Shown: one piece after another, positions 1 through 64,000 of the stretch
How the letters are laid out: every line of letters begins with the position of its first letter
Position numbering within the stretch: the stretch's first letter is position 1
Source: Dyella sp. RRB7
GTDB taxonomy: Bacteria > Pseudomonadota > Gammaproteobacteria > Xanthomonadales > Rhodanobacteraceae
DNA: 64,000 bases
Direction of reading: 5' to 3'
Assembly (NCBI RefSeq): GCF_022761115.1
Contig: NZ_JAKWJS010000004.1
Location: 1-64,000, forward strand
Made by a program: the position numbers and the translations under genes
Notes under the pieces: model-generated
Database searches by the model: none
What the model was told of the DNA's origin: nothing
The model's input: the letters and a program-made list of their open reading frames with translations, nothing else

Positions 1-62
1 CTTGTGCGCCCGCTTCCCACCACCCATCGGGCCATCTCCCGGCGTTGAGATGGCCTCACCAT
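1..62 (-). CDS. IS3-family transposase OrfB, N-terminal fragment
   Basis: The frame -1 to orfA opens at an ATG that overlaps the A7 run and reads [11 protein letters not shown], a start typical of IS3 OrfB (rve integrase catalytic subunit). Only about 20 codons are in the window, so the DDE catalytic core cannot be checked. In this family the product is normally made as an OrfAB fusion by ribosomal slippage on the A run shared with the end of orfA. Confidence 0.7.
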   Translation of the reverse strand, partial: MVRPSQRREMARWVVGSGRT

Positions 63-322
63 TTTTTTGCCATCGCCTCCTTCAACAGCTCTGCGCTGAG
101 TTGGGCATCGGCGTACATCTTCTTCAGTCGACGGTTCTCGTCCTGCAGTTCCTTGAGCTGCGACATCAGTGAGGCATCCATACCACCGAACTTGCTGCGC
201 CACTTGTAGAACGTTGCTGAGCTGATGCCGTGCTCGCGGCACAGCTGCGGTACCGGCGTACCCGCTTCGGCCTGCTTGAGCACCGTCAAAATCTGGCTGT
301 CGGTGAATCGAGATTTCTTCAT
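56..322 (-). CDS. IS3-family transposase OrfA (HTH)
   Basis: An 88-residue DNA-binding subunit of an IS3-type transposase. It opens [11 protein letters not shown] and carries the transposase_8 helix-turn-helix ([18 protein letters not shown] region), followed by a leucine/charged coiled coil ([13 protein letters not shown]). The ATG was chosen because AGGAGG lies directly upstream; a longer frame to 358 has no such signal. The gene ends in AAAAAAATGGTGA, so the A7 slip site falls in the last codons. OrfA alone usually binds the ends and limits transposition, while the frameshifted OrfAB does the cutting. It sits at the edge of the pilin/glycosyltransferase region. Confidence 0.85.
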
Positions 323-445
323 GGAACCTCCTCGGGTCAGACTACGAGAAAATTCCACTTCTGACGTCAGCTAATTGGCGGGGGGATTACCCGCTGAATC
401 GGTATTTCCCGGTTGCAAGAAGCGGTCATGCATGCCCATTTTAAA

Positions 446-1393
446 TCAGCGATTTAGGCGTGAGTATAGTTTTCTGGCCGCAAAAAAAAGCGTAACGCCG
501 ACAATGTCCATAAGCACATGCACAAGTCTGGAGGCGATGGCCACTTCGGCCATCAGTTCCGCGCCAGGGGTTGATGCGAGCGTCTTACCGAGTAGGTAGA
601 AGACAAGCTCTCGGATACCGATGCCGGCAGGAAATACGAAAGCTAGAACCCCGGCTACCCATGCAAGCATCAGGGACACAGTCAGCGGTAGTGCTGCTGT
701 GTAGTCGATATTCATCCCTAAGGTGAGGAGTATATAGCTGCTGGCGGTTGGGAGTACCAACATTCCCGTGCTCAGCGCGATCGATCGCGGCAGCGAAATG
801 CATTGAGCCTCTGGATAAGCATGGTGCAAGGTGCGATATCGCGGGATTAGCCGGATCAGCTGCTGAACGACTGGTTGCCAGTCCTTCCTAATGAGCCAAG
901 TGCCTATTGCGACCGCGACGACCGCAATGAACATGGCGCCAGCGTTACTTACCGTGTGCGCTAGTAGGACGACTGCTGCACTACCGCAAAGCCAGCAGCT
1001 GATAATCATCAACTCCACGTTCGACATGATCGTTGCTGTCGAAGCGCGTGGCCCGGCAAGAATGGACCGCTGAATGAGCAGGGCGGCTATCTGGCCTGGA
1101 ATGTACTTCGCTAGCTGTGAGTAATAGTAGGCCGAGATTCGGCGTTCGAAAGAGATCGATGGAGCCGACTTGGAGACCATGTCGCTGAATGCTATGGCAA
1201 CGATAAGGTTGCCAATGACACCGACCGTAACTGCCGCCAGGGCGCCACACATATCAAAGTGGCTTTTCAGAAGGGCTGGGTCACGAAGCAACTGCGACAG
1301 AAGCCAGGCCATGAAACCGAAACCCAAGATAAGTCCGCCGACTCGCAGCCAATGCCACCAGGATTTGCGTGTTTTGGATCGCTCAGTATTCAT
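446..1393 (-). CDS. LPG-synthase-TM / YbhN-type integral membrane protein
   Basis: A 315-residue polytopic membrane protein of the lysylphosphatidylglycerol-synthase transmembrane family (UPF0104, YbhN-like). The family hallmarks seen are QLAKYIPGQ around residue 90 and PAGIGIRE near residue 265, among about seven or eight hydrophobic helices. The soluble MprF catalytic half is absent, so it is a stand-alone membrane domain. Such proteins commonly accompany glycosyltransferases and are suspected of moving or modifying lipid-linked substrates; the exact role is unknown. It is last in a minus-strand run after a GT-C-like gene (61-bp gap), so co-transcription is likely. The start is the first ATG; no strong ribosome site is evident. 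GC is lower than in the housekeeping half of the window. Confidence 0.75.
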   Translation of the reverse strand: MNTERSKTRKSWWHWLRVGGLILGFGFMAWLLSQLLRDPALLKSHFDMCGALAAVTVGVIGNLIVAIAFSDMVSKSAPSISFERRISAYYYSQLAKYIPGQIAALLIQRSILAGPRASTATIMSNVELMIISCWLCGSAAVVLLAHTVSNAGAMFIAVVAVAIGTWLIRKDWQPVVQQLIRLIPRYRTLHHAYPEAQCISLPRSIALSTGMLVLPTASSYILLTLGMNIDYTAALPLTVSLMLAWVAGVLAFVFPAGIGIRELVFYLLGKTLASTPGAELMAEVAIASRLVHVLMDIVGVTLFFAARKLYSRLNR

Positions 1394-1454
1394 ATGTGGC
1401 GATGTTGCTGCTCGATTGCCAGTGCGTCGATCAATGCGTTCCGGGGTGAGGGTG

Positions 1455-3509
1455 TCATTTGGACTCGCCAGATGACATGAGCTGGCCTTTGAGCACTTTC
1501 AACCTATCGTCCAGATAGCCTCCGATGTTTAGGCGTTCGAGTTCGTTCAATTGCCTATGTGCTTCATCGAATCTTCGTTCTGACACAAGCATGTGAAATA
1601 GAGTTATGCGATATGCAGTTTCGGTTGGAGCTTCCTTGATCGCGGCAGACATCTCTTGCTTGCCCAGTTGGATGTCTGCGAGCTGGTTCCACGCGAATTC
1701 ACCGTAGGCGGCCAGTATGCGTGCGCTAGGGTCAGGGTGAGCGATAGCTGCCTCAAACGCTCTTTTCATGAGGGGCCTGGGAAGATCACATTGGTTTTCG
1801 CGCATGCAGTTCATTAGTGCAATCAGCGAGCTTTCGTCCTGTATGCTTGGTTTTCTGGAACCTAGCTTCGCAATCATGCTGTTCCACCATGTTTCTTCAA
1901 TGGGCATATGCATTCGCGAGTTCATGAAAATCAGCGCTTGCTGCGGCAGGATGGAAGACTTGGGAAGGCTCGCGGCCTTCTCAAGCGGCTCATAGGCTAG
2001 TCGGGTATAGGGTGAGCCAGGGTCATAATTGGAATAGATGATATATGTGCGCCCCAGTTCATACTGGGCGCGTGGTGATTCCGGTGCCCGGTTTGCCAGC
2101 TCTTTGGCGAGGCGCAGGGGTTCTCCCCAGGCATATGCGGTCGCGGCAGTCTGCCACGTCCACCAAGCCATCAGTAGAGTGATTGGCAACAGGGCCAATC
2201 CATGAGTCAGCCACTCATGGGGGCGCAATACTGTACTTTTGGCGTGTTGTCCTGTCGCTTGTGTGAGCGGCAAAGGCGTAATGACTGGCACGACGGCAAG
2301 CAGCAGGCCAAGGCTGGCGAAGTAATTGCGATGTTCGTAGATAAGCTCCAGCGGCAGGATAGTGCCAGTCAAAAGATGGCTGCCGATAAAAAGTGCGATA
2401 CCCAGCGCGGCGATGGGATGCCTGGGCCGAAGCCAGATAACAGCGGTCGTGAGAGCGGCTAGGCAGACGATGCCCGCCATTGTGGTCCATGGCGCCAGCA
2501 GCCCGGTCGAGACGTCGAAGTCGTCATGATAAAACGATAGCTCATGTGGGGTGGGCACCAGCGTCCAAAGTATGTAGTCGATGATGACACGTGCTTCGCT
2601 GAGTAATCGCGTGGCCATGGTGAAGTCGCGGGTCGACCACACCTTGGGCTTCAGTAGTTCGGGTAGGAGATAGCCAAGGCCAGCGAGCAGAGGAAGCACC
2701 AGGATCACGACAAACATCGCAATGAGGCGATGGTCCGTTGCCGGTGATGTACCAAGTGGAGTGTTGGAGGCGTGGTTTCGAAAGTCGAACAGGCACCACT
2801 CCAGCAGTAGTGCATAGAGCGGCAGCATCACTGCCGTTTCCTTGGCCATCACCCCCAGGCCCGCAGGAAGCGTGATGCTTGCCAGGCACAGCAGAAATCC
2901 AGGAGAGAAAAGGCGCCCATTCGCCTCGCCAAGTATGACGCGGCGGCCGTGGATATAGCCGATCAGCCCGGCGAGTACGAAGAGATTGGCTAGGCTCTCC
3001 ATTCGCTGTACGACGTAGAGCACGGCGGTAAGATTGATCGGTAGTAGCAGCCAGGCAGTTGCAATCAGCAGAGCCAACAATGTGGCGCGTATGTTTTGCG
3101 CAGAGTCCGCGGGATTTGCCATAGTCCAGGGCGCCACGCACTGAAGTAACGCGCGGACGAACAGGAAAACCAGCACACCATTGAGCAGGTGGATGATCAG
3201 GTTCGTCAGCTTCATCCAGAACGGGTCCAGCCTGTTCAGCAGGAAATTGACGGCAAAGGTCAGCGAGGCGAGTGGTCGTTTGAACTCGCTCGATGGCGAA
3301 GAAAGCGCAGCATTGATCAGCGAGGAGACAGTAGCGTCATCAGGCTGGACCCCCTTGTTGTCTACAATATTTGGGTAGTCGTCAAACAGCCAGCCACCGT
3401 GAAGGCCAGGCCAATAGAGCAAGGTGGTAATGAGCAGGGTCAGCGCTAGCAGGCGCCAGCCCGAACGGGATGACATAAAGAAATGCGCCACAAGTTCTGG
3501 AGTCGGCAT
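1455..3509 (-). CDS. GT-C-like membrane protein with C-terminal helical/TPR tail (paralogue 1)
   Basis: A 684-residue protein with about ten or more membrane helices, then a soluble helical tail from about residue 450 (REAPESPRAQYELGRTY-like TPR units). After the first helix comes a periplasmic FDDYP motif with adjacent acidic residues D43-D44, as in GT-C enzymes and eukaryotic TMTC O-mannosyltransferases. Later landmarks shared with the paralogue at 5845-7839 are YVVQRMESL, KETAVMLPLYALLLEW and ELIYEHRNYFASLG. Family knowledge suggests transfer of a sugar from a polyprenyl-phosphate donor to an acceptor outside the inner membrane. The acceptor is not shown; nearby pilins are candidates. Starts at 3509 or 3476 are possible, neither with a convincing ribosome site. 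It could instead be an O-antigen polymerase/ligase-like enzyme. Confidence 0.7.
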   Translation of the reverse strand: MPTPELVAHFFMSSRSGWRLLALTLLITTLLYWPGLHGGWLFDDYPNIVDNKGVQPDDATVSSLINAALSSPSSEFKRPLASLTFAVNFLLNRLDPFWMKLTNLIIHLLNGVLVFLFVRALLQCVAPWTMANPADSAQNIRATLLALLIATAWLLLPINLTAVLYVVQRMESLANLFVLAGLIGYIHGRRVILGEANGRLFSPGFLLCLASITLPAGLGVMAKETAVMLPLYALLLEWCLFDFRNHASNTPLGTSPATDHRLIAMFVVILVLPLLAGLGYLLPELLKPKVWSTRDFTMATRLLSEARVIIDYILWTLVPTPHELSFYHDDFDVSTGLLAPWTTMAGIVCLAALTTAVIWLRPRHPIAALGIALFIGSHLLTGTILPLELIYEHRNYFASLGLLLAVVPVITPLPLTQATGQHAKSTVLRPHEWLTHGLALLPITLLMAWWTWQTAATAYAWGEPLRLAKELANRAPESPRAQYELGRTYIIYSNYDPGSPYTRLAYEPLEKAASLPKSSILPQQALIFMNSRMHMPIEETWWNSMIAKLGSRKPSIQDESSLIALMNCMRENQCDLPRPLMKRAFEAAIAHPDPSARILAAYGEFAWNQLADIQLGKQEMSAAIKEAPTETAYRITLFHMLVSERRFDEAHRQLNELERLNIGGYLDDRLKVLKGQLMSSGESK

Positions 3510-3796
3510 CGACTGGGATGGCAGCAGCTTACAGCGTTCGGCGCATCGTTCCAGCCTTTAGGTTTGGCTCGCTTGACACAAGTTCAGCCGTGGCTAGGTT
3601 GTTAAATGGACCAGAGCAGCTTACAGCAGGCTAGCTTTGGTTGGACCGAGGCGGTTGAACACTGGGTCCGCTGTCCTGAGGTTCGGGGTGTGCGGCCTCC
3701 TTTGTGTGGCCACAGGAATCTTTCATGGCCCGTACGGTCCGCGAGATATCTGATGGAGTCGTATTCGCTCTGTCAGTTCCATCTAGTTTATGCACG

Positions 3797-5521
3797 CTAC
3801 AATTTGCCCGCCGGACATTTAAAATCGACTTCAACCTGCTCGATTTCATTAGGTAGTCGTGGATGTACAGATAACAAGCTATTGTTCGGGCGGTTGCCAT
3901 CTACGGTGATCCCAGCCAGATCAGTCATGGTTTCAAAAAACATATCGGTCGAAGCTAGCATGTCCCGCCGGCTCTGCATAAGAGATACCTTGTCCTGATT
4001 CAACTTCTTATAGAGCGGCGAAGGCCAGAACAAAGCTGCGGGGTGTTGAGTCGCTTTTGAAAACTGTCCATGCCCGCTCTGCATGCGGCAGTCATCAAAA
4101 AGGGCCTCGCCGTGATCTGAAGAATAGAGTAGCCAGCTTTCCATGTTCTCATGCCTGGCAAGTTCGTTAATGAGACTGCTCAAGACATGGTCTGTGAAAA
4201 GAATGGTGTTGTCATAGCCGTTGATCAGGACTTGCTTGTCATTTCGATTGAATAGTTGTGCCTGAGTACCATTCGGATCGTCGGGAGTGAATTTTGCGAA
4301 CGTCCTCGGGTATCTGTCGGTATAGCGGAAATGGCTGCCCAATGTATGGATGACGACAAAGTTGTCTTTTTGATTGGGAGCATCAATGAGCTGCCGCAAC
4401 TCCGCGACCGCTGCATCATCGTGCTTGCCCTCATAGCGATAGTCCACAGGATTCAAGAACCGAACATCATCTGATTCGTAGGCATAAGTTGAAATGGGGG
4501 AATCGTGAAAACCTACCGGCGCCTGGAGCGAAATCCAGGAGGTTCGAAATCCTGCTTGCTTGAATACGGTGACGATGGAGGCCTCTGCAAATGCAGGGCT
4601 GGCTATCGTACTTGGCTTGCGGCTGATCATCAGGGGTACCGCCAAGCGTGTAAAAGGCCAGGGCGTATACATCCGTTTGAATGACACTACATCACCACGC
4701 TGCGAGAGCTCCGGAGTGGTGTCTCGCTGATAGCCGTTTAGGCCCCAGTGGTCTGCACGCGATGTTTCGCCGATGACTAGTACGTAGAAACGTCGATGAC
4801 CATTCGTTACTGGTGGGTGGACCGTAAATCTGAAGTCCTTGTCTCTGGAGATTGCGGATACCAATGCTCGCCGTTCGTTTAGAAAGCTATATATGACCCA
4901 GGGGAGCCCTGTGGGATAGGTTGCTTCAATGGCTTTATCTTGGCCTCGTTTTTCCATAGGAAATACAGGTGTCGATGCTTGTGCACCGGAATTGTCCATG
5001 GTGGGTAGCCCTGCGATACAGGTAATGGCGATCCATGTGATCACGCTATAGACCAATAGGCGGGGTCTCCATAGCCGGTTATAAGCGCGGCTTTCTGGCC
5101 ATGCCAGATAGCCGAGAATGGCCGGAAGGGTGAAGCTCAGCAGCAGAAAAGAAGGCAGGGAGCTGAAGAAATCCGATGCTTCAGCACGATTGGTTTCTAG
5201 CAGTAGGGAGATCGAGTTGGCATCGAATGTCCAGCCATATTCACGGATGAATGCAACCTCTCCTATTCCGATGATTGCCAAGATGGTTAAAACGGTGACG
5301 ATAAGACGGGGAAGGCGGCTGTATGCCGCAGTCAAGACAAAGAGACTCAGAAAGGTGCTGCTGAGGATGACCGTTGTTTGATCCCATTCGAGAGACTGCG
5401 CTTTTTTAAGTGCCAAGGTGAGAGAAGGGAGTGCGCATACGCTCGCCAGGCCAATGAGAGAGGGCAATCTGACATAGCTGCGTCTCGGTGGGGCGTCTAT
5501 ATAGAAGCTATCGATCGACAT
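3797..5521 (-). CDS. Phosphoethanolamine transferase, EptA/sulfatase family
   Basis: A 574-residue inner-membrane enzyme with five N-terminal helices and a periplasmic alkaline-phosphatase-fold domain. Metal and catalytic landmarks of the pEtN-transferase family are present: GETSRADHWG (E252), the nucleophile context PFTRLAVPLMIS (T291, correctly spaced from E252), HTLGSHFRYTDRYP, and SDHGEALFDD with a following GHG. These enzymes move phosphoethanolamine from phosphatidylethanolamine to lipid A, core sugar, osmoregulated glucan or, in Neisseria PptA, pilin. The acceptor here is unknown, and its place between two GT-C-like genes beside pilins leaves pilin open. Other in-frame ATGs at 5554 and 5569 are possible starts; 5521 was chosen as the one just before the conserved membrane part. 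Confidence 0.85.
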   Translation of the reverse strand: MSIDSFYIDAPPRRSYVRLPSLIGLASVCALPSLTLALKKAQSLEWDQTTVILSSTFLSLFVLTAAYSRLPRLIVTVLTILAIIGIGEVAFIREYGWTFDANSISLLLETNRAEASDFFSSLPSFLLLSFTLPAILGYLAWPESRAYNRLWRPRLLVYSVITWIAITCIAGLPTMDNSGAQASTPVFPMEKRGQDKAIEATYPTGLPWVIYSFLNERRALVSAISRDKDFRFTVHPPVTNGHRRFYVLVIGETSRADHWGLNGYQRDTTPELSQRGDVVSFKRMYTPWPFTRLAVPLMISRKPSTIASPAFAEASIVTVFKQAGFRTSWISLQAPVGFHDSPISTYAYESDDVRFLNPVDYRYEGKHDDAAVAELRQLIDAPNQKDNFVVIHTLGSHFRYTDRYPRTFAKFTPDDPNGTQAQLFNRNDKQVLINGYDNTILFTDHVLSSLINELARHENMESWLLYSSDHGEALFDDCRMQSGHGQFSKATQHPAALFWPSPLYKKLNQDKVSLMQSRRDMLASTDMFFETMTDLAGITVDGNRPNNSLLSVHPRLPNEIEQVEVDFKCPAGKL

Positions 5522-5844
5522 ACAGTGCAGCCGAGATGAGTGAATTTGTAGCATGCCGATGCATGACATGGTGCTTGGCGGGGATATCGGGAAGCCTGCA
5601 ATGTTCGATGCGCCAATCCATCTTGCAAATTCGAGGTGGCGTCGGTGCAATGACGGACCAGAATGTGGCGGGATAGATCGGCATGGCTTACTTTATCGTG
5701 GGCGAGACACGTGATGATTAGGGACTTGAGTCGTCCGCTTTCTAGCTGGACCATCCCGTCGCGTATCGTGGAAATATTCCCAATAAGGCGGATATAAAGG
5801 ATAACCGGCGTACACGCGCGATGGTTCGGACCTGGTCTTATGTT
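5522..5844. other. Intergenic gap
   Basis: Sequence between the end of the second GT-C-like gene and the phosphoethanolamine transferase gene. Short ORFs on both strands look random. It must hold the translation start region of the transferase. I see no clear terminator, repeat or RNA gene. Confidence 0.5.
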
Positions 5845-7839
5845 TTATTGACGCCTGCCTCCGTTGACTTCATGTGCCGATTGGAGCGGCCCAGCCGAGA
5901 GTTGGGAGGCGGCTAGTTCCTTTGTGGCCTTGCTTTGCATGGTGAGCAGCGCAGCATCGCTGCGCAGCGTGGGCTGCAACTGCCAGGCTTGGGCGATTAC
6001 CGCTTGGGCTTCCTGATATCGATGGTTTTCCAGCAGGTAGCTAGCGAGCTGTCGGGCGTATCCGGCAACGTCCTTGTCGAGTCGCAGCGCCTGCTGCCAG
6101 TGCTGGATAGCCAGGTTGGTGTCGTGCAACACCGCACCACCAAGCTCCGCATAGCTTGCATGCAGGTTGGCTCGGGCGGGCACGCGTTTAATGACGATTT
6201 CATAGGCACGCGCCAGCTGCTGGGCGTCAATATCTGTTTTTCCCTGTAGGCGCTCGGTTGTCAGCTTGTCCAGGGCGAGGTAAGCCTCTGGACCTAGCGG
6301 ACGGTTTCTCAGCTTGTCGAAAAAACTTTCCCAAAGCGCAGGAACATCTGGTTGATCGTGGTGTTCTGCATTGACGAGAAGCAGGGCTTCTTCCGCCATG
6401 GGCGAGGCGCTGGGTAGCGTAGTTGCCCTCCTCAGCTCCTTGATGCTGAGCGAATAGAGCGGTGAGCTCGGGTTGTTCTGTGCCATGAACATGTAGCGCC
6501 GTGCCAAATCATAAGCGGCGCGAGCGGAGCCTGGGTTGTCATCGACCAAGTTTTGCGCCAGCAACAATCTGTTTCCCCAGATAGAAGAGCGAATAAAGGT
6601 CAGTAGGCCGAAGTTGAGCACCAATATGCCGGCGATCAGCACGATGACGCGCTGGTCGGCGCAGCGAGTAGAGAGCCATAGCAGATCGGCCAATGCCAGC
6701 AATATGCCGAAGAGTGCTGGGTAATTTCGGTGTTCAAACACCAGCTCCAAGGAAATTGGCGCACTGGTCAGGCCGTGGGCCACAAAGAACCAACCTATGC
6801 CAAGGGCGAGCAGGGGGCGACGTTTCCGCATGGCGACAACCAAGGCAACAAGGCCAATTAGAAACAGGCCGCCGAGTAGGGTAGTGATGGGGTGTAGCAG
6901 ATCTTGAGAAGCGGGGTAATTGTCGTAGTAGAAATGCAACAGGTTCGGCAGCGGCAGCAGTATCCAGCCTATGTACAGCGAAAGTACGCGAAGCTGGGTC
7001 AGTTCGCGCTGCCAGGCGTTGTAGTTGCGTGCGGCGTAAGCCGCATCGGTGGTGTAGTGCGGCAACAGGTAGAACATGAAGACCAGCGCCGCCAGTAGGC
7101 CTCCGCCGAGGTAGGTAATTTTCCAAGCGCGGCGGGTAGTGGACGCCTGAGCCGAAAAATGCAGCAGGGTCAGCTCCAGCAATAGGGCATAGCCAGGCAC
7201 CAGTACGGCGGTTTCCTTGGCGTAATAGCCAATCACCGTCAGCATGGCGCACAAGCCAAGCCAAGGCCAGGCGCGATGCCCTTCCATTTGTCGGCGACGC
7301 GCGCGCCAGTACGACAGCAGCGCAAGCAGCACGAATGCAAAGCCCAGCAACTCCATGCGCTGCACTACGTACATCACGGCGGAAACTTGCAGTGGATGGA
7401 TGGCCCACAGTGTTGCGATACCTATGGCCCAATAACCCGTAACGCGCCGACGTTGATGCTCGGCTTCGGAGTTATTGGTTGATGTCCAGCCTACCTGCAG
7501 TAAGCGCTGAGTTAGCATCATCAACAGAATGGTGTTGAACAGATGAAGCGCGAGATTGGTGGCCTTGAACCCCCAGGTGCTGCCTCCCCATGCGTAGTTC
7601 AATGCAAAGCTCAACATTGCAATGGGGCGCTGTATGTTGATGCGTGACCACCCCCATACCTGCTGCAGGTCGTGCCAGTGCCAGCTACCGACGTGAATGG
7701 CCGGGTTCTCGGCAAAGATCGGATAGTCGTCAAAGATGAAGCCACCGGATAATGCGGGCCAGAACGAAATAAGAGCAACGCCCAGCAGGCCAAGAGTGAG
7801 CAGCATCGGGTATGTAAGGGGCCGGAAATGTAGCCGCAT
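5845..7839 (-). CDS. GT-C-like membrane protein with C-terminal TPR tail (paralogue 2)
   Basis: A 664-residue protein, clear paralogue of the protein at 1455-3509. It has FIFDDYPIF (D37-D38) after helix 1, YVVQRMELLG, KETAVLVPGYALLLE and ELVFEHRNYPALFG among the membrane helices. The C-terminal third holds repeated helical pairs (ARAYEIV, HASYAELGGAVLH, AIQHWQQALRLD), which look like TPRs. The start at MRLHF was preferred because the longer frame would run through the terminator and into the pilin gene. It lies 104 bp downstream of the first pilin gene, with a strong hairpin between them, so it may be expressed by read-through or its own promoter. Inferred role: sugar transfer at the periplasmic face, with pilin as candidate acceptor. 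Confidence 0.72.
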   Translation of the reverse strand: MRLHFRPLTYPMLLTLGLLGVALISFWPALSGGFIFDDYPIFAENPAIHVGSWHWHDLQQVWGWSRINIQRPIAMLSFALNYAWGGSTWGFKATNLALHLFNTILLMMLTQRLLQVGWTSTNNSEAEHQRRRVTGYWAIGIATLWAIHPLQVSAVMYVVQRMELLGFAFVLLALLSYWRARRRQMEGHRAWPWLGLCAMLTVIGYYAKETAVLVPGYALLLELTLLHFSAQASTTRRAWKITYLGGGLLAALVFMFYLLPHYTTDAAYAARNYNAWQRELTQLRVLSLYIGWILLPLPNLLHFYYDNYPASQDLLHPITTLLGGLFLIGLVALVVAMRKRRPLLALGIGWFFVAHGLTSAPISLELVFEHRNYPALFGILLALADLLWLSTRCADQRVIVLIAGILVLNFGLLTFIRSSIWGNRLLLAQNLVDDNPGSARAAYDLARRYMFMAQNNPSSPLYSLSIKELRRATTLPSASPMAEEALLLVNAEHHDQPDVPALWESFFDKLRNRPLGPEAYLALDKLTTERLQGKTDIDAQQLARAYEIVIKRVPARANLHASYAELGGAVLHDTNLAIQHWQQALRLDKDVAGYARQLASYLLENHRYQEAQAVIAQAWQLQPTLRSDAALLTMQSKATKELAASQLSAGPLQSAHEVNGGRRQ

Positions 7840-7870
7840 GAGCTTGACTCTTGTTGTTTTCGTGGATGTC

Positions 7871-7904
7871 AAAAGGCGAGGGCCGCCATGGTGGCGGCCC
7901 TCGC
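7871..7904 (-). terminator. Rho-independent terminator after pilin gene 1
   Basis: A 13-bp perfect stem (arms 7876-7888 and 7892-7904, loop TGG), followed on the minus strand by TTTT. It lies 40 bp past the pilin stop codon. It would let the pilin message greatly outnumber that of the GT-C-like gene behind it. Confidence 0.85.
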
Positions 7905-7943
7905 TGATCCGTAACAAGGATTCCTGTCCGGAATTGCTACAGC

Positions 7944-8399
7944 TTAGCCACCCGAGGCGGCAGCAGCGGACGGACAGCTGGCCGGGGCGTATTTCGCCAC
8001 CACGCCAGGGGCGGAGCAGGTCCAACCACCGCTCGCATTGCGGGTCCAGACGATGGAGCCGCCGTTGAGAGCAGAGTTGGCATGGTTACCAAAGGTGCCG
8101 GTGATGGTGGCGGTCTGCCCCCAGGAACCAACGGTCGGATGTCCATTATTGCCCGAGAGGAGGTCGGAGGAGGTGCTGGTGTCGACGCAGCTGGCCGGGC
8201 TGCCAAAGGTGGTTGCACCGGCGTTGAGGCAGTCCTCAACGGCAACCTTCATGTCGCCGGTTTCACCAACCACGCGGGTGACCTGCGAGCGAACGACGTA
8301 GGTCTGGTATTGCGGAATAGCAATGGCCGCCAGGATCGCGATGATCGCAACCACGATCATCAGTTCGATAAGGGTGAAGCCCTTCTGTGCATTCTTCAT
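7944..8399 (-). CDS. pilA: Type IV pilin (major pilin-like)
   Basis: A 151-residue prepilin. The short leader MKNAQKG is cut before F by PilD, and E5 of the mature chain and the hydrophobic N-terminal helix ([24 protein letters not shown]) are intact. The C-terminal part has the disulfide-loop cysteines (WTC...APASC) and a small-residue tail PSAAAASGG. Such subunits assemble into the pilus used for twitching, adhesion and DNA uptake. AGAGGA precedes the ATG; a longer frame to 8600 has no leader peptide. A sigma-54 type promoter lies about 125 bp upstream and a strong terminator follows. A second pilin gene is immediately upstream, so this is a tandem duplication with strong divergence after the N-terminal helix. 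Confidence 0.9.
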
Positions 8400-8523
8400 G
8401 GTGGTTCCTCTGTTTTGGTTAGCTAACCGTAGGTTGTGCCCCTGAGCCCCGGTCCCGTACCCCCTAGGCGGATCCGGTCCCCCACAATTGTCGTGGAACG
8501 ACCAGGAAACTCGTGGCAGTTGC

Positions 8524-8539
8524 AGCATCTTGTATGCCA
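8524..8539 (-). promoter_or_regulatory. Sigma-54 promoter for pilin gene 1
   Basis: Read on the minus strand: TGGCATACAAGATGCT. The GG and GC dinucleotides are 10 bp apart, as required for the -24/-12 elements bound by RpoN, and TGGCA and TGCT match consensus. pilA promoters are RpoN-dependent and PilR-activated in Pseudomonas and Xanthomonas relatives. The expected start is near 8513, giving a leader of about 110 nt. Confidence 0.7.
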
Positions 8540-8733
8540 CTACTACCTCTGGCAGGCCCCTGCCCGCAGGCAGGTGGTGGGATTGTGCAGGGGTTGGCAC
8601 TAAGCAACAAGCCGGACGCTGGACTGTCTTGCCATTACTGCGGATCGGGTCTCGTGGGAATAGTGCGTCTCGTCGCTGGTGCGACCATGGTGGTCACGTG
8701 ATGACATTTTTGGTCACCTTTCGACTCCGTTGT

Positions 8734-9165
8734 TTAGCTGCTGACGCAACTTGCGGGCAGGTATTTAGGATCTACATTCGAGACGCAGGACCATTGCCCG
8801 GAAGTATTACGGTTGAGCTGAATGTATCCGCCTGGTGGCAGAATGCTGTTCTGCAATGCACAGTTGATGTAGCCGGCGCCATCCACAGGGGTGATGGCTG
8901 AGATCGTGGAACAGCGAGACGTCTGAGATGCAAGCCCCAGGTTGTCTACGTTTGCGTAGACGGCACCGTTGGTAGTGCCCTGGTTGACTAGGGTTTCATA
9001 TGCGGTTCGTCCGGGATCGATCTCTGCCAGGGCAGCCGTCATTTGCGCGCGCACCATGTAGGTTTGATACTGCGGAATGGCGATAGCCGCGATGATGGCG
9101 ATGATGGCCACGACAATCATCAACTCGATAAGCGTAAAGCCTGCGTTGAATCGCGGGCGTGACAT
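8734..9165 (-). CDS. Type IV pilin, second major-pilin-like gene
   Basis: A 143-residue prepilin with leader MSRPRFNAG, then [16 protein letters not shown] and the conserved E5. Cysteines near the C-terminus (QWSC...LPASC) form the expected disulfide loop, and the chain ends VSS, with serine as the last residue. In group I pilins of P. aeruginosa a C-terminal serine is the O-glycosylation site (TfpO/PilO); by analogy this tail is a possible acceptor. GGGGGGAG stands before the ATG. Its own sigma-54-like promoter lies 37 bp upstream. Compared with the neighbouring pilin, the N-terminal 50 residues match closely and the rest differs, as usual for pilin alleles. Confidence 0.9.
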   Translation of the reverse strand: MSRPRFNAGFTLIELMIVVAIIAIIAAIAIPQYQTYMVRAQMTAALAEIDPGRTAYETLVNQGTTNGAVYANVDNLGLASQTSRCSTISAITPVDGAGYINCALQNSILPPGGYIQLNRNTSGQWSCVSNVDPKYLPASCVSS

Positions 9166-9201
9166 GGCAAGCTCCCCCCAAGGTATGTCGGGGACGAGCG
9201 C

Positions 9202-9217
9202 AGCAGCTTTTGTACCA
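9202..9217 (-). promoter_or_regulatory. Sigma-54 promoter for pilin gene 2
   Basis: Minus strand reads TGGTACAAAAGCTGCT, with GG and GC separated by exactly 10 bp and the TGCT of the -12 element intact. The predicted start near 9191 leaves a leader of about 26 nt before the ATG. Having a separate RpoN-type site for each pilin suggests independent control by PilR or another enhancer-binding protein. Confidence 0.7.
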
Positions 9218-9607
9218 AGACCGAAGGGTTATGTCAGGGTCGGCCTGCATCGATCAAGATGGCGCAAGAATTTGTGATACCCGTCACGGCTAGGATTGGA
9301 TTTCCGACACGCCATTGATCCATCGCTTCATCACCGAGGTTGGAGCGTTGGCAGCGCCTTCATGCCGTAGAAGGAGAAGCGCTCCCATATCTTGGTTAGA
9401 GGAACAGACGTACAGACCTTGGGGGCATGCTGACCCCGGTAGCAGAGGGGGCAACGGCTGTCGCGGTGGCGTCGATCATGGGTACTGCGGTGGGGTATAG
9501 CTGCGCCTCATCTCCCTCCCCGCCCGGGTTGGAAGGGGGTAAGAGCTTGCGCCGGGCCGCCGCGCCTCTTACCGTCAGCGCACTCGTAGCACCCAGGAAA
9601 CCCCCCG
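9218..9607. other. Divergent intergenic region, pilin 2 / S9 peptidase
   Basis: Holds whatever enhancer sites serve the pilin 2 promoter and the promoter of the peptidase gene. An 8-bp inverted repeat (GGTAAGAG/CTCTTACC) lies near 9537-9574. No further gene, RNA or mobile sequence is recognised; short ORFs here look random. Confidence 0.4.
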
Positions 9608-11710
9608 ATGAAACCCTTGTTTGTCGCGCTGGCGCTCGCGCTGGCCGGAACCTCTGCGGTAGCGGCCGAGGTCGAGAACCACGGCCCGCATCCGTTCAGT
9701 ATCCGTGATCTGGTGATGATGGACCGCGTCGGCGACCCGCAGCTGTCGCCCGATGGCCGTTACGCGCTTTATACCGTGCGCGTCACCGACTACGCGGCCA
9801 ACAAGGGCGTCACCTCGATCTACCTGTTGGATCTCGACAAGGGCGGCGATCCGGTCAGGCTGGTCGACAAGGCCTCCGGCCCGCGCTGGGCGCCGGATGG
9901 CAGCGCCTTCTACTACGTGGCGCCGAAAGATGGTGTCGCGCAGCTGTGGCGTCGTCCGCTGGGTACATCCGGCAAGGTTGTGGACCCGCAGGCCGCGCAG
10001 GCCGTACCGGTGACGAATGCCCCGATCGACGTCGATGGCTACAAGCTTTCGCCGGATGGCAAGAAGGCGTTGTTGACGTTTGGCGTCTTCACCGACTGCG
10101 CCGACCTGGCCTGCACTAAGGAACGCCTGGATGGCCGTGCGGCGGACAAGGCTTCCGGCACCGTCTACGACAAGCTGTTCGTGCGTCATTGGGACACATG
10201 GTCTGACGGTCGCCGCGCGCAGCTCTTTATCGCCGATCTGGACCATGCCGCCGAGCAGCCGGTGCTGCTGACCCGCGGCATCGACGGCGACGTGCCGAGC
10301 AAGCCGTTCGGAGACGATGGCGAATTCAGCTTCTCGCCCGATGGCAAGACGGTTTATTTCGACGTGCGCATCGCCGGCAAGGCCGAGCCGTGGTCGACCA
10401 ACTTCGACGTCTACAGCGTGCCCGCCGATGGTTCCGCCGCACCGCGCAACCTCACGGCAGCCAACCTGGCGTGGGATGCCTTTCCGGTGGCCTCGCCCGA
10501 TGGCAAGACGCTGTACTACCTGGCCATGAAGACGCCGGTGTCCGAGGCGGATCGCTTCGGCATCATGGCGTTGGACCTGGCCACCGGCCAGAAGCGCGAA
10601 GTGGCGCCAAACTGGGATCGCTCCGCCGGCAGCCTGCAGGTTTCCGATGATGGCAAGACGCTTTACGCCACGGCGGACGATAACGGCCAGCATCCGCTGT
10701 TCGCCATCGATGTGGCCACCGGCAAGGTCAGCACGGTGGTGACCGACGGCACCGTCGGCGGCTATGCGCTGGGCAAGTCACACCTGCTGGTTCAGCGCGA
10801 TGACCTCAAGCGTTCGGCCGACCTCTACGTTGCCGACCTGCGCGGCAAGGGCCTCAAGCAGGTTACCCACTACAACGCCAATCGCCTGAAGAATGCGCAG
10901 ATGGGCGACCCGGAGTTCTTCACCTTCAAGGGCTGGAACAACGAGACGGTGCAGGGCTATGTGGTGAAGCCGGTTGGCTACAAGTCCGGCAAGAAATACC
11001 CGGTGGCCTTCATCATCCATGGCGGTCCGCAGGGCGCGATGGAAAACGGCTGGAGCTATCGCTGGAACCCGCAGACCTATGCGGGCCAGGGCTTCGCCGT
11101 GGTCACCATCAACTTCCACGGTTCCACCGGTTACGGCCAGGCCTTCACCGATTCCATTTCGGGTGATTGGGGCGGCAAGCCGCTGGAAGATCTCAAGGCT
11201 GGTTGGAAAGCCGCGCTGGCCAAGTACAGCTTCCTCGATGGTGACCGTGCCTGCGCACTCGGCGCCAGCTACGGCGGCTACATGATTTACTGGATCGCCG
11301 GCGTGTGGAATGAGCCGTGGAAGTGCCTGGTCGATCATGACGGCGTGTTCGATGCACGCGCCATGTACTACGACACCGAAGAGCTATGGTTCGAGGAGCG
11401 CGAGAACGGCGGCACGCCATTCGAGCACCCGGAGAACTACGAGAAGTTCAACCCTGTCAACCATGTCAAGGATTGGCGTGTGCCGATGCTGGTGATCCAC
11501 TCGGCGCAGGATTTCCGTATTCCCGATACGCAGGGCCTGGGCGCATTCACCGCACTGCAGCGTCGCGGTATTCCCAGTCAACTGCTGCATTTTCCGGATG
11601 AAAACCACTGGGTGCTGAAGCCGCAGAACAGCGTGCAGTGGCATGAGACGGTGAATGCGTGGTTGAAGCAGTGGACTTCAGCGGATGCATCGGCAACGAA
11701 ATTGAACTAA
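9608..11710 (+). CDS. S9 family prolyl oligopeptidase / dipeptidyl-aminopeptidase-like
   Basis: A 700-residue exported serine peptidase. A cleavable signal peptide (MKPLFVALALALAGTSAVAA) is followed by a WD40-like beta-propeller (repeated LSPDG and SPDGK blades, residues 30-430) and a C-terminal alpha/beta-hydrolase domain. The triad is visible: S554 in GASYGGY, D635 in SAQDFRIPD and H667 in DENHWV. Such enzymes trim short peptides in the periplasm; acyl-aminoacyl or X-Pro preference cannot be read from sequence. It is the only plus-strand gene in the pilin region and has higher GC than the flanking membrane-protein genes, so it may predate or be independent of them. AGGAAA precedes the ATG and a terminator follows. 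Confidence 0.9.
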   Translation: MKPLFVALALALAGTSAVAAEVENHGPHPFSIRDLVMMDRVGDPQLSPDGRYALYTVRVTDYAANKGVTSIYLLDLDKGGDPVRLVDKASGPRWAPDGSAFYYVAPKDGVAQLWRRPLGTSGKVVDPQAAQAVPVTNAPIDVDGYKLSPDGKKALLTFGVFTDCADLACTKERLDGRAADKASGTVYDKLFVRHWDTWSDGRRAQLFIADLDHAAEQPVLLTRGIDGDVPSKPFGDDGEFSFSPDGKTVYFDVRIAGKAEPWSTNFDVYSVPADGSAAPRNLTAANLAWDAFPVASPDGKTLYYLAMKTPVSEADRFGIMALDLATGQKREVAPNWDRSAGSLQVSDDGKTLYATADDNGQHPLFAIDVATGKVSTVVTDGTVGGYALGKSHLLVQRDDLKRSADLYVADLRGKGLKQVTHYNANRLKNAQMGDPEFFTFKGWNNETVQGYVVKPVGYKSGKKYPVAFIIHGGPQGAMENGWSYRWNPQTYAGQGFAVVTINFHGSTGYGQAFTDSISGDWGGKPLEDLKAGWKAALAKYSFLDGDRACALGASYGGYMIYWIAGVWNEPWKCLVDHDGVFDARAMYYDTEELWFEERENGGTPFEHPENYEKFNPVNHVKDWRVPMLVIHSAQDFRIPDTQGLGAFTALQRRGIPSQLLHFPDENHWVLKPQNSVQWHETVNAWLKQWTSADASATKLN

Positions 11711-11731
11711 TAGTGATAGGTCTCGACAGAA

Positions 11732-11764
11732 AAACAAAGGCGGCCCTGGAGGTCGCCTTTGTTT
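11732..11764 (+). terminator. Terminator after S9 peptidase gene (bidirectional)
   Basis: Arms AAACAAAGGCG and CGCCTTTGTTT form a stem with A-rich and T-rich flanks on both sides. It can therefore end transcription of the peptidase gene and also of the convergent GT-C-like gene whose stop lies just beyond it. Confidence 0.8.
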
Positions 11765-11791
11765 GCTGATGATTGAAATGGCTGAGGCACG

Positions 11792-13501
11792 TTAGTTTGA
11801 GAGGGTTGAATTACTCTGGGATGGTTGGCTGCGTTTGAGCGACATTACTTCCTCCAGAGTGCTTTCCGTCAAGGGGTCTGCCGGTGTGAGTGAGCTTGCC
11901 GCGCGTAACACATTCTCGGCGTCGTCCAATTTCCCTTGGAGGATGAGCATCTGTCCTGTCGTAACGTAATACGTGCTTAGCATCCCCTTGTCCATTAAGA
12001 GAAGAGGGGAACGTCTTGCTCGTTCCAGTGCTATTTCCGCTCGCGTCGAATCCTTATCGTTGACTGCTAGTTTGGCGATCATCAGCATGCAATTGGCGCA
12101 AGGCGCTGGGTCGGCCAGCAGCTGACTTCCCAGTTCGCGGGCGTGGCTGTAGTCCTTATTTTTGATGTACGTATGCAGCAGATTGTCCTTGGCTTGCGAG
12201 GCTTGAGGGTTAACTGCCAGCGCCCAGCGCCAAAGGTTTGTGTCATTTGACCACATCGGCAGGATGATGCGAATGTCGACAATGGCAAATGCAAGCCACA
12301 GGAAGATGCCCGCCGCAAATAGAGTAACAGTCGGCCTTCGTGGCAGCCTCTTGATGGAAAAAGTCCGCGGCCAGCACACAAGAGGCAGTAGGCTGCAAAC
12401 GACAGCCAAAGCGGTTGTTGCATAGCGTTCGTGATAGAGGCTTCGTTCAAAGCTAAGCGGGATCACATGCAAAACAGGTAGAAGTGCCGCAGTTGCCGCT
12501 AAGATGATGCATGCTGTCGATGATGCTCGCTTGATGGCTAAATATAAGCTAGGCAAGAAGATGCCGAGGGCCAAAATGTCGGTAAGAATCGACTGGACTG
12601 AGATGAACGTAAATGGTTGGACATCTAGGGGATGGATCGGACTCATCCCATAGATGGGCCAAACCATTGTCCTTAGATAGCGCACGTAAACAAAACAGGC
12701 TTCCTGCAGGTGCGCAATGAAGGAAGCGGCGGGTGTGTCGCTATTGAAGGGATTTTTGATGCCTCCAAGTGCCCAGTGGCGAAAACAGAGGTAGATAATT
12801 CCCGCCAGGAACATACCTGCATACGCAATCCAGTTTCGGTGGAGAAGTGATCGGAAAGACGCTGGCATGCTTTCGTTCGATTTCCGTGCAAACAAAACCC
12901 AGTCGGTAATGACGACCAATAGAGGGAGAGAAACGGCGGACTCTTTGGAGCAAGCGGCCAGGAAAAAGATTGCTGTAAGTGTCGTTGCGCGAATCAAGTC
13001 ACGCCTGATTGATACATTCGCAACTAGGCCAAGCAAAACCAGCATCGTTGTGACAAGGTCAAACTGGCAGCCGATCCAAGCTACCGGCTCGATTAGCGCG
13101 GGATGCAAGCCGAAGAGGGTCATGCAGCCGGCCATCGTCCACATCAATCGATTGCCGTTGCCCTCCATCATTTTGCCGCAACGCCACGACAACGTCCCGA
13201 CCAGAAGTGTATTGATTAGGTGTAATCCAAGCGATACCGCATGCATCGGTCCTGGTGCGCTATTAAAAAGTCGAACCTGCAGGGTCAAGAAGGCAACGAC
13301 CAGTGGTCGGAAATAGAGTTCCCAGGAGTTGAAGTCGCGGAAGATATAGTGCTTCCATTGGTCTCCCTGGGTGAGCCACGGTGTGTCGTGAAAGCTCGGC
13401 CAGTCATCCCATACAAAGTCGGCGTGGACGACAGGCCAATATATAAAAGCGGTTACTACGAGAATTATGGCGGCGATGCCGTATCTTAGCCTGTTGTGCA
13501 T
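11792..13501 (-). CDS. GT-C-like membrane protein, TMTC-type (paralogue 3)
   Basis: A 569-residue polytopic protein with DFVWDDWPSF (D32-D33) after helix 1, EPVAWIGCQFD, KESAVSLPL and ERSLYHERYATTAL. All are landmarks of GT-C O-mannosyltransferase-like (TMTC/DUF1736-like) proteins. A short helical tail from about residue 430 carries weak TPR-like units. It is more distant from the other two GT-C-like proteins here than they are from each other. GGGGAG precedes the ATG. An IS5-family element inserted 105 bp upstream may have cut it off from its native promoter. Codon use and AT content (many ATT, AAA, TTG codons) differ sharply from the neighbouring peptidase, which suggests acquisition by transfer. 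Confidence 0.7.
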   Translation of the reverse strand: MHNRLRYGIAAIILVVTAFIYWPVVHADFVWDDWPSFHDTPWLTQGDQWKHYIFRDFNSWELYFRPLVVAFLTLQVRLFNSAPGPMHAVSLGLHLINTLLVGTLSWRCGKMMEGNGNRLMWTMAGCMTLFGLHPALIEPVAWIGCQFDLVTTMLVLLGLVANVSIRRDLIRATTLTAIFFLAACSKESAVSLPLLVVITDWVLFARKSNESMPASFRSLLHRNWIAYAGMFLAGIIYLCFRHWALGGIKNPFNSDTPAASFIAHLQEACFVYVRYLRTMVWPIYGMSPIHPLDVQPFTFISVQSILTDILALGIFLPSLYLAIKRASSTACIILAATAALLPVLHVIPLSFERSLYHERYATTALAVVCSLLPLVCWPRTFSIKRLPRRPTVTLFAAGIFLWLAFAIVDIRIILPMWSNDTNLWRWALAVNPQASQAKDNLLHTYIKNKDYSHARELGSQLLADPAPCANCMLMIAKLAVNDKDSTRAEIALERARRSPLLLMDKGMLSTYYVTTGQMLILQGKLDDAENVLRAASSLTPADPLTESTLEEVMSLKRSQPSQSNSTLSN

Positions 13502-13602
13502 CTTCTCCCCGGAGGCTTTATTTGATTGTGATAAAAATGCGGCGATCCAGCCTGTATCCGACTGGCTCAGATATGTACATGTGCAGAAATGGTTCTCCTA
13601 CC

Positions 13603-13606
13603 TTAG
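13603..13606. repeat. Target-site duplication TTAG (partner 14760-14763)
   Basis: TTAG stands directly outside both ends of the IS5-family element, matching the YTAR target preference and 4-bp duplication of the IS5 group. An intact duplication means the element arrived by simple transposition without later rearrangement. Confidence 0.9.
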
Positions 13607-14759
13607 GGATGCTCTGAACTAATCACATTCGACGCATCACCCTGCCTGCATGAGCATACGTCGAGATCAAAATGGCTGCGCCATAGGGCGGATGGGTGCG
13701 TGCCCTCACTAGGGCCGTGGCCTTCATGTCAACTCCAGCAGTCGGCGCCGCGCCATCCACACGTTCGACAACGCAAACAGCATCAACACCTGCCCTGTGT
13801 TTTTTGCCAATCCCCGATAGCGCACCTTCGTATAGCCGAACTGTCGCTTGATCACTCGGAACGGGTGCTCCACCTTCGCCCGCACCGCGGCCTTAAGGTA
13901 TTCCACGTAGCGCGTGGCGTCTTTCAGCTTGCCATTCGGAAGGGCCTTGAGCTCGCCCGGCCTGCTGGCGATGTGCCAAGTCAGCCGGCGCCCGGCTAGC
14001 CCTTCACGCTTGTCCGCACCGGTATAGCCGGCATCACCCCACACGCTCTTTTCCTTGCCGTGCAGCAGGCACTCGGTTTGCGTCACGTCCGCCGCATGGG
14101 CTGGCGTGGTCGTGACGGTGTGTACCAGGCCCGATTCCACGTCCACGCCAATGTGTGCCTTCATGCCGAAGAAATACGGGTTTCCCTTCTTCGTCTGGTG
14201 CATCTGCGGATCGCGCTTCCCGTCCTTGTTCTTGGTCGAGGACGGCGCATGGATGATGGTGGCATCCACAAGGGTGCCCTGGCGCAGCAGCAAGCCTTGC
14301 TTGCCAAGATGGGCGTTAACCGCCTCCAGCAGTTTGCCGGCCAGCTCATGGGTCTCCAGCAACCGGCGGAACTTCAGGATCGTCGTCTCGTCCGGTAACG
14401 CGTCATCGGCCAAGTCCAGCCGCGCAAAGCGACGCATCGACTCGATCTCGTAGAGCGCATCCTCCATGCCTGGATCGCTCAAGGCGTACCACTGCTGCAT
14501 GAAGTGGATGCGCAGCACGGTGCCCAGCGGCATCGGCGGCCGCCCGCGACGGCCTGCCTTGGGGTAGTGCGGTTCGATGATCGCTTCGAGTACCGACCAC
14601 GGCATCACTTGCTCCATCTCCGCCAGGAACACCTCGCGACGCGTGCGCTTCTTTTTGGCATCGAAGGTTAACGAGGCGAACGTGGTTTGCTTCATGGGGG
14701 CACGCGGTTCGATGGGATGACGCTGGGATGCATCATGTGGGGAATAAATCAGAGCATCC
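13607..14759 (-). mobile_element. IS5-family insertion sequence, complete (1153 bp)
   Basis: Both ends read GGATGCTCTGA inward (13607 on the plus strand, 14759 on the minus strand), and similarity extends with mismatches to about 20 bp (AACTAATCAC against TTTATTCCC-like). One intact transposase gene lies inside. The flanking TTAG duplication fixes the boundaries. The element separates corA from the third GT-C-like gene. Confidence 0.92.
13724..14695 (-). CDS. IS5-family transposase
   Basis: A 323-residue DDE transposase starting MKQTTFASLTFD. Visible parts are the DUF772-type N-terminal domain (RRGRPPMPLGTVLRIHFMQQW), the first catalytic D in TLVDATIIHAPSS, the second in VWGDAGYTG, and the E-containing segment VEHPFRVIKRQFGYTKVRYRG. 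All three regions are uninterrupted, so the protein is probably active. The longer frame to 14917 crosses the end of the element and is not the real start. Similar copies are widespread in Xanthomonadales genomes. Confidence 0.92.
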   Translation of the reverse strand: MKQTTFASLTFDAKKKRTRREVFLAEMEQVMPWSVLEAIIEPHYPKAGRRGRPPMPLGTVLRIHFMQQWYALSDPGMEDALYEIESMRRFARLDLADDALPDETTILKFRRLLETHELAGKLLEAVNAHLGKQGLLLRQGTLVDATIIHAPSSTKNKDGKRDPQMHQTKKGNPYFFGMKAHIGVDVESGLVHTVTTTPAHAADVTQTECLLHGKEKSVWGDAGYTGADKREGLAGRRLTWHIASRPGELKALPNGKLKDATRYVEYLKAAVRAKVEHPFRVIKRQFGYTKVRYRGLAKNTGQVLMLFALSNVWMARRRLLELT

Positions 14760-14787
14760 TTAGGAGATACTAGGGGATTCTCGATAC

Positions 14788-15804
14788 TCAGAACCAACGA
14801 GATCGCTTGAGTGCTATGTAAATTGTTACCACCACCCCTATAACCAGTACGATTACTGCCGGATAGGCCCAAGGCTTGCTCAGCTCGGGCATATGCGTGA
14901 AGTTCATCCCGTACCAACTGGTGAGCAGCGTTGGGGCCGCAAGCATAGCGGCCCAGCCGGCGAGTTTTTTCATCACTTCATTCTGGCCAAACGTCACCAG
15001 CGAAAGATTCACGTTGATGGCGGCGGCGAGCATCTCGCGCATGGCGCTGATGGATTCGTTGACGCGAAACACATGGTCGTACACGTCGCGGAAATACGCG
15101 CGCAGTTCATCCGGAATCAGTTGCGGATGCAGGCGCACCAGCTGGCTGATGATGTCCTGCATGGGGGCTACGGCCAGCCGTAGCGTCATCAGATCTCGCT
15201 GCATGTCGTAGAGCCGCCGGATCGTGCTGCGCTTGAACGTGTCCGAGAAAATGTCCTGTTCAAGCTCCTGCAGTTCCTCGCGGAAATCGCGCACGATCGG
15301 TAGCAGGTTGTCCACGATGAAGTCGAGCACGCCATAGAGGCCATAGCTCGGTCCCAGCGAAAGCAGCTCGGGGCTGTGTTCGCAGTTGCGGCGGGCAGGG
15401 GCGTAGGAGAGCGAGGCGCCGTGCCGCACGGTAACCAGGTAACGCGCGCCCAGAAAAATGTGCGTTTCACCGAAGGCGATATGCCCGCTGATCAGCTGGG
15501 CAGTCTGCACCACCACGAACAGCGAATCGCCGTAGGTCTCGATCTTGGTGCGCTGGTGCGCATGCTGGGCGTCTTCGATGGCCAGGTCATGCAGGTCAAA
15601 TTCTTCCTGCAGCTTGCTGAGCAGGGGTTCATCGGGCTCATGCAGTCCCACCCAGACGAAAGTGTCCGGCTGCTTGAGCACCTCGCTGATGTCATCCAGG
15701 CTGATATCGCCGATGCGCTGGCCATCGAAGCGATAGGCCACGCAATTGATCACCATGGATTGGGGTGCGGAGGGATCGGTAGCTGGCGGCGCGGTCAGAT
15801 TCAT
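14788..15804 (-). CDS. corA: Magnesium/cobalt transporter CorA
   Basis: A 338-residue CorA-type channel: a cytoplasmic funnel domain, a long helix, and two C-terminal membrane helices. The signature YGMNFTHMPEL (GMN selectivity motif) lies between the helices, and the chain ends with basic residues (KRSRWF). It carries Mg2+ (and Co2+/Ni2+) inward as a pentamer. The ATG at MNLTAPP was chosen over a longer frame that overlaps the next gene and has low-complexity, non-family sequence. It follows an Lnb-type gene and ybeX/corC on the same strand. The IS5-family element inserted 29 bp after its stop codon. Confidence 0.93.
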   Translation of the reverse strand: MNLTAPPATDPSAPQSMVINCVAYRFDGQRIGDISLDDISEVLKQPDTFVWVGLHEPDEPLLSKLQEEFDLHDLAIEDAQHAHQRTKIETYGDSLFVVVQTAQLISGHIAFGETHIFLGARYLVTVRHGASLSYAPARRNCEHSPELLSLGPSYGLYGVLDFIVDNLLPIVRDFREELQELEQDIFSDTFKRSTIRRLYDMQRDLMTLRLAVAPMQDIISQLVRLHPQLIPDELRAYFRDVYDHVFRVNESISAMREMLAAAINVNLSLVTFGQNEVMKKLAGWAAMLAAPTLLTSWYGMNFTHMPELSKPWAYPAVIVLVIGVVVTIYIALKRSRWF

Positions 15805-15850
15805 GGGCAAATGATGCGCTGCTGCATGAGACAGGGCAACGACAGCAGGC

Positions 15851-17104
15851 TCAGCGGGTGATGGCCCGCGGCGCTTGCTTCTGGCGCAGGCACCAAGCCA
15901 ACACCAGCCAGCACGGCAACGCGAACAACAACCATGGCTGATTCTGCTGCACGACACCGGGGAGCAGGTGCAATGCCAGGGCTGCCAGCACGGCCAGCAA
16001 CTGCACCACGATCAAGCCGTCGACCAGCCGTGAGGGCATGGCGCCGCGGCGCGAGCGCCACAGGGCCGTCACCAGCAGGAAGGCGAGCGGATTGAACAGC
16101 AGCAGGTTGGCATTGGCCCAGGCCGAGTGATGGGTGGTGAGGGTCCACAGCACCAACAGCGCGATGCCGACGAAGCCGGCCAACACCAAGTAGAGCGAGC
16201 CGAGCAAGGCGTAGACGGTTGGTGCGTAGCGGCGGGCGATCAGCAGTAGTGCGGCGAAGGCGAGGCCGGCAAGCGCCAGCGGCAGGCGCAGGTCGGGTGC
16301 TTGGGCGGGCGGGGGGGCGAGCTGGTTCGGCGATAGCAGCTGTTCGTCCTGCACCAGCGGGTGTTGTCCGCCCTGGCCATCGACAACCTTCACCTGGCGC
16401 ATATCAACCTGCAGCACCATCGGCAGGAAGCTTTCCTGCCATGCATTCAATGGCTGGTCGGCGTAGGGGCCAAGGCCGAGGTCGAGGATGAGCATCAGCC
16501 ACGCTTGCTCGCTCATCAGCCGGGCGGTCTGCTGGCGGTAGGTCATGCCGGCGGGGCGCGCTTCGAGTTGTTGCTTGATGATGCCGCCAAGCGCCTTGTC
16601 CAGCGCGTCGCGTACGCGGGTGGCGCAGTTGTTGGCGTAGTAGTCGTAGGGATAGCGCACGTTTTCCGGGCGCAGGTTCCATAGCAGGTAGTCGCGCAGG
16701 TCCGCCGCCTGGGCCGGGGTGAAGGCCAGGTGCTGGCGCGTCACCGAGCGGCCGACCTGCACGTAGTACTGCTGGTCGACGTCGCTTGGCGCGGCGTCCA
16801 TCAGGTAGTGCATGCGGCCGGCGGCGAAATGGAGCAGGAAACCCTTTTCGTCAAAGTCGAACACACCGTAGTTGAAGGTGACAGCCTCACCGCTGACGGT
16901 GTCGCGCAGTTCGATGGCGTCGTGGCCGAAGCGTTCCCAGTAAGTGTCGCCCGGGCCGTAAGTGATCAGCGATACCTGCAGGTTGCTGCCCGGGGCATCG
17001 GCCACGCCGGCTTGCGCACGCGGCGCCCAGCCGAGCACGCAAGCCAGCATCAGCAACGCAAAGCCCGACAGGACGCGCCGAAGAGTGTTGGTGGTGGCCT
17101 TCAT
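15851..17104 (-). CDS. Lnb-type (DUF4105) membrane protein, putative lipoprotein N-acyltransferase
   Basis: A 417-residue protein with signal peptide (MKATTNTLRRVLSGFALL), a periplasmic domain of about 230 residues of the Lnb_N/DUF4105 family, and about five C-terminal membrane helices. A papain-like His/Cys pair is recognisable: YWERFGHDAIEL (His) and YYANNCATRVRDAL (Cys). The C-terminal part has the family's TTHHSAWANANLLLFNPL loop. Lnb proteins of Bacteroidota acylate the N-terminus of lipoproteins; whether this proteobacterial relative does so is inference. The order miaB-ybeZ-ybeY-ybeX followed by this gene mirrors E. coli, where lnt stands here. The start at 17104 has AGGAC upstream; 17128 is an alternative. 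Confidence 0.72.
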   Translation of the reverse strand: MKATTNTLRRVLSGFALLMLACVLGWAPRAQAGVADAPGSNLQVSLITYGPGDTYWERFGHDAIELRDTVSGEAVTFNYGVFDFDEKGFLLHFAAGRMHYLMDAAPSDVDQQYYVQVGRSVTRQHLAFTPAQAADLRDYLLWNLRPENVRYPYDYYANNCATRVRDALDKALGGIIKQQLEARPAGMTYRQQTARLMSEQAWLMLILDLGLGPYADQPLNAWQESFLPMVLQVDMRQVKVVDGQGGQHPLVQDEQLLSPNQLAPPPAQAPDLRLPLALAGLAFAALLLIARRYAPTVYALLGSLYLVLAGFVGIALLVLWTLTTHHSAWANANLLLFNPLAFLLVTALWRSRRGAMPSRLVDGLIVVQLLAVLAALALHLLPGVVQQNQPWLLFALPCWLVLAWCLRQKQAPRAITR

Positions 17105-17130
17105 CGGCGTCCTGCCCGGTTGCGGCACGA

Positions 17131-17979
17131 TCAGCCTTCCCGGCGCGGGGTGACGCGGAAGGCCTGCACGCGCCGGTCATCCGCTTCGGTGACATGGAAC
17201 AGGTAGTCGCCGATGGCGATCTCTTCGCCGACTTCCGGCAGATGGCCGAACTCGGAGGTGCACATGCCACCCACGGTGTCGAACTCCTCGTCGGAGAAGT
17301 TGGCGCCGGTCTGCTCGTTGAAGTCGGCGATCGGGGTGAGTGCACTGACGATCCAGCCACCGCCCGATTGCTCGTGCATGAGCGTGGGCTCGTCCTCGTC
17401 GTCGTGTTCGTCGTCGATCTCGCCGACGATCTGCTCGAGCACGTCCTCGATGGTGATCAGGCCGGCCACGCCGCCGTACTCGTCCACCACCAGCGCCATG
17501 TGGTTGCGCGTGTGGCGGAACTCCGCCAGCAGCACGTTGAGGCGCATCGATTCGGGAATCAGCACGGCCGGGCGCAGCACGGTGCCGATATCGAAGTGAT
17601 TGCCGTCGCCGACGAACTTCAGCAGATCCTTGGCCAGCAAGATGCCGAGGATCTCGTCCTTGTCTTCGCCGTGCACGGGAAAGCGGGAGTGGCCCGATTC
17701 GACCACGGTGGCGAGGATGTCGGGCAGTGGCGCTTCGGCCGATACCATCACGATCTGCGAGCGCGGGATCATGACGTCGTCCACGCTCAGCTCGGTGACC
17801 TTGATGGCACCCTCGACCATGGTCAAGGTGTCGTTGGACATCAGGCCGTTGGCCTGGGCGGTGCGCAGCTCATCGATGAGCTCCTTGCGGTTGCGCGGCT
17901 CGCCGGAAAACAGGTGGCCCAGTCGATCCCACCACTTACGGTGAGCCGGGCCGCTGGTACTGCCAGGGTCCTCGTTCAT
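17131..17979 (-). CDS. ybeX: CorC/HlyC family protein with CBS domains (YbeX)
   Basis: A 282-residue cytoplasmic protein with paired CBS domains (MIPRSQIVMVSAEAPLPDI and LIPESMRLNVLLAEFRHTRNHMALVVDEYGG, about residues 65-185) and a C-terminal CorC_HlyC transporter-associated domain. There is no DUF21 membrane part, as in E. coli YbeX/CorC, which has been linked to Mg/Co efflux with CorA and to ribosome metabolism. It lies downstream of ybeY, upstream of the Lnb-type gene and near corA; the 26-bp gap to the next gene suggests one operon. Confidence 0.92.
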   Translation of the reverse strand: MNEDPGSTSGPAHRKWWDRLGHLFSGEPRNRKELIDELRTAQANGLMSNDTLTMVEGAIKVTELSVDDVMIPRSQIVMVSAEAPLPDILATVVESGHSRFPVHGEDKDEILGILLAKDLLKFVGDGNHFDIGTVLRPAVLIPESMRLNVLLAEFRHTRNHMALVVDEYGGVAGLITIEDVLEQIVGEIDDEHDDEDEPTLMHEQSGGGWIVSALTPIADFNEQTGANFSDEEFDTVGGMCTSEFGHLPEVGEEIAIGDYLFHVTEADDRRVQAFRVTPRREG

Positions 17980-18100
17980 TACTCGTGCGGATGCTGCCCG
18001 TGGACGGGCGGAAGAGTCAGTCTAGCGGAAAATCCGTGACGATTCAGGAACAAGGCCGCAATGGCATTTCCCTCCCCCTTTGGGGAGTGGGGGCTAAAGC

Positions 18101-18568
18101 TCACCTATTGTAGGGATCGGCAATGCCCAGCCCGGCCAGGATGCGTGTCTCCAACGCCTCCATCGCCTCGGCTTCGGCATCCTCCATATGGTCATAGCCC
18201 AGCAGGTGCAGCACGCCGTGCACGGTCATGTGCGCCCAGTGGTCGCGCGCCGGCTTGCCCTGCTCGGCCGCCTCGCGGGCCACCACCGGGGCGCAGATGG
18301 CCAGGTCGCCGATCAGTGGCAGCGTCACGCCGGGGGGCAGCTCGACCGGGAACGACAGCACGTTGGTCGCGTAGTCCTTGCTGCGGTATTCGCGGTTGAG
18401 CGCACGGCCTTCTTCGGCGTCGACAATGCGGATGGCCAGCTCGGTGGCCTTGCGGCGCCTGGCGCCGCGCAGGGCGGCCTCCGCCCAAAGCCGGAAACTG
18501 GCGGGGGCGGGCACGCCCTTGCGGGAAGCGCCATAACCGACGGAAAGCGCCAGGGGCGACGAACTCAT
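18101..18568 (-). CDS. ybeY: Endoribonuclease YbeY (rRNA maturation)
   Basis: A 155-residue metalloenzyme with the zinc site [11 protein letters not shown] near residues 120-131 and the preceding NVLSFP and GDLAI motifs. It takes part in 16S rRNA 3'-end processing and 70S ribosome quality control. The ATG overlaps the stop of ybeZ by 4 bp (ATGA), showing translational coupling. Confidence 0.95.
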
Positions 18569-19551
18569 CGCGGCGGCTCCTCGGAAGCCTGTTCGAAGGC
18601 CTCGTAGGCACGCACGATCTTGGCCACCAACGGATGGCGCACCACGTCGCGCGAGGTGAAGAAGGTGAAGCTGATGCCCTCCACGCCACGCAGTACCTCG
18701 ATGGCGTGGCGCAGGCCCGAGCGCACGTTGCGCGGCAGGTCGATCTGGCTCACGTCACCGGTGATAACCGCCACCGAGCCGAAGCCGATGCGCGTGAGGA
18801 ACATCTTCATCTGCTCGACGGTGGTGTTCTGCGCCTCGTCGAGAATCACGTAGGAGTCGTTGAGCGTGCGGCCGCGCATATAGGCCAGCGGCGCGATCTC
18901 GATCACGTTGCGCTCGATCAGCTTGGCCACCTTTTCGAAGCCGAGCATTTCGTACAGCGCGTCATACAGCGGGCGCAGGTACGGATCGACCTTCTGGCTC
19001 AGGTCGCCCGGCAGGAAGCCCAGCTTCTCGCCTGCTTCCACCGCGGGGCGCACCAGCAGCAGGCGCTGCACGCGGTTGGCTTCCAGCGCCTCGACGGCGC
19101 TGGCCACGGCCAGATAGGTCTTGCCCGTGCCGGCCGGACCCACGCCGAAGCTGATGTCATGCGTGGTGATGGCGTGCAGGTAGCGCGCCTGGTTGGGGCC
19201 GCGGCCCTTGATGACGCCGCGCTTCACCTTGATGGCCACGTCCTGGGCGCTTTCGGCGGCGTCGCTGACGATGGCGTCGATACCCGACTCGGCCAGGTGG
19301 AGATTGATCTTGGCGCCGTTGAGCGACTCGTTCTCGGTGACAGCGTAGAGCGCGCGCACCACCTTCTCGGCGGCGCGGGCGGCGCCGTCCTCGCCGATCA
19401 CCTGGAACAGGCTGCCGCGATGATTGATCTCCACGCCCAGGCGCAGCTCGATCTGGCGCAGATGCTCATCGAACGGACCGCACAGGTTGGACAGCCGGGC
19501 GTTGTCTTCCGGGTCGAGGGAGAAGTCGCGTTGGTTGAGGCCGTTGGTCAT
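18565..19551 (-). CDS. ybeZ: PhoH-like ATPase YbeZ
   Basis: A 328-residue P-loop ATPase with Walker A GPAGTGKT near residue 150, Walker B VILDEAQN and an N-terminal KH-like segment, the full family length. YbeZ works with YbeY and is thought to act as an RNA helicase/NTPase in ribosome maturation. The start [10 protein letters not shown] fits the family; the longer frame includes a repetitive intergenic hairpin. It overlaps ybeY by 4 bp and follows miaB. Confidence 0.94.
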
Positions 19552-19639
19552 GGGGTCTCGGTAGGTTTTTCTTTGGCTCCTCCCCATGTTTGCAGAGGGA
19601 GGCTGGGAGGGGCATGTTCTGGCGCTTGGAACGTCCTTA

Positions 19640-19676
19640 CCCCTCCCCAATTCTCCCCTGCACGCAGGGGAGGGAG
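19640..19676. repeat. CTCCCC/GGGGAG repetitive hairpin
   Basis: An imperfect repeat with a 9-bp stem (CTCCCCTGC/GCAGGGGAG at 19653-19672), related to the C-rich hairpins at 55216-55253 and 55315-55350. It lies between miaB and ybeZ, just outside both reading frames. Confidence 0.6.
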
Positions 19677-19684
19677 TAGTGAGG

Positions 19685-21028
19685 TCAGGCGGCGACGCCG
19701 TCTGCCAGATGCACCCGACCACGCAGCGAGTTGCTCATCGCCTCGGTGATCACCACGTCGATGAACTGGCCGATCATGCGTGCGTTGCCGGGGAAGTTCA
19801 CGTAGCGCATGTTCTCGGAGCGGCCGGTGAATTCGTTGGGGTTCTTGCGGCTGGGCTTTTCCACCAGCACGCGCTGCACGGTGCCCACCATGGCCGCGTT
19901 GATCTTGCGCGCGTTCTCATTGATGGTGGCCTGCAGGCGCGCGAGGCGGGCGTGCTTCACCTCCTGCGAGGTGTCGTCCGCGAGGTTGGCCGCCGGCGTG
20001 CCGGGGCGCGAGGAGAAGATGAAGGAGAAGCTCTGGTCGAAGCCGATGTCGCCGATCAGCTTCATGGTCTTCTCGAAATCCTCGTCCGTCTCGCCGGGGA
20101 AGCCGACGATGAAATCCGAGGAAATACAGATGTCCGGGCGCACCGCGCGCAGCTTGCGGATCTTCTGCTTGAATTCCAGCGCCGTGTAGCCGCGCTTCAT
20201 CGCCGCGAGGATGCGGTCCGAGCCGGCCTGCACCGGCAGATGCAGGAAGTTGGCCAGCTGCGGCACGTTGGCGTAGGCCTCGATCAGCGAGTCGGAGAAC
20301 TCCAGCGGATGCGAGGTGGTGAAGCGGATGCGGCCGATGCCCTCGATCTGCGCGATGGCGTGGATCAGCACGGCAAGGTCGGCGATGCCGCCATCGTGGG
20401 TGGGGCCGCGATAGGCGTTGACGTTCTGGCCCAGCAGGTTCACCTCGCGCACGCCCTGCTCGGCCAGCTGCGCCACTTCCACCAGCACGTCGTCGAACGG
20501 ACGGCTGATCTCCTCGCCGCGGGTGTAGGGCACCACGCAGTAGGAGCAGTACTTGGAGCAGCCTTCCATGATCGAGACGAAGGCGGTGGGGCCTTCGGCG
20601 CGCGGCTCGGGCAGGCGGTCGAACTTCTCGATCTCGGGGAAGCTGATGTCCACCTGCGGCTTGCCGCTGGCGCGCTGCGCCTCGATCAGTTCGGGCAGGC
20701 GGTGCAGGGTCTGCGGGCCGAACACCAGGTCGACATAGGGCGCGCGCTTGATGATGTCCTGGCCTTCCTGCGACGCCACGCAGCCGCCCACGCCGATCAG
20801 CACGGGCTTGCCGCCCTGCTTGTGCTCCTTCCAGCGACCGAGCTGGCTGAACACCTTTTCCTGGGCCTTCTCGCGGATCGAGCAGGTATTGATCAGGATG
20901 ACGTCCGCCTCGGACTCATCCTGGGTCAATTCCAGGCCGTGCGACGCCTTGAGCACATCGGCCATCTTGGCCGAGTCGTACTCGTTCATCTGGCAGCCGT
21001 GGGTCTTGATGAAAAGCTTGCCGGTCAT
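19685..21028 (-). CDS. miaB: tRNA-2-methylthio-N6-dimethylallyladenosine synthase MiaB
   Basis: A 447-residue radical-SAM methylthiotransferase. It has the N-terminal UPF0004 domain ([14 protein letters not shown]), the radical SAM cluster [10 protein letters not shown] at about residues 155-165, and a C-terminal TRAM domain ([20 protein letters not shown]). It adds the 2-methylthio group to i6A37 of tRNAs reading UNN codons, using two 4Fe-4S clusters. It heads the conserved miaB-ybeZ-ybeY-ybeX block; a repeat hairpin lies in the 133-bp gap to ybeZ. Confidence 0.97.
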
Positions 21029-21361
21029 GGGCTTTGGGTACCGTGGTTCGAATGGACGGCGGGATGGCCGCCGAACCGCGCAGTTTACGCGCCCGGGGGC
21101 GGGGCCGCCAGTTCAACGCATGAGGCGGATCAAGCACTTGCGAGGCCGGTCGGACGCGGGCGAGGGCGCGCTGGCCGGGCAAGTTTGTCCTGCCGCACGA
21201 AATGGCCGCGTCCTGCTTGGCTCCGCTGCCGGCAAGGGGCACACTGCCGCCAAGCCTGGCGCCCGGCGGGTTCGCGCACAGGGGAGTACGGAAGGGGGAT
21301 GCATGTCGGTGGTTGAGCGGGTAGCGGCCGTCGCGGTAGCGCGGCGGTCATCGGGGCGGTC
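21029..21361. other. Divergent intergenic region, miaB / lytic transglycosylase
   Basis: About 330 bp of GC-rich sequence that must hold the two divergent promoters. I see no convincing -35/-10 pair, repeat or RNA gene. Confidence 0.4.
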
Positions 21362-22459
21362 GTGAGCAACCGGCTCCCTTGGCGAGCGCGTCGCCCCGCG
21401 CTGTGGCGGGCGGTGGCCGGCTGCCTGCTGGCGGCCGGCCTGCTGGTGCTGCCTGTCCGTGGTCATGCCGGTGCGCTCTATCGCTGTACCGGCAGCGCCG
21501 GCGAGATCGTATTCAGCAGCACTACCGCGGGCTACCAGGGATGCAGTCGCCTGGCAGGGGCACCCGATCCGGTTCGTCGCAAGGCGCCGCCCAAGGCGCT
21601 GGCTCCGTCCCTGGTGGGCGTGCGGGATTCGGTGGAGTCGACCGCCCGGGCTGTCTCGCCGCCCAGGCCGGCCTCGCTGGCCTGGGTGGCGGACTCAGTC
21701 GAAACCAGCGCCCGCATCGTCCCGCCGGTCGCCGTGGCGGCCGCGCCCGGCGGTAAGCCGGGGCAGTGGAGCTATAACGAAGCCACGCCGGCCCGCAGCG
21801 GTTCCGTGCCTGACAAGCCGGTGGCCGATGTGTCCGCTACCGGCGACAGGGTGCTGCGTGGCGCGGTCTATCGGGTGGTCCATCACGACGGCAGCGTGGA
21901 GTACACCAACCTGCGACCCGCCGGACAGCCGGGTCATGCCGTGACCATGCTGTTCAGCTATATCGCCACCTGCGTGGCCTGCAACCTGCACTCGAACATC
22001 CACTGGGATTCGGTGGCGCTCGACCTCATCGACTATGCCGACGTGATCCAGCTGGCCAGCCGGGAGTCCGGCGTGGACGAGGCCTTCCTGCGCGCCATCA
22101 TCCATGCGGAAAGCGCCTTCAACCCGCGTGCGATGTCGATCAAGGGCGCCCAGGGCCTGATGCAGCTGATGCCAGGCACCGCGCTGGACATGGGCGTGCG
22201 CGATGCCTTCGACACGGCCCAGAACATTCGCGGCGGTGCGCGCTACCTCGGCCTGCTGCTGCGCACCTTCAACGGCGACGAGCGGCTGGCGGCTGCGGCT
22301 TACAACGCCGGCCCGGCGGCCGTGCAGCGCTACAACGGCGTGCCGCCCTATGCCGAAACGCAGGTCTACGTGGAGCGCGTCGGCACGTTGCGCAAGCGCT
22401 ACGGCCAGGCCATCCGGCCGGCGGCGACGGGCGGCCGGGCGCCGGTGGTGGCTGGCGTA

Positions 22460-22474
<15 letters not shown>
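21362..22474 (+). CDS. Lytic transglycosylase, SLT domain
   Basis: A 370-residue exported protein. An arginine-rich start and hydrophobic segment (LLAAGLLVLPVRGHAG) form the signal. A DUF4124-like strand (ALYRCTGSAGEIVFSS) and a proline/alanine linker follow, then the SLT domain at about residues 220-345 with catalytic Glu in HAESAFNP, followed by GAQGLMQLMP and AAYNAGPAAV. It cleaves peptidoglycan glycosidic bonds, forming 1,6-anhydro-MurNAc ends. It starts at GTG. The 3' end overlaps the convergent DegS-like gene by 15 bp, so the two messages share antisense tails. Confidence 0.88.
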
Positions 22475-23647
<1,173 letters not shown>

Positions 23648-24025
23648 GTCGTTATGCGTTTCGTGGCAAGGCGTTAGGACGGATAGTGCGTGAGTGAGAC
23701 AGGCGCGGCGCTTTTATTGTACGAGTCATGCCCTGACGCTACACTAACGCGATTTTGTGGGAGCCGGTTTCTGCTGGCGCTTGCGAAGCGGGTCGTCCCG
23801 GGAGCTTCCCGGTGCGCAGGGTGCCCGGAAACGGAAGTCCCGTAGCTCTCGCTACGTAGCTTCGCGTGCTGGCACCGCGCGTGCCTGCTGTTATGGGGGA
23901 GTCACAGGGTTTTCCAGCATCCGCGGCAGGCTTTCTGTGCTGCGGAATGTGTCGACGTGCTTGGCAAACACCTGTGGAACTCATTAAGTTCCTAGTCTCA
24001 ATGGCATTAAGTACCGGAGAGCCTG
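23648..24025. other. Upstream region of the bc1 operon
   Basis: The 378-bp gap between the divergent protease gene and petA. GC-rich inverted segments at about 23757-23880 (GTAGCTCTCGCTACGTAGC) resemble degenerate repetitive hairpins. CGGAGAG precedes the petA start. No gene is seen. Confidence 0.4.
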
Positions 24026-24631
24026 ATGGCGAACGAAGTCGTCGATCACGGCCGCCGCCGCTTCCTCACAGCGACCACGGCAGTGGTTGGTGGAGTGGGA
24101 GTCGTCGCGGCAGTCGTGCCCTTCATCAAGTCGTGGGAGCCCAGTGCACGGGCCAAGTCCGCAGGCGCACCCGTCACGGTCGACATCAGCAAGATCGAGT
24201 CGGGCCAGAAGGTCACTTATCCGTGGCGAGGTCTTCCGGTCTTCGTGGTCAACCGCACCAAGGAACAGCTTGATGCGCTGCCCAGCCAGGACGCCCGCCT
24301 GGTCGACGCCAAATCCGACGCCGGTTCGGCCGAACAGCAGCCCAAGTACGCGCAGAACGAAAACCGCTCCATCAAGCCGGAATGGCTGGTGCTGGTCGGC
24401 CTGTGCACCCACCTCGGCTGCGTGCCCGACTTTGTCCCGGTGATGAAGCCCGAGCCGTTCGATCCGGAGTGGAAGGGCGGCTTCTACTGCCCCTGCCACA
24501 AGTCGCGCTACGACATGTCCGGCCGCGTCTACCAGGGTGTTCCGGCACCGAAGAACCTGCTGGTGCCGCCGTATAACTTCGTGGACGACACGCACATCCA
24601 GATTGGTGTGGATCCGAAGGAGGCCGGCTGA
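24026..24631 (+). CDS. petA: Ubiquinol-cytochrome c reductase, Rieske iron-sulfur subunit
   Basis: A 201-residue protein with a twin-arginine-type N-terminus (RRRFL) and membrane anchor, and a periplasmic Rieske domain. The 2Fe-2S ligands are C127/H129 in CTHLGC and C155/H158 in CPCH; C132 and C157 form the stabilising disulfide. It takes electrons from ubiquinol at the Qo site and passes them to cytochrome c1. Its stop overlaps the petB start (TGATG), so petABC is one coupled operon. Confidence 0.97.
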   Translation: MANEVVDHGRRRFLTATTAVVGGVGVVAAVVPFIKSWEPSARAKSAGAPVTVDISKIESGQKVTYPWRGLPVFVVNRTKEQLDALPSQDARLVDAKSDAGSAEQQPKYAQNENRSIKPEWLVLVGLCTHLGCVPDFVPVMKPEPFDPEWKGGFYCPCHKSRYDMSGRVYQGVPAPKNLLVPPYNFVDDTHIQIGVDPKEAG

Positions 24632-25932
24632 TGGCCAACGTATTCACGCGTATCGGCGATTGGGTCAATGAGCGGGCACCGGGCCTGATGCCCATGTACC
24701 GCAAGCACATGACCGAGTACTACGCGCCGAAGAACTTCAATCTTTGGTACTACTTCGGTTCGCTTGCCATCGTGGTGCTGGTCAACCAGATCGTCACCGG
24801 CATCTTCCTCACCATGAACTACAAGACGAGTGCGGCGGAAGCCTTCAACTCGGTCGAGTACATCATGCGTGACGTGGAGTGGGGCTGGCTGATCCGCTAC
24901 ATGCACTCCACCGGCGCCTCGCTGTTCTTCGTGGTCGTGTTCATGCACATGTTCCGCGGCCTGATGTACGGCTCGTACCAGAAGCCGCGCGAGCTGGTGT
25001 GGCTGCTGGGCATGCTGATCTTCCTGGTGCTGATGGCCGAAGCCTTCATGGGCTACGTGCTGCCGTGGGGCAACATGTCGTTCTGGGGCGCCAAGGTGAT
25101 CATCTCGCTGTTCGGCACGGTGCCGGTCATCGGTGGCACCCTGGTCGAATGGATCATGGGCGATTACCTGCCCGCGGACGCCACGCTCAACCGCTTCTTC
25201 GCGCTGCACGTCATCGCGCTGCCGCTGGTGCTGTTGCTACTGGTGGTGCTGCACCTGGCGGCGCTGCACGAAGTGGGTTCGAACAACCCGGACGGCGTCG
25301 ACATCAAGCATGGTCCCAAGGGCAACCGCTGGGATCCGAACAAGCCGGCCGACGGCATTCCGTTCCACCCGTACTACACGGTGAAGGACCTGTTCGGCGT
25401 CGGCTTCTTCCTGGTCATCGCGGCGTTCATCATCTTCTTCGCGCCGACCTTCGGGGGCTGGTTCCTGGAGCACGACAACTTCATCCCGGCCAACAACCTG
25501 GTCACCCCGACGCACATCAAGCCGTCGTGGTACTTCACCCCGTTCTACGCGATCCTGCGCATGATCCCGTCGTTCTTCGGCACGGCGTTCTGGGGCGTGC
25601 TGGGCATGTTCGGCGCCATCGCGCTGCTGTTCCTGCTGCCGTGGATCGATGCCGGCAAGGTGCGCTCCATCCGCTATCGCGGCACCGGCTTCAAGGTGGC
25701 GCTGATGGCCTTCGCGGGCTCCTTCATCGGGCTGGCCCTGGTGGGCGCGGGCGTGGTCGGCGAGAAGCTCGTCGAGTGGGTCCCGTCGGACGCGACGTTC
25801 TGGGAGAACACGTTCGGCCGCGTGATGACCTTCATCTACTTCGGGTTCTTCGTGTTCCTGTGGTGCTACACGCACCTCGGCTGGGAAAAGACCAAGCCGG
25901 TGCCGGAGCGGGTGGTGTTCGACCATGACTAA
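24631..25932 (+). CDS. petB: Cytochrome b of the bc1 complex
   Basis: A 433-residue full-length cytochrome b with eight membrane helices, the two haem-binding histidine pairs in helices B and D (MHSTGASLFF...MHMFRG; LHVIALPLVLLLLVVLHL) and quinone sites. The Qo-site motif normally written PEWY reads PSWY here (residues 298-301), replacing the acidic residue by serine. It catalyses ubiquinol oxidation with proton release. It overlaps petC by 8 bp. Confidence 0.97.
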   Translation: MANVFTRIGDWVNERAPGLMPMYRKHMTEYYAPKNFNLWYYFGSLAIVVLVNQIVTGIFLTMNYKTSAAEAFNSVEYIMRDVEWGWLIRYMHSTGASLFFVVVFMHMFRGLMYGSYQKPRELVWLLGMLIFLVLMAEAFMGYVLPWGNMSFWGAKVIISLFGTVPVIGGTLVEWIMGDYLPADATLNRFFALHVIALPLVLLLLVVLHLAALHEVGSNNPDGVDIKHGPKGNRWDPNKPADGIPFHPYYTVKDLFGVGFFLVIAAFIIFFAPTFGGWFLEHDNFIPANNLVTPTHIKPSWYFTPFYAILRMIPSFFGTAFWGVLGMFGAIALLFLLPWIDAGKVRSIRYRGTGFKVALMAFAGSFIGLALVGAGVVGEKLVEWVPSDATFWENTFGRVMTFIYFGFFVFLWCYTHLGWEKTKPVPERVVFDHD

Positions 25933-26674
25933 GCGACCGTCCCTGATGAAGAAAACCATTTCCTCGCTCGCGCTTGCGTTCGGCCTGCTGGCTGGCAGCA
26001 CCTCGGTCATGGCGCAGGAAGAGGGCAACCTGCCCTCGGCCGGCACCAATATCCGCGACCAGGCTTCGCTGCAGCGCGGCGCCAAGCTGTTCTTCAACTA
26101 CTGCGTGGGCTGCCACTCGCTGAAGTACGTGCGCTACTCGCGCATGGCCGAAGATCTGGGGCTTTCCGAAGACGAGGTGATGAATAACCTCAACTTCACC
26201 GGGGCCAAGTTCGGTGACGTGGTGATCTCGCACATGCCGGAAGATTCGGCCCAGCAGTTCTTCGGCAAGGCGCCGCCGGACCTCTCGCTGGAAGTGCGCG
26301 CCAAGACCGCCGACTGGGTCTATGGCTACCTGAACTCCTTCTACGTGGACCCGACCCGTCCGGTGGGTTGGAACAACACCGTGTTCCCGAACGCCTCCAT
26401 GCCGTTCCCGCTGTGGGAGCTGCAGGGTGTGCAGACGGCGGTGAAAAAGGAAGGCAGCGACGAGGTGGAAAAGCTTGAGCTGTCCCAGCCGGGCAAGCTC
26501 ACGCCGGCCCAGTACCAGCAGGCCACCCGTGACCTGACCAACTTCCTGGAATACGCCTCCGAACCGGCCGCGCTGCAGCGCCAGCGCTACGGCATCTGGG
26601 TACTGCTTTTCCTGGCGGGCTTCACTTTCCTGGCATATCTGCTAAAGAAGGAATACTGGAAGGACGTCCACTAA
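25925..26674 (+). CDS. petC: Cytochrome c1 of the bc1 complex
   Basis: A 249-residue protein with signal peptide (cut after SVMAQ), haem c site C60-V-G-C63-H64, axial Met in NASMPFP (M159), and a C-terminal anchor helix (WVLLFLAGFTFLAYLL) followed by KKEYWKDVH. It receives electrons from the Rieske centre and reduces soluble cytochrome c. The start 8 bp inside petB is the first ATG; M8 at 25946 is also possible and would give a shorter signal peptide. A strong hairpin follows. Confidence 0.96.
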   Translation: MTKRPSLMKKTISSLALAFGLLAGSTSVMAQEEGNLPSAGTNIRDQASLQRGAKLFFNYCVGCHSLKYVRYSRMAEDLGLSEDEVMNNLNFTGAKFGDVVISHMPEDSAQQFFGKAPPDLSLEVRAKTADWVYGYLNSFYVDPTRPVGWNNTVFPNASMPFPLWELQGVQTAVKKEGSDEVEKLELSQPGKLTPAQYQQATRDLTNFLEYASEPAALQRQRYGIWVLLFLAGFTFLAYLLKKEYWKDVH

Positions 26675-26699
26675 GGCGGACGCCGCGCCATAGCCTGAG

Positions 26700-26724
26700 G
26701 TACGGCGGCCTGGTGCCGCCGTAC
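26700..26724 (+). terminator. Hairpin between petC and sspA
   Basis: A 10-bp perfect stem GTACGGCGGC/GCCGCCGTAC with a 5-nt loop. The downstream run (TTGCTC) is a weak U tract, so it may be a partial terminator or an mRNA-stabilising stem rather than a full stop. Confidence 0.5.
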
Positions 26725-26752
26725 TTGCTCAAAGTCGATGGGGAGATCGCGC

Positions 26753-27376
26753 ATGGTCCAAAGCGCTCGTTCGCGTACCGCACTCACCCTGTACACCACC
26801 GCTGATGGCATCCAATGCCACCGCACCCGGCTGGTGCTTGCCGCCAAGGGCGTCAGCTACGAGCGGGTGCTGGTGGATCCGGCCAAGCCCCCGGAAGACC
26901 TGCTCGACCTGAACCCCTACGGCACTACGCCAACCCTGGTCGACCGTGACCTGACCCTCTACAACACCGCCGTCGTCTGCGAGTACCTGGACGAACGCTA
27001 CCCGCACCCCCCGTTGATGCCCATCGATCCGCTGTCGCGGGCGCGCCTGCGCCTGGCCACCGTGCGGATCGAACTGGATTGGCTGCCCGAAGTGGACACC
27101 ATTCGCGAGGGCGGCCGCCCGGCGGACGCCGCCCGCAAGCGCCTGCGCGGGCATCTGCTGGCGTCGCTGCCGTTGTTCAAGGCATCGCGGTTCTTCCTGA
27201 ACCCCGAAATGAGCCTGACGGATTGCCTGGTGGCCCCGGTGGTCTGGCGCCTGCCCTGGCTGGGCGTGGACCTGGGGCGCGAAGGCAAGCCGATCCTCGA
27301 CTACGGCGAGCGGCTGTTTGCCAGCCAGGGCTATGCGCGCAGCATGACCGCCGAGGAAAAGGCGATGCGCCCGTAA
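26753..27376 (+). CDS. sspA: Stringent starvation protein A (GST-fold)
   Basis: A 207-residue GST-fold protein lacking a catalytic-type N-terminal Cys/Ser motif, with the SspA-like region LTLYTTADGIQCHRTRLVLAAKGV and NPYGTTPTLVDRDL. In E. coli SspA binds RNA polymerase with sigma-70 and alters transcription in stationary phase. GGGGAG lies at the right spacing for the ATG used here; an ATG 15 bp earlier has none. Following petABC and preceding sspB is the order found across beta- and gammaproteobacteria. Confidence 0.9.
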   Translation: MVQSARSRTALTLYTTADGIQCHRTRLVLAAKGVSYERVLVDPAKPPEDLLDLNPYGTTPTLVDRDLTLYNTAVVCEYLDERYPHPPLMPIDPLSRARLRLATVRIELDWLPEVDTIREGGRPADAARKRLRGHLLASLPLFKASRFFLNPEMSLTDCLVAPVVWRLPWLGVDLGREGKPILDYGERLFASQGYARSMTAEEKAMRP

Positions 27377-27549
27377 AGGACGCCTCCAGGCAAGCGTTCT
27401 GCTTGGGGCGGCTGTCCCTGCAGGGGGCCGCCCGCCCATGCATAATCCTACAGCCCTGCGGCATCTTGCCTCAGCTCGCATTACACTCTTTCGATCTTCC
27501 TGGCCTGGCTGCGGGTAACTCCGTGGACTGGCCTCCGACAGGCTTCTGA

Positions 27550-28002
27550 ATGACCGACGACAAGCTCCCGCCGATGTCCTCCAATCGCCCCTATCTGCTG
27601 CGGGCGATCTATGACTGGATCACTGACAACAATCTCACCCCCTACGTGCTGGTGGACGCGGGGCGCGAGGGCGTGCGGGTGCCTCCCCAGGTCGTGAAGA
27701 ACGGACAGGTGGTGCTCAATCTGGCCATGCGTGCGGTGGCCAACCTGGACCTGGGCAATGACTGGATCAGCTTCCAGGCGCGTTTCTCGGGTGTCAGCCA
27801 CAGCATCCATATACCGATCCAGGCCGTGCTGGCGCTCTACGCGCAGGAAAACGGGCAGGGCATGATGTTCCCCGCCGAGGAAGGGGGCGATGCGCCGCCG
27901 CCGTCCTCGCCCGATCCCGACGATACGCCGCCGGCTCCTCCGGGCGACGACGCAGGCGAGAAGCCCAAGCGCAGCGCGCCGTTCCTGCGGGTGGTCAAGT
28001 AA
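27550..28002 (+). CDS. sspB: ClpXP adaptor SspB
   Basis: A 150-residue protein with the SspB substrate-binding fold (residues 10-110; RPYLLRAIYDWITDNNLTPYV...VVLNLAMRAVANL...ISFQARFSG) and an acidic, proline-rich flexible linker. It ends in the short basic/hydrophobic tail SAPFLRVVK, the ClpX-binding module. It tethers ssrA-tagged proteins to ClpXP. It is separated from sspA by 173 bp, so it may have its own promoter. Confidence 0.96.
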   Translation: MTDDKLPPMSSNRPYLLRAIYDWITDNNLTPYVLVDAGREGVRVPPQVVKNGQVVLNLAMRAVANLDLGNDWISFQARFSGVSHSIHIPIQAVLALYAQENGQGMMFPAEEGGDAPPPSSPDPDDTPPAPPGDDAGEKPKRSAPFLRVVK

Positions 28003-28008
28003 CCCGCT

Positions 28009-28416
28009 TCAGTGAAGGCGGCTGTCCCGGGGAAGCCGGGGCCGCAACGGTACGACGTTATCCCCGCCGGTGGGCGGGGTGTGGTCGGCCAACATGCCGG
28101 GCAGGTGACTCTGGATGGTAGGGAGACTGAGCCCGGTCATGGTGCGCCCAACCATCCATAGCCGGCCCGGCTCGCGGTCGTCGCCGTCGATGCTCACTTC
28201 GAACGTATAGCAGCGCTCAAGCAGCAGGCCGCTACGGGCGCGATGCAACCGCACGCCACGCAGTCCCACGCTCTCATCGAGCAGTTGCAGCCCGTGTTGC
28301 TTGCATTGCAGGCGCGCCTCGTGGGTCGCCTGCTCGCGGGCGCGGCTGAGCTTCAGCCAGAGTCCCACGACGGACAGCAGCGCCAACAGCAGGATCAGGT
28401 CCGAGAGTTCGCTCAT
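28009..28416 (-). CDS. DUF3301 family protein
   Basis: A 135-residue protein with one N-terminal membrane helix (DLILLLALLSVVGLWLKL), then a cytoplasmic domain containing the family's CKQHGLQLLDESVGLRGVRL stretch and FEVSIDGDDREPGRLWMVG. Function is unknown. It converges on sspB with 6 bp between stop codons and no separate terminator visible. Confidence 0.85.
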   Translation of the reverse strand: MSELSDLILLLALLSVVGLWLKLSRAREQATHEARLQCKQHGLQLLDESVGLRGVRLHRARSGLLLERCYTFEVSIDGDDREPGRLWMVGRTMTGLSLPTIQSHLPGMLADHTPPTGGDNVVPLRPRLPRDSRLH

Positions 28417-28495
28417 GGCGCCAGAGTGTAGGCGTGGCCGACAGGTTGCAAGGCTTGGGCTGGAAGGGGGGGGCGCATCCTGTGCGCCACCGCCG

Positions 28496-29350
28496 CTAAT
28501 CGAGCTGCAGGCGCAGGGAAAGGTCCACTGCCCGGACGTGCTTGGTCAGTGCACCCACCGAGATGAAATCCACGCCGGTGCGGGCGTAGTCGCCGATGGT
28601 CGACAGGTCCACGTTGCCGGAAATCTCCAGCTCGGCACGGCCCTTGGCGATGGCGACGGCTTCGCGGATCAGCGGCAGGGTGAAGTTGTCCAGCATGATG
28701 CGGTCGGCGCCGGCGGCCAATGCCTGCTGCAGTTCGTCGAGGTTCTCCACCTCGATCTCCAGCAGCAGCGACGGATGCAGGCGACGTGCCGCCTCGGCCG
28801 CAGGGCCGATGCCGCCAGCGGCGATGATGTGGTTTTCCTTCACCAGGATGGCGTCGTACAGGCCGACCCGGTGATTGTGGCCACCGCCGCATCGCACGGC
28901 GTACTTCTGGGCCAGTCGCAGGCCGGGTACGGTCTTGCGCGTATCGAGCACGCGCACGCCGGTGCCGGCGACGGCCGCTACATAAGCCGCGGTGGCGGTG
29001 GCGGTGCCCGACAGCAGTTGCAGGAAGTTGAGCGCGGAACGTTCGGCACTCACCATCGCCCGCGCATTGCCCTGGATACGGCAGATCACGCTGCCGGCGC
29101 GCGCCCGCTCGCCGTCATGCAAGGTCCACTCGATCCGCACGTCGGGGTCGAGCTGGCGGAAGCAGGCGTTGAACCAGTCGATGCCGGCCATCACCGCGTC
29201 TTCGCGGCAGGTCAGCGTGGCGGTGGCGCGGGCATCGGCGGGAAGCAGGTCGGCGGTGGCGTCACCGCTGCCGATATCTTCGGCAAACGTGCGCTCGACG
29301 TCCGCCCGGATGAGGTCGGACGAGGGCGGGGCAAGAGGATGTGAGGTCAT
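28496..29350 (-). CDS. nadC: Nicotinate-nucleotide pyrophosphorylase (carboxylating)
   Basis: A 284-residue quinolinate phosphoribosyltransferase. Recognisable are LNFLQLLSGTAT, the RKTVPGLR substrate-binding loop, GGGHNHRVGLYD, KENH, EIEVEN and ISVGALTKH. It converts quinolinate and PRPP to nicotinate mononucleotide in de novo NAD synthesis. The ATG overlaps the stop of the DUF1631 gene (ATGA), so translation is coupled; the longer frame belongs to the antisense of that gene. Confidence 0.96.
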   Translation of the reverse strand: MTSHPLAPPSSDLIRADVERTFAEDIGSGDATADLLPADARATATLTCREDAVMAGIDWFNACFRQLDPDVRIEWTLHDGERARAGSVICRIQGNARAMVSAERSALNFLQLLSGTATATAAYVAAVAGTGVRVLDTRKTVPGLRLAQKYAVRCGGGHNHRVGLYDAILVKENHIIAAGGIGPAAEAARRLHPSLLLEIEVENLDELQQALAAGADRIMLDNFTLPLIREAVAIAKGRAELEISGNVDLSTIGDYARTGVDFISVGALTKHVRAVDLSLRLQLD

Positions 29351-31644
29351 TCGTTCGCGGGGCTGTTGGCCGGGGCGGGTTGGCTGAGACGACCGACGAT
29401 GGCGTCCAGCGCACGGTCGAAAAGGGCGGTGGATTCGAGCACGCGCGCCGTGCCGCTGGCGAGTGCGTTGGCCAATTCGTGCGGGGCGTAATCCGCCACC
29501 TTCAGGCCGCGGCGATTCACGAACAGGTAGCGGCCGCTCATGGGGCTGATCCACGACAGCTTGGCGCGCTCGATCGTCTCGGGGCCGGACATGAATTCCA
29601 GCCAGGTGCCGGGCTTGAGTTCGGCGACCAGCTGCATCTCCGGCGTGTCGATCGGCGGTTCGGGTTCGGGTTCCGACCTGGCCAGCTCCGCCTCGCTTTC
29701 GACGATCGGCTGGATGCTCTCGGGGATCGGCAGCGAGACGGATTCCTCCGCCGCTTGTACTTCGGCCTCGGGTACGGATTCGCCGAGCTGGTGGCGATAG
29801 TAGGTGTGCAACTGGGCCAGCAGGCGGTCGATGTCGCTTTCCTGGAAGGCGACATTGGCCAGGCCGCGGCGCAAGGCGCGCTCGATGCCGGGCAGCATCT
29901 GGCGCAGCGCGCGCCGCTCGTCGAGCGTGCGGGCCGGCTTGGTGCTGTCGATGAAATCGCTGGCGAAGCGCAGCGCATCGCGGAACTCCGGGGAGTCCTC
30001 GCCCTGGCGCAGGATGGTGAGCACCAGGTAGTTGGCCCATGCGCGCGAAAGAATGCCGTGGACCAGCGGCGGCAGGGTACGGCCGTCTATACGGCTGAGG
30101 ATTTCGCGGGCGGCGCGGCGACGCGCCTGTTCCAGCTTCTCGCGACCGCGGGTGGATTCGGCCACGCGCTGCTCGGCCAGTTCGGCACGACGGCGGCTGA
30201 TGTCCTGGAATTCCTGCAGTTCGACGCACAGGCGCTCGAAGATGGTCAGGTCGTCGTCGAAGTCCTGCAGCAGGCGATCGACGATGGATTTGATCTTGTC
30301 GTGCAGGCGATGGTCGCGATCGGACTCCGCCGACCAGCCCTTGGCCGCGTCGGCCAGGTTGTCCAGCAGGCGGCGCGCCGGATGCTGGCGATGCGCGAAC
30401 AGCTTGCGGTCGAGAATGGCGGCCTTGAGATACGGAATCTGCAGGCGCGCCAGCAGTACCTGCATGTCGGTGGGCAGGTTGCGGTCTTCGAGGATGAACT
30501 CGAACAACATGCCGACGAGGTCGATGGTGTCCTCGTCGATGGTCGACACCTGGCTGGGCCGTTCGCCGCGCAGCGAGCCGATCTGCGCCAACAGGTGCTC
30601 CTTGAGCTGCTGCACCTCACCGGCCAGTTCCAGGGCATTGCCTGCGTGCGATGGCAAGGGCTGGCTGATGGCGGCCTGGCTTTGCAGCACGCTCAGCGCG
30701 CCGATCAACTCGTTCGCGCTGGGCATCTGGATCGCCCCGGCGGGCACGCGCATGGCCGTTTCCGGCGCGGCGCGGCGAGCGCTGAACAGCGTGCGCAGGG
30801 TCTGCAGCAATTCGTTGGAAGCGGCGCTTTCATCTTCGGCGAGGAACGCACCGCCTTCGGCGCCTTCCGCGCCAGCGGCGACCGTGCCACCCGCCGTCGA
30901 GCCACTGGCGGTCCGCCCCGCGTTGCCTGCGCGTGCCACTTCGTGGCGCAGCTGCGGCAACACGCCGGCGCGGACCAGTTCGGCGTTGATCTCCTGGTAA
31001 AGCTCGTCCAGCAAGGCCAGCACGTAGCGGTCGAACAGCTTGTAGATGATGAGCTTGACGCGCATCTCGGCATTGAGCTCGCGCATGGCCTGGCGGAACG
31101 CCTGGGACAAGGCGGATGGCCCCACCGGGTTGCTGCCGTCGTCGATCTTGATGCCGCCGTAGATCACCGACAGGCGCTGGTTCACGGCGAACAGTTCGCG
31201 CGTCAGGCGCGTTTCGTTCTTGCCGATCATGCTGGTGATGGCCAGCGATTCTTCCAGCTCGTTGTCGGCCACCAGCGACAGCTCCACCGAGCCGATCGGC
31301 AGGGTGGGCGCGCTGGGGGTGCTGGATGCGTTGCGGAAGTTGGCGGCGAAGTCGCCGAGCTCGCGCGTCACCTGGGCCAGGAAGCTGCGCTCCACCATCG
31401 GGCGGCGCTTGCGCACCTCGCGCATGCCGTCGAAGTAATGCATCTGCGCCGCGTTGTTCTCGGCCTTTTCGGCCAGGTCGAACAGGGCGTCGTCGACATG
31501 CTCGAACATGCCGTTGATCAAGGTCTGCAGGCGGCGGCCCGCGATGTCCCGGACGGTGTTCAAGAGGGCGCCTCCGCGCTCGCTGGAAGGGTCCAGGCGC
31601 TGGCTCAGGCTGACGATGTTGGAAGGTTCACTGGCGTCTTTCAT
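29347..31644 (-). CDS. DUF1631 family protein
   Basis: A 765-residue, strongly acidic, largely helical cytoplasmic protein. The DUF1631 region spans nearly the whole chain, with blocks such as RFQPMVERSFLAQ-like, PFSPAALSQAFRQAM-like (GPSALSQAFRQAM) and LPPLVHGILSRAWANYL. A PilZ-like c-di-GMP segment may exist near the C-terminus (GTWLEFMSGP...SWISPMSGRYLFVNRRG), as in several DUF1631 proteins, but key RxxxR residues are not clear. Role unknown. It is translationally coupled to nadC downstream. A long antisense frame is an artefact of high GC. Confidence 0.8.
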   Translation of the reverse strand: MKDASEPSNIVSLSQRLDPSSERGGALLNTVRDIAGRRLQTLINGMFEHVDDALFDLAEKAENNAAQMHYFDGMREVRKRRPMVERSFLAQVTRELGDFAANFRNASSTPSAPTLPIGSVELSLVADNELEESLAITSMIGKNETRLTRELFAVNQRLSVIYGGIKIDDGSNPVGPSALSQAFRQAMRELNAEMRVKLIIYKLFDRYVLALLDELYQEINAELVRAGVLPQLRHEVARAGNAGRTASGSTAGGTVAAGAEGAEGGAFLAEDESAASNELLQTLRTLFSARRAAPETAMRVPAGAIQMPSANELIGALSVLQSQAAISQPLPSHAGNALELAGEVQQLKEHLLAQIGSLRGERPSQVSTIDEDTIDLVGMLFEFILEDRNLPTDMQVLLARLQIPYLKAAILDRKLFAHRQHPARRLLDNLADAAKGWSAESDRDHRLHDKIKSIVDRLLQDFDDDLTIFERLCVELQEFQDISRRRAELAEQRVAESTRGREKLEQARRRAAREILSRIDGRTLPPLVHGILSRAWANYLVLTILRQGEDSPEFRDALRFASDFIDSTKPARTLDERRALRQMLPGIERALRRGLANVAFQESDIDRLLAQLHTYYRHQLGESVPEAEVQAAEESVSLPIPESIQPIVESEAELARSEPEPEPPIDTPEMQLVAELKPGTWLEFMSGPETIERAKLSWISPMSGRYLFVNRRGLKVADYAPHELANALASGTARVLESTALFDRALDAIVGRLSQPAPANSPANE

Positions 31645-31792
31645 CGCCCCACCCCTGAAGTGATGCCGACGTGCGATCAGCCCGCTACGAGAATACGCCA
31701 GCCTACAATAAGCCAAATCCCGGCACGCTGTCATGCGCCGCATCGCGTTCTGTGCGATGCGTTCCGGTAGGCAGGGTTCTGCGCGGGGGCGC

Positions 31793-32065
31793 CTAGGCGG
31801 CCGCCGGGAAGTCCCGCAGCTGGAGGGTGCCGATGCCTTCCTCGGGCAGCATTACCGGGATGCCGTCCTCGACCCGGTAGATCACCTTGCGATCGGTGGT
31901 GATCAACCCTTCGGCCAGCGCCTCGCCGATGGCGACGCCGGCCACGGTCTGGACCTGACCGGCGCCGATGGCGCTGTTCAGGGCTTCCAGTTCGTTGCGG
32001 GTGAGGGGGCGGACCGGGACCTTGCTGACGGGGCAGCACAGGATGTCGAGCAGGCGTTTATCCAT
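31793..32065 (-). CDS. Trm112-like / UPF0434 protein
   Basis: A 90-residue protein starting [17 protein letters not shown], the Trm112/YcaR zinc-ribbon-like fold, with [20 protein letters not shown]. It is longer than the 60-residue E. coli YcaR because of a central insertion. One cysteine pair is present (CCP) but the second pair is missing, as is common in bacterial members. Bacterial relatives may act as small partners of methyltransferases. It is divergent from purE. Confidence 0.85.
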
Positions 32066-32100
32066 GGGGAGCGGGATCGTGCCGAAACGCGGAAAGTCCG

Positions 32101-32106
32101 TACAAT
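32101..32106 (+). promoter_or_regulatory. -10 box upstream of purE
   Basis: TACAAT, one mismatch from TATAAT; no good -35 hexamer is visible at 16-18 bp. The predicted start near 32113 supports the second ATG (32131) as the purE start. Confidence 0.45.
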
Positions 32107-32130
32107 AACCCCTTTTGGATGGCTTGGGTC

Positions 32131-32634
32131 ATGACTTCGACTTCCCTCCCGCTGCGCATTGGTGTGGTGATGGGCTCCCGTTCGGACTGGGAAACCATGG
32201 AGCACGCCGCCAACGTGCTGGCAGAGCTGGGCGTGGCCCATGAGGTGCGGGTGGTATCGGCGCATCGCACGCCGGACCTGCTTTTCCAGTACGCCGAGGA
32301 GGCGGTGGGGCGTGGCATCCAGGTGATCATCGCCGGTGCCGGTGGCGCGGCTCACCTGCCGGGCATGCTGGCGGCCAAGACGCGGCTGCCGGTGTTCGGC
32401 GTGCCGGTGCAGTCCAAGGCGCTCAACGGCATGGATTCGCTGCTGTCGATCGCGCAGATGCCGGCGGGTATTCCGGTCGGCACACTGGCCATTGGCCGCG
32501 CTGGCGCGGTGAACGCGGGGTTGCTGGCGGCCTCGGTGCTGGCCTTGCATGATCCCTCGCTGGCCAAGGCGCTGGACGCTTATCGCGCCCGCCAGACGCA
32601 GAGCGTGCTCGATCATCCGGATCCGCGCTCGTGA
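32131..32634 (+). CDS. purE: N5-carboxyaminoimidazole ribonucleotide mutase
   Basis: A 167-residue class I PurE with [28 protein letters not shown] and [17 protein letters not shown]. It converts N5-CAIR to CAIR in purine synthesis. An ATG at 32119 would add four residues but falls almost on the predicted transcription start. Its stop overlaps the GTG start of purK by 4 bp. Confidence 0.96.
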
Positions 32635-33791
32635 CCATTCGCCGTCAACCCGTATTGGGCATCCTCGGTGGCGGCCAGCTGGCCCGCATGCTGGCACTGG
32701 CGGCCGCGCCGCTGGGTGTGAAGAGCCTGGTGGTGGACAGCGCCGCCGACGCTTGCGCCGGTCAGGTGGCGCCGCTGGTGGTGGCCGACTGGGGCGATTA
32801 CGAGGCGCTGGAGCGTTTTGCCGCCCAGGCCGACGTGGTCACCTTCGATTTCGAGAACGTGCCGGCCGATACGGCGCACTGGCTGGCCCGCAAGGTGTCG
32901 GTGTTCCCGGCCCCGCGTGCGCTGGCCGTGGCGCAGGACCGCCTGGCCGAGAAGACCCTGTTCCGCGAGTGCGGCCTCAAGACGCCCGAGTTCAAGGCCA
33001 TCGATACCCGCGCCGACCTCGATCACGCGTTGTCGCTCATCGGTGCCCCGGCCATCCTCAAGACCCGGCGCCTGGGTTATGACGGCAAGGGCCAGTTCCG
33101 CATCAAGACCCTGGCCGATGCCGACGCCGCCTGGGCGGCGCTGGGTGGACAGGCTTCCGCGCATGGATTGATCCTGGAAGCCTTCGTGCCGTTCGATCGC
33201 GAGCTTTCGGTGATTGCCGTGCGTGGACGCGATGGCGATTTCCGCACCTGGCCGCTCACCCAGAACTGGCATACCGATGGCGTGCTCTCGCTGAGCCTGG
33301 CACCGGCACCCGATATTGCCGCGCTGCAGGCCCGCGCCACCGGCCTGGCCCGCACGCTGGCCGATGCGCTGGACTACGTGGGCGTGTTCGCGCTGGAGCT
33401 GTTCGTGAAGGACGGCGAGCTGCTCGGCAACGAGATGGCGCCGCGGGTGCACAACTCCGGTCACTGGACCATCGAGGGTGCGCTTACCAGTCAGTTCGAG
33501 AACCACGTGCGCGCCGTGCTCGGGCTGCCGCTGGGCGACACTTCGGCGCGTGGCCTGTCGGCCATGTTCAACTGGATCGGCGAACTGCCCGATGCGGCGC
33601 CGGTGCTCGAAGCGGTGGATGCGCATTGGCACGACTACGGCAAGCAGCCGCGCACGGGTCGCAAGGTGGGCCATGCCACGGTATGCGCGGCCAACGCGGA
33701 CCAACTGGTCGAACGGCTGGCTGGCATTGCACATGCGCTGGGACGTGACCAACAGGCCGAGCCTGCCGTGGGCCAGCTGTCGGACAAGTAA
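32631..33791 (+). CDS. purK: N5-carboxyaminoimidazole ribonucleotide synthase
   Basis: A 386-residue ATP-grasp enzyme with the N-terminal GGGQLARM motif, the [11 protein letters not shown] glycine-rich ATP loop and the C-terminal [13 protein letters not shown] signature. It uses ATP and bicarbonate to make N5-CAIR from AIR, feeding PurE. The start is a GTG overlapping the purE stop (GTGA). Confidence 0.96.
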
Positions 33792-33818
33792 GACCTGTCG
33801 ATGACCTATATCTATATA

Positions 33819-33844
33819 TAGGAGCGCACCTTGTGCGCGACCGC
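33819..33844 (+). repeat. GTAGGAGC-type REP hairpin
   Basis: TAGGAGCGCACC followed by TTGTGCGCGACCGC forms a short GCGCAC/GTGCGC stem with a flanking GAC. It resembles the interspersed REP elements of Pseudomonas and Xanthomonadales and is related to the pair at 50440-50510. Confidence 0.7.
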
Positions 33845-33852
33845 AGAAAGAA

Positions 33853-33877
33853 AAACGGGGCCATAAAGGCCCCGTTT
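33853..33877. terminator. Bidirectional terminator between purK and sodB
   Basis: Arms AAACGGGGCC and GGCCCCGTTT with loop ATAAA, A-rich on the left and CTTTT on the right, so it can end transcripts from both convergent genes. Confidence 0.88.
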
Positions 33878-33899
33878 CTTTTGGAATCGCTACCAGGCC

Positions 33900-34478
33900 T
33901 TAGGCCAGGTTCTTGGCCGCGAAGTCCCAGTTGACCAGGTTCCAGAACGCCTCGATGTACTTCGGACGGGCGTTGCGGTAGTCGATGTAATAGGCGTGTT
34001 CCCACACGTCGCAGGTCAGCAGCGGCTTGTCGCTGCCGGTGATCGGCGTGGCGGCGTTGGAGGTGTTGACGATGCCCAGCGAGCCGTCGGCGCGCTGCAC
34101 CAGCCAGGTCCAGCCCGAACCGAAGTTGCCCACGGCCGACTTGGTGAACTCTTCCTTGAACTTCTCCACCGAACCGAAGGCCTTGGTGAGGGCGTCGGCC
34201 AGCTTGCCGGTCGGCTCCTTGCCGCCGGTCGGGCTCAGCGAGTGCCAGTAGAAGGTATGGTTCCAGACCTGGGCGGCATTGTTGAACACGCCACCGGACG
34301 ACTTCTTGATGATGTCCTCCAGCGCGGCATTCTCGAACTCGGTGCCCTTGATCAGGTTGTTGAGGTTGGTCACATAGGCCTGGTGATGCTTGCCGTAGTG
34401 ATACTCCAGCGTCTCGGTGGAGATATGGGGCTCGAGCGCGTTCTTCTCGTAGGGCAGGGCGGGGAGTTCGATCGCCAT
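33900..34478 (-). CDS. sodB: Superoxide dismutase (Fe type)
   Basis: A 192-residue cytoplasmic SOD. Metal ligands are H27 (YHYGKHHQ), H74 (VWNHTFYW), and D157 and H161 ([10 protein letters not shown]). The residues [10 protein letters not shown] and GSGWTWLV match iron enzymes more than manganese ones, though metal cannot be settled by sequence alone. AGGAG precedes the ATG; upstream codons of the longer frame are not family sequence. Divergent from grxD. Confidence 0.95.
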
Positions 34479-34593
34479 GATGGGCTCCTGGGCGTTGGCT
34501 GAGGATGGGGGTCGGATCGACGCGGCCGGTGGCGGCCGATGCACGACTGATACACTACCGGTCTACATGCATTGTAATGATGAACTACAGACT

Positions 34594-34917
34594 ATGGACG
34601 TTAACGAGCGAATCAAGGCCGTATTGGCCGATCACGCCATCGTGCTCTTCATGAAGGGCACGCCGCAGTTCCCCATGTGCGGGTTTTCCAGCCGCGCCGT
34701 GCAGGCGCTGAAGGATGCGGGCGCGGATTTCCACGCCGTCAACGTGCTGGCCGATCCGGAAGTGCGCGCTGCGCTGCCGCATTACGCCAACTGGCCGACC
34801 TTCCCGCAGTTGTTCATTCAAGGCGAGCTGATCGGTGGCTGCGACATCATCGAGGACCTTAAGGCCTCCGGTGAACTGGCGCGCATGGCGGCGGACGTGG
34901 CGGGGGCAAGCTCCTGA
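34594..34917 (+). CDS. grxD: Monothiol glutaredoxin Grx4 type
   Basis: A 107-residue CGFS glutaredoxin with KGTPQFPMCGFS (C29), WPTFPQLFIQGELIGGCDI and no second active-site cysteine. It carries and transfers 2Fe-2S clusters with BolA-type partners. The start MDVNERIKAVL fits family length; the ribosome site is weak. Its stop overlaps the start of the following SDR gene (TGATG). Confidence 0.95.
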   Translation: MDVNERIKAVLADHAIVLFMKGTPQFPMCGFSSRAVQALKDAGADFHAVNVLADPEVRAALPHYANWPTFPQLFIQGELIGGCDIIEDLKASGELARMAADVAGASS

Positions 34918-35687
34918 TGTCGTTGCCTTCTGCACGCTTGCCGCAGGGTTGGGTGCCCACGGCGGACTCGCTGGCCGGTCGCGTGGTGCTGGTGACCGGC
35001 GCCTATGGTGGCCTGGGCGCCGCCGTGGCCCGCGCCGCCTCGCGCGCGGGCGCCACGGTGGTCATCACCGGTCGGCGCAAGCGCCAGCTCGAACAACTGT
35101 ACGACGCGATGATCGGCGAAGGCCTGCCCGAGCCGATCATTCACCCGCTCGACATGGAAGTGGCCACCCCGCGTGACTACGAGGCGTTGGCCGAGGGGCT
35201 GGAGCGCGACTTCGGGCGACTCGACGGCATCGTCCATGCGGCGGCCAGCTTCAATGGGCTCACGCCGCTGTCCGTGCACAAGCCGGACGACTGGCTGCGG
35301 GCGTTGCACATCAATGTATCCGCGCCGTTCGCGCTCACCCAGGCGTGCATGCCGCTGCTGACCCAGGCGCAAGACAGTGCCGCCGTGTTCGTGCTGGATG
35401 ATCCCGCACTGATGCAGCGCGCGCATTGGGGTGGCTACGGCGTGTCGAAGGCCGCGCTGGAGCGCCTGGTCGAGATATTGCACCAGGAGACCGAGAAGAC
35501 ATCGTTGCGCGCGCATGCCTTGCTGCCGGCGCCGATGCGCACCACGCTGCGGCGCGCGGCCTATTTTGGCGAGGACACCACCATCCATCCGCTGCCGGAC
35601 GCCACGGCTGAAGCGGCGATCTATCTGCTGGGCGCGCAGGGGCAGACCGCGCGTGGCGCGGTGCTCGACTTGCGGGCGCCAGCATGA
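34917..35687 (+). CDS. Short-chain dehydrogenase/reductase (YciK-like)
   Basis: A 256-residue Rossmann-fold oxidoreductase with TGAYGGLG (NADP-type glycine motif), the HAAASFNG strand and the catalytic YGVSK. In place of the usual catalytic Ser the strand before reads FVLDDPA, so activity may be altered. Closest in layout to E. coli YciK. The substrate is unknown. It is coupled to grxD by a 1-bp overlap. Confidence 0.85.
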   Translation: MSLPSARLPQGWVPTADSLAGRVVLVTGAYGGLGAAVARAASRAGATVVITGRRKRQLEQLYDAMIGEGLPEPIIHPLDMEVATPRDYEALAEGLERDFGRLDGIVHAAASFNGLTPLSVHKPDDWLRALHINVSAPFALTQACMPLLTQAQDSAAVFVLDDPALMQRAHWGGYGVSKAALERLVEILHQETEKTSLRAHALLPAPMRTTLRRAAYFGEDTTIHPLPDATAEAAIYLLGAQGQTARGAVLDLRAPA

Positions 35688-35711
35688 TCGCGCGTAAGGG
35701 GAGGCATTGAG

Positions 35712-36323
35712 ATGGAAGCGCAGATGACCACGCTGTCGGCGGCGATCCTGTTGTTCCTGATCATGGACCCGCTGGGCAACATCCCGATCTTCCTCAGCCT
35801 GCTCAAGGATGTGGCGCCCAAGCGCCGCCGCCGGGTGATGGTGCGCGAGTTGCTGATTGCGCTGGGCGTGCTGCTCGGCTTTCTCATCGGCGGCCAGCAC
35901 ATCCTCAAGGTGCTGCAGCTCAAGCAGGAGTCGATCAGCATCGCTGGCGGCATCGTGCTGTTCCTTATCGGTATCCGCATGGTGTTTCCGCCGGCCGACG
36001 GCGGCGGCATTTTCGGCAAGCCCGGCGAGGGCGAGCCATTCATCGTGCCCATGGCGATTCCTGGCGTGGCCGGCCCCTCGGCGATGGCGGCCTTGCTGCT
36101 GCTCACCAATACCCAGCCGGGGCGCACCGCGGATTGGGCCATCGCCCTGCTGGGCGCCTGGCTGGCCACGGCGGTGATCCTGCTGTTTTCCACCTATCTG
36201 TTCCGCTGGCTGGGCGAGAGCGTGCTGACCGCGCTGGAGCGGGTGATGGGCATGCTGCTGATCGCGCTGTCGGTGCAGATGTTCCTCGGCGGCGTGGCGG
36301 CGTACCTGCATCTGGCCGTTTGA
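35712..36323 (+). CDS. MarC family integral membrane protein
   Basis: A 203-residue protein with six membrane helices and the MarC/UPF0056 landmarks FLIMDPLGNIPIFLSLL at the start and FIVPMAIPGVAGPSAMAALL in the middle. Despite the name, the E. coli relatives are not shown to give multiple antibiotic resistance and the function is open. It lies 24 bp behind the SDR gene, so it is probably co-transcribed. Confidence 0.9.
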   Translation: MEAQMTTLSAAILLFLIMDPLGNIPIFLSLLKDVAPKRRRRVMVRELLIALGVLLGFLIGGQHILKVLQLKQESISIAGGIVLFLIGIRMVFPPADGGGIFGKPGEGEPFIVPMAIPGVAGPSAMAALLLLTNTQPGRTADWAIALLGAWLATAVILLFSTYLFRWLGESVLTALERVMGMLLIALSVQMFLGGVAAYLHLAV

Positions 36324-36424
36324 AACGTAGGCCGAAGACGATGGCGTGATCTTTCGGTCCTCTCCGCATAACCTTGCTGTCATAATCCGCTACCAGCATT
36401 CGGGATAAATCCCAGGAGGCGGTC

Positions 36425-38134
36425 ATGCTCAGTGTTGAACAGACCCTCACCGAACGTCTGCCATGGTTGGCGCAACATCCCCTGATCCGTCGGCCGGTCG
36501 CCGGCATGCTGGGCCGTCTGGCCGATGAGGATGGCTTCAACCGTACGCTCGACGCGATCGGCGAGGCTGAAGGTTTTGATTGTGTCGAGCGTGCGCTCGA
36601 GCTGCTCGGCGTCAGCTACTTCGTCAACCCGCGTGAACGCGAGAACATTCCCGTCGAAGGCGGGGTGTTGATCGTCGCCAACCATCCGCTGGGCATGATG
36701 GACGCGCTGACCCTGCTGCAACTGGTGGGTTCGGTACGCAGCGATGTGCGCATCCTCGCGAACGACTGGCTGATGTCGATCCCCCAACTGCACAAGCTGC
36801 TGTTGCCGGTCGACGTGTTCGGCAAGGGTGCGGCCTCGCGCATGCGTGCGATCTATCGCGCGCTGGAGCATGGCGAAGCGTTGATCGTGTTCCCGGCCGG
36901 CGAGGTGTCACGCGTCCGGCCCTCCGGCGTCAGCGACGGTCGCTGGGCCGATGGATTCGCCCGGCTGGCGTTGCATAGCCGCGTGCCGGTGTTGCCCATC
37001 CACGTGGCGGCCCGCAACTCGGCCATGTTCTATGGCTTGTCGATGCTGGCCAAGCCGCTAAGCACGGCCATGTTGCCGCGCGAGGCGATTTCGCCGGTGA
37101 GTCGACGTATCGGTTTCAGCGTGGGCGCGCTGGTTTCGGCGGATGAACTGGAGCAGCACAGCGGCGGCTCCGCCAAGCGTGCCGCCAAGCTCATGCGCCG
37201 TCATGTGTATCGGGTGGGGCGCCATCGCGGATTGATCTTCGGTGGCCAGGCGCCACTGGCGCATCCCGAGCCCACCGAGCGCGTCGCTGCCGAATTGCAG
37301 GCGCAGGCCGAGAAGCTGGCCGATCTCAATGACGGCAAGCAGGTGCTGCTGTTCAAGGGCGCATCCGACAGCGTGGTGTTGCGCGAAATTGGTCGCCTGC
37401 GCGAGCTGACGTTCCGCAAGGTGGGCGAGGGCACCGGCACCCGTCGCGATTTGGATGTCTACGACCCGCACTACGAGCACCTGGTGCTGTGGGACCCGAA
37501 GGCGCTGCGTATCGTGGGCTCCTACCGCTTGGGACATGGCGGGCGTTTGATCCAGGAGCGGGGCATGGCTGGCTTGTATACCTCCAGCCTGTTCAGCTAT
37601 TCGCCGGCGCTGGAGTCGCGGCTGGCGCAGGGGTTGGAGCTGGGGCGCAGTTTCATCGCGCCGGCCTATTGGCGCTCACGGGCACTGGACCAGCTGTGGC
37701 AGGGCATCGGCCTCTACCTGCAGCGACATCCGGAGCTGCGTTACCTGTTCGGCCCCGTCAGTATGTCGGTCAGCTTGCCGCGTGAGGCGCGCGAGTGGAT
37801 CGCGGCCGCTCACCAGCATTACTTCGGCGCGCCTGGCCTGGCCTCGGCGCGGCAGCCGTTCGTAGTGTCGCCCGGGGTGATCGATCTGGTACGCGGCGCC
37901 CTGGCGGGTCTTGATCCTGCTGCCGGCCTGGGCAAGCTCAAGCATCATCTCGATGCCCTGGGCGTGAGCCTGCCGGTGCTGTATCGCCAGTATGTTGATC
38001 TGGTGGAGCCCGAGGGCGTGCAGTTCCTCGCCTTTGGCGAGGACCCGGGTTTTTCAGGCTGCGTCGATGGGCTGGTGATGCTCGACCTGGCGACGCTCAA
38101 GCCGGCCAAGCGAGCCCGCTACCTGGGCAAATAA
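36425..38134 (+). CDS. Bifunctional acyltransferase, OlsF-like (PlsC-type + GNAT-type)
   Basis: A 569-residue fusion. Residues 75-290 form a glycerolipid-acyltransferase domain with NHPLGMMD (H87, D93) and VFPAGEVSR. Residues 310-560 form an OlsB/hemolysin-type GNAT N-acyltransferase (EIGRLRELTFRKVGEGTG...DLDVYDPHYEHLVLWD...IVGSYRLG). This is the order in OlsF of Serratia and Flavobacterium, which makes ornithine lipid by N-acylation then O-acylation. AGGAGG precedes the ATG. Alone in its unit. The assignment to ornithine lipid rather than another amino-acid lipid is inference. Confidence 0.8.
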   Translation: MLSVEQTLTERLPWLAQHPLIRRPVAGMLGRLADEDGFNRTLDAIGEAEGFDCVERALELLGVSYFVNPRERENIPVEGGVLIVANHPLGMMDALTLLQLVGSVRSDVRILANDWLMSIPQLHKLLLPVDVFGKGAASRMRAIYRALEHGEALIVFPAGEVSRVRPSGVSDGRWADGFARLALHSRVPVLPIHVAARNSAMFYGLSMLAKPLSTAMLPREAISPVSRRIGFSVGALVSADELEQHSGGSAKRAAKLMRRHVYRVGRHRGLIFGGQAPLAHPEPTERVAAELQAQAEKLADLNDGKQVLLFKGASDSVVLREIGRLRELTFRKVGEGTGTRRDLDVYDPHYEHLVLWDPKALRIVGSYRLGHGGRLIQERGMAGLYTSSLFSYSPALESRLAQGLELGRSFIAPAYWRSRALDQLWQGIGLYLQRHPELRYLFGPVSMSVSLPREAREWIAAAHQHYFGAPGLASARQPFVVSPGVIDLVRGALAGLDPAAGLGKLKHHLDALGVSLPVLYRQYVDLVEPEGVQFLAFGEDPGFSGCVDGLVMLDLATLKPAKRARYLGK

Positions 38135-38151
38135 GGGCCGCCGCGCCCTAT

Positions 38152-38184
38152 GCGCATCCTTGCGTGCAAGGCGCAAGGATGCGC
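38152..38184. repeat. 13-bp perfect hairpin after the OlsF-like gene
   Basis: Arms GCGCATCCTTGCG and CGCAAGGATGCGC with a 7-nt loop, 18 bp past the stop codon. It lacks a U tract, so it may protect the message end or be a repetitive element rather than a classic terminator. Confidence 0.5.
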
Positions 38185-38374
38185 CAGTCAGGGGCGAAAG
38201 ATGATCCTTGAAAGAGGCGGATTATTTCGCCATGACCGGCATTGGCCGGGCAACCGTGATCACTTGGTAAATTTACTGTAAAATACTTATGTAACCCTTA
38301 GGGTATTGATTGGGTGCGCCGAAGGTTATTTCGCGGCATCGATCGATAATGCATCACTGGATTTAGCTGTCTCC
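38185..38374 (+). other. AT-rich leader upstream of TonB receptor 1
   Basis: An AT-rich patch (TTGGTAAATTTACTGTAAAATACTTATG near 38264-38291, shown as two halves: TTGGTAAATTTACT and GTAAAATACTTATG) stands out in GC-rich surroundings and probably holds a promoter. No exact -35/-10 pair can be defended. No ORF of note. Confidence 0.4.
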
Positions 38375-38402
38375 GCCTGATCTCACCCGATCGGGCTTTT
38401 TT
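38375..38402 (+). terminator. Terminator-like hairpin in the TonB-receptor leader
   Basis: Arms GCCTGATC and GATCGGGC (one G-T pair), loop TCACCC, followed by TTTTTT. It lies 190 bp before the receptor start and more than 240 bp after the previous gene. It would therefore end a short transcript of about 100 nt begun in the AT-rich patch, or act as an attenuator. Confidence 0.6.
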
Positions 38403-38591
38403 ACGCCCGGGGGAAACGTTTAAAATTACGTTAAGTGGCATGAAATTGCGATTTTGAGCAAGGAGTTACGAAATATATTTCGTGGTTCGAAAGAAGTTGC
38501 TTATTAGTTGCCGCTCCTCCATCCCACAACCGATTGCTGGCCGCCTCCGGGCGGGCGGCACACATAATTTTTGTTACCTCTGGAATCGACG

Positions 38592-41066
38592 ATGATGAAA
38601 CGAAACCACCTTTCTATGGCGATTGCTGTCGTGTTTTGTATGGCAGCGGGTTCTGCGTTCGCGCAGGACGCCGCCGGCCAGGCCGATCAGACCACCGTCA
38701 ACAAGGAAGCGACCGTTCTGCGCGGCGCATCCAGCACCTCCAACACCACCACCTCCAACGACACCAAGCGCGTGCAGCAGCTGAACACGGTGACGGTGCA
38801 GGCGCAGAGCCTGTCGCTGGGTGGCGGCCTGATGTCGGTGCAGACGGCGCCCAAGGCGGTTTCGACCATTACCCGCGACGCCATCGTCAAGGCTGCGCCG
38901 GGCGGCACCTTCGTGCAGATGATCGACAGCATTCCCGGCGTGAATGCCTCGACCGACGACGTGAGCGGCCTGGCCAACGGCAACTACCAGATCCGTGGCT
39001 TCACCAGCGACGAAATCGGTACGACCGTGAACGGCGCGCCGATCAATGACAGCGGCAACTACAAGGTCTATTCGACCGAGTACGGCGACACCGAGAACAT
39101 GGGTGACATCACCGTGCTGCAGGGCTACCCGGACGTCGACACCCCGGTCTCGGGTGCCGCCGGTGGCGCCATCTCCTGGGTGACCATCGACCCCTCGCAT
39201 ACCGCCGGCGTGGATTTCGCCCAGAGCCTGGGCAACCACGACTATCGCCGTACCTTCCTGCGCTTCAACACGGGTGACATCGGCCCGGTGCGCGCCTGGC
39301 TGTCGTACTCGAACAACACCTCCGACTTCTGGCGCGGCCCGGGCGACCTGAACGTGACCAAGGTCGACGGCAAGGCGCTGTGGACGATCGACGACAACAA
39401 CTACGTCTCCGCCTCGTTCCAGTACAACCGCGAGCGTAACTACAGCTACGACAGCCTGACCAAGGCCCAGGTCGCTCAGGGCGGTTACTTCCAGAGCTAC
39501 GAAGCAACCTACAACCCGAACAACATCACCGATGCCAAGAACTATTGGCAGCTTCACACCAATCCGTTCACCAGCTGGCTGGCCAGCGCGGACGGCGAGT
39601 TCAAGCTCAGTGACAGCCTGCGCCTGTCGGTGGTGCCTTACTTCTGGTACGGCAACGGCGGCGGCGGTGGCGGCTACTCGTTCACCGAGTCGACCAAGAC
39701 CCAGAACAACATCGGCTACGCCAACCTTGACGTGAACAACGACGGCAAGATCGGCGGCACGGCCGTGGCCTACGACGACTCCCAGACCTTCACCTACCGT
39801 CCCGGCATCATCGCCAAGCTGAACCAGGACTTCGGCGAGAACGACAGCCTGGAATACGGTTTCTGGTACGAGCGTCCCCGCCAGCAGCAGCAGGAAGTGT
39901 TCACCCCGACGGCCAATGGCGTGCCGACCGATTTCTGGGCCACCACGGATCTCATCCGCTATTCCAACGGCGTGATCCAGCGTCTGTATCGCGAGTACAC
40001 CGCTTCCGATACCCGCAAGGTGTTTGCCACCAACACCTGGACGCCGGACGACAAGTGGACCATTACCGCCGGTGCCGCGTACCTGTGGGAACAGCGTAGC
40101 GGTTACGACTACGAGAACTGGGGCAGCAGCGGCAACACCGGCTCCTATGCCAAGTACAACCAGTTCGGTGGCGAGGGCAGTGCCACGTACCACAAGGTCA
40201 GCCCGACGGCTGGCGTGAAGTACCAGATCAACGAAGAGAACCAGCTGTATCTCGGCGCGGGTCGTACCTTCCGCGCACCGATCAACGGCGCACTGCTGCA
40301 GAACGTTGCCGTTGAGGAGTTCCCGTCCAACGCCGCCAATGCCGCCGCCGGCAAGTACGGCAACAAGCCTGAGACGGCCACCACGGTGGATCTGGGTTGG
40401 CGCTTCTACGCGGATCAGGTCTCGGCCAACGTCGATGCCTACGAATCGCATCTGAACAACAAGCAGATCTCGGGCTACGACAACACCACCGGGCAGACCG
40501 TCTACCTGAACTTGCCCAAGATGCACATGCGCGGCGTGACCGCCGAGGGCAGCTACAAGTTTGCTCAGGACTGGACGCTGTACGGCAACTACTCGTACCA
40601 GAAGGCCATCCTCGACGGCAACGTGAACACGTTCGGCGACGGCGTGTATACGACCGAAGGCAAGACGTTCCTCAACACGCCGAAGAACTCCGGCTTCGTG
40701 CGTGTCGGCTACGACCACGGTCCGTTCTGGGCAAGCCTGGACGCCAAGTACCGCGGCTCGATCTACGGCGACTGGATGAACACCGAGAAGGTCGGTGGCT
40801 ACACCGTGTTCAACTTCAACGCTGGCGTGAACCTGCCGGATTTCGCCGATTGGCTGCGTCACCCGTACATCAAGTTGAACGTGTTCAACCTGGCCAACAG
40901 GCGTGCGCTGACCAACGCCAACAACATTGGCGCGTTCCTGGCCAGCAACCCGGGTAATGAGTACAAGGACCCGACGACCGGCAAGGCGCTGTACACCTCG
41001 ACGCCGTACTACTCGCTGCTGGAAGACCGCACCTACATGGTCACCTTCGGCGTTTCGTTCTTCTAA
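38592..41066 (+). CDS. TonB-dependent outer-membrane receptor
   Basis: An 824-residue receptor with signal peptide (cut after SAFAQ), a short N-terminal extension, plug domain (residues 80-215: VSTITRDAIVKAAPGG...NGNYQIRGFTSDEIGTTVNGAPIND) and a 22-strand barrel ending in the aromatic signature TFGVSFF. It imports a large substrate such as a siderophore, glycan or vitamin B12-like compound; the ligand cannot be told. TGGAA precedes the ATG; an earlier TTG in frame was not used. It is single, with a strong terminator. No regulator or transporter partner adjoins it. Confidence 0.93.
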   Translation: MMKRNHLSMAIAVVFCMAAGSAFAQDAAGQADQTTVNKEATVLRGASSTSNTTTSNDTKRVQQLNTVTVQAQSLSLGGGLMSVQTAPKAVSTITRDAIVKAAPGGTFVQMIDSIPGVNASTDDVSGLANGNYQIRGFTSDEIGTTVNGAPINDSGNYKVYSTEYGDTENMGDITVLQGYPDVDTPVSGAAGGAISWVTIDPSHTAGVDFAQSLGNHDYRRTFLRFNTGDIGPVRAWLSYSNNTSDFWRGPGDLNVTKVDGKALWTIDDNNYVSASFQYNRERNYSYDSLTKAQVAQGGYFQSYEATYNPNNITDAKNYWQLHTNPFTSWLASADGEFKLSDSLRLSVVPYFWYGNGGGGGGYSFTESTKTQNNIGYANLDVNNDGKIGGTAVAYDDSQTFTYRPGIIAKLNQDFGENDSLEYGFWYERPRQQQQEVFTPTANGVPTDFWATTDLIRYSNGVIQRLYREYTASDTRKVFATNTWTPDDKWTITAGAAYLWEQRSGYDYENWGSSGNTGSYAKYNQFGGEGSATYHKVSPTAGVKYQINEENQLYLGAGRTFRAPINGALLQNVAVEEFPSNAANAAAGKYGNKPETATTVDLGWRFYADQVSANVDAYESHLNNKQISGYDNTTGQTVYLNLPKMHMRGVTAEGSYKFAQDWTLYGNYSYQKAILDGNVNTFGDGVYTTEGKTFLNTPKNSGFVRVGYDHGPFWASLDAKYRGSIYGDWMNTEKVGGYTVFNFNAGVNLPDFADWLRHPYIKLNVFNLANRRALTNANNIGAFLASNPGNEYKDPTTGKALYTSTPYYSLLEDRTYMVTFGVSFF

Positions 41067-41094
41067 GCAACAACGGACCACATGTCCGATCCAG

Positions 41095-41124
41095 GCCGGC
41101 CCCTTCGGGGGCCGGCTTTTTTTT
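41095..41124 (+). terminator. Terminator after TonB receptor 1
   Basis: A 9-bp stem GCCGGCCCC/GGGGCCGGC closed by the stable tetraloop TTCG and followed by eight T. Confidence 0.95.
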
Positions 41125-41508
41125 GCCCCACGAAAAAGTGGTTTTCACGTCTGAGCGGGATTTGGCTGCCAGGCAGGAGCCGCCTGTCATCCGTCGGTCC
41201 CGGTACTGCAGCAACGCCGTGAGGCCCCACTTTCGCCCCTGCGACAGCCACTCGCCAGCGGCAAGTTCATGCGCGGACAGCCCGCATGAGGCGCAAGTTT
41301 TGTGAGGAATACGTCAATAAGTTACGAATTTGTAATATTATGCGCTTACATTCGCCGTGATGAGTTCAGGCCGGTGGCTACCTCCGAGCACCCCGGACTA
41401 ATCAAATAATCTCAGGGTATCAGTCACTTAAGGCGGTGGCGGAGGGGCATGGGACTCCTCTGTGCTGATCCCGTGTTTTTTTGCGAATCTCTTAGGGGTC
41501 GAATCTCG
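41125..41508 (+). other. Upstream region of TonB receptor 2
   Basis: Contains an AT-rich stretch near 41310-41345 (TGTAATATTATGC), a plausible extended -10, about 170 bp before the receptor start. No gene, repeat or RNA recognised. Confidence 0.4.
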
Positions 41509-44500
41509 ATGAACATCGCTTTGCGTAATAAATTGCTGCCGGTGGCCATTGCGGCGCTGCTTGCCGCATCGCCAGTCTTGGCGCAGGACACCTCCTCCTC
41601 GATCAGTGGTCGCGTGCTCGATGCCAGCGGCCAGCCGGTGGCCGGCGCCACCGTGCAGATCGTGCATGAGCCCTCGGGCACCACCAAGACCACCACCACC
41701 GACGCCAGCGGCCGCTATTCGGCACAGGGTCTGCGCGTGGGTGGTCCGTTCGATGTGAAGGTTTCCAAGGATGGTACCCAGACCGAGCAGGAGAATATCT
41801 ATCTGCAGCTGGCGCAGGACACCGCGGTCAATCTGACGGTGGGCGCTGCTCAGGCGGCACAGAATCTTTCAGCCATCTCCGTCTCGGCCAATACGCTGTC
41901 GCAGACCTTCACGCCGGATAACAAGGGTCTGTCGACCAACATTTCGCGTCGTGAGCTGGAAGCCACGCCGACCCCGAATCGCTCGATTCAGAACGTCGTG
42001 CGCCTTGATCCACGCATCACCATTACCGATCGCGCCCGTGGCGAAATCTCCGCCGTTGGCCAGAACAGCCGTTACAACAACATCACTGTCGACTCGGTGA
42101 GTGCGAACGATCCGTTCGGCCTGAATGCGAATGGCCTGCCGACGCTGGGCACGCCGATCTCGCAGGACACCATCGAGGAATACAACATCTCGACGGCGAA
42201 CTACGACGTGGCCACCCGCCGTGGCCTTGGCGCCAACATCAACGCCGTCACCAAGAGCGGCACCAACGATTTCCATGGCTCGGTCTACTACGTGTTCCAG
42301 AACACGGACATGATCGGCCAGAACGAGCAGGACAAGGACTACGCCGGCTTCAAGCGCCAGTGGACCGGTGGCGCCACGGTCGGTGGCCCGCTCATCAAGG
42401 ACAAGCTGTTCTTCTTCGCCTCGGTGGAAAAGAGCGAGCAGGTGGGTTCGGGCAGCCCCTATGGCACGGAAGATTCCGGCGCCGCGACGCCGATCAAGGG
42501 CCTGACCAGCTCGCAGGTGCAGCAGGTGCGTGACATCGCTGCAAAGTATGGCCTGACCGATATCGGCTCGGTCGGCGGCGGCAACTCCAACCTGATCGAC
42601 AAGCGCTACCTCGGCAAGGTCGACTGGAACATTACCGACAATCATCGCGCCAGCTTTACCTATAGCGAGACGAAGGAAAACAAGCCGATCATCACGGGCA
42701 GCAACACCAAGCTCGTATTGTCCAGCGGCTGGTACAAGACCAACGTCGACAACAAGAGCTACGCGCTGCATTTCTACGACGACTGGTCGGACATCTTCTC
42801 GACTGATACCACGCTGTCATATGCCAATTTCCAGCAGAATCGCGGCCCGTACAACGGCGTGGATATGCCCGATATCACGGTGTATCCGACGACATCGGGT
42901 GGTCCGGCAGTAGAGTTCGGCACCGAATATTCGAGCCAGGCCAATGTGCTGAAGGTCAAGACGCTCAATGCGGCCTGGGCCGGTACGCTGTACCTGGGCG
43001 ATCACACCTTGAAGGGTGGTCTCGATTACGAAAAGGACAAGTATTACAACTTGTTCCTGCAGAACTATTTCGGCTCGTACACTTTCCGCGACATCACCGG
43101 CAACCCGAACTCGGGTCTGCAGAACTTCAACCTGCTCAACTACTACCAGTACCGCTACAACCGTCCGACGACCGGTTTGAGCCTCGGCGACGTGGCTGCG
43201 CGCTACAACCTCAATCAGTGGGGCGTCTTCCTGCAAGACACCTGGCAGGTCACCAACAATCTATCGCTGCAGTATGGTGTACGCGTCGACATTCCGCTGA
43301 TGGACGACAAGCCGCTCTATAACGCCACCTTTGCTGCCCCGCCGGGTGTCAACGCAAAGGGCCAGGCTACGGGTGGCTTCGGGCGCACAAACCAGACCAC
43401 GATCAATGGCAATCGCGTGGTGCAGCCGCGCGTGTCGTTCAACTATGCCTTCAACACCGAGCTGATGACCCAGCTGCGTGGTGGTGCGGGCCTGTTCGTG
43501 ACCAATCAGCCGGGCGTGTGGCTGGGCAATATCTTCTCCAACTCCGGCATGACGCAGACGCAGTTCAACTGCGGCCCGACCCAGGCGGCACCCTGCAATG
43601 GTGCTAACGGTCAGCCTTTGCCGGCGTTCAGTCCCGACCCGCACGGCCAGAACGACGGCGCGATCGGTGCGGGCCAGATGACGGTCAACACCATCTCGCC
43701 GGGCTGGCACATTCCCACCGCCTGGAAGTACAGCCTGGGCGTTGATCGTGAGTTGCCCTGGTACGGCCTGATTGCGACGGCCGACTGGGAACACATCGAT
43801 CAGCGCGATGCGGTGTGGTTCCAGAACCTCAATCTGGGCGCACCGACGTTCCAGACGCCTGATGGCCGCAACTCATACTACGCGGTGCAGGGCTTGGACC
43901 CGGCAGCCAAGGGGCAGTCTGTTCGCGCGAATGCCAACCAGGCGTTCTCTGGTCAGGTCATCAATCTGGCCAACACCAGCAAGGGTCAGGCGGACAGTAT
44001 CGCCCTGTCCCTGAAGAAGCCGTTCTCGGATGACTGGTCGGGCATGATCGGCTTCACCTGGAGCCACGCGACCGAAGTGAATCCGGGTACGTCGTCGGTG
44101 GCGAACTCGAACTACCAGTACAGCCAGGTCTACAACTCGAACGAGAACGTTGCCAGCACGTCCAACTATTCCGTGCCGCGTCGCGTGATCGCATCGTTGA
44201 ACTGGCAGCATCGCTTCTGGGGTGACTACGCCACCAGCGCCAGCATCTTCTACGACGGCCATTCGGCGGCCCCGTATAGCTGGACGTTCGGCAACGATGC
44301 CAACGGTGACGGCTACACCAATGATCTAGTCTATATCCCGCGTCCGGGTGATGTCGTGTTCCGTCCGGGTACCGATCCGAAGCTGATCGAATCGTTTTAT
44401 GCCTATATCCAGAAGAACGATTACCTGAAGGATCACCAGGGGCAGGTAGCCCGCCGCAACGCTGACCGCGCTGGCTGGATCAACCAGATCGATCTGAGCT

Positions 44501-44829
44501 TCAGTCAGGAGATTCCCGGCATCTTCAAGGGCAATAAGGGCATCGTTCGCTTTGACGTCTACAACTTCACGAACCTGCTCAACAAGCATTGGGGTATCGA
44601 GAAGCGTCAGCCGTTCAGTAGCAACGGTCGTTACCTTGCCGACTACTACGGCATCGATGCAAAGACCGGCAAGTACATCTACAACATCGACTGCGGTGGC
44701 AAGGCGAGCTGCACGAACTACAATTCCGGCGGCGTGTATTCGCCTCTGGCCGTGCCCACCTACATCAACAACAACGATGACCTTGCCCAGCGTTGGTCGG
44801 TTCAGTTGACGTTGAAGTACACCTTCTAA
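41509..44829 (+). CDS. Oar-like TonB-dependent receptor with carboxypeptidase-regulatory domain
   Basis: A 1106-residue outer-membrane protein. It has a signal peptide (cut after SPVLAQ), an N-terminal CarboxypepD_reg (beta-sandwich) domain (SSISGRVLDASGQPVAGATVQIV...TTTDASGRYSAQGL, residues 27-105), a plug domain and a large barrel ending LTLKYTF. This is the Oar/OmpA-related class common in Xanthomonadales and Myxococcus, linked to protein or peptide export/uptake. Blocks like KSGTNDFHGSVYYVFQN and GGPLIKDKLFFFASVE are class hallmarks. AGGGG precedes the ATG. Followed by a strong terminator, so monocistronic. Confidence 0.92.
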   Translation: MNIALRNKLLPVAIAALLAASPVLAQDTSSSISGRVLDASGQPVAGATVQIVHEPSGTTKTTTTDASGRYSAQGLRVGGPFDVKVSKDGTQTEQENIYLQLAQDTAVNLTVGAAQAAQNLSAISVSANTLSQTFTPDNKGLSTNISRRELEATPTPNRSIQNVVRLDPRITITDRARGEISAVGQNSRYNNITVDSVSANDPFGLNANGLPTLGTPISQDTIEEYNISTANYDVATRRGLGANINAVTKSGTNDFHGSVYYVFQNTDMIGQNEQDKDYAGFKRQWTGGATVGGPLIKDKLFFFASVEKSEQVGSGSPYGTEDSGAATPIKGLTSSQVQQVRDIAAKYGLTDIGSVGGGNSNLIDKRYLGKVDWNITDNHRASFTYSETKENKPIITGSNTKLVLSSGWYKTNVDNKSYALHFYDDWSDIFSTDTTLSYANFQQNRGPYNGVDMPDITVYPTTSGGPAVEFGTEYSSQANVLKVKTLNAAWAGTLYLGDHTLKGGLDYEKDKYYNLFLQNYFGSYTFRDITGNPNSGLQNFNLLNYYQYRYNRPTTGLSLGDVAARYNLNQWGVFLQDTWQVTNNLSLQYGVRVDIPLMDDKPLYNATFAAPPGVNAKGQATGGFGRTNQTTINGNRVVQPRVSFNYAFNTELMTQLRGGAGLFVTNQPGVWLGNIFSNSGMTQTQFNCGPTQAAPCNGANGQPLPAFSPDPHGQNDGAIGAGQMTVNTISPGWHIPTAWKYSLGVDRELPWYGLIATADWEHIDQRDAVWFQNLNLGAPTFQTPDGRNSYYAVQGLDPAAKGQSVRANANQAFSGQVINLANTSKGQADSIALSLKKPFSDDWSGMIGFTWSHATEVNPGTSSVANSNYQYSQVYNSNENVASTSNYSVPRRVIASLNWQHRFWGDYATSASIFYDGHSAAPYSWTFGNDANGDGYTNDLVYIPRPGDVVFRPGTDPKLIESFYAYIQKNDYLKDHQGQVARRNADRAGWINQIDLSFSQEIPGIFKGNKGIVRFDVYNFTNLLNKHWGIEKRQPFSSNGRYLADYYGIDAKTGKYIYNIDCGGKASCTNYNSGGVYSPLAVPTYINNNDDLAQRWSVQLTLKYTF

Positions 44830-44858
44830 GCGCTTTTGCTTGCAAAGGTTTTGAAGTC

Positions 44859-44893
44859 AGGCCGGCGTCCGTAAGGGCGCCGGCCTTCTTTTG
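44859..44893 (+). terminator. Terminator after TonB receptor 2
   Basis: Arms AGGCCGGCG and CGCCGGCCT with a 10-nt loop, followed by TCTTTT. Confidence 0.85.
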
Positions 44894-44989
44894 GCTTGAC
44901 CCTGCCATGCCTGCCGCGGGAAGCTACCCGGTCCGCCACGTTCCGAGCGGACGTATGAGCCGCGAGGGCGCGGCCAGGAGAATGTTTCA

Positions 44990-46402
44990 ATGAATGACAC
45001 CCAAGCCGGCAAGTCCGGTCGAGCCCCCACCGTCAGCGCGCGCATTTCCCCCGCCGGTGGCTTGGATATCCTGTCCCGCAACGAGGTCGCGCGCCTGCGC
45101 GACGCCAGCGGTTCGGGCCTGCACGCCTTGCTGCGCCGCTGCGCGCTGGCGGTGCTGACTTCCGGCAGCATGAGCGATGATCCGCGCACCATCCTCGAAC
45201 AATTCCCCGATTTCGACATCCAGGTGCTGCAGCAGGATCGCGGCATCAAGATCGAGCTGACCCATGCGCCGGCGCAAGCTTTTGTCGATGGCCAGATCAT
45301 CCGCGGCATCAACGAGCTGCTGGTGGCCGTGGTGCGCGACATCGTCTACGTGTCGACGCAGATGGAGCAGGGCAACTTCGACCTGGACGACAGTGTCGGC
45401 CTCACCCATGTGGTGTTCGAGATCCTGCGCAACGCGCGCATCCTCAAGCCGCAGATCGATCCGAACCTGGTGGTGTGCTGGGGCGGTCATTCGATCTCGC
45501 GCGACGAGTACGAGTACACCAAGCAGGTGGGCTACCAGCTCGGCCTGCGCGGCATGGACATCTGCACGGGCTGCGGCCCGGGCGCCATGAAGGGCCCGAT
45601 GAAGGGCGCCACCATTGCCCACGCCAAGCAGCGTCGCCGCAACAACCGCTACATCGGCATCACCGAGCCGGGCATCATCGCGGCCGAATCGCCGAACCCG
45701 ATCGTGAATCACCTGGTGATCATGCCGGACATCGAGAAGCGTCTCGAAGCGTTCGTGCGCATGGGGCACGGCATCATCGTGTTCCCGGGCGGCGTGGGCA
45801 CGGCTGAGGAAATCCTCTATCTGCTGGGCATCCTGCTACATCCGGACAATGCCGGCGTGCCGTTCCCGCTGATCCTTACCGGGCCCAAGCAGTCGTCCGC
45901 CTATTTCGAGCAGATCGACCGCTTCCTGCGCCTCACTCTGGGCGACGCCGTGGCCCAGCACTACCAGATCATCGTGGATGACCCGGCGGCGGTGGCGCGT
46001 GCCATGGTGCGTGGCATCGACAAGGTGCGTAACTATCGCCTGGACAACAAGGATGCGTTCTTCTTCAACTGGGCGCTCAATATTCCGTATGCGTTCCAGC
46101 TGCCGTTCCGCCCTACCCATCAGGCCATGCGCGCGCTCGCCATCCATCGCGACCGTCCGCGCCACGAGTTGGCGGCAGACCTGCGTCGCGCCTTCTCCGG
46201 CATCGTCGCCGGCAACGTGAAGGAAGAGGGCATGCGCGCCATCGAGCAGCACGGCCCGTTCGACATCGATGGTGACGCCGACGTCATGCACGCCCTGGAT
46301 GAGTTGCTCAAGGCCTTCGTGGCGCAGGACCGCATGAAGCTGCCGGGCGGCACGGCGTATGTGCCCTGCTACCGGGTGCTGACCGGGGCGACGGCCCATT
46401 GA
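44990..46402 (+). CDS. ppnN: Nucleotide 5'-monophosphate nucleosidase PpnN (YgdH)
   Basis: A 470-residue protein with the LOG-type nucleosidase core (CTGCGPGAMKGPMKGA; HGIIVFPGGVGTAEEILYLLGI), flanked by the N-terminal DUF4478 and C-terminal DUF3412 domains that form the (p)ppGpp-controlled gate in E. coli PpnN. It hydrolyses nucleoside monophosphates to base and ribose-5-phosphate, helping purine balance in the stringent response. AGGAGA precedes the ATG. Single gene; tRNA-Asn follows. Confidence 0.95.
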   Translation: MNDTQAGKSGRAPTVSARISPAGGLDILSRNEVARLRDASGSGLHALLRRCALAVLTSGSMSDDPRTILEQFPDFDIQVLQQDRGIKIELTHAPAQAFVDGQIIRGINELLVAVVRDIVYVSTQMEQGNFDLDDSVGLTHVVFEILRNARILKPQIDPNLVVCWGGHSISRDEYEYTKQVGYQLGLRGMDICTGCGPGAMKGPMKGATIAHAKQRRRNNRYIGITEPGIIAAESPNPIVNHLVIMPDIEKRLEAFVRMGHGIIVFPGGVGTAEEILYLLGILLHPDNAGVPFPLILTGPKQSSAYFEQIDRFLRLTLGDAVAQHYQIIVDDPAAVARAMVRGIDKVRNYRLDNKDAFFFNWALNIPYAFQLPFRPTHQAMRALAIHRDRPRHELAADLRRAFSGIVAGNVKEEGMRAIEQHGPFDIDGDADVMHALDELLKAFVAQDRMKLPGGTAYVPCYRVLTGATAH

Positions 46403-46426
46403 GTGATTTCAGGTGGCGCGGAAGTC

Positions 46427-46455
46427 TTGACAGCCCGCTCCTGGATATACAAACT
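46427..46455 (+). promoter_or_regulatory. Promoter of tRNA-Asn
   Basis: A perfect -35 TTGACA (46427-46432). At 17 bp the -10 reads CAAACT, a poor match; TACAAA two bases earlier is an alternative with a short spacer. It lies just before the tRNA start. Confidence 0.5.
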
Positions 46456-46469
46456 ATCCAGCTCACCCC

Positions 46470-46546
46470 GCCCGAATAGCTCAGCTGGTTAGAGCACTTG
46501 ACTGTTAATCAGGGGGTCGCTGGTTCGAGTCCAGCTTCGGGCGCCA
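46470..46546 (+). tRNA. tRNA-Asn (GUU)
   Basis: Acceptor arms GCCCGAA/TTCGGGC, D arm AGCTCAGCTGGTTAGAGC, anticodon loop CTGTTAA with GTT, T arm GGTTCGAGTCC, and encoded CCA. A terminator hairpin follows directly. Confidence 0.97.
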
Positions 46547-46552
46547 TCTTCG

Positions 46553-46588
46553 ACAAGGCCTTGCAGCGATGCAGGGCCTTGTCTTTTT
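46553..46588 (+). terminator. Terminator after tRNA-Asn
   Basis: A 13-bp stem ACAAGGCCTTGCA/TGCAGGGCCTTGT (one G-T pair), loop GCGA, then CTTTTTG. Confidence 0.9.
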
Positions 46589-46657
46589 GTGCGCCCCCGT
46601 AGAAGACGGCCGTCGCCTGGCGAGCGCTACACTGTGCCGGGGCAACGGAGGGGTGCC

Positions 46658-46996
46658 ATGCGACTGTGCATGCTGGCGTTGATGGGGATGCTCCTTGCGG
46701 GCTGCGCGAGCGAGGGTGGTCTGGAGCAGGGCAAGCCCACATTCCAGGCGAGTACCAGCAAGCTCGATTCCCACTACGTGGCCTGCGTGGTTGCCCAGTG
46801 GTCGAAGATTTCGCCCACGACGCATGCCGAGGAGACGCCGGGCGGCTTCCGGGTGACGGTGTCCAACGGCAGTACCCGCAGCGAAGAGTTGCTGATCGTT
46901 CTGAGCCGGGCCAGTGGCGCCGACGTGATCTTGCATGAGCGCGTCGAGGTGCTGGCGCTGCGCGCCTATCGCGAGACGGCCAAGGCCTGTCTCTAG
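46658..46996 (+). CDS. Small putative lipoprotein
   Basis: A 112-residue protein with a lipobox LLAGC after a short signal peptide (MRLCMLALMGMLLAGC), giving a predicted lipid-anchored mature part of about 96 residues, with Ser after Cys+1 Ala favouring the outer membrane. The rest has no recognised domain. GGAGGGG precedes the ATG. It stands alone between tRNA-Asn and a convergent pseudopilin gene. Confidence 0.75.
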   Translation: MRLCMLALMGMLLAGCASEGGLEQGKPTFQASTSKLDSHYVACVVAQWSKISPTTHAEETPGGFRVTVSNGSTRSEELLIVLSRASGADVILHERVEVLALRAYRETAKACL

Positions 46997-47018
46997 CCCC
47001 GGCCATGGCGGTTGTGAG

Positions 47019-47579
47019 CTAGCCGCCGTCCGCGCAGCGATGGGCTTGTTCGTCACTGGCTCTTGAGCCGTAGATGCGCCCGGCAATGGACACGGTGACG
47101 GCCAGCGCCCCTTCCGTGTGGCCCTGGCGGCACAGCGTGAAGCCGGTATTGCTGCCGCCCGCGCTGCCATCGGCCTGGAAGCGGATGCGTTGACGGCCGG
47201 TGGTGCTGAGGATGGTGAGCCGATGATGGCTGCCGGCGGCCAGCCTGGGGGCGCCGTCCAGCTGATCGGCGCGTTCGCTGCGATAGTGGCCGACCAGCCA
47301 GCCACCTTCCCAGTGCAACTCGTCGGAGCACTGGGCACCGTCGCGTGAAGGGCACAGCATGGCGCGACGACCGGTATGGATGGCCAGGCCTCGCGCGTGC
47401 TGCAGGGCGACCAGGATGTCCGACTGCGCCACCTGCAGCTGGCTGCGCTCCCGCAGCTGCCCCAGGGCGGGTACGGCGATGCAGGCGAGGGTGGCCAGGA
47501 CCACCATCGTCAGTATCTGCTCGATCAGCGTGAAGCCGCCTTGTCGCCCCGGTGCGACCGGTTCATGCCATGCCTTCAT
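47019..47579 (-). CDS. Type IV pseudopilin, FimT/GspH family
   Basis: A 186-residue prepilin-like protein. The leader ends RQGG, then FTLIEQILTMVVLATLACIAVPAL with E5 present, followed by a GspH/FimT-type C-terminal domain (QSDILVALQHARGLAIHTGRRAMLCPS...DGSAGGSNTGFTLCRQG). Family members are minor pilins; FimT in Legionella and Acinetobacter relatives binds DNA in transformation. It is alone here, without other minor pilin genes or pilus machinery. Confidence 0.85.
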   Translation of the reverse strand: MKAWHEPVAPGRQGGFTLIEQILTMVVLATLACIAVPALGQLRERSQLQVAQSDILVALQHARGLAIHTGRRAMLCPSRDGAQCSDELHWEGGWLVGHYRSERADQLDGAPRLAAGSHHRLTILSTTGRQRIRFQADGSAGGSNTGFTLCRQGHTEGALAVTVSIAGRIYGSRASDEQAHRCADGG

Positions 47580-47723
47580 GCATCGCTCCCCCGCGTTGCC
47601 TGGCCAGTCAGGCTAATCAGCCTGCGATCTGGCAGCAGTCATCGCCCCGACGCGCCCCGCGTCATAGCCTGCTGACAGGCCCTGTCAGCAGGGTCGATTT
47701 AAAATGGGCCGAGGCGCCCCCAG

Positions 47724-49751
47724 ATGACAGCCATGACTGACCGCTTCGAACTCGTCTCACCTTACAAGCCGTCCGGCGATCAGCCGGAGGCCATCCGCAA
47801 ACTCGCTGAGGGTTTCGAGGCCGGCCTCGCGGCACAGACGCTGCTGGGCGTCACCGGCTCGGGCAAGACCTACACCATCGCCAATGTGATCCAGCAAGTG
47901 CAGCGCCCCACCATCGTGATGGCGCCCAACAAGACGCTGGCGGCGCAGTTGTATGGCGAGTTCAAGGAGTTCTTTCCGCACAACGCGGTGGAGTACTTCG
48001 TCAGCTACTACGACTACTACCAGCCGGAAGCCTACGTGGTGGCGTCCGATACCTTCATCGAGAAGGATGCGTCGATCAACGACCACATCGAGCAGATGCG
48101 CCTGGCCGCCACCAAGGCGCTGCTGTCGCGCAAGGACGCGATCATCGTCGCCACGGTGTCGGCGATCTACGGCCTCGGTGATCCGGAGGACTATCTGTCC
48201 TTGCGCCTGATCCTGGCCAAGGGCGAGCGCATCGACCAGCGCGCACTGATCCACCAGCTCACCGAGCTGCAGTACACACGCAACGAGATGGAGCTGAAGC
48301 GCGGCACCTATCGCGTGCGTGGCGAGATCATCGACGTGTTTCCCGCCGAATCGGAAACCGAAGCGCTACGCATCGAACTGTTCGATGGCGAAGTGGAGAA
48401 CATGTCGCTGTTCGATCCGCTCACCGGCGAAACCATCCGCAAAGTGCCGCGCTACACCGTGTATCCGCGCACCCATTACGCCAGTACGCGCGAGAGCGTG
48501 TTGAACGCGATCGAGACCATCAAGGTCGAGCTGAAGGAGCGGCTGGAGCAGTTGTACAAGGACAACAAGCTGGTCGAGGCGCAGCGGCTGGATCAGCGCA
48601 CGCGCTTCGACATCGAGATGATGGCCGAGGTGGGTTACTGCCAGGGCATCGAGAATTATTCCCGGCATCTCACGCGACGCGGTCCCGGCGAGCCGCCGCC
48701 GACGCTGTTCGATTACTTGCCGGCCGATGCACTGCTGGTGGTGGACGAATCGCACGTGACCATTCCGCAGCTGGGCGCCATGTACAAGGGCGACCGCTCG
48801 CGCAAGGAGACGCTGGTGGAATTCGGTTTCCGCCTGCCGTCGGCGATGGACAATCGCCCGTTGCGCTTCGAGGAGTGGGAGCAGCGCGCGCCGCGCTCGA
48901 TCTACGTGTCGGCCACGCCGCGCGAATACGAATTGCAGAAGTCCGGCGACGCGGTGGTCGAGCTGGTGGTGCGCCCGACCGGCCTGATCGATCCCGAGGT
49001 CGAGGTGCGCCCGGTGCGTACGCAGGTGGATGATCTGCTGGGCGAGGTGCACAAGCGCGTGGCCATGGGCGATCGCGTGCTGGTGACCACGTTGACCAAG
49101 CGCATGGCCGAGAACCTCACCGAATACCTGGGCGAGCACGGCGTCAAGGTGCGCTACCTGCACTCGGATATAGAGACCGTGGAGCGCGTGGAAATCATCC
49201 GCGACCTGCGCCTGGGCGAGTTCGACGTGCTGGTGGGCATCAACCTGCTGCGCGAGGGCCTGGACATGCCCGAGGTGTCGCTGGTGGCGATCCTCGATGC
49301 GGACAAGGAAGGTTTCCTGCGCTCCACCGGTTCGCTGATCCAGACCATCGGCCGCGCCGCGCGCAACCTGCGCGGCAAGGCGATTCTCTATGCCGACACC
49401 ATCACCCGCTCGATGAAGGCGGCCATGGACGAAACGGCGCGCCGTCGCGAAAAGCAGCAGGCTTACAACGAGGCGCACGGCATCACGCCGCAGTCGGTGG
49501 TGCGACGCATCGCCGACATCATGGAGGGCGCGCGCAGCGAAGGGGCGAGCCGTGGCCGTGGCAGCCGTGGCGAGCGCCGTGCAGTGGCCGAGAAGGGCGC
49601 CGATTACGCGGCGCTCAGTGCCGACCAGGCCTCGGCCATGATCAAGAAGCTCGAGGCGCAGATGTACAAGCACGCCGAGAACCTGGAATTCGAAGAGGCC
49701 GCCCGGTTGCGCGACCAGATCCACCAGCTGCGGGAACGGGCCACGCGCTGA
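47724..49751 (+). CDS. uvrB: Excinuclease ABC subunit B
   Basis: A 675-residue DNA repair helicase with Walker [11 protein letters not shown], the beta-hairpin region [11 protein letters not shown], helicase motifs ([37 protein letters not shown]) and a C-terminal UVR motif ([24 protein letters not shown]) that contacts UvrC. It verifies damage in nucleotide excision repair. A second ATG at 47733 is an alternative start. No LexA-type box was recognised upstream. Confidence 0.97.
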
Positions 49752-49781
49752 CCCGTTTCCGCAAGGCCATGGCCGGACCAG

Positions 49782-49810
49782 TTGTCGCCGGATGCCCGAC
49801 CACGTATACT
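49782..49810 (+). promoter_or_regulatory. Promoter of tRNA-Val
   Basis: TTGTCG (-35) and TATACT (-10) separated by exactly 17 bp; the predicted start near 49817 is about 26 bp before the mature tRNA. A GC-rich discriminator (GCGCGG) suggests stringent control. Confidence 0.8.
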
Positions 49811-49842
49811 GCGCGGCTCGCGCGGTCCGCCGTGCGAGATCC

Positions 49843-49917
49843 GGGCGGTTAGCTCAGCGGTAGAGCACTACCTTGACATGGTAGGGGTCACAAGTTCGAT
49901 CCTTGTACCGCCCACCA
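49843..49917 (+). tRNA. tRNA-Val (GAC)
   Basis: Acceptor GGGCGGT/ACCGCCC, anticodon arm CTACC-TTGACAT-GGTAG with GAC, T arm CAAGTTCGATCCTTG and encoded CCA. Confidence 0.97.
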
Positions 49918-49926
49918 ATACCGACG

Positions 49927-49962
49927 AAACGGCGCGGCCCTCGGGTTCGCGCCGTTTCTTTT
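49927..49962 (+). terminator. Terminator after tRNA-Val
   Basis: Arms AAACGGCGCG/CGCGCCGTTT with an 11-nt loop, followed by CTTTTT. Confidence 0.92.
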
Positions 49963-49981
49963 TGCGCCAACGGAGCAGCCA

Positions 49982-50428
49982 ATGACTTACCTGTGGATCA
50001 AGAGCTTCCATCTGCTGTTCGTCATCGCCTGGATGGCCACGGTGTTCTACCTGCCGCGTATCCTGGTGAATATCGCCGAGGCCGGAGACGAGCCGGCGGT
50101 GCGTGCCAGGCTGGTGTTGATGGGGCGGCGACTGTATCGCTTCGGACACCACATGTTCGGGCTGGCTTTCCTGTTGGGCCTCACCTTGTGGCAGGGCTGG
50201 CGGGTGTTCCCGGGGGTGTTGCCGAATTTTGGCGATGCCCACTGGCTGCATGCCAAGCTGGGCTTGGTGGCGCTGCTGCTGGTTTATTTCATCTGGAGCG
50301 GGCGTCTGCTCAAGCGCAGCGGGCAGGGCGGTGTGTTGCCCGCGTCGAAGACGCTACGCGTGATGAACGAGCTGCCGGTGCTGGTGCTGCTGGCGGTGAT
50401 CTATCTGGTGATCGCCAAGCCGTTCTGA
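49982..50428 (+). CDS. HemJ-like membrane protein (CopD family)
   Basis: A 148-residue protein with four membrane helices. It reads KSFHLLFVIAWMATVFYLPRI at the start, LHAKLGLVALLLVYFIWSGRLLKR in the middle and NELPVLVLLAVIYLVIAKPF at the end. These are the landmarks of HemJ (UPF0093), the haem-binding protoporphyrinogen IX oxidase that couples to the respiratory chain. Annotation pipelines often call such proteins CopD. HemJ is inferred from the overall pattern. It could be the organism's only protoporphyrinogen oxidase or one of several. Confidence 0.75.
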   Translation: MTYLWIKSFHLLFVIAWMATVFYLPRILVNIAEAGDEPAVRARLVLMGRRLYRFGHHMFGLAFLLGLTLWQGWRVFPGVLPNFGDAHWLHAKLGLVALLLVYFIWSGRLLKRSGQGGVLPASKTLRVMNELPVLVLLAVIYLVIAKPF

Positions 50429-50439
50429 GCGAGCTTTCC

Positions 50440-50510
50440 GTAGGAGCACGCTCTGTGCGCGACCGCGGACCCTGTCGTTGCCACTCCGCGGTCCTGTCGC
50501 GCTCCTGCAG
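50440..50510. repeat. Inverted pair of GTAGGAGC-type REP elements
   Basis: A left unit starting GTAGGAGC and a right unit in inverted order ending GCTCCTGC, with internal CCGCGG segments facing each other. Such inverted pairs (BIMEs) lie between convergent genes, here a HemJ-like gene and an epimerase gene. Confidence 0.8.
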
Positions 50511-50516
50511 GTGTAG

Positions 50517-51530
50517 TCACTCGTTGCGTGGGTAATACTCGCGATACCACGCCACGAAACGCGCCACGCCTTCCTCGATCGAGGTATCCGGGGCGTAGCC
50601 CACGTCCCGCCGCAGCGCCGACACGTCGGCCCAGGTGTCGGGCACGTCACCGGGCTGCATCGGCAGCAGGCGCTTTTCCACCGTGCGCCCCAGGTGCTGC
50701 TCCATCAGTTCGATGAAGCGCAGCAGTTGCACCGGCTGGTCGTTGCCGATGTTATAGACGCGGTAGGGCGCGCTGGACGTGCCGGGGCCGGGGTGCAGCG
50801 CGTCGTACGCGGGGTCGGGCAGGGCGGTATGGTCCAATGTGCGGGTCACGCCTTCCACGATGTCGTCGACATAGGTGAAATCGCGGCTGTGGTTGCCGTA
50901 GTTGAATACGTCGATGGGTTCGCCACGGCTGATGCGGTCGGCAAACAGCATCGGCGACATGTCGGGCCGGCCCCACGGGCCGTAAACGGTGAAGAAGCGC
51001 AACCCGGTGGTGGGCAGGTCGTAAAGATGGCTGTACGTATGGGCCATCAGTTCATTGGCCTTCTTGCTGGCGGCGTAAAGGCTCACGGGGTGGTCGACCG
51101 CGTCCTCGATGGCGAACGGCAGCTTGCGGTTGGCGCCGTAGACCGAACTGGACGAGGCGTAGACCAGATGCTCCACCTTGCCATGGCGGCAGGCTTCCAG
51201 GATGTTGACGAACCCCACGAGGTTGCTCTGCACGTAGGCCTGCGGGTTCTTCAGCGAGTAGCGCACTCCGGCCTGGGCGGCGAGATTGACCACGCGCTGC
51301 GGCCGGAACGCGCCAAAGGCCCCATTCACCGCGTCCGCATCGGCCAGGTCGGCCCGCAGGTGGGTGTAGTTCGGGTGCTGGGCAAAGCGTGCCAGGCGGG
51401 CGTCTTTGAGCGTGGGGTCGTAGTAGTCGTTGTGGTTGTCGATGCCGTAGACCTCGTCGCCACGGGCCAGCAGGCGTTCGGCCAGCGCCGCGCCGATGAA
51501 GCCGGCCGTGCCGGTGATGAGTATGCGCAT
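50517..51530 (-). CDS. NAD-dependent nucleotide-sugar epimerase (UDP-glucuronate 4-epimerase-like)
   Basis: A 337-residue extended SDR with GTAGFIG (NAD-binding GxxGxxG), the catalytic serine region YASSSSVYG and YAASKK (Tyr/Lys pair). Motifs LAAQAGVRYSLKNPQAYVQSN and TGLRFFTVYGPWGRPDM match UDP-glucuronate/galacturonate 4-epimerases of capsule and LPS pathways. It interconverts UDP-GlcA and UDP-GalA; substrate is inferred. The ATG at MRILITG is the conserved start. No other sugar genes adjoin it. Confidence 0.87.
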   Translation of the reverse strand: MRILITGTAGFIGAALAERLLARGDEVYGIDNHNDYYDPTLKDARLARFAQHPNYTHLRADLADADAVNGAFGAFRPQRVVNLAAQAGVRYSLKNPQAYVQSNLVGFVNILEACRHGKVEHLVYASSSSVYGANRKLPFAIEDAVDHPVSLYAASKKANELMAHTYSHLYDLPTTGLRFFTVYGPWGRPDMSPMLFADRISRGEPIDVFNYGNHSRDFTYVDDIVEGVTRTLDHTALPDPAYDALHPGPGTSSAPYRVYNIGNDQPVQLLRFIELMEQHLGRTVEKRLLPMQPGDVPDTWADVSALRRDVGYAPDTSIEEGVARFVAWYREYYPRNE

Positions 51531-51596
51531 CGTGAATCCCCGGGTGAAAACGCCGATTTTATCGTCCGGCGACGGCTGGGTGTGGCTGCCGCTGAA

Positions 51597-51714
51597 TTGA
51601 CAGCCCACTCTGGGCTAAACTAGCGTCCCCACGGACTCAAAGAGACAAGGTGGCCCGCGCGAAGGCGCCGGTCGAGCGTGTGACATGGCAACTACGATTT
51701 CCCAACGCTGATTT
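51597..51714 (+). promoter_or_regulatory. Promoter region and start of thrS leader
   Basis: A perfect TTGACA (51597-51602) is followed by an AT-rich TAAACTAG. The exact -10 is uncertain (TAAACT gives a 13-bp spacer, TAGCGT 18 bp). A leader of about 220 nt would precede thrS. Confidence 0.45.
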
Positions 51715-51761
51715 CGCCACGCCTTGTTTCTCAGGAAGGGCGCGTGGCGTCCTTTATTTTT
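51715..51761 (+). terminator. Hairpin with T-rich tail in thrS leader (attenuator candidate)
   Basis: Arms CGCCACGC (51715-51722) and GCGTGGCG (51742-51749) are followed by TCCTTTATTTTT. Two further stems follow: GTCCGCC/GGCGGAC at 51762-51780 and the palindrome at 51790-51807. A terminator-like stem inside the leader could regulate synthetase synthesis, comparable in place to the ThrRS operator of E. coli thrS, though not alike in sequence. Confidence 0.55.
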
Positions 51762-51789
51762 GTCCGCCATCCGGGCGGACAAACAAAAA

Positions 51790-51807
51790 CCGGCCATCCA
51801 TGGCCGG
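51790..51807. repeat. 18-bp palindromic repeat (copy also in pheT)
   Basis: CCGGCCAT-CC-ATGGCCGG. With flanks it is identical over about 28 bp to 58144-58171 inside pheT. Probably a small interspersed repeat of this lineage. Confidence 0.8.
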
Positions 51808-51855
51808 ACTCCTCACGAAAAGCACGCAATGTGAGCGTGTTCTTTAGGTGCGAAA

Positions 51856-53757
51856 ATGATTGAGATCACGCTACCCGACGGCAGCAAACGCCCCTTTGAG
51901 CATCCGGTGACGGTGCAGGATGTCGCCGCCTCCATTGGCGCGGGCCTGGCCAAGGCCACCCTGGCGGGCAAGGTGGACGGCAAGCTGGTGGACGCCAGCT
52001 TCCCGATCGACCATGACGCCAGCCTCGAAATCGTCACTGAGAAGAGCCCGGAGGCGCTGGATATCCTGCGTCACTCCACCGCCCATCTGCTGGCTCAAGC
52101 CGTGCAGCGCCTGTATCCCGGCGCGCAGGTCACCATCGGCCCGGTGATCGACAACGGCTTCTACTACGACTTTGCCTATGAGCGCCCGTTCACGCCCGAC
52201 GATCTGGTGAAGATCGAGGCGGAGATGGAAAAGATCGTCAAGGAAGGCCTGCCGGTGACGCGCAGCGTGAAGTCGCGCGACGAGGCGGTGAATTTCTTCC
52301 GTGGCCTGGGCGAAACCTACAAGGCCGAGATCATCGAGAGCATCCCGTCGAACGAGGAACTCTCGCTGTACACGCAGGGCGAATTCACCGACCTGTGCCG
52401 CGGCCCGCACGTGCCGAACACCGGCAAGCTGCGCGCGTTCAAGCTGATGAAGGTGGCTGGCGCGTATTGGCGCGGCGATTCCAACAACGCCATGCTCACG
52501 CGCATCTACGGCACGGCCTGGCTCAACGACAAGGACCTGAAGGCCTACCTGCACCAGCTGGAAGAGGCCGAGAAGCGCGACCACCGCAAGATCGGCAAGG
52601 CGCTCGACCTGTTCCACCAGCAGGAAGAGGGTCCGGGCATGGTGTTCTGGCATCCCAACGGCTGGGCCATCTGGCAGCAGGTGGAGCAGTACATGCGCCG
52701 CGTGTACCGCAACAGCGGCTACCAGGAAGTGCGCTGCCCGCAGGTGCTGGACGTGTCGTTGTGGAAGAAGTCCGGTCATTGGGACAACTACCAGGAGAAC
52801 ATGTTCTTCACCGAGTCGGAGAAGCACACGTTCGCGCTCAAGCCCATGAACTGCCCGGGTCATGTGCAGATCTTCAATACCGGCCTGCACAGCTACCGCG
52901 AATTGCCGATCCGCTACGGCGAGTTCGGCGCCTGCCACCGCAATGAGCCCTCGGGCGCGCTGCACGGCATCATGCGCGTGCGCGCCTTCACGCAGGACGA
53001 TGGGCATATCTTCTGCACGCCCGAGCAGGTCGAGGAAGAGGTCACGGCATTCCACTTGCAGGCGATGAGGGTCTACGCCGATTTCGGCTTCACCGATATC
53101 GCCGTCAAGCTGGCGCTACGTCCCGAGAAGCGCATCGGTTCCGACGAGTTCTGGGATCGCACCGAGGAAATGCTGCGTCGCGCGCTGCGTGCCGCGGGTG
53201 TAGAGTGGGTGGAGCTTCCGGGCGAGGGCGCCTTTTACGCACCCAAGATCGAGTATCACCTCAAGGACTCCATCGGTCGTGCCTGGCAGGTCGGCACCAT
53301 GCAGGTGGACTTCATGATGCCCGAGCGCCTGGGTGCCGAATATGTGGACGAGAATTCACAGCGTCGTCACCCGGTGATGCTGCATCGTGCCATCGTCGGC
53401 TCCATGGAGCGCTTCATCGGCATCCTGATCGAGCACCACGCCGGGTTGTTGCCGGCCTGGCTGGCGCCGGTCCAGGCTGCCGTATTCAGCATCACGGATG
53501 CCCAGGCCGACTATGTTCGCGAAGTGACGCAAACCCTTGTCGATAAAGGTTTCCGCGTACACGCCGATTTGCGCAATGAGAAGGTCGGCTATAAAATCCG
53601 CGAACATACGTTGCAGAAAGTCCCTTACCTGCTGGTGGTCGGAGATCGCGAGAAGGAATCAGGGGCCGTTTCCGTGCGTACGCGTTCGGGCGAGGACCTC
53701 GGCAGCATGCCGTTGGCCGCGTTTATCGAACGCCTGGAAGCCGAGACCCGTCGCTAA
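51856..53757 (+). CDS. thrS: Threonyl-tRNA synthetase
   Basis: A 633-residue class II synthetase: N-terminal TGS domain ([19 protein letters not shown]), editing domain with [11 protein letters not shown] and a later C-x-x-x-H segment, catalytic core with motif 2 ([15 protein letters not shown]) and MNCPGH, and the C-terminal anticodon-binding domain. It charges tRNA-Thr in the cytoplasm. First gene of the thrS-infC-rpmI-rplT cluster, with a 45-bp gap to infC. A hairpin-rich leader precedes it. Confidence 0.98.
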
Positions 53758-53802
53758 GCGCGCGGGCCGGCACTTTTAAGAACTCTTCTGGAGGATTGTG
53801 GT

Positions 53803-54330
53803 ATCGCTACCACCGACACTAAGGGCAATCGCCGTAACCATGAGATTCGCGTCCCGCGCGTTCGCGTGATCGGCGCTGATTCGGAACAGCTAGGCATCCT
53901 GACCCGTGACGAGGCACTGGCCTTGGCACAAGAAGCGGGCATGGACCTGGTCGAGATCCAGCCGAACGGCGATCCACCGGTCTGCCGCATCATGGACTAC
54001 GGCAAGTTCAAGTTCGAAGCCCAGAAGAAGGCCCAGGCGGCCAAGAAGAAGCAAAAGCAGGTCGAGATCAAGGAAGTGAAGTTCCGTCCGGTCACGGACG
54101 TGGGCGACTACCAGATCAAGCTGCGCAACATGCTTCGCTTCCTCGAGGAGGGCGACAAGGTCAAGGTCACCATCCGCTTCCGTGGCCGTGAAATGTCCCA
54201 CCAGGACCTGGGCCAGAACCTGGCCAAGAAGATCCAGGAAGACGTGGGCGAGAATGGCGTGGTGGAGTCCTTCCCCCGCCTGGAAGGTCGTCAGATGGTC
54301 ATGATGATCGGCCCCAAGAAGAAGCAGTAA
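53803..54330 (+). CDS. infC: Translation initiation factor IF-3, ATC start
   Basis: A 175-residue IF-3: N-domain ([21 protein letters not shown]...[23 protein letters not shown]), lysine-rich linker and C-domain ([39 protein letters not shown]). No ATG, GTG or TTG exists upstream of the conserved N-terminus, but GGAGG stands 8 nt before an in-frame ATC. IF-3 rejects non-standard start codons, so such a start lets it repress its own synthesis, as with AUU in E. coli infC. A GTG at 53866 would delete 21 conserved residues and is rejected. Confidence 0.92.
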
Positions 54331-54333
54331 TCG

Positions 54334-54360
54334 AAAAAGCGGCCTGCGGGCCGCTTTTTT
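54334..54360 (+). terminator. Terminator after infC
   Basis: An 11-bp stem AAAAAGCGGCC/GGCCGCTTTTT with a 4-nt loop and a following T run, directly past the infC stop. It separates thrS-infC from rpmI-rplT, which has its own -10 box. Confidence 0.9.
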
Positions 54361-54411
54361 CTTGCCCCCTTTCCGCAGGGGGCAAGGCTGGTAATGACTG
54401 GCACTCCCACG

Positions 54412-54417
54412 TATAAT
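54412..54417 (+). promoter_or_regulatory. -10 box for rpmI-rplT
   Basis: A perfect TATAAT; the -35 at 17 bp (TGGTAA) is weak. The predicted message has a leader of about 120 nt before rpmI, room for L20-type feedback control of the kind seen in E. coli. Confidence 0.6.
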
Positions 54418-54541
54418 CGCCGGTTCGACCCCTATGGACGGGTCGTGAACCGATCGTGGCAGGACGGAAAGCGTGGCCCAGAGGGTCACCGCCAGATCAG
54501 TCAGAAACCGGGGTCCCAATCCCCACTCAAGGAGCATTCCG

Positions 54542-54739
54542 ATGCCCAAGATCAAGACCAACCGGGCGGCCGCGAAGCGTTTTCGCAAGACCGCGTCGGG
54601 CAAGTTCAAGGCCGGTCACGCCTTCAAGTCGCACATCCTGACCAAGAAGTCGACCAAGCGTAAGCGCGGTCTCCGCGCCACCAACCACGTCAAGGCTTGC
54701 GACACCAAGGGTGTAGCACGCATGTTGCCGTACTTGTAA
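54542..54739 (+). CDS. rpmI: 50S ribosomal protein L35
   Basis: A 65-residue, highly basic protein: [17 protein letters not shown]...[21 protein letters not shown], the full L35 family length. AAGGAG stands before the ATG. It is followed by rplT after 16 bp. Confidence 0.98.
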
Positions 54740-54755
54740 GGCGAGGAGATAAACC

Positions 54756-55115
54756 ATGGCTCGTGTAAAGCGTGGCGTTACCGCCCGTCGTCGTCACAAG
54801 AAGATCATCGGCCGCGCGAAGGGCTACTACAACGCCCGTCGCAAGGTCTTCCGCGTTGCCAACCAGGCCGTCATCAAGGCTGGCCAGTACGCCTATATCG
54901 GCCGCAAGCAGCGCAAGCGCCAGTTCCGCGCACTGTGGATCGTGCGTATCAACGCTGCCGCCCGTCAGTTCGGCCTGTCGTACAGCCGCCTGATCAATGG
55001 CCTGGCCAAGGCCGGCATCACCGTCGACCGCAAGGTGCTGGCTGATATCGCCGTGCACGACATCAAGGCGTTTGGCGCGATCGCAGAGAAGGCGAAGGCC
55101 AGTCTGGCCGCTTGA
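54756..55115 (+). CDS. rplT: 50S ribosomal protein L20
   Basis: A 119-residue basic protein starting [17 protein letters not shown], with [19 protein letters not shown] and the conserved C-terminal half. It binds 23S rRNA early in 50S assembly and in E. coli represses its own operon by binding the leader. A strong terminator follows. Confidence 0.98.
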
Positions 55116-55156
55116 TCGTCTAGCGCATCGCGCACTGACGATATGATGTGATCAAG

Positions 55157-55190
55157 CGGGGAGGAGGCCAAACGCCTCCTCCCCGTTTTT
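55157..55190 (+). terminator. Terminator after rplT
   Basis: A 12-bp perfect stem CGGGGAGGAGGC/GCCTCCTCCCCG, loop CAAAC, tail TTTTTGTTT. It makes pheST a separate transcription unit. Confidence 0.95.
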
Positions 55191-55215
55191 GTTTGGATAG
55201 TGCTCACGACGTTTG

Positions 55216-55253
55216 CCTCCTCTCCCCTCCGGGGAGAGGATTGAGGTGAGGGG
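55216..55253. repeat. C-rich repetitive hairpin, copy A
   Basis: Stem CCTCTCCCC/GGGGAGAGG followed by TTGAGGTGAGGGG. It is the inverted copy of the unit at 55315-55350. Confidence 0.8.
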
Positions 55254-55276
55254 TCACGGCTTGCCCCAATCTTCAA

Positions 55277-55292
55277 TCGAAGCGCGCTTCGA
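55277..55292. repeat. 16-bp perfect palindrome upstream of pheS
   Basis: TCGAAGCGCGCTTCGA, lying between the two inverted C-rich repeats. It could be the core of the composite repeat or an operator; nothing decides between these. Confidence 0.5.
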
Positions 55293-55303
55293 ATCGGCGA
55301 TAA

Positions 55304-56368
<1,065 letters not shown>

Positions 56369-56390
56369 ATCGCGGCAGGAATCGATACGC

Positions 56391-58823
56391 ATGAAATTCT
56401 CCGAGAACTGGTTGCGCGAACTGGTCGAGATCGACGCGGACCGCGCGGTACTGGCCCATGCGCTGACCATGGCCGGCCTGGAAGTGGAAGAACTCACCCC
56501 GCTGGGTGAAGGTCTGGACGGTGTCGTCGTCGCTGAAATCATCGGCGCCGAAAAGCATCCCGAGGCCGATCGGCTGCAGGTGTGCAAGGTGGATGCGGGG
56601 CAGGGCGAGCCGCTGCAGATCGTCTGCGGCGCGCCGAATGCGCGCGTGGGCATCAAGGTGCCGCTCGCCACCGTGGGCGCCACCTTGCCCGGCGGCATCA
56701 ACATCAAGGCAGCCAAGCTGCGCGGCGTGGAGTCGTTCGGCATGCTGTGCTCGGCCAAGGAGCTGGGCATCGATGCCGATGCGTCCGGCCTGCTGGAACT
56801 GCCGGCCGATGCGCCGGTGGGCCAGCCGCTTGCTGCCTACCTGGGGCTGCCCGATGCCAGCATCGAGCTCAAGCTCACCCCGAACCGTCCCGATTGCCTG
56901 GGCTTGTTCGGCCTGGCGCATGACGTGGCCGCCCTGTTCGGCAGCCACGTGAAGACGGGCGAGCAGGTGGCGGCGCCGGTCAGCAGCGAGGCGCGTCGTG
57001 GCATTCGCCTGGAAGCCGGTGTCGACGCACCGCGTTATCTTGGCCGCATTGTCGAAGGCATCGACCCGAAAGCACGCACGCCACTGTGGCTGGCCGAGCG
57101 CCTGCGACGCGCCGGGCTGCGTCCCATCAGCGCCGTGGTCGACATCACCAACTATGTGATGCTCGAACTGGGGCAGCCGCTGCATGCGTTCGACAACACC
57201 AAGCTCAATGGCGACATCGTGGTGCGTCACGCGCGCGCCGGTGAAACGCTCAAGCTGCTCGATGGCTCCGAGGCCAAGCTCGACGAAGGCTTCCTGCTGA
57301 TCGCCGATGAGCAGAACGGCCTGGCGGTCGCCGGCGTGATGGGCGGCTTCGATTCGCGCGTTACCGACGACACGCACGATGTGTTCCTGGAGGCCGCGCA
57401 TTTTGCGCCCGCCGCGATCATGGGTCGTGCGCGCAAGCTCGGCATGCATACCGATGCCTCGCATCGCTTCGAGCGTGGCGTCGACCCGGCGCTGCCGCGC
57501 CGCGCGCTGGAGCGCGCTACCGAACTGCTGCTCTCCATCGCCGGCGGCAAGGCAGGCCCGGTGCTGGTGGCGGAGAATCTGGCCGACCTGCCGAAGCCGG
57601 CCACGGTGACGCTGCGCCGCGCCCGGCTCAAGCGCGTGCTGGGCGTCGACGTGGCCGACGCCGAAGTCGCCCGCATCTTCACCGCGCTGGGCATGCAGGT
57701 GGTGCCGCAGGCCGATGGCTGGCAGGTCACCGCACCCAGCAGTCGTTTCGATATCGAGCGCGAAGAAGACCTCATCGAGGAAGTCGCGCGCATCCATGGC
57801 TACGACAATATCCCCACGCATACCCCGGCCGGTGCACTGACCCTGGCGGTCGAGCCAGAAGGGCGCCTCAACGAATTGGCCGTGCGTGAGCAGCTGGCGG
57901 CCCGCGGTTACTACGAAGCAGTCAACCTGGCCTTTGTCGGCAACGACCTGCTTCAGCGTTGGGGCATGACCGAACAGCTGGTGCCGTTGGCCAATCCGCT
58001 GTCGGCCGACCTGGCCGTGATGCGCCCCTCGCTGTTGCCGGGCCTGATCGTGGCGCTGTCGCACAACCGTGCCCGCCAGCAGGAACGGGTGCGCCTGTTC
58101 GAGCTGGGCCGTGTCTTTGGTTCAGGCGGATCCCTCCGCGAAGAACCGGCCATCCATGGCCGGACTCCTCAACAAGCGGCCCCTGCCCCGGTGGAGACCC
58201 CGTCGCTGGCCCTGGTGGCCTGCGGCACGGCACACGCCGAACAGTGGGGCGAAGTGGCACGCACGCTCGATTTCCATGACCTCAAGGGCGACCTCGATGC
58301 CCTGATCGCCTGGGGCGGTGAGCCGCAGCGCTGGGCCGTCCATGCCGACGACTTGCCGGCCTGGTTGCACCCGGGTCGCGGCGCCCGTGTGACCCGTGAT
58401 GGGGTTACCGTCGGCTACCTGGGCGCGCTGCATCCGCAGCTGGCTAAAGCCCTGGACTTGGGCGCCGATGTCCACGTGCTGGAGCTCGAACTGGAACCGG
58501 TGCTGGGCCGCCGCCTGCCCAAGGCGCAGCCGGTGCCCCGCTTCCCGTCCGTGCGCCGGGATATCGCGGTGGACGTACCCGAAGAGGTCAGCTGGTCACA
58601 GATTGAGCAGGCGGTCCGGCAGGCGCTGGGCGGCCAGCTCAAGGAGCTGCGCCTGTTCGACCGTTACAGCGGCAAAGGGGTCGAAGCGGGCCGAAAGAGT
58701 CTCGCTATGGGCTTGATTTTACAGGACGCTTCACGCACCCTTACCGACGACGACGCCGACCGTAACATACGTGAAGCAGTCGCAGCGTTGGAGACGGCAT
58801 GCAAGGCGAGATTGCGAGGATAA
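56391..58823 (+). CDS. pheT: Phenylalanyl-tRNA synthetase beta subunit
   Basis: An 810-residue protein, about 15 longer than E. coli PheT. Domains in order: tRNA-binding EMAP-like (residues 40-150), B3/B4 editing, B5, core, and the C-terminal FDX-ACB domain ([18 protein letters not shown]). Around residues 584-595 the in-frame insertion [12 protein letters not shown] is encoded by a palindromic repeat that also lies in the thrS leader. It sits at a surface-loop-like site after ELGRVF. The start MKFSENWL is the conserved one. Confidence 0.98.
58146..58171. repeat. Palindromic repeat inside pheT
   Basis: A CCGGCCAT-CC-ATGGCCGG core plus ACTCCTCA, identical to the thrS leader copy. It is translated in frame in PheT. 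Confidence 0.85.
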
Positions 58824-58824
58824 G

Positions 58825-59124
58825 ATGGCGCTGACCAAGGCGGAGATGGCAGAGCGCCTTTTCCTCGAAGTTGGCCTCAACAAGCGTGAGGCAAAAGAAT
58901 TCGTGGACGCCTATTTCGAGGTGGTCCGCGAAGCATTGGAAAAGGGTGAGCAGGTCAAGCTGTCGGGTTTCGGCAATTTCGACCTGCGACAGAAGAACCA
59001 GCGACCGGGGCGCAATCCCAAGACGGGCGAGGAAATTCCTATTTCCGCACGTCGGGTAGTGACGTTCCGACCGGGTCAGAAACTCAAGGTGCGAGTCGAG
59101 GGCTATGCTGGACCAAGGGAATAA
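58825..59124 (+). CDS. ihfA: Integration host factor subunit alpha
   Basis: A 99-residue DNABII protein: [28 protein letters not shown], the beta-arm [12 protein letters not shown] with the DNA-intercalating Pro, and [11 protein letters not shown]. With IhfB it bends DNA sharply at specific sites. RpoN-dependent promoters, such as those found at the pilin genes, often need IHF. It starts 1 bp after the pheT stop (GAGGATAAG precedes the ATG), so it is part of the pheST operon. Confidence 0.97.
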
Positions 59125-59461
59125 CACCGAACTCCCCGCCATTCCGGCGAAGCGCTACTTCACCATTGGTGAGGTCAGTGAACTGTGCGGCGTGAAGCCG
59201 CACGTGCTGCGCTATTGGGAGCAGGAATTTCCAGCCCTCAATCCGGTCAAGCGCCGCGGCAACCGCCGTTATTACCAGCGTCACGATGTGCTGATGATCC
59301 GGCAGATCCGCGGCCTGCTGTACGACGAAGGCTTCACCATCACTGGCGCCCGTGCACGGCTGGAAGGCCCGCAGGCGCGCATGGAGTCGAGCATCTCCCA
59401 CCAGATCGTGCGCCAGGTGCGCATGGAACTGGAAGAGGTGCTGGCGCTGCTGCGCCGCTGA
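59105..59461 (+). CDS. MerR-family transcriptional regulator
   Basis: A 118-residue regulator with the winged-helix N-domain ([47 protein letters not shown]) and a short dimerisation helix. There is no sensor domain or metal-binding cysteine cluster. This small MerR is a constant partner of ihfA in gamma- and betaproteobacteria, target unknown. It overlaps ihfA by 20 bp; tRNA-Pro follows. Confidence 0.93.
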
Positions 59462-59533
59462 GCAATAAAACCACTGCCAATGGCTTCCGGTGCTACCGGC
59501 TAAGCTGGTAGACTTATCGACTTGCCGCATCGT

Positions 59534-59610
59534 CGGGGCGTAGCGCAGCCTGGTAGCGCATCTGCCTGGGGGGCAGAGGGTCGTGGGTTCGAATCCCGCC
59601 GTCCCGACCA
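59534..59610 (+). tRNA. tRNA-Pro (GGG)
   Basis: Acceptor CGGGGCG/CGTCCCG (one G-T pair), D arm AGCGCAGCCTGGTAGCGC, anticodon arm TCTGC-CTGGGGG-GCAGA with GGG, T arm GTGGGTTCGAATCCCGC, encoded CCA. tRNA-Pro behind ihfA-merR is a known integration target of genomic islands, but no att duplication is visible here. Confidence 0.97.
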
Positions 59611-59627
59611 ATTCGGCAAGTGACATG

Positions 59628-59655
59628 AAAAACGGCGCCCTGGGGCGCCGTTTTT
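59628..59655 (+). terminator. Terminator after tRNA-Pro
   Basis: A 13-bp perfect stem AAAAACGGCGCCC/GGGCGCCGTTTTT with a 2-nt loop, then GTTTG. Confidence 0.9.
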
Positions 59656-59744
59656 GTTTGCGTGAAAGTCAGTACCCGTTGCAACGTGCGATGGTGCAAG
59701 GCGCCGGCGATAACGGCGAACGCCCGGGCGTCAACGCCTGCGCA

Positions 59745-59942
59745 TTACCGGCGATAGCGGGTATTGGGCGCGAGCGGGCGGGCCGGGGACACGCCCGGGT
59801 GGGATGAATCCCTGACGAAGTGGGACGTGGTCCGATAGGTGGGAGTCGCCTCATCCGGTGCGGGACGCTGCTTGAGGTCCTGCGTGCCGCCATAGACGAG
59901 GTGAATATCCGCGACGGATATGTGCTTGGATGGTGGATTCAT
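59745..59942 (-). CDS. Hypothetical small protein
   Basis: A 65-residue frame starting MNPPSKHISVADIHLVYGG, polar, proline-rich in its C-terminal half, with no signal peptide or membrane helix. GGGAG lies 7 nt before the ATG; an ATG 6 bp earlier is too close to it. No family recognised; it could be a chance ORF. Confidence 0.4.
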   Translation of the reverse strand: MNPPSKHISVADIHLVYGGTQDLKQRPAPDEATPTYRTTSHFVRDSSHPGVSPARPLAPNTRYRR

Positions 59943-60189
59943 CGCCATACTCCCGATGGGATCTGAGTTACGCAGATCGGCAAACCAGTGTTCCGAATCC
60001 TCGAAAACCTCGAGGCGCTCACTCAGTGGGCGGTGAAACCATGACCGATGGACAGGACACGGCGACACGGCGTGGCTCCACCATACGCCATCTGGCTGGG
60101 GATTGCCTTAAGCGGGGACGCCACGCCTATGCGGCCCTGCGGGTCTCACGGGCGGCGAGCGCGGATCGGTCATGGAACGGCCGAAATGC

Positions 60190-60408
60190 TCAGACCTTTC
60201 CTTCGCGATGCGCATCGACAAAGGATTTGGCCTGCTCGAGCATCCAGGGGCCGAACGTTGCCTTGCCCAAGCGGGCGCGCAAGCCGGGATAAGGCTGGTA
60301 CAGCACCTCGTCGCCGGCCAGCGTGATGGTGAAGCTTTCGCCGGTGCAGCGGATCAGGTAGCCGCAGTAGCGGAACGTGGTTTTGTCGATGACGGAAGGA
60401 ATGGTCAT
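60190..60408 (-). CDS. Hypothetical small protein
   Basis: A 72-residue protein starting MTIPSVIDKTTFRYCGYLIRC, with balanced, globular-looking composition (alternating strand-like YCGYLIRCTGESFTITLAGDEV, then a helix WMLEQAKSFVDAHREG). This resembles a real conserved protein more than a random frame. No name can be given. Confidence 0.55.
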   Translation of the reverse strand: MTIPSVIDKTTFRYCGYLIRCTGESFTITLAGDEVLYQPYPGLRARLGKATFGPWMLEQAKSFVDAHREGKV

Positions 60409-60445
60409 AAGTGTCCGTGGCGGGAAGGCAGTGCGCGGCGGGTGA

Positions 60446-60736
60446 TCAATGCAGGCGGTGGTACCAAAGGGACTCCATGCCGCGCATGGTGATCCAGACC
60501 TGTGTCCGGCGTAATGCGATGAGGTGTTGTTCCAGTAACCGGCGCATGTCTTCGAAATGACCCGGCACGAGGACGCAGACCGGGCTGCGCAGGTTGATGC
60601 TGCGCAACAGCCCCCACTGGTCGGGAGTCAGTTGGGCAGGGGGAGCTTGGGCGTGGCCGGCGGCGTGGGGCCGCCGCGAAAGCGACAAGGTGGACAGCAG
60701 CGTGGCGACAGGTGCCTGAAGCGAATGCGGATACAT
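60446..60736 (-). CDS. Hypothetical protein
   Basis: A 96-residue frame with CGGAGG nine bases before the ATG. The N-terminal third is Ala/Pro/His-rich; the C-terminal part (LTPDQWGLLRSINLRSPVCVLVPGHFEDMRRLLEQHLIALR) looks like a folded helix-strand unit. It lies 37 bp upstream of the 72-residue protein gene on the same strand, so the two may form one unit. Confidence 0.5.
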   Translation of the reverse strand: MYPHSLQAPVATLLSTLSLSRRPHAAGHAQAPPAQLTPDQWGLLRSINLRSPVCVLVPGHFEDMRRLLEQHLIALRRTQVWITMRGMESLWYHRLH

Positions 60737-61099
60737 GCCAGATGCCTCCGAGCTTGGTTCGGCAGGGCATTGCCTGGTGGAGCTTGGCTTTCGTGTGAAT
60801 CGAGCCGCTGGGTGATTCGGTCACGGGCCAGCCGTCAGGAACGCATGGAGGCGAGCCGGAACCCGCCACAGGGGCAAGTCGTCGGTCTCGACGGGGATCA
60901 ACGTTGCGCGGCATGCTGCTGGGCGGCGCTTGGTTGAGACCTGGCCTGCTCCTGATGAGGGGGAGCAAGTCGAAGGTGGGTCGGCGTAAACACACGACGG
61001 CAACACCTACCGCCCTGACCCTACACCTTTCGGGCGCACGGTTTTGTTATCCGGCGGGCCGGTGTTGTAACCGGCAAGCGGGAGGACTAGCGTGGATCG
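60737..61099. other. Intergenic gap
   Basis: No frame with a plausible protein composition or ribosome site, no repeat and no RNA fold recognised. GGAGG at 61081-61085 belongs to the start region of the next small ORF. Confidence 0.4.
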
Positions 61100-61342
61100 A
61101 TGTCCCGTCAGGCCGCCCACATGGGTCCCATCAGCGTCGAAACCTGGGCCCAGGGCCCGGATCCTGATGGCCAGTGGCGTGGCCATTGGAACCTGGTTTC
61201 CGAGGGCGAGGCCATACCGGGGCGGTATGGCCAGACGATCTATCTGTATCGATCCGAGACCGAGGCGCGCGGTGCGGCGATGGGCCTGGGCGAGATGGAC
61301 CGGCGCAATCTGAAGGCCATCCTCCGCGTGTTCCGCCGCTAG
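61100..61342 (+). CDS. Hypothetical small protein
   Basis: An 80-residue frame (or 73 residues from the ATG at 61121, MGPISVETW). It is rich in Trp/Gly/Tyr, with WRGHWNLVSEGEAIPGRYGQTIYLYRSETEARGAAM, a strand-strand-helix look. It stops 9 bp before the end of the convergent serA. Probably real; no family known to me. Confidence 0.5.
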   Translation: MSRQAAHMGPISVETWAQGPDPDGQWRGHWNLVSEGEAIPGRYGQTIYLYRSETEARGAAMGLGEMDRRNLKAILRVFRR

Positions 61343-61351
61343 GCCCTGGGC

Positions 61352-62584
61352 TCAGTAAAGCACGCGACTGCGCAGCGTCCCCGGAATCGTCGACAGCTTG
61401 TCCCTGAGCGCGGCGGACTGCTTTTCGTCGGCGGACACGTCGATCACCACGTAGCCCACTTCGCTGTCGGTCTGCAGGAACTGCGCGTCGATATTGATGT
61501 TGCCCGCCGAGAACAGCTCATTGATGCGCGAGAGCACGCCCGGCACGTTGCGATGAATGTGCAGCAGGCGGCGGCTGTGCGGGTGCTCGGGCAGCGACAC
61601 CTCGGGGAAATTCACCGCCGAGAGGGTCGAGCCGTTGTCGCTGTAGCGCACCAGCTTGCTCGCCACCTCGATGCCGATGTTGTCCTGCGCTTCCAGCGTG
61701 CTGCCGCCGATATGCGGGGTGAGGATGACGTTGTCCATGCCCACCAGCGGTGAGACGAATGCGTCATCGTTGCCCTTGGGCTCCACCGGGAACACGTCCA
61801 CCGCGGCGCCGGCGAGATGGCCCGAACGGAGCGAGGCGGCGAGCGCGTCGATATCGACCACGGTGCCGCGCGACGCGTTGATCAGCAGCGAACCCTGGCG
61901 CATGCGGGCCAGCTCGGCGGCGCCGATCATCAGCCGCGTGGCGGTGGTTTCCGGCACGTGCAAGGTGACCACGTCGGCGCGTTCGAGCAGATCGTCCAGG
62001 CTGTCGGCGGCGCGGGCATTGCCCAGCGACAGCTTGGATTCGATGTCGTGGAAGATCACGCGCATGCCCAGGCTTTCGGCCAGCACGCCGATCTGGGTGC
62101 CGATATGGCCGTAGCCGACGATGCCCAGCACCTTGTCGCGCGCCTCGAAGCTGCCGGCCGCCGACTTGGTCCAGCCGCCGCGATGGCACAGAGCATTTTT
62201 CTGCGGGATGCCGCGCAACAGCATGATGGCCTCGGCGATCACCAGTTCGGCCACGCTGCGCGTGTTGGAGTAGGGCGCATTGAAGACGGGTACGCCAAGG
62301 CGGCGCGCGGCGCCAAGGTCCACCTGATTGGTGCCGATGCAGAAGCAGCCCACGGCGATTAGACGTTTAGCCTGCTGAAGCACCTCGTCGGTCAGGTGCG
62401 TGCGCGAGCGGATGCCCACGATGTGCGCGTCGGCGATGCGGGCTTTCAGCTCGTCTTCCGGCAAGGCCTTTTCGTGAAATTCGATCTGGCTGTAGCCGGC
62501 GCGGCGGAAGCTTTCCACGGCGCTGCGGCTGACGCCTTCGAGCAGGAGCACCTTGATGTCTTGTTTGGGAAACGAGGTCTTCAT
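61352..62584 (-). CDS. serA: D-3-phosphoglycerate dehydrogenase
   Basis: A 410-residue enzyme, exactly the E. coli length: substrate domain (IRSRTHLTDEVL), NAD domain with GIVGYGHIGTQIG, catalytic Arg in NASRGTVVD, Glu, and His in ILTPHIGGST. A C-terminal ACT domain (HRNVPGVLSRINELFSAGNINIDAQFLQT) binds serine for feedback inhibition. First step of serine synthesis. Enzymes of this type can also reduce 2-oxoglutarate to D-2-hydroxyglutarate, which makes the divergent neighbour meaningful. The start MKTSFPKQD fits the family. Confidence 0.97.
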   Translation of the reverse strand: MKTSFPKQDIKVLLLEGVSRSAVESFRRAGYSQIEFHEKALPEDELKARIADAHIVGIRSRTHLTDEVLQQAKRLIAVGCFCIGTNQVDLGAARRLGVPVFNAPYSNTRSVAELVIAEAIMLLRGIPQKNALCHRGGWTKSAAGSFEARDKVLGIVGYGHIGTQIGVLAESLGMRVIFHDIESKLSLGNARAADSLDDLLERADVVTLHVPETTATRLMIGAAELARMRQGSLLINASRGTVVDIDALAASLRSGHLAGAAVDVFPVEPKGNDDAFVSPLVGMDNVILTPHIGGSTLEAQDNIGIEVASKLVRYSDNGSTLSAVNFPEVSLPEHPHSRRLLHIHRNVPGVLSRINELFSAGNINIDAQFLQTDSEVGYVVIDVSADEKQSAALRDKLSTIPGTLRSRVLY

Positions 62585-62705
62585 GGGCCATGGCGCAGGA
62601 GGGTACCCCTTCACTATGCCAGACCTTGAGACCAATTTGCGGCGTCGCAGCACTGGACGCTGCCGGCCGCCGCTGGCAGGCTGCACGGACATCCCAGGAG
62701 CCTTC

Positions 62706-64000
62706 ATGACCGATGTCCGCCTGGCCGATCTCGCCGATCGGCTGCCCACGCTTCGACTGCTGACCGATGCCGCCGACCTGGAGCACTACGGTCGCGACTG
62801 GACCCGCCGCTGGACCCCGGCGCCGCTGGCCATTGCGCTGCCGGCCGAGGTGGCCCAGGTGCAGGCGATCGTGCGCTGGGCGAACGAGCATGGCGTCGCC
62901 ATCGTGCCCTCGGGCGGGCGTACCGGTCTGTCTGGCGGCGCCGTTGCCGCCCACGGCGAGCTGGTGTTGAGCCTGGAGCGCATGAACCGCGTGCTCGGCT
63001 TCGACGCGGTAGATCGCACGCTCACCGTGCAAGCGGGCATGACCTTGCATGCCGTCCACGAGGCGGCACGCGAGCACGGGCTGATCTATCCGGTGGATTT
63101 CGCGGCCCGTGGCTCGTGTTCCATCGGGGGCAATATCGCCACCAACGCGGGCGGCATCCGCGTGATCCGCTACGGCAACACGCGCGAATGGATTGCAGGC
63201 TTGACCGTGGTGGCGGGCAACGGCGAGTTGTTGCAGCTCAATCGCGGGCTGATCAAGAACTCCAGCGGCTACGACTTGCGTCAACTGCTGATCGGCTCGG
63301 AAGGCACGCTGGGTGTGATGGTGGAGGCGACGCTGCGGCTCACCGACCCGCCGCCGCCGTCGCAGGTGATGCTGCTGGCCTTGCCGAGCATGGACGCGCT
63401 GATGGAGGTATTTGCGCTGTTCCGTTCGAAGCTGGCGTTGCAGGCGTTCGAGTTCTTTACCGATGTCGCGCTGCGCCACGTGCTGGCGCACGGGGCGCAG
63501 CGGGCGATCGAGGGCGAGCATCCGTATTACGTGGTGACCGAGTTCGACTTGGACAACGCTGCGCAGGATGCCGCGCTGGCGGCGTTCGAGCTGGGCGTGG
63601 AGCACGGCTGGATCAGCGATGGCGTGCTGGCGCAAAGCGAGGCGCAGGCGGCCGCGCTGTGGCGCCTGCGCGAAGGCATCACCGAAAGCCTGGCGCCGCA
63701 TCGCCCGTACAAGAACGATATCTCGCTGCGCATCAGCGCGCTGCCGGCCTTCCTGCATGAAATCCAGGCCTTGCTGGGGCGGGAGTATCCGCATTTCGAA
63801 GTGGTGTGGTTCGGCCACATCGGCGATGGCAACCTGCATATCAACGTATTGCGTCCGGCCGAGCTCACCGAGGCCGAGTTCATCGCGCAGTGCGAGCATG
63901 TCACCAAGTTGCTGGCCGAGACCTTGCGGCGCCATGGCGGCAGCATTTCGGCCGAGCACGGCATTGGCCTGGTCAAGCGCGCTTACCTGGGGAGCACGCG
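62706..64000 (+). CDS. FAD-binding oxidoreductase, D-2-hydroxyglutarate dehydrogenase-like (truncated by window end)
   Basis: At least 431 residues, open at the window edge. PCMH-type FAD domain (AIVPSGGRTGLSGGA...VDFAARGSCSIGGNIATNAGG...LIGSEGTLGVMVEATLRL), then the FAD-oxidase C-terminal domain with FGHIGDGNLHIN (metal-binding histidines) and the C-terminal SAEHGIGLVKR. This is the GlcD/D2HGDH/D-lactate dehydrogenase family. Next to serA, D-2-hydroxyglutarate is the most likely substrate; in Pseudomonas such an enzyme removes the product SerA makes from 2-oxoglutarate. AGGAG precedes the ATG. Confidence 0.85.
   Translation, partial: MTDVRLADLADRLPTLRLLTDAADLEHYGRDWTRRWTPAPLAIALPAEVAQVQAIVRWANEHGVAIVPSGGRTGLSGGAVAAHGELVLSLERMNRVLGFDAVDRTLTVQAGMTLHAVHEAAREHGLIYPVDFAARGSCSIGGNIATNAGGIRVIRYGNTREWIAGLTVVAGNGELLQLNRGLIKNSSGYDLRQLLIGSEGTLGVMVEATLRLTDPPPPSQVMLLALPSMDALMEVFALFRSKLALQAFEFFTDVALRHVLAHGAQRAIEGEHPYYVVTEFDLDNAAQDAALAAFELGVEHGWISDGVLAQSEAQAAALWRLREGITESLAPHRPYKNDISLRISALPAFLHEIQALLGREYPHFEVVWFGHIGDGNLHINVLRPAELTEAEFIAQCEHVTKLLAETLRRHGGSISAEHGIGLVKRAYLGST

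Follow-up and report, generated by a model that had tools for sequence, protein, structure and literature searches.

The window, a stretch of 64,000 nucleotides from Dyella sp. RRB7, forms the start of contig C14 in a genome of 4.08 Mb and 19 contigs; the host is a soil-type bacterium. From position 9165 down to 446, the minus strand carries two type IV pilin genes, PilA2 (8734..9165) and PilA1 (7944..8399, longest ORF to 8600), followed by GT1 (5845..7839, longest ORF to 8025), an EptA/CptA-type phosphoethanolamine transferase gene (3797..5650, with in-frame ATG codons at 5569, 5554, and 5521), GT2 (1455..3509), and a gene for a YbhN-type, LPG_synthase_TM-like membrane protein (446..1393, assigned by ORF and similarity). 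GT1 and GT2 encode TMTC-like GT-C proteins; GT1 is the kind that co-varies with pilin type, and GT2, by its ORF and model, has a C-terminal TPR domain. An S9-family peptidase gene (9608..11710, plus strand; ORF and Pfam) lies outside the system and was used as a flanking descent marker. Beyond it, the ORF at 11792..13501 (minus strand) encodes GT3, a divergent third family member. Pfam also identified an HTH_Tnp_1 transposase at the contig end (56..358) and a second transposase at 13724..14917. An earlier sequence-only reading had described this gene set, and it was recovered here: the ORFs agree, and Pfam confirmed both pilins, the EptA type, and the transposases. Also as described there, the membrane-protein genes are low in GC, with the three GT, EptA-type, and YbhN-type genes at 51–57%, compared with 64.5% for 17–64 kb; PilA1 and PilA2 have 62.1% and 55.1%. 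The EptA-type gene matched Sulfatase (PF00884, 5.1e-43) and EptA_B_N (PF08019, 6e-6), and its product matched a solved EptA at 7e-36. The YbhN-type protein itself had no Pfam match; three proteins 25–27% identical to it matched PF03706, bearing out the identity first proposed.

PilA1 and PilA2 matched PF00114 (3.5e-18 and 1.6e-19). These were the sole matches in the whole genome, so the two are likely to be the major pilins. A terminator-like hairpin (7876..7904, minus strand), with a 13-bp stem followed by CTTTTG, occupies the interval between PilA1 and GT1; its T-run is short, and an automatic terminator scan overlooked it. Under a rule devised after this hairpin had been seen, similar hairpins were found 3′ of the pilin in 68 of 110 pilin-linked loci, compared with 14 of 2200 shuffles made in two-base blocks. 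Known pilin-accessory cassettes likewise have a hairpin between pilin and accessory gene, and this terminator is thought to throttle the accessory gene (PMC11841053). A C-terminal serine sequon was considered as the general acceptor site and rejected: a C-terminal Ser/Thr, the acceptor of TfpO and TfpM, ends only 16 of 197 family-linked pilins, and any Ser/Thr after the last Cys occurs in 33. PilA2 of the window ends in SS and the PilA1 tail has an S. Judged from these termini, a site of the TfpO/TfpM kind is not general; the window strain alone might have one, given the ends of its two pilins.

Comparison of the GT2 membrane-domain model with solved structures using Foldseek placed GT-C enzymes in the top rows, with a sharp drop afterwards, at E-values that were weak (best 0.005). 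For the full-length model, the first rows were TPR proteins. The models support a GT-C fold for the membrane domain of the family, as in sugar transferases and as the sequence-only reading had proposed, the ranking leaving oligosaccharyltransferases and PMT/ArnT enzymes unseparated. The modelled TPR domain, at about residues 463–684 of GT2, aligns to TPR proteins, and a GT-C domain followed by such a tail supports the TMTC-like layout claimed earlier. TPR_19 matched 39 of 73 family members, and GT3 gave weak TPR matches in Pfam. Beyond TPRs, Pfam comparison of the 73 members returned no glycosyltransferase match. None of the 73 matched the TMTC model PF08409 (DUF1736) at E 0.01, and none matched Wzy_C (PF04932), for which a Wzy_C protein adjoining the pilin in locus L229 served as positive control. 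Comparison with two PMT_2 proteins by hhalign, a weak test with a thin two-sequence profile, also gave nothing, and in a PDB profile search the 60 matches listed of 148 all covered the C-terminal TPR part.

Six residues (D44, R78, H107, P157, K223, and Y396) were invariant in all 73 sequences; D43 was kept in 71, and E224 of the K-E pair in 61. GT1- and GT2-type rows of this alignment carry EHRxY, and six GT3-type rows align otherwise. The DD, K-E-T, and E-H-R-N-Y landmarks noticed at the outset are thus real, and D44 is presumed to be the acidic catalytic residue of the first periplasmic loop. GT1 and GT2 might instead be inert helpers of pilus assembly, like TfpY, which is encoded beside the pilin of Pseudomonas aeruginosa group III and works in assembly (PMC11841053). 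This is very improbable, however, as the residues of the presumed catalytic site are invariant and a lipid-sugar synthase accompanies GT1 and GT2.

Among the genomes sampled, a relative of GT1 was carried by 132 of 147 in the family, by 71 of 121 in the order (1e-10), and by 86 of 274, or about a third, in the class (1e-15), each count taking in the window's own genome. For locus comparison, 60 of the 132 GT-positive family genomes were hand-picked for genus spread, and 80 named loci were the best 80 of 576 from one scan; removal of loci with identical GT ends left 121, the window among them. Named hosts included Dyella, Rhodanobacter, Luteibacter, Lysobacter, Luteimonas, Pseudoxanthomonas, Solimonas, and a Nevskia MAG. 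Pilin genes were recognised from a motif or from similarity, which makes the number per locus a lower bound. A same-strand pilin gene lay within 3 kb in 110 of the 121 loci, with a median gap of 66 bp; 91 of these 110 had two GTs, 17 had one, and 2 had three. The GT3 type occurred in 22 of the 121. A further 40 distant loci, 34 from other orders of the class and 6 from the same order, were hand-picked from the matches, two of them sharing one genome; in 32, a pilin lay within 3 kb upstream. The linkage to pilins on which the sequence-only reading was built therefore survived a survey that might have found the homologues mostly far from pilin genes, and the grouping is not due to chance.

In 11 of the 121 loci, a search of the 3 kb upstream gave no pilin. 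Five of these (L129, L132, L143, L148, L161) had less than 800 bp of upstream sequence; L100, L134, L137, and L173 had 1.4–2.8 kb upstream and the pilin was absent; L080 had a Wadjet-type operon upstream, and L149 an EptA-type gene. Among the eight distant loci with no upstream pilin, L187 and L194 were at contig ends, L193 had its pilins on the opposite strand, L218 had them behind the GT, and in L183, L196, L198, and L212 the pilin was absent. A six-frame pilin profile applied to 12 of these 19 loci matched only L193. Twelve pilin loci from family-negative genomes were also inspected. When ten of their proteins were put to Pfam, including three membrane proteins of L226 and L227, the pilin neighbours comprised six confirmed pilB-type ATPases and one Wzy_C protein. 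Since pilB-type ATPases adjoin the pilin in these genomes, the GT cassette seems to be placed between pilA and pilB.

The enzymes could in principle modify LPS or exopolysaccharide, with the pilin linkage no more than a conserved genomic address. The glycan gene sets resemble O-antigen loci, and the sole EptA-type gene found in the genome sits here. The short pilin gap, the hairpin arrangement, the co-variation of GT1 with pilin described below, and linkage across many families of the class all speak against this reading, which we regard as quite improbable. In the window, as in L035 and L106, the EptA-type gene stands between the two GTs. Because it is present in only 5 of the 121 loci and had no second match in its own genome, its product may serve lipid A instead of adding phosphoethanolamine to pilin, the second chemistry proposed in the sequence-only reading.

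Co-variation was examined in 51 of the 91 two-GT loci, namely those with the S9 peptidase and two pilins, a single gene, that for S9, being the descent marker. GT1 gave partial rho values of 0.85 with the far pilin and 0.69 with the near pilin, reached in 0 of 500 permutations. The corresponding values for GT2 were 0.18 (9/500 permutations) and 0.13 (17/500), and 0.07 with n = 72. In the larger class, the GT1–pilin partial values were 0.75 and 0.79 (n = 39), and GT2–pilin values were 0.21–0.22 (6/300 and 2/300 permutations); in the window-like class, GT1–pilin values were lower, at 0.40 and 0.63 (n = 12). A 2 × 2 table of 109 loci paired window-like GT1 with window-like pilin in 14, was discordant in 3, and had neither in 92. 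Neither GT1 nor GT2 co-varied with the ArnC-like gene or Wzx. GT2 weakly tracked S9 (rho 0.30, 1/300 permutations), and GT1 did not (rho −0.06). In a tree of 245 proteins, a clade of 120 (support 0.97) comprised 96 of 100 distal copies, 18 of 21 single copies, and 6 proximal copies, so that the GT2 type is the distal copy of two-GT loci and also accounts for most single-GT copies; the 22 GT3 proteins formed a separate clade. As GT1 tracks the pilin and not S9, while GT2 tracks S9, pilin and GT1 seem, from these distances, to be exchanged together, with GT2 more stable. For the same reason, namely that GT1 does not follow S9, the pilin–GT1 cassette may itself be mobile.

Mobility of the whole locus is another matter. 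The sequence-only reading had taken it for an island flanked by insertion sequences, and a recent acquisition moved by these elements would account for the low GC and for the transposases, which do stand at both ends. The same gene order is found in other genera, however, next to genes for the S9 peptidase, CorA, and Lnb, with the CorA neighbour recurring in 48 and Lnb in 29 of the 120 other loci. The search for insertion sequences in those loci covered the window's two transposases, and neither was present in any of them; the GT2 distances also follow the S9 marker. The island idea was accordingly rejected as hardly credible, while the core of the sequence-only reading is strengthened. GT2 had no match in phage or plasmid collections; the one plasmid DNA match covered 6% of the query, in the S9 peptidase only.

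The donor side was examined through neighbouring genes. Every one of the 25 loci extending to pilB had an ArnC/DPMS-like polyprenyl-phosphate glycosyltransferase gene, as did 66 of the 121 overall, many of which end before pilB. Of the 40 distant loci, 34 carried it (31 when a protein length filter was applied), against 1 of 12 family-negative pilin loci (Fisher p 2e-6), a contrast that may partly reflect length, as control loci were 12 kb and positives 11–20 kb. The model used was built for this analysis and could also pick up other family-2 enzymes. Relative to the pilins, the gene was on the same side as the GT in 62 of 65 cases, and it came within 300 bp after the GT in 21 of the 40 distant loci. 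The genome's own copy matched the solved structures of ArnC (9.9e-18), DPMS (1.1e-11), and sll0501 (4e-7), which we take to be GtrB. It had nine matches in 4.08 Mb, the next best being 29% identical, so presence near a pilin by chance is unlikely. Flippases were less constant: of the 121 loci, 39 had a Wzx type and 4 a YbhN type, never together, and among the 25 with pilB, 15 had one or the other. The YbhN-type gene of the window adjoins GT2, where several relatives carry a Wzx-type flippase, and its product is a candidate flippase for lipid-linked sugar.

The window's own donor genes appear to lie on another contig. The best pilB match of the genome is on C18, 6.3 kb from its end, where coaE, pilD, pilC, and pilB were recognised (ORFs, by eye and similarity). 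In the opposite direction follow genes for a DegT aminotransferase, the ArnC/DPMS-like enzyme, a methyltransferase, a GT4-type enzyme, an NAD epimerase, and a second methyltransferase. In relatives L038, L039, L076, and L077, a single contig holds pilB, glycan genes, flippase, GT2, pilins, and the S9 peptidase or its neighbours. For this reason, the end of C18 probably adjoins the start of C14 in the genome, with the assembly break at the 56..358 transposase gene.

These gene sets also bear on the type of donor. The GT-C proteins might be oligosaccharyltransferases that, like TfpO or PglL, take a complete oligosaccharide off Und-PP and attach it to the same pilin target, the donor being built by the Wzx-type flippase and GT4 genes. 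Structural ranking does not distinguish this from a PMT/ArnT type of transfer. Wherever the loci allow a judgement, the ArnC-like gene is always present and the flippase is variable; an Und-P sugar is therefore favoured as donor over an Und-PP oligosaccharide. A MATE-type flippase likewise serves Und-P-sugar (PMC11127046). The oligosaccharyltransferase explanation is consequently unlikely, though it deserves more weight than the other alternatives.

Fold prediction, conserved residues, gene linkage, co-variation, and the presence of a lipid-sugar synthase were all computed. Together they lead us to interpret the locus, with a probability of about 70%, as a major-pilin locus with dedicated periplasmic glycosylation in which a TMTC-like GT-C enzyme uses a lipid-linked sugar. 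The ArnC/DPMS-like glycosyltransferase would place a sugar onto polyprenyl phosphate at the cytoplasmic side, a flippase (Wzx/MATE type; in the window, YbhN type) would flip the lipid-linked sugar, and the GT-C/TPR proteins would pass the sugar to pilin in the periplasm. The chemistry, the sugar, the site, the flippase, and a TPR domain that faces the periplasm and binds pilin are inferred. GT1 would be specific for its own pilin type and move with it, and GT2 would be a conserved second transferase. Several observations weigh against this interpretation: GT2 barely co-varies with pilin; the GTs lack the co-variation with donor genes that a fixed partnership might predict; just 15 of 25 pilB-including loci have a recognised flippase; the Pfam and PMT_2 comparisons were empty and Foldseek was weak; some loci have no pilin; and E224 is incompletely conserved.

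More tentatively, and at slightly less than even odds, the family may represent a widespread, unannotated class in the Gammaproteobacteria (in the GTDB sense), in which a GT-C enzyme of TMTC architecture selects pilin through a periplasmic TPR domain, is fed by an ArnC/DPMS-like synthase, and, in the case of GT1, passes from species to species as a unit with its pilin. This would be a bacterial counterpart to eukaryotic TMTC O-mannosylation. On genetic and structural grounds, a novel variation on pilin glycosylation is predicted. If so, many environmental bacteria glycosylate their pili by an enzyme class outside the known pilin transferases, which could provide new enzymes for glycoengineering and allow TMTC chemistry to be modelled in bacteria. 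There might also be consequences for pilus-specific phages, against which known pilin glycosylation guards (PMC11841053).

The sequence-only reading had held that this glycosyltransferase type was without record beside pilins. Consistent with that, no report of TMTC-like or TPR-bearing GT-C proteins tied to pilins was found in the open-access literature, among the matches listed, subscription journals being mostly outside this scope; in one paper on Xylella pili (PMC9956873), the term 'glycos' is absent from the main text. TfpO/PilO, TfpM, PglS, and PglL presumably share the pilin acceptor, but have WaaL/O-antigen-ligase domains, which the window family lacks by the Wzy_C comparison. TfpW is of GT-C type and uses a lipid-linked donor. 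It is encoded beside the pilin in P. aeruginosa group IV and adds D-arabinofuranose to it (PMC11841053), and TfpO, TfpM, and PglS are often encoded alongside their own pilin (PMC12645811). ArnC/ArnT and PMT are also among the nearest known systems; the family has no sequence match to PMT families. The three-component GtrA/GtrB/GT-C systems (Ribf system, GT136) encode a polyprenyl-phosphate sugar synthase, a flippase, and a GT-C protein together, and the synthase accompanies the GT-C gene in the present family too. They decorate O-antigens with sugars, those described acting on polysaccharide (PMC11127046), whereas the acceptor in the window is probably pilin and the GT-C protein bears TPRs. 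The eukaryotic O-mannosyltransferases TMTC1–4, of the GT-C/PMT clan, act on protein acceptors and have the family motifs M1 DD, M4 KE, and M7 ERxxY (PMC7801869). The window family differs from them in being bacterial, linked to pilins, and outside the TMTC Pfam model, yet shares a GT-C membrane domain followed by TPRs, DD in loop 1, and presumably the use of a protein acceptor, with a partial likeness in K-E-T and E-(H)R-x-Y.

In three loci from other genomes (L104, L135 and L066), the genes are split into the order pilin-GT-pilin-GT, as if each pilin had a transferase of its own. In Rhodanobacter sp. OK091, an EptA-type gene (L106:8053-9924) lies between two GTs, the same position as that of the window's EptA-type phosphoethanolamine transferase gene (3797-5650, minus strand), to which it is only 35% identical.

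At the far side of the locus, a DDE_Tnp_1 insertion sequence copy (13724-14917 of the window) stands between GT3, the divergent GT-family protein beyond the S9 peptidase, and the CorA and Lnb genes, which adjoin the locus in many relatives as well.

In two pilin loci from genomes without the GT family, a PMT_2-type membrane protein (L226:5874-7550 and L227:5627-7312) is encoded on the strand opposite to the nearby pilin and pilB-sized genes.

In L080, the position held by pilins in other genomes, immediately upstream of the GT2 orthologue, is occupied by a Wadjet-type defence operon (L080:12341-19900), with PADLOC matches to JetC (E 0) and JetA (E 9e-217).
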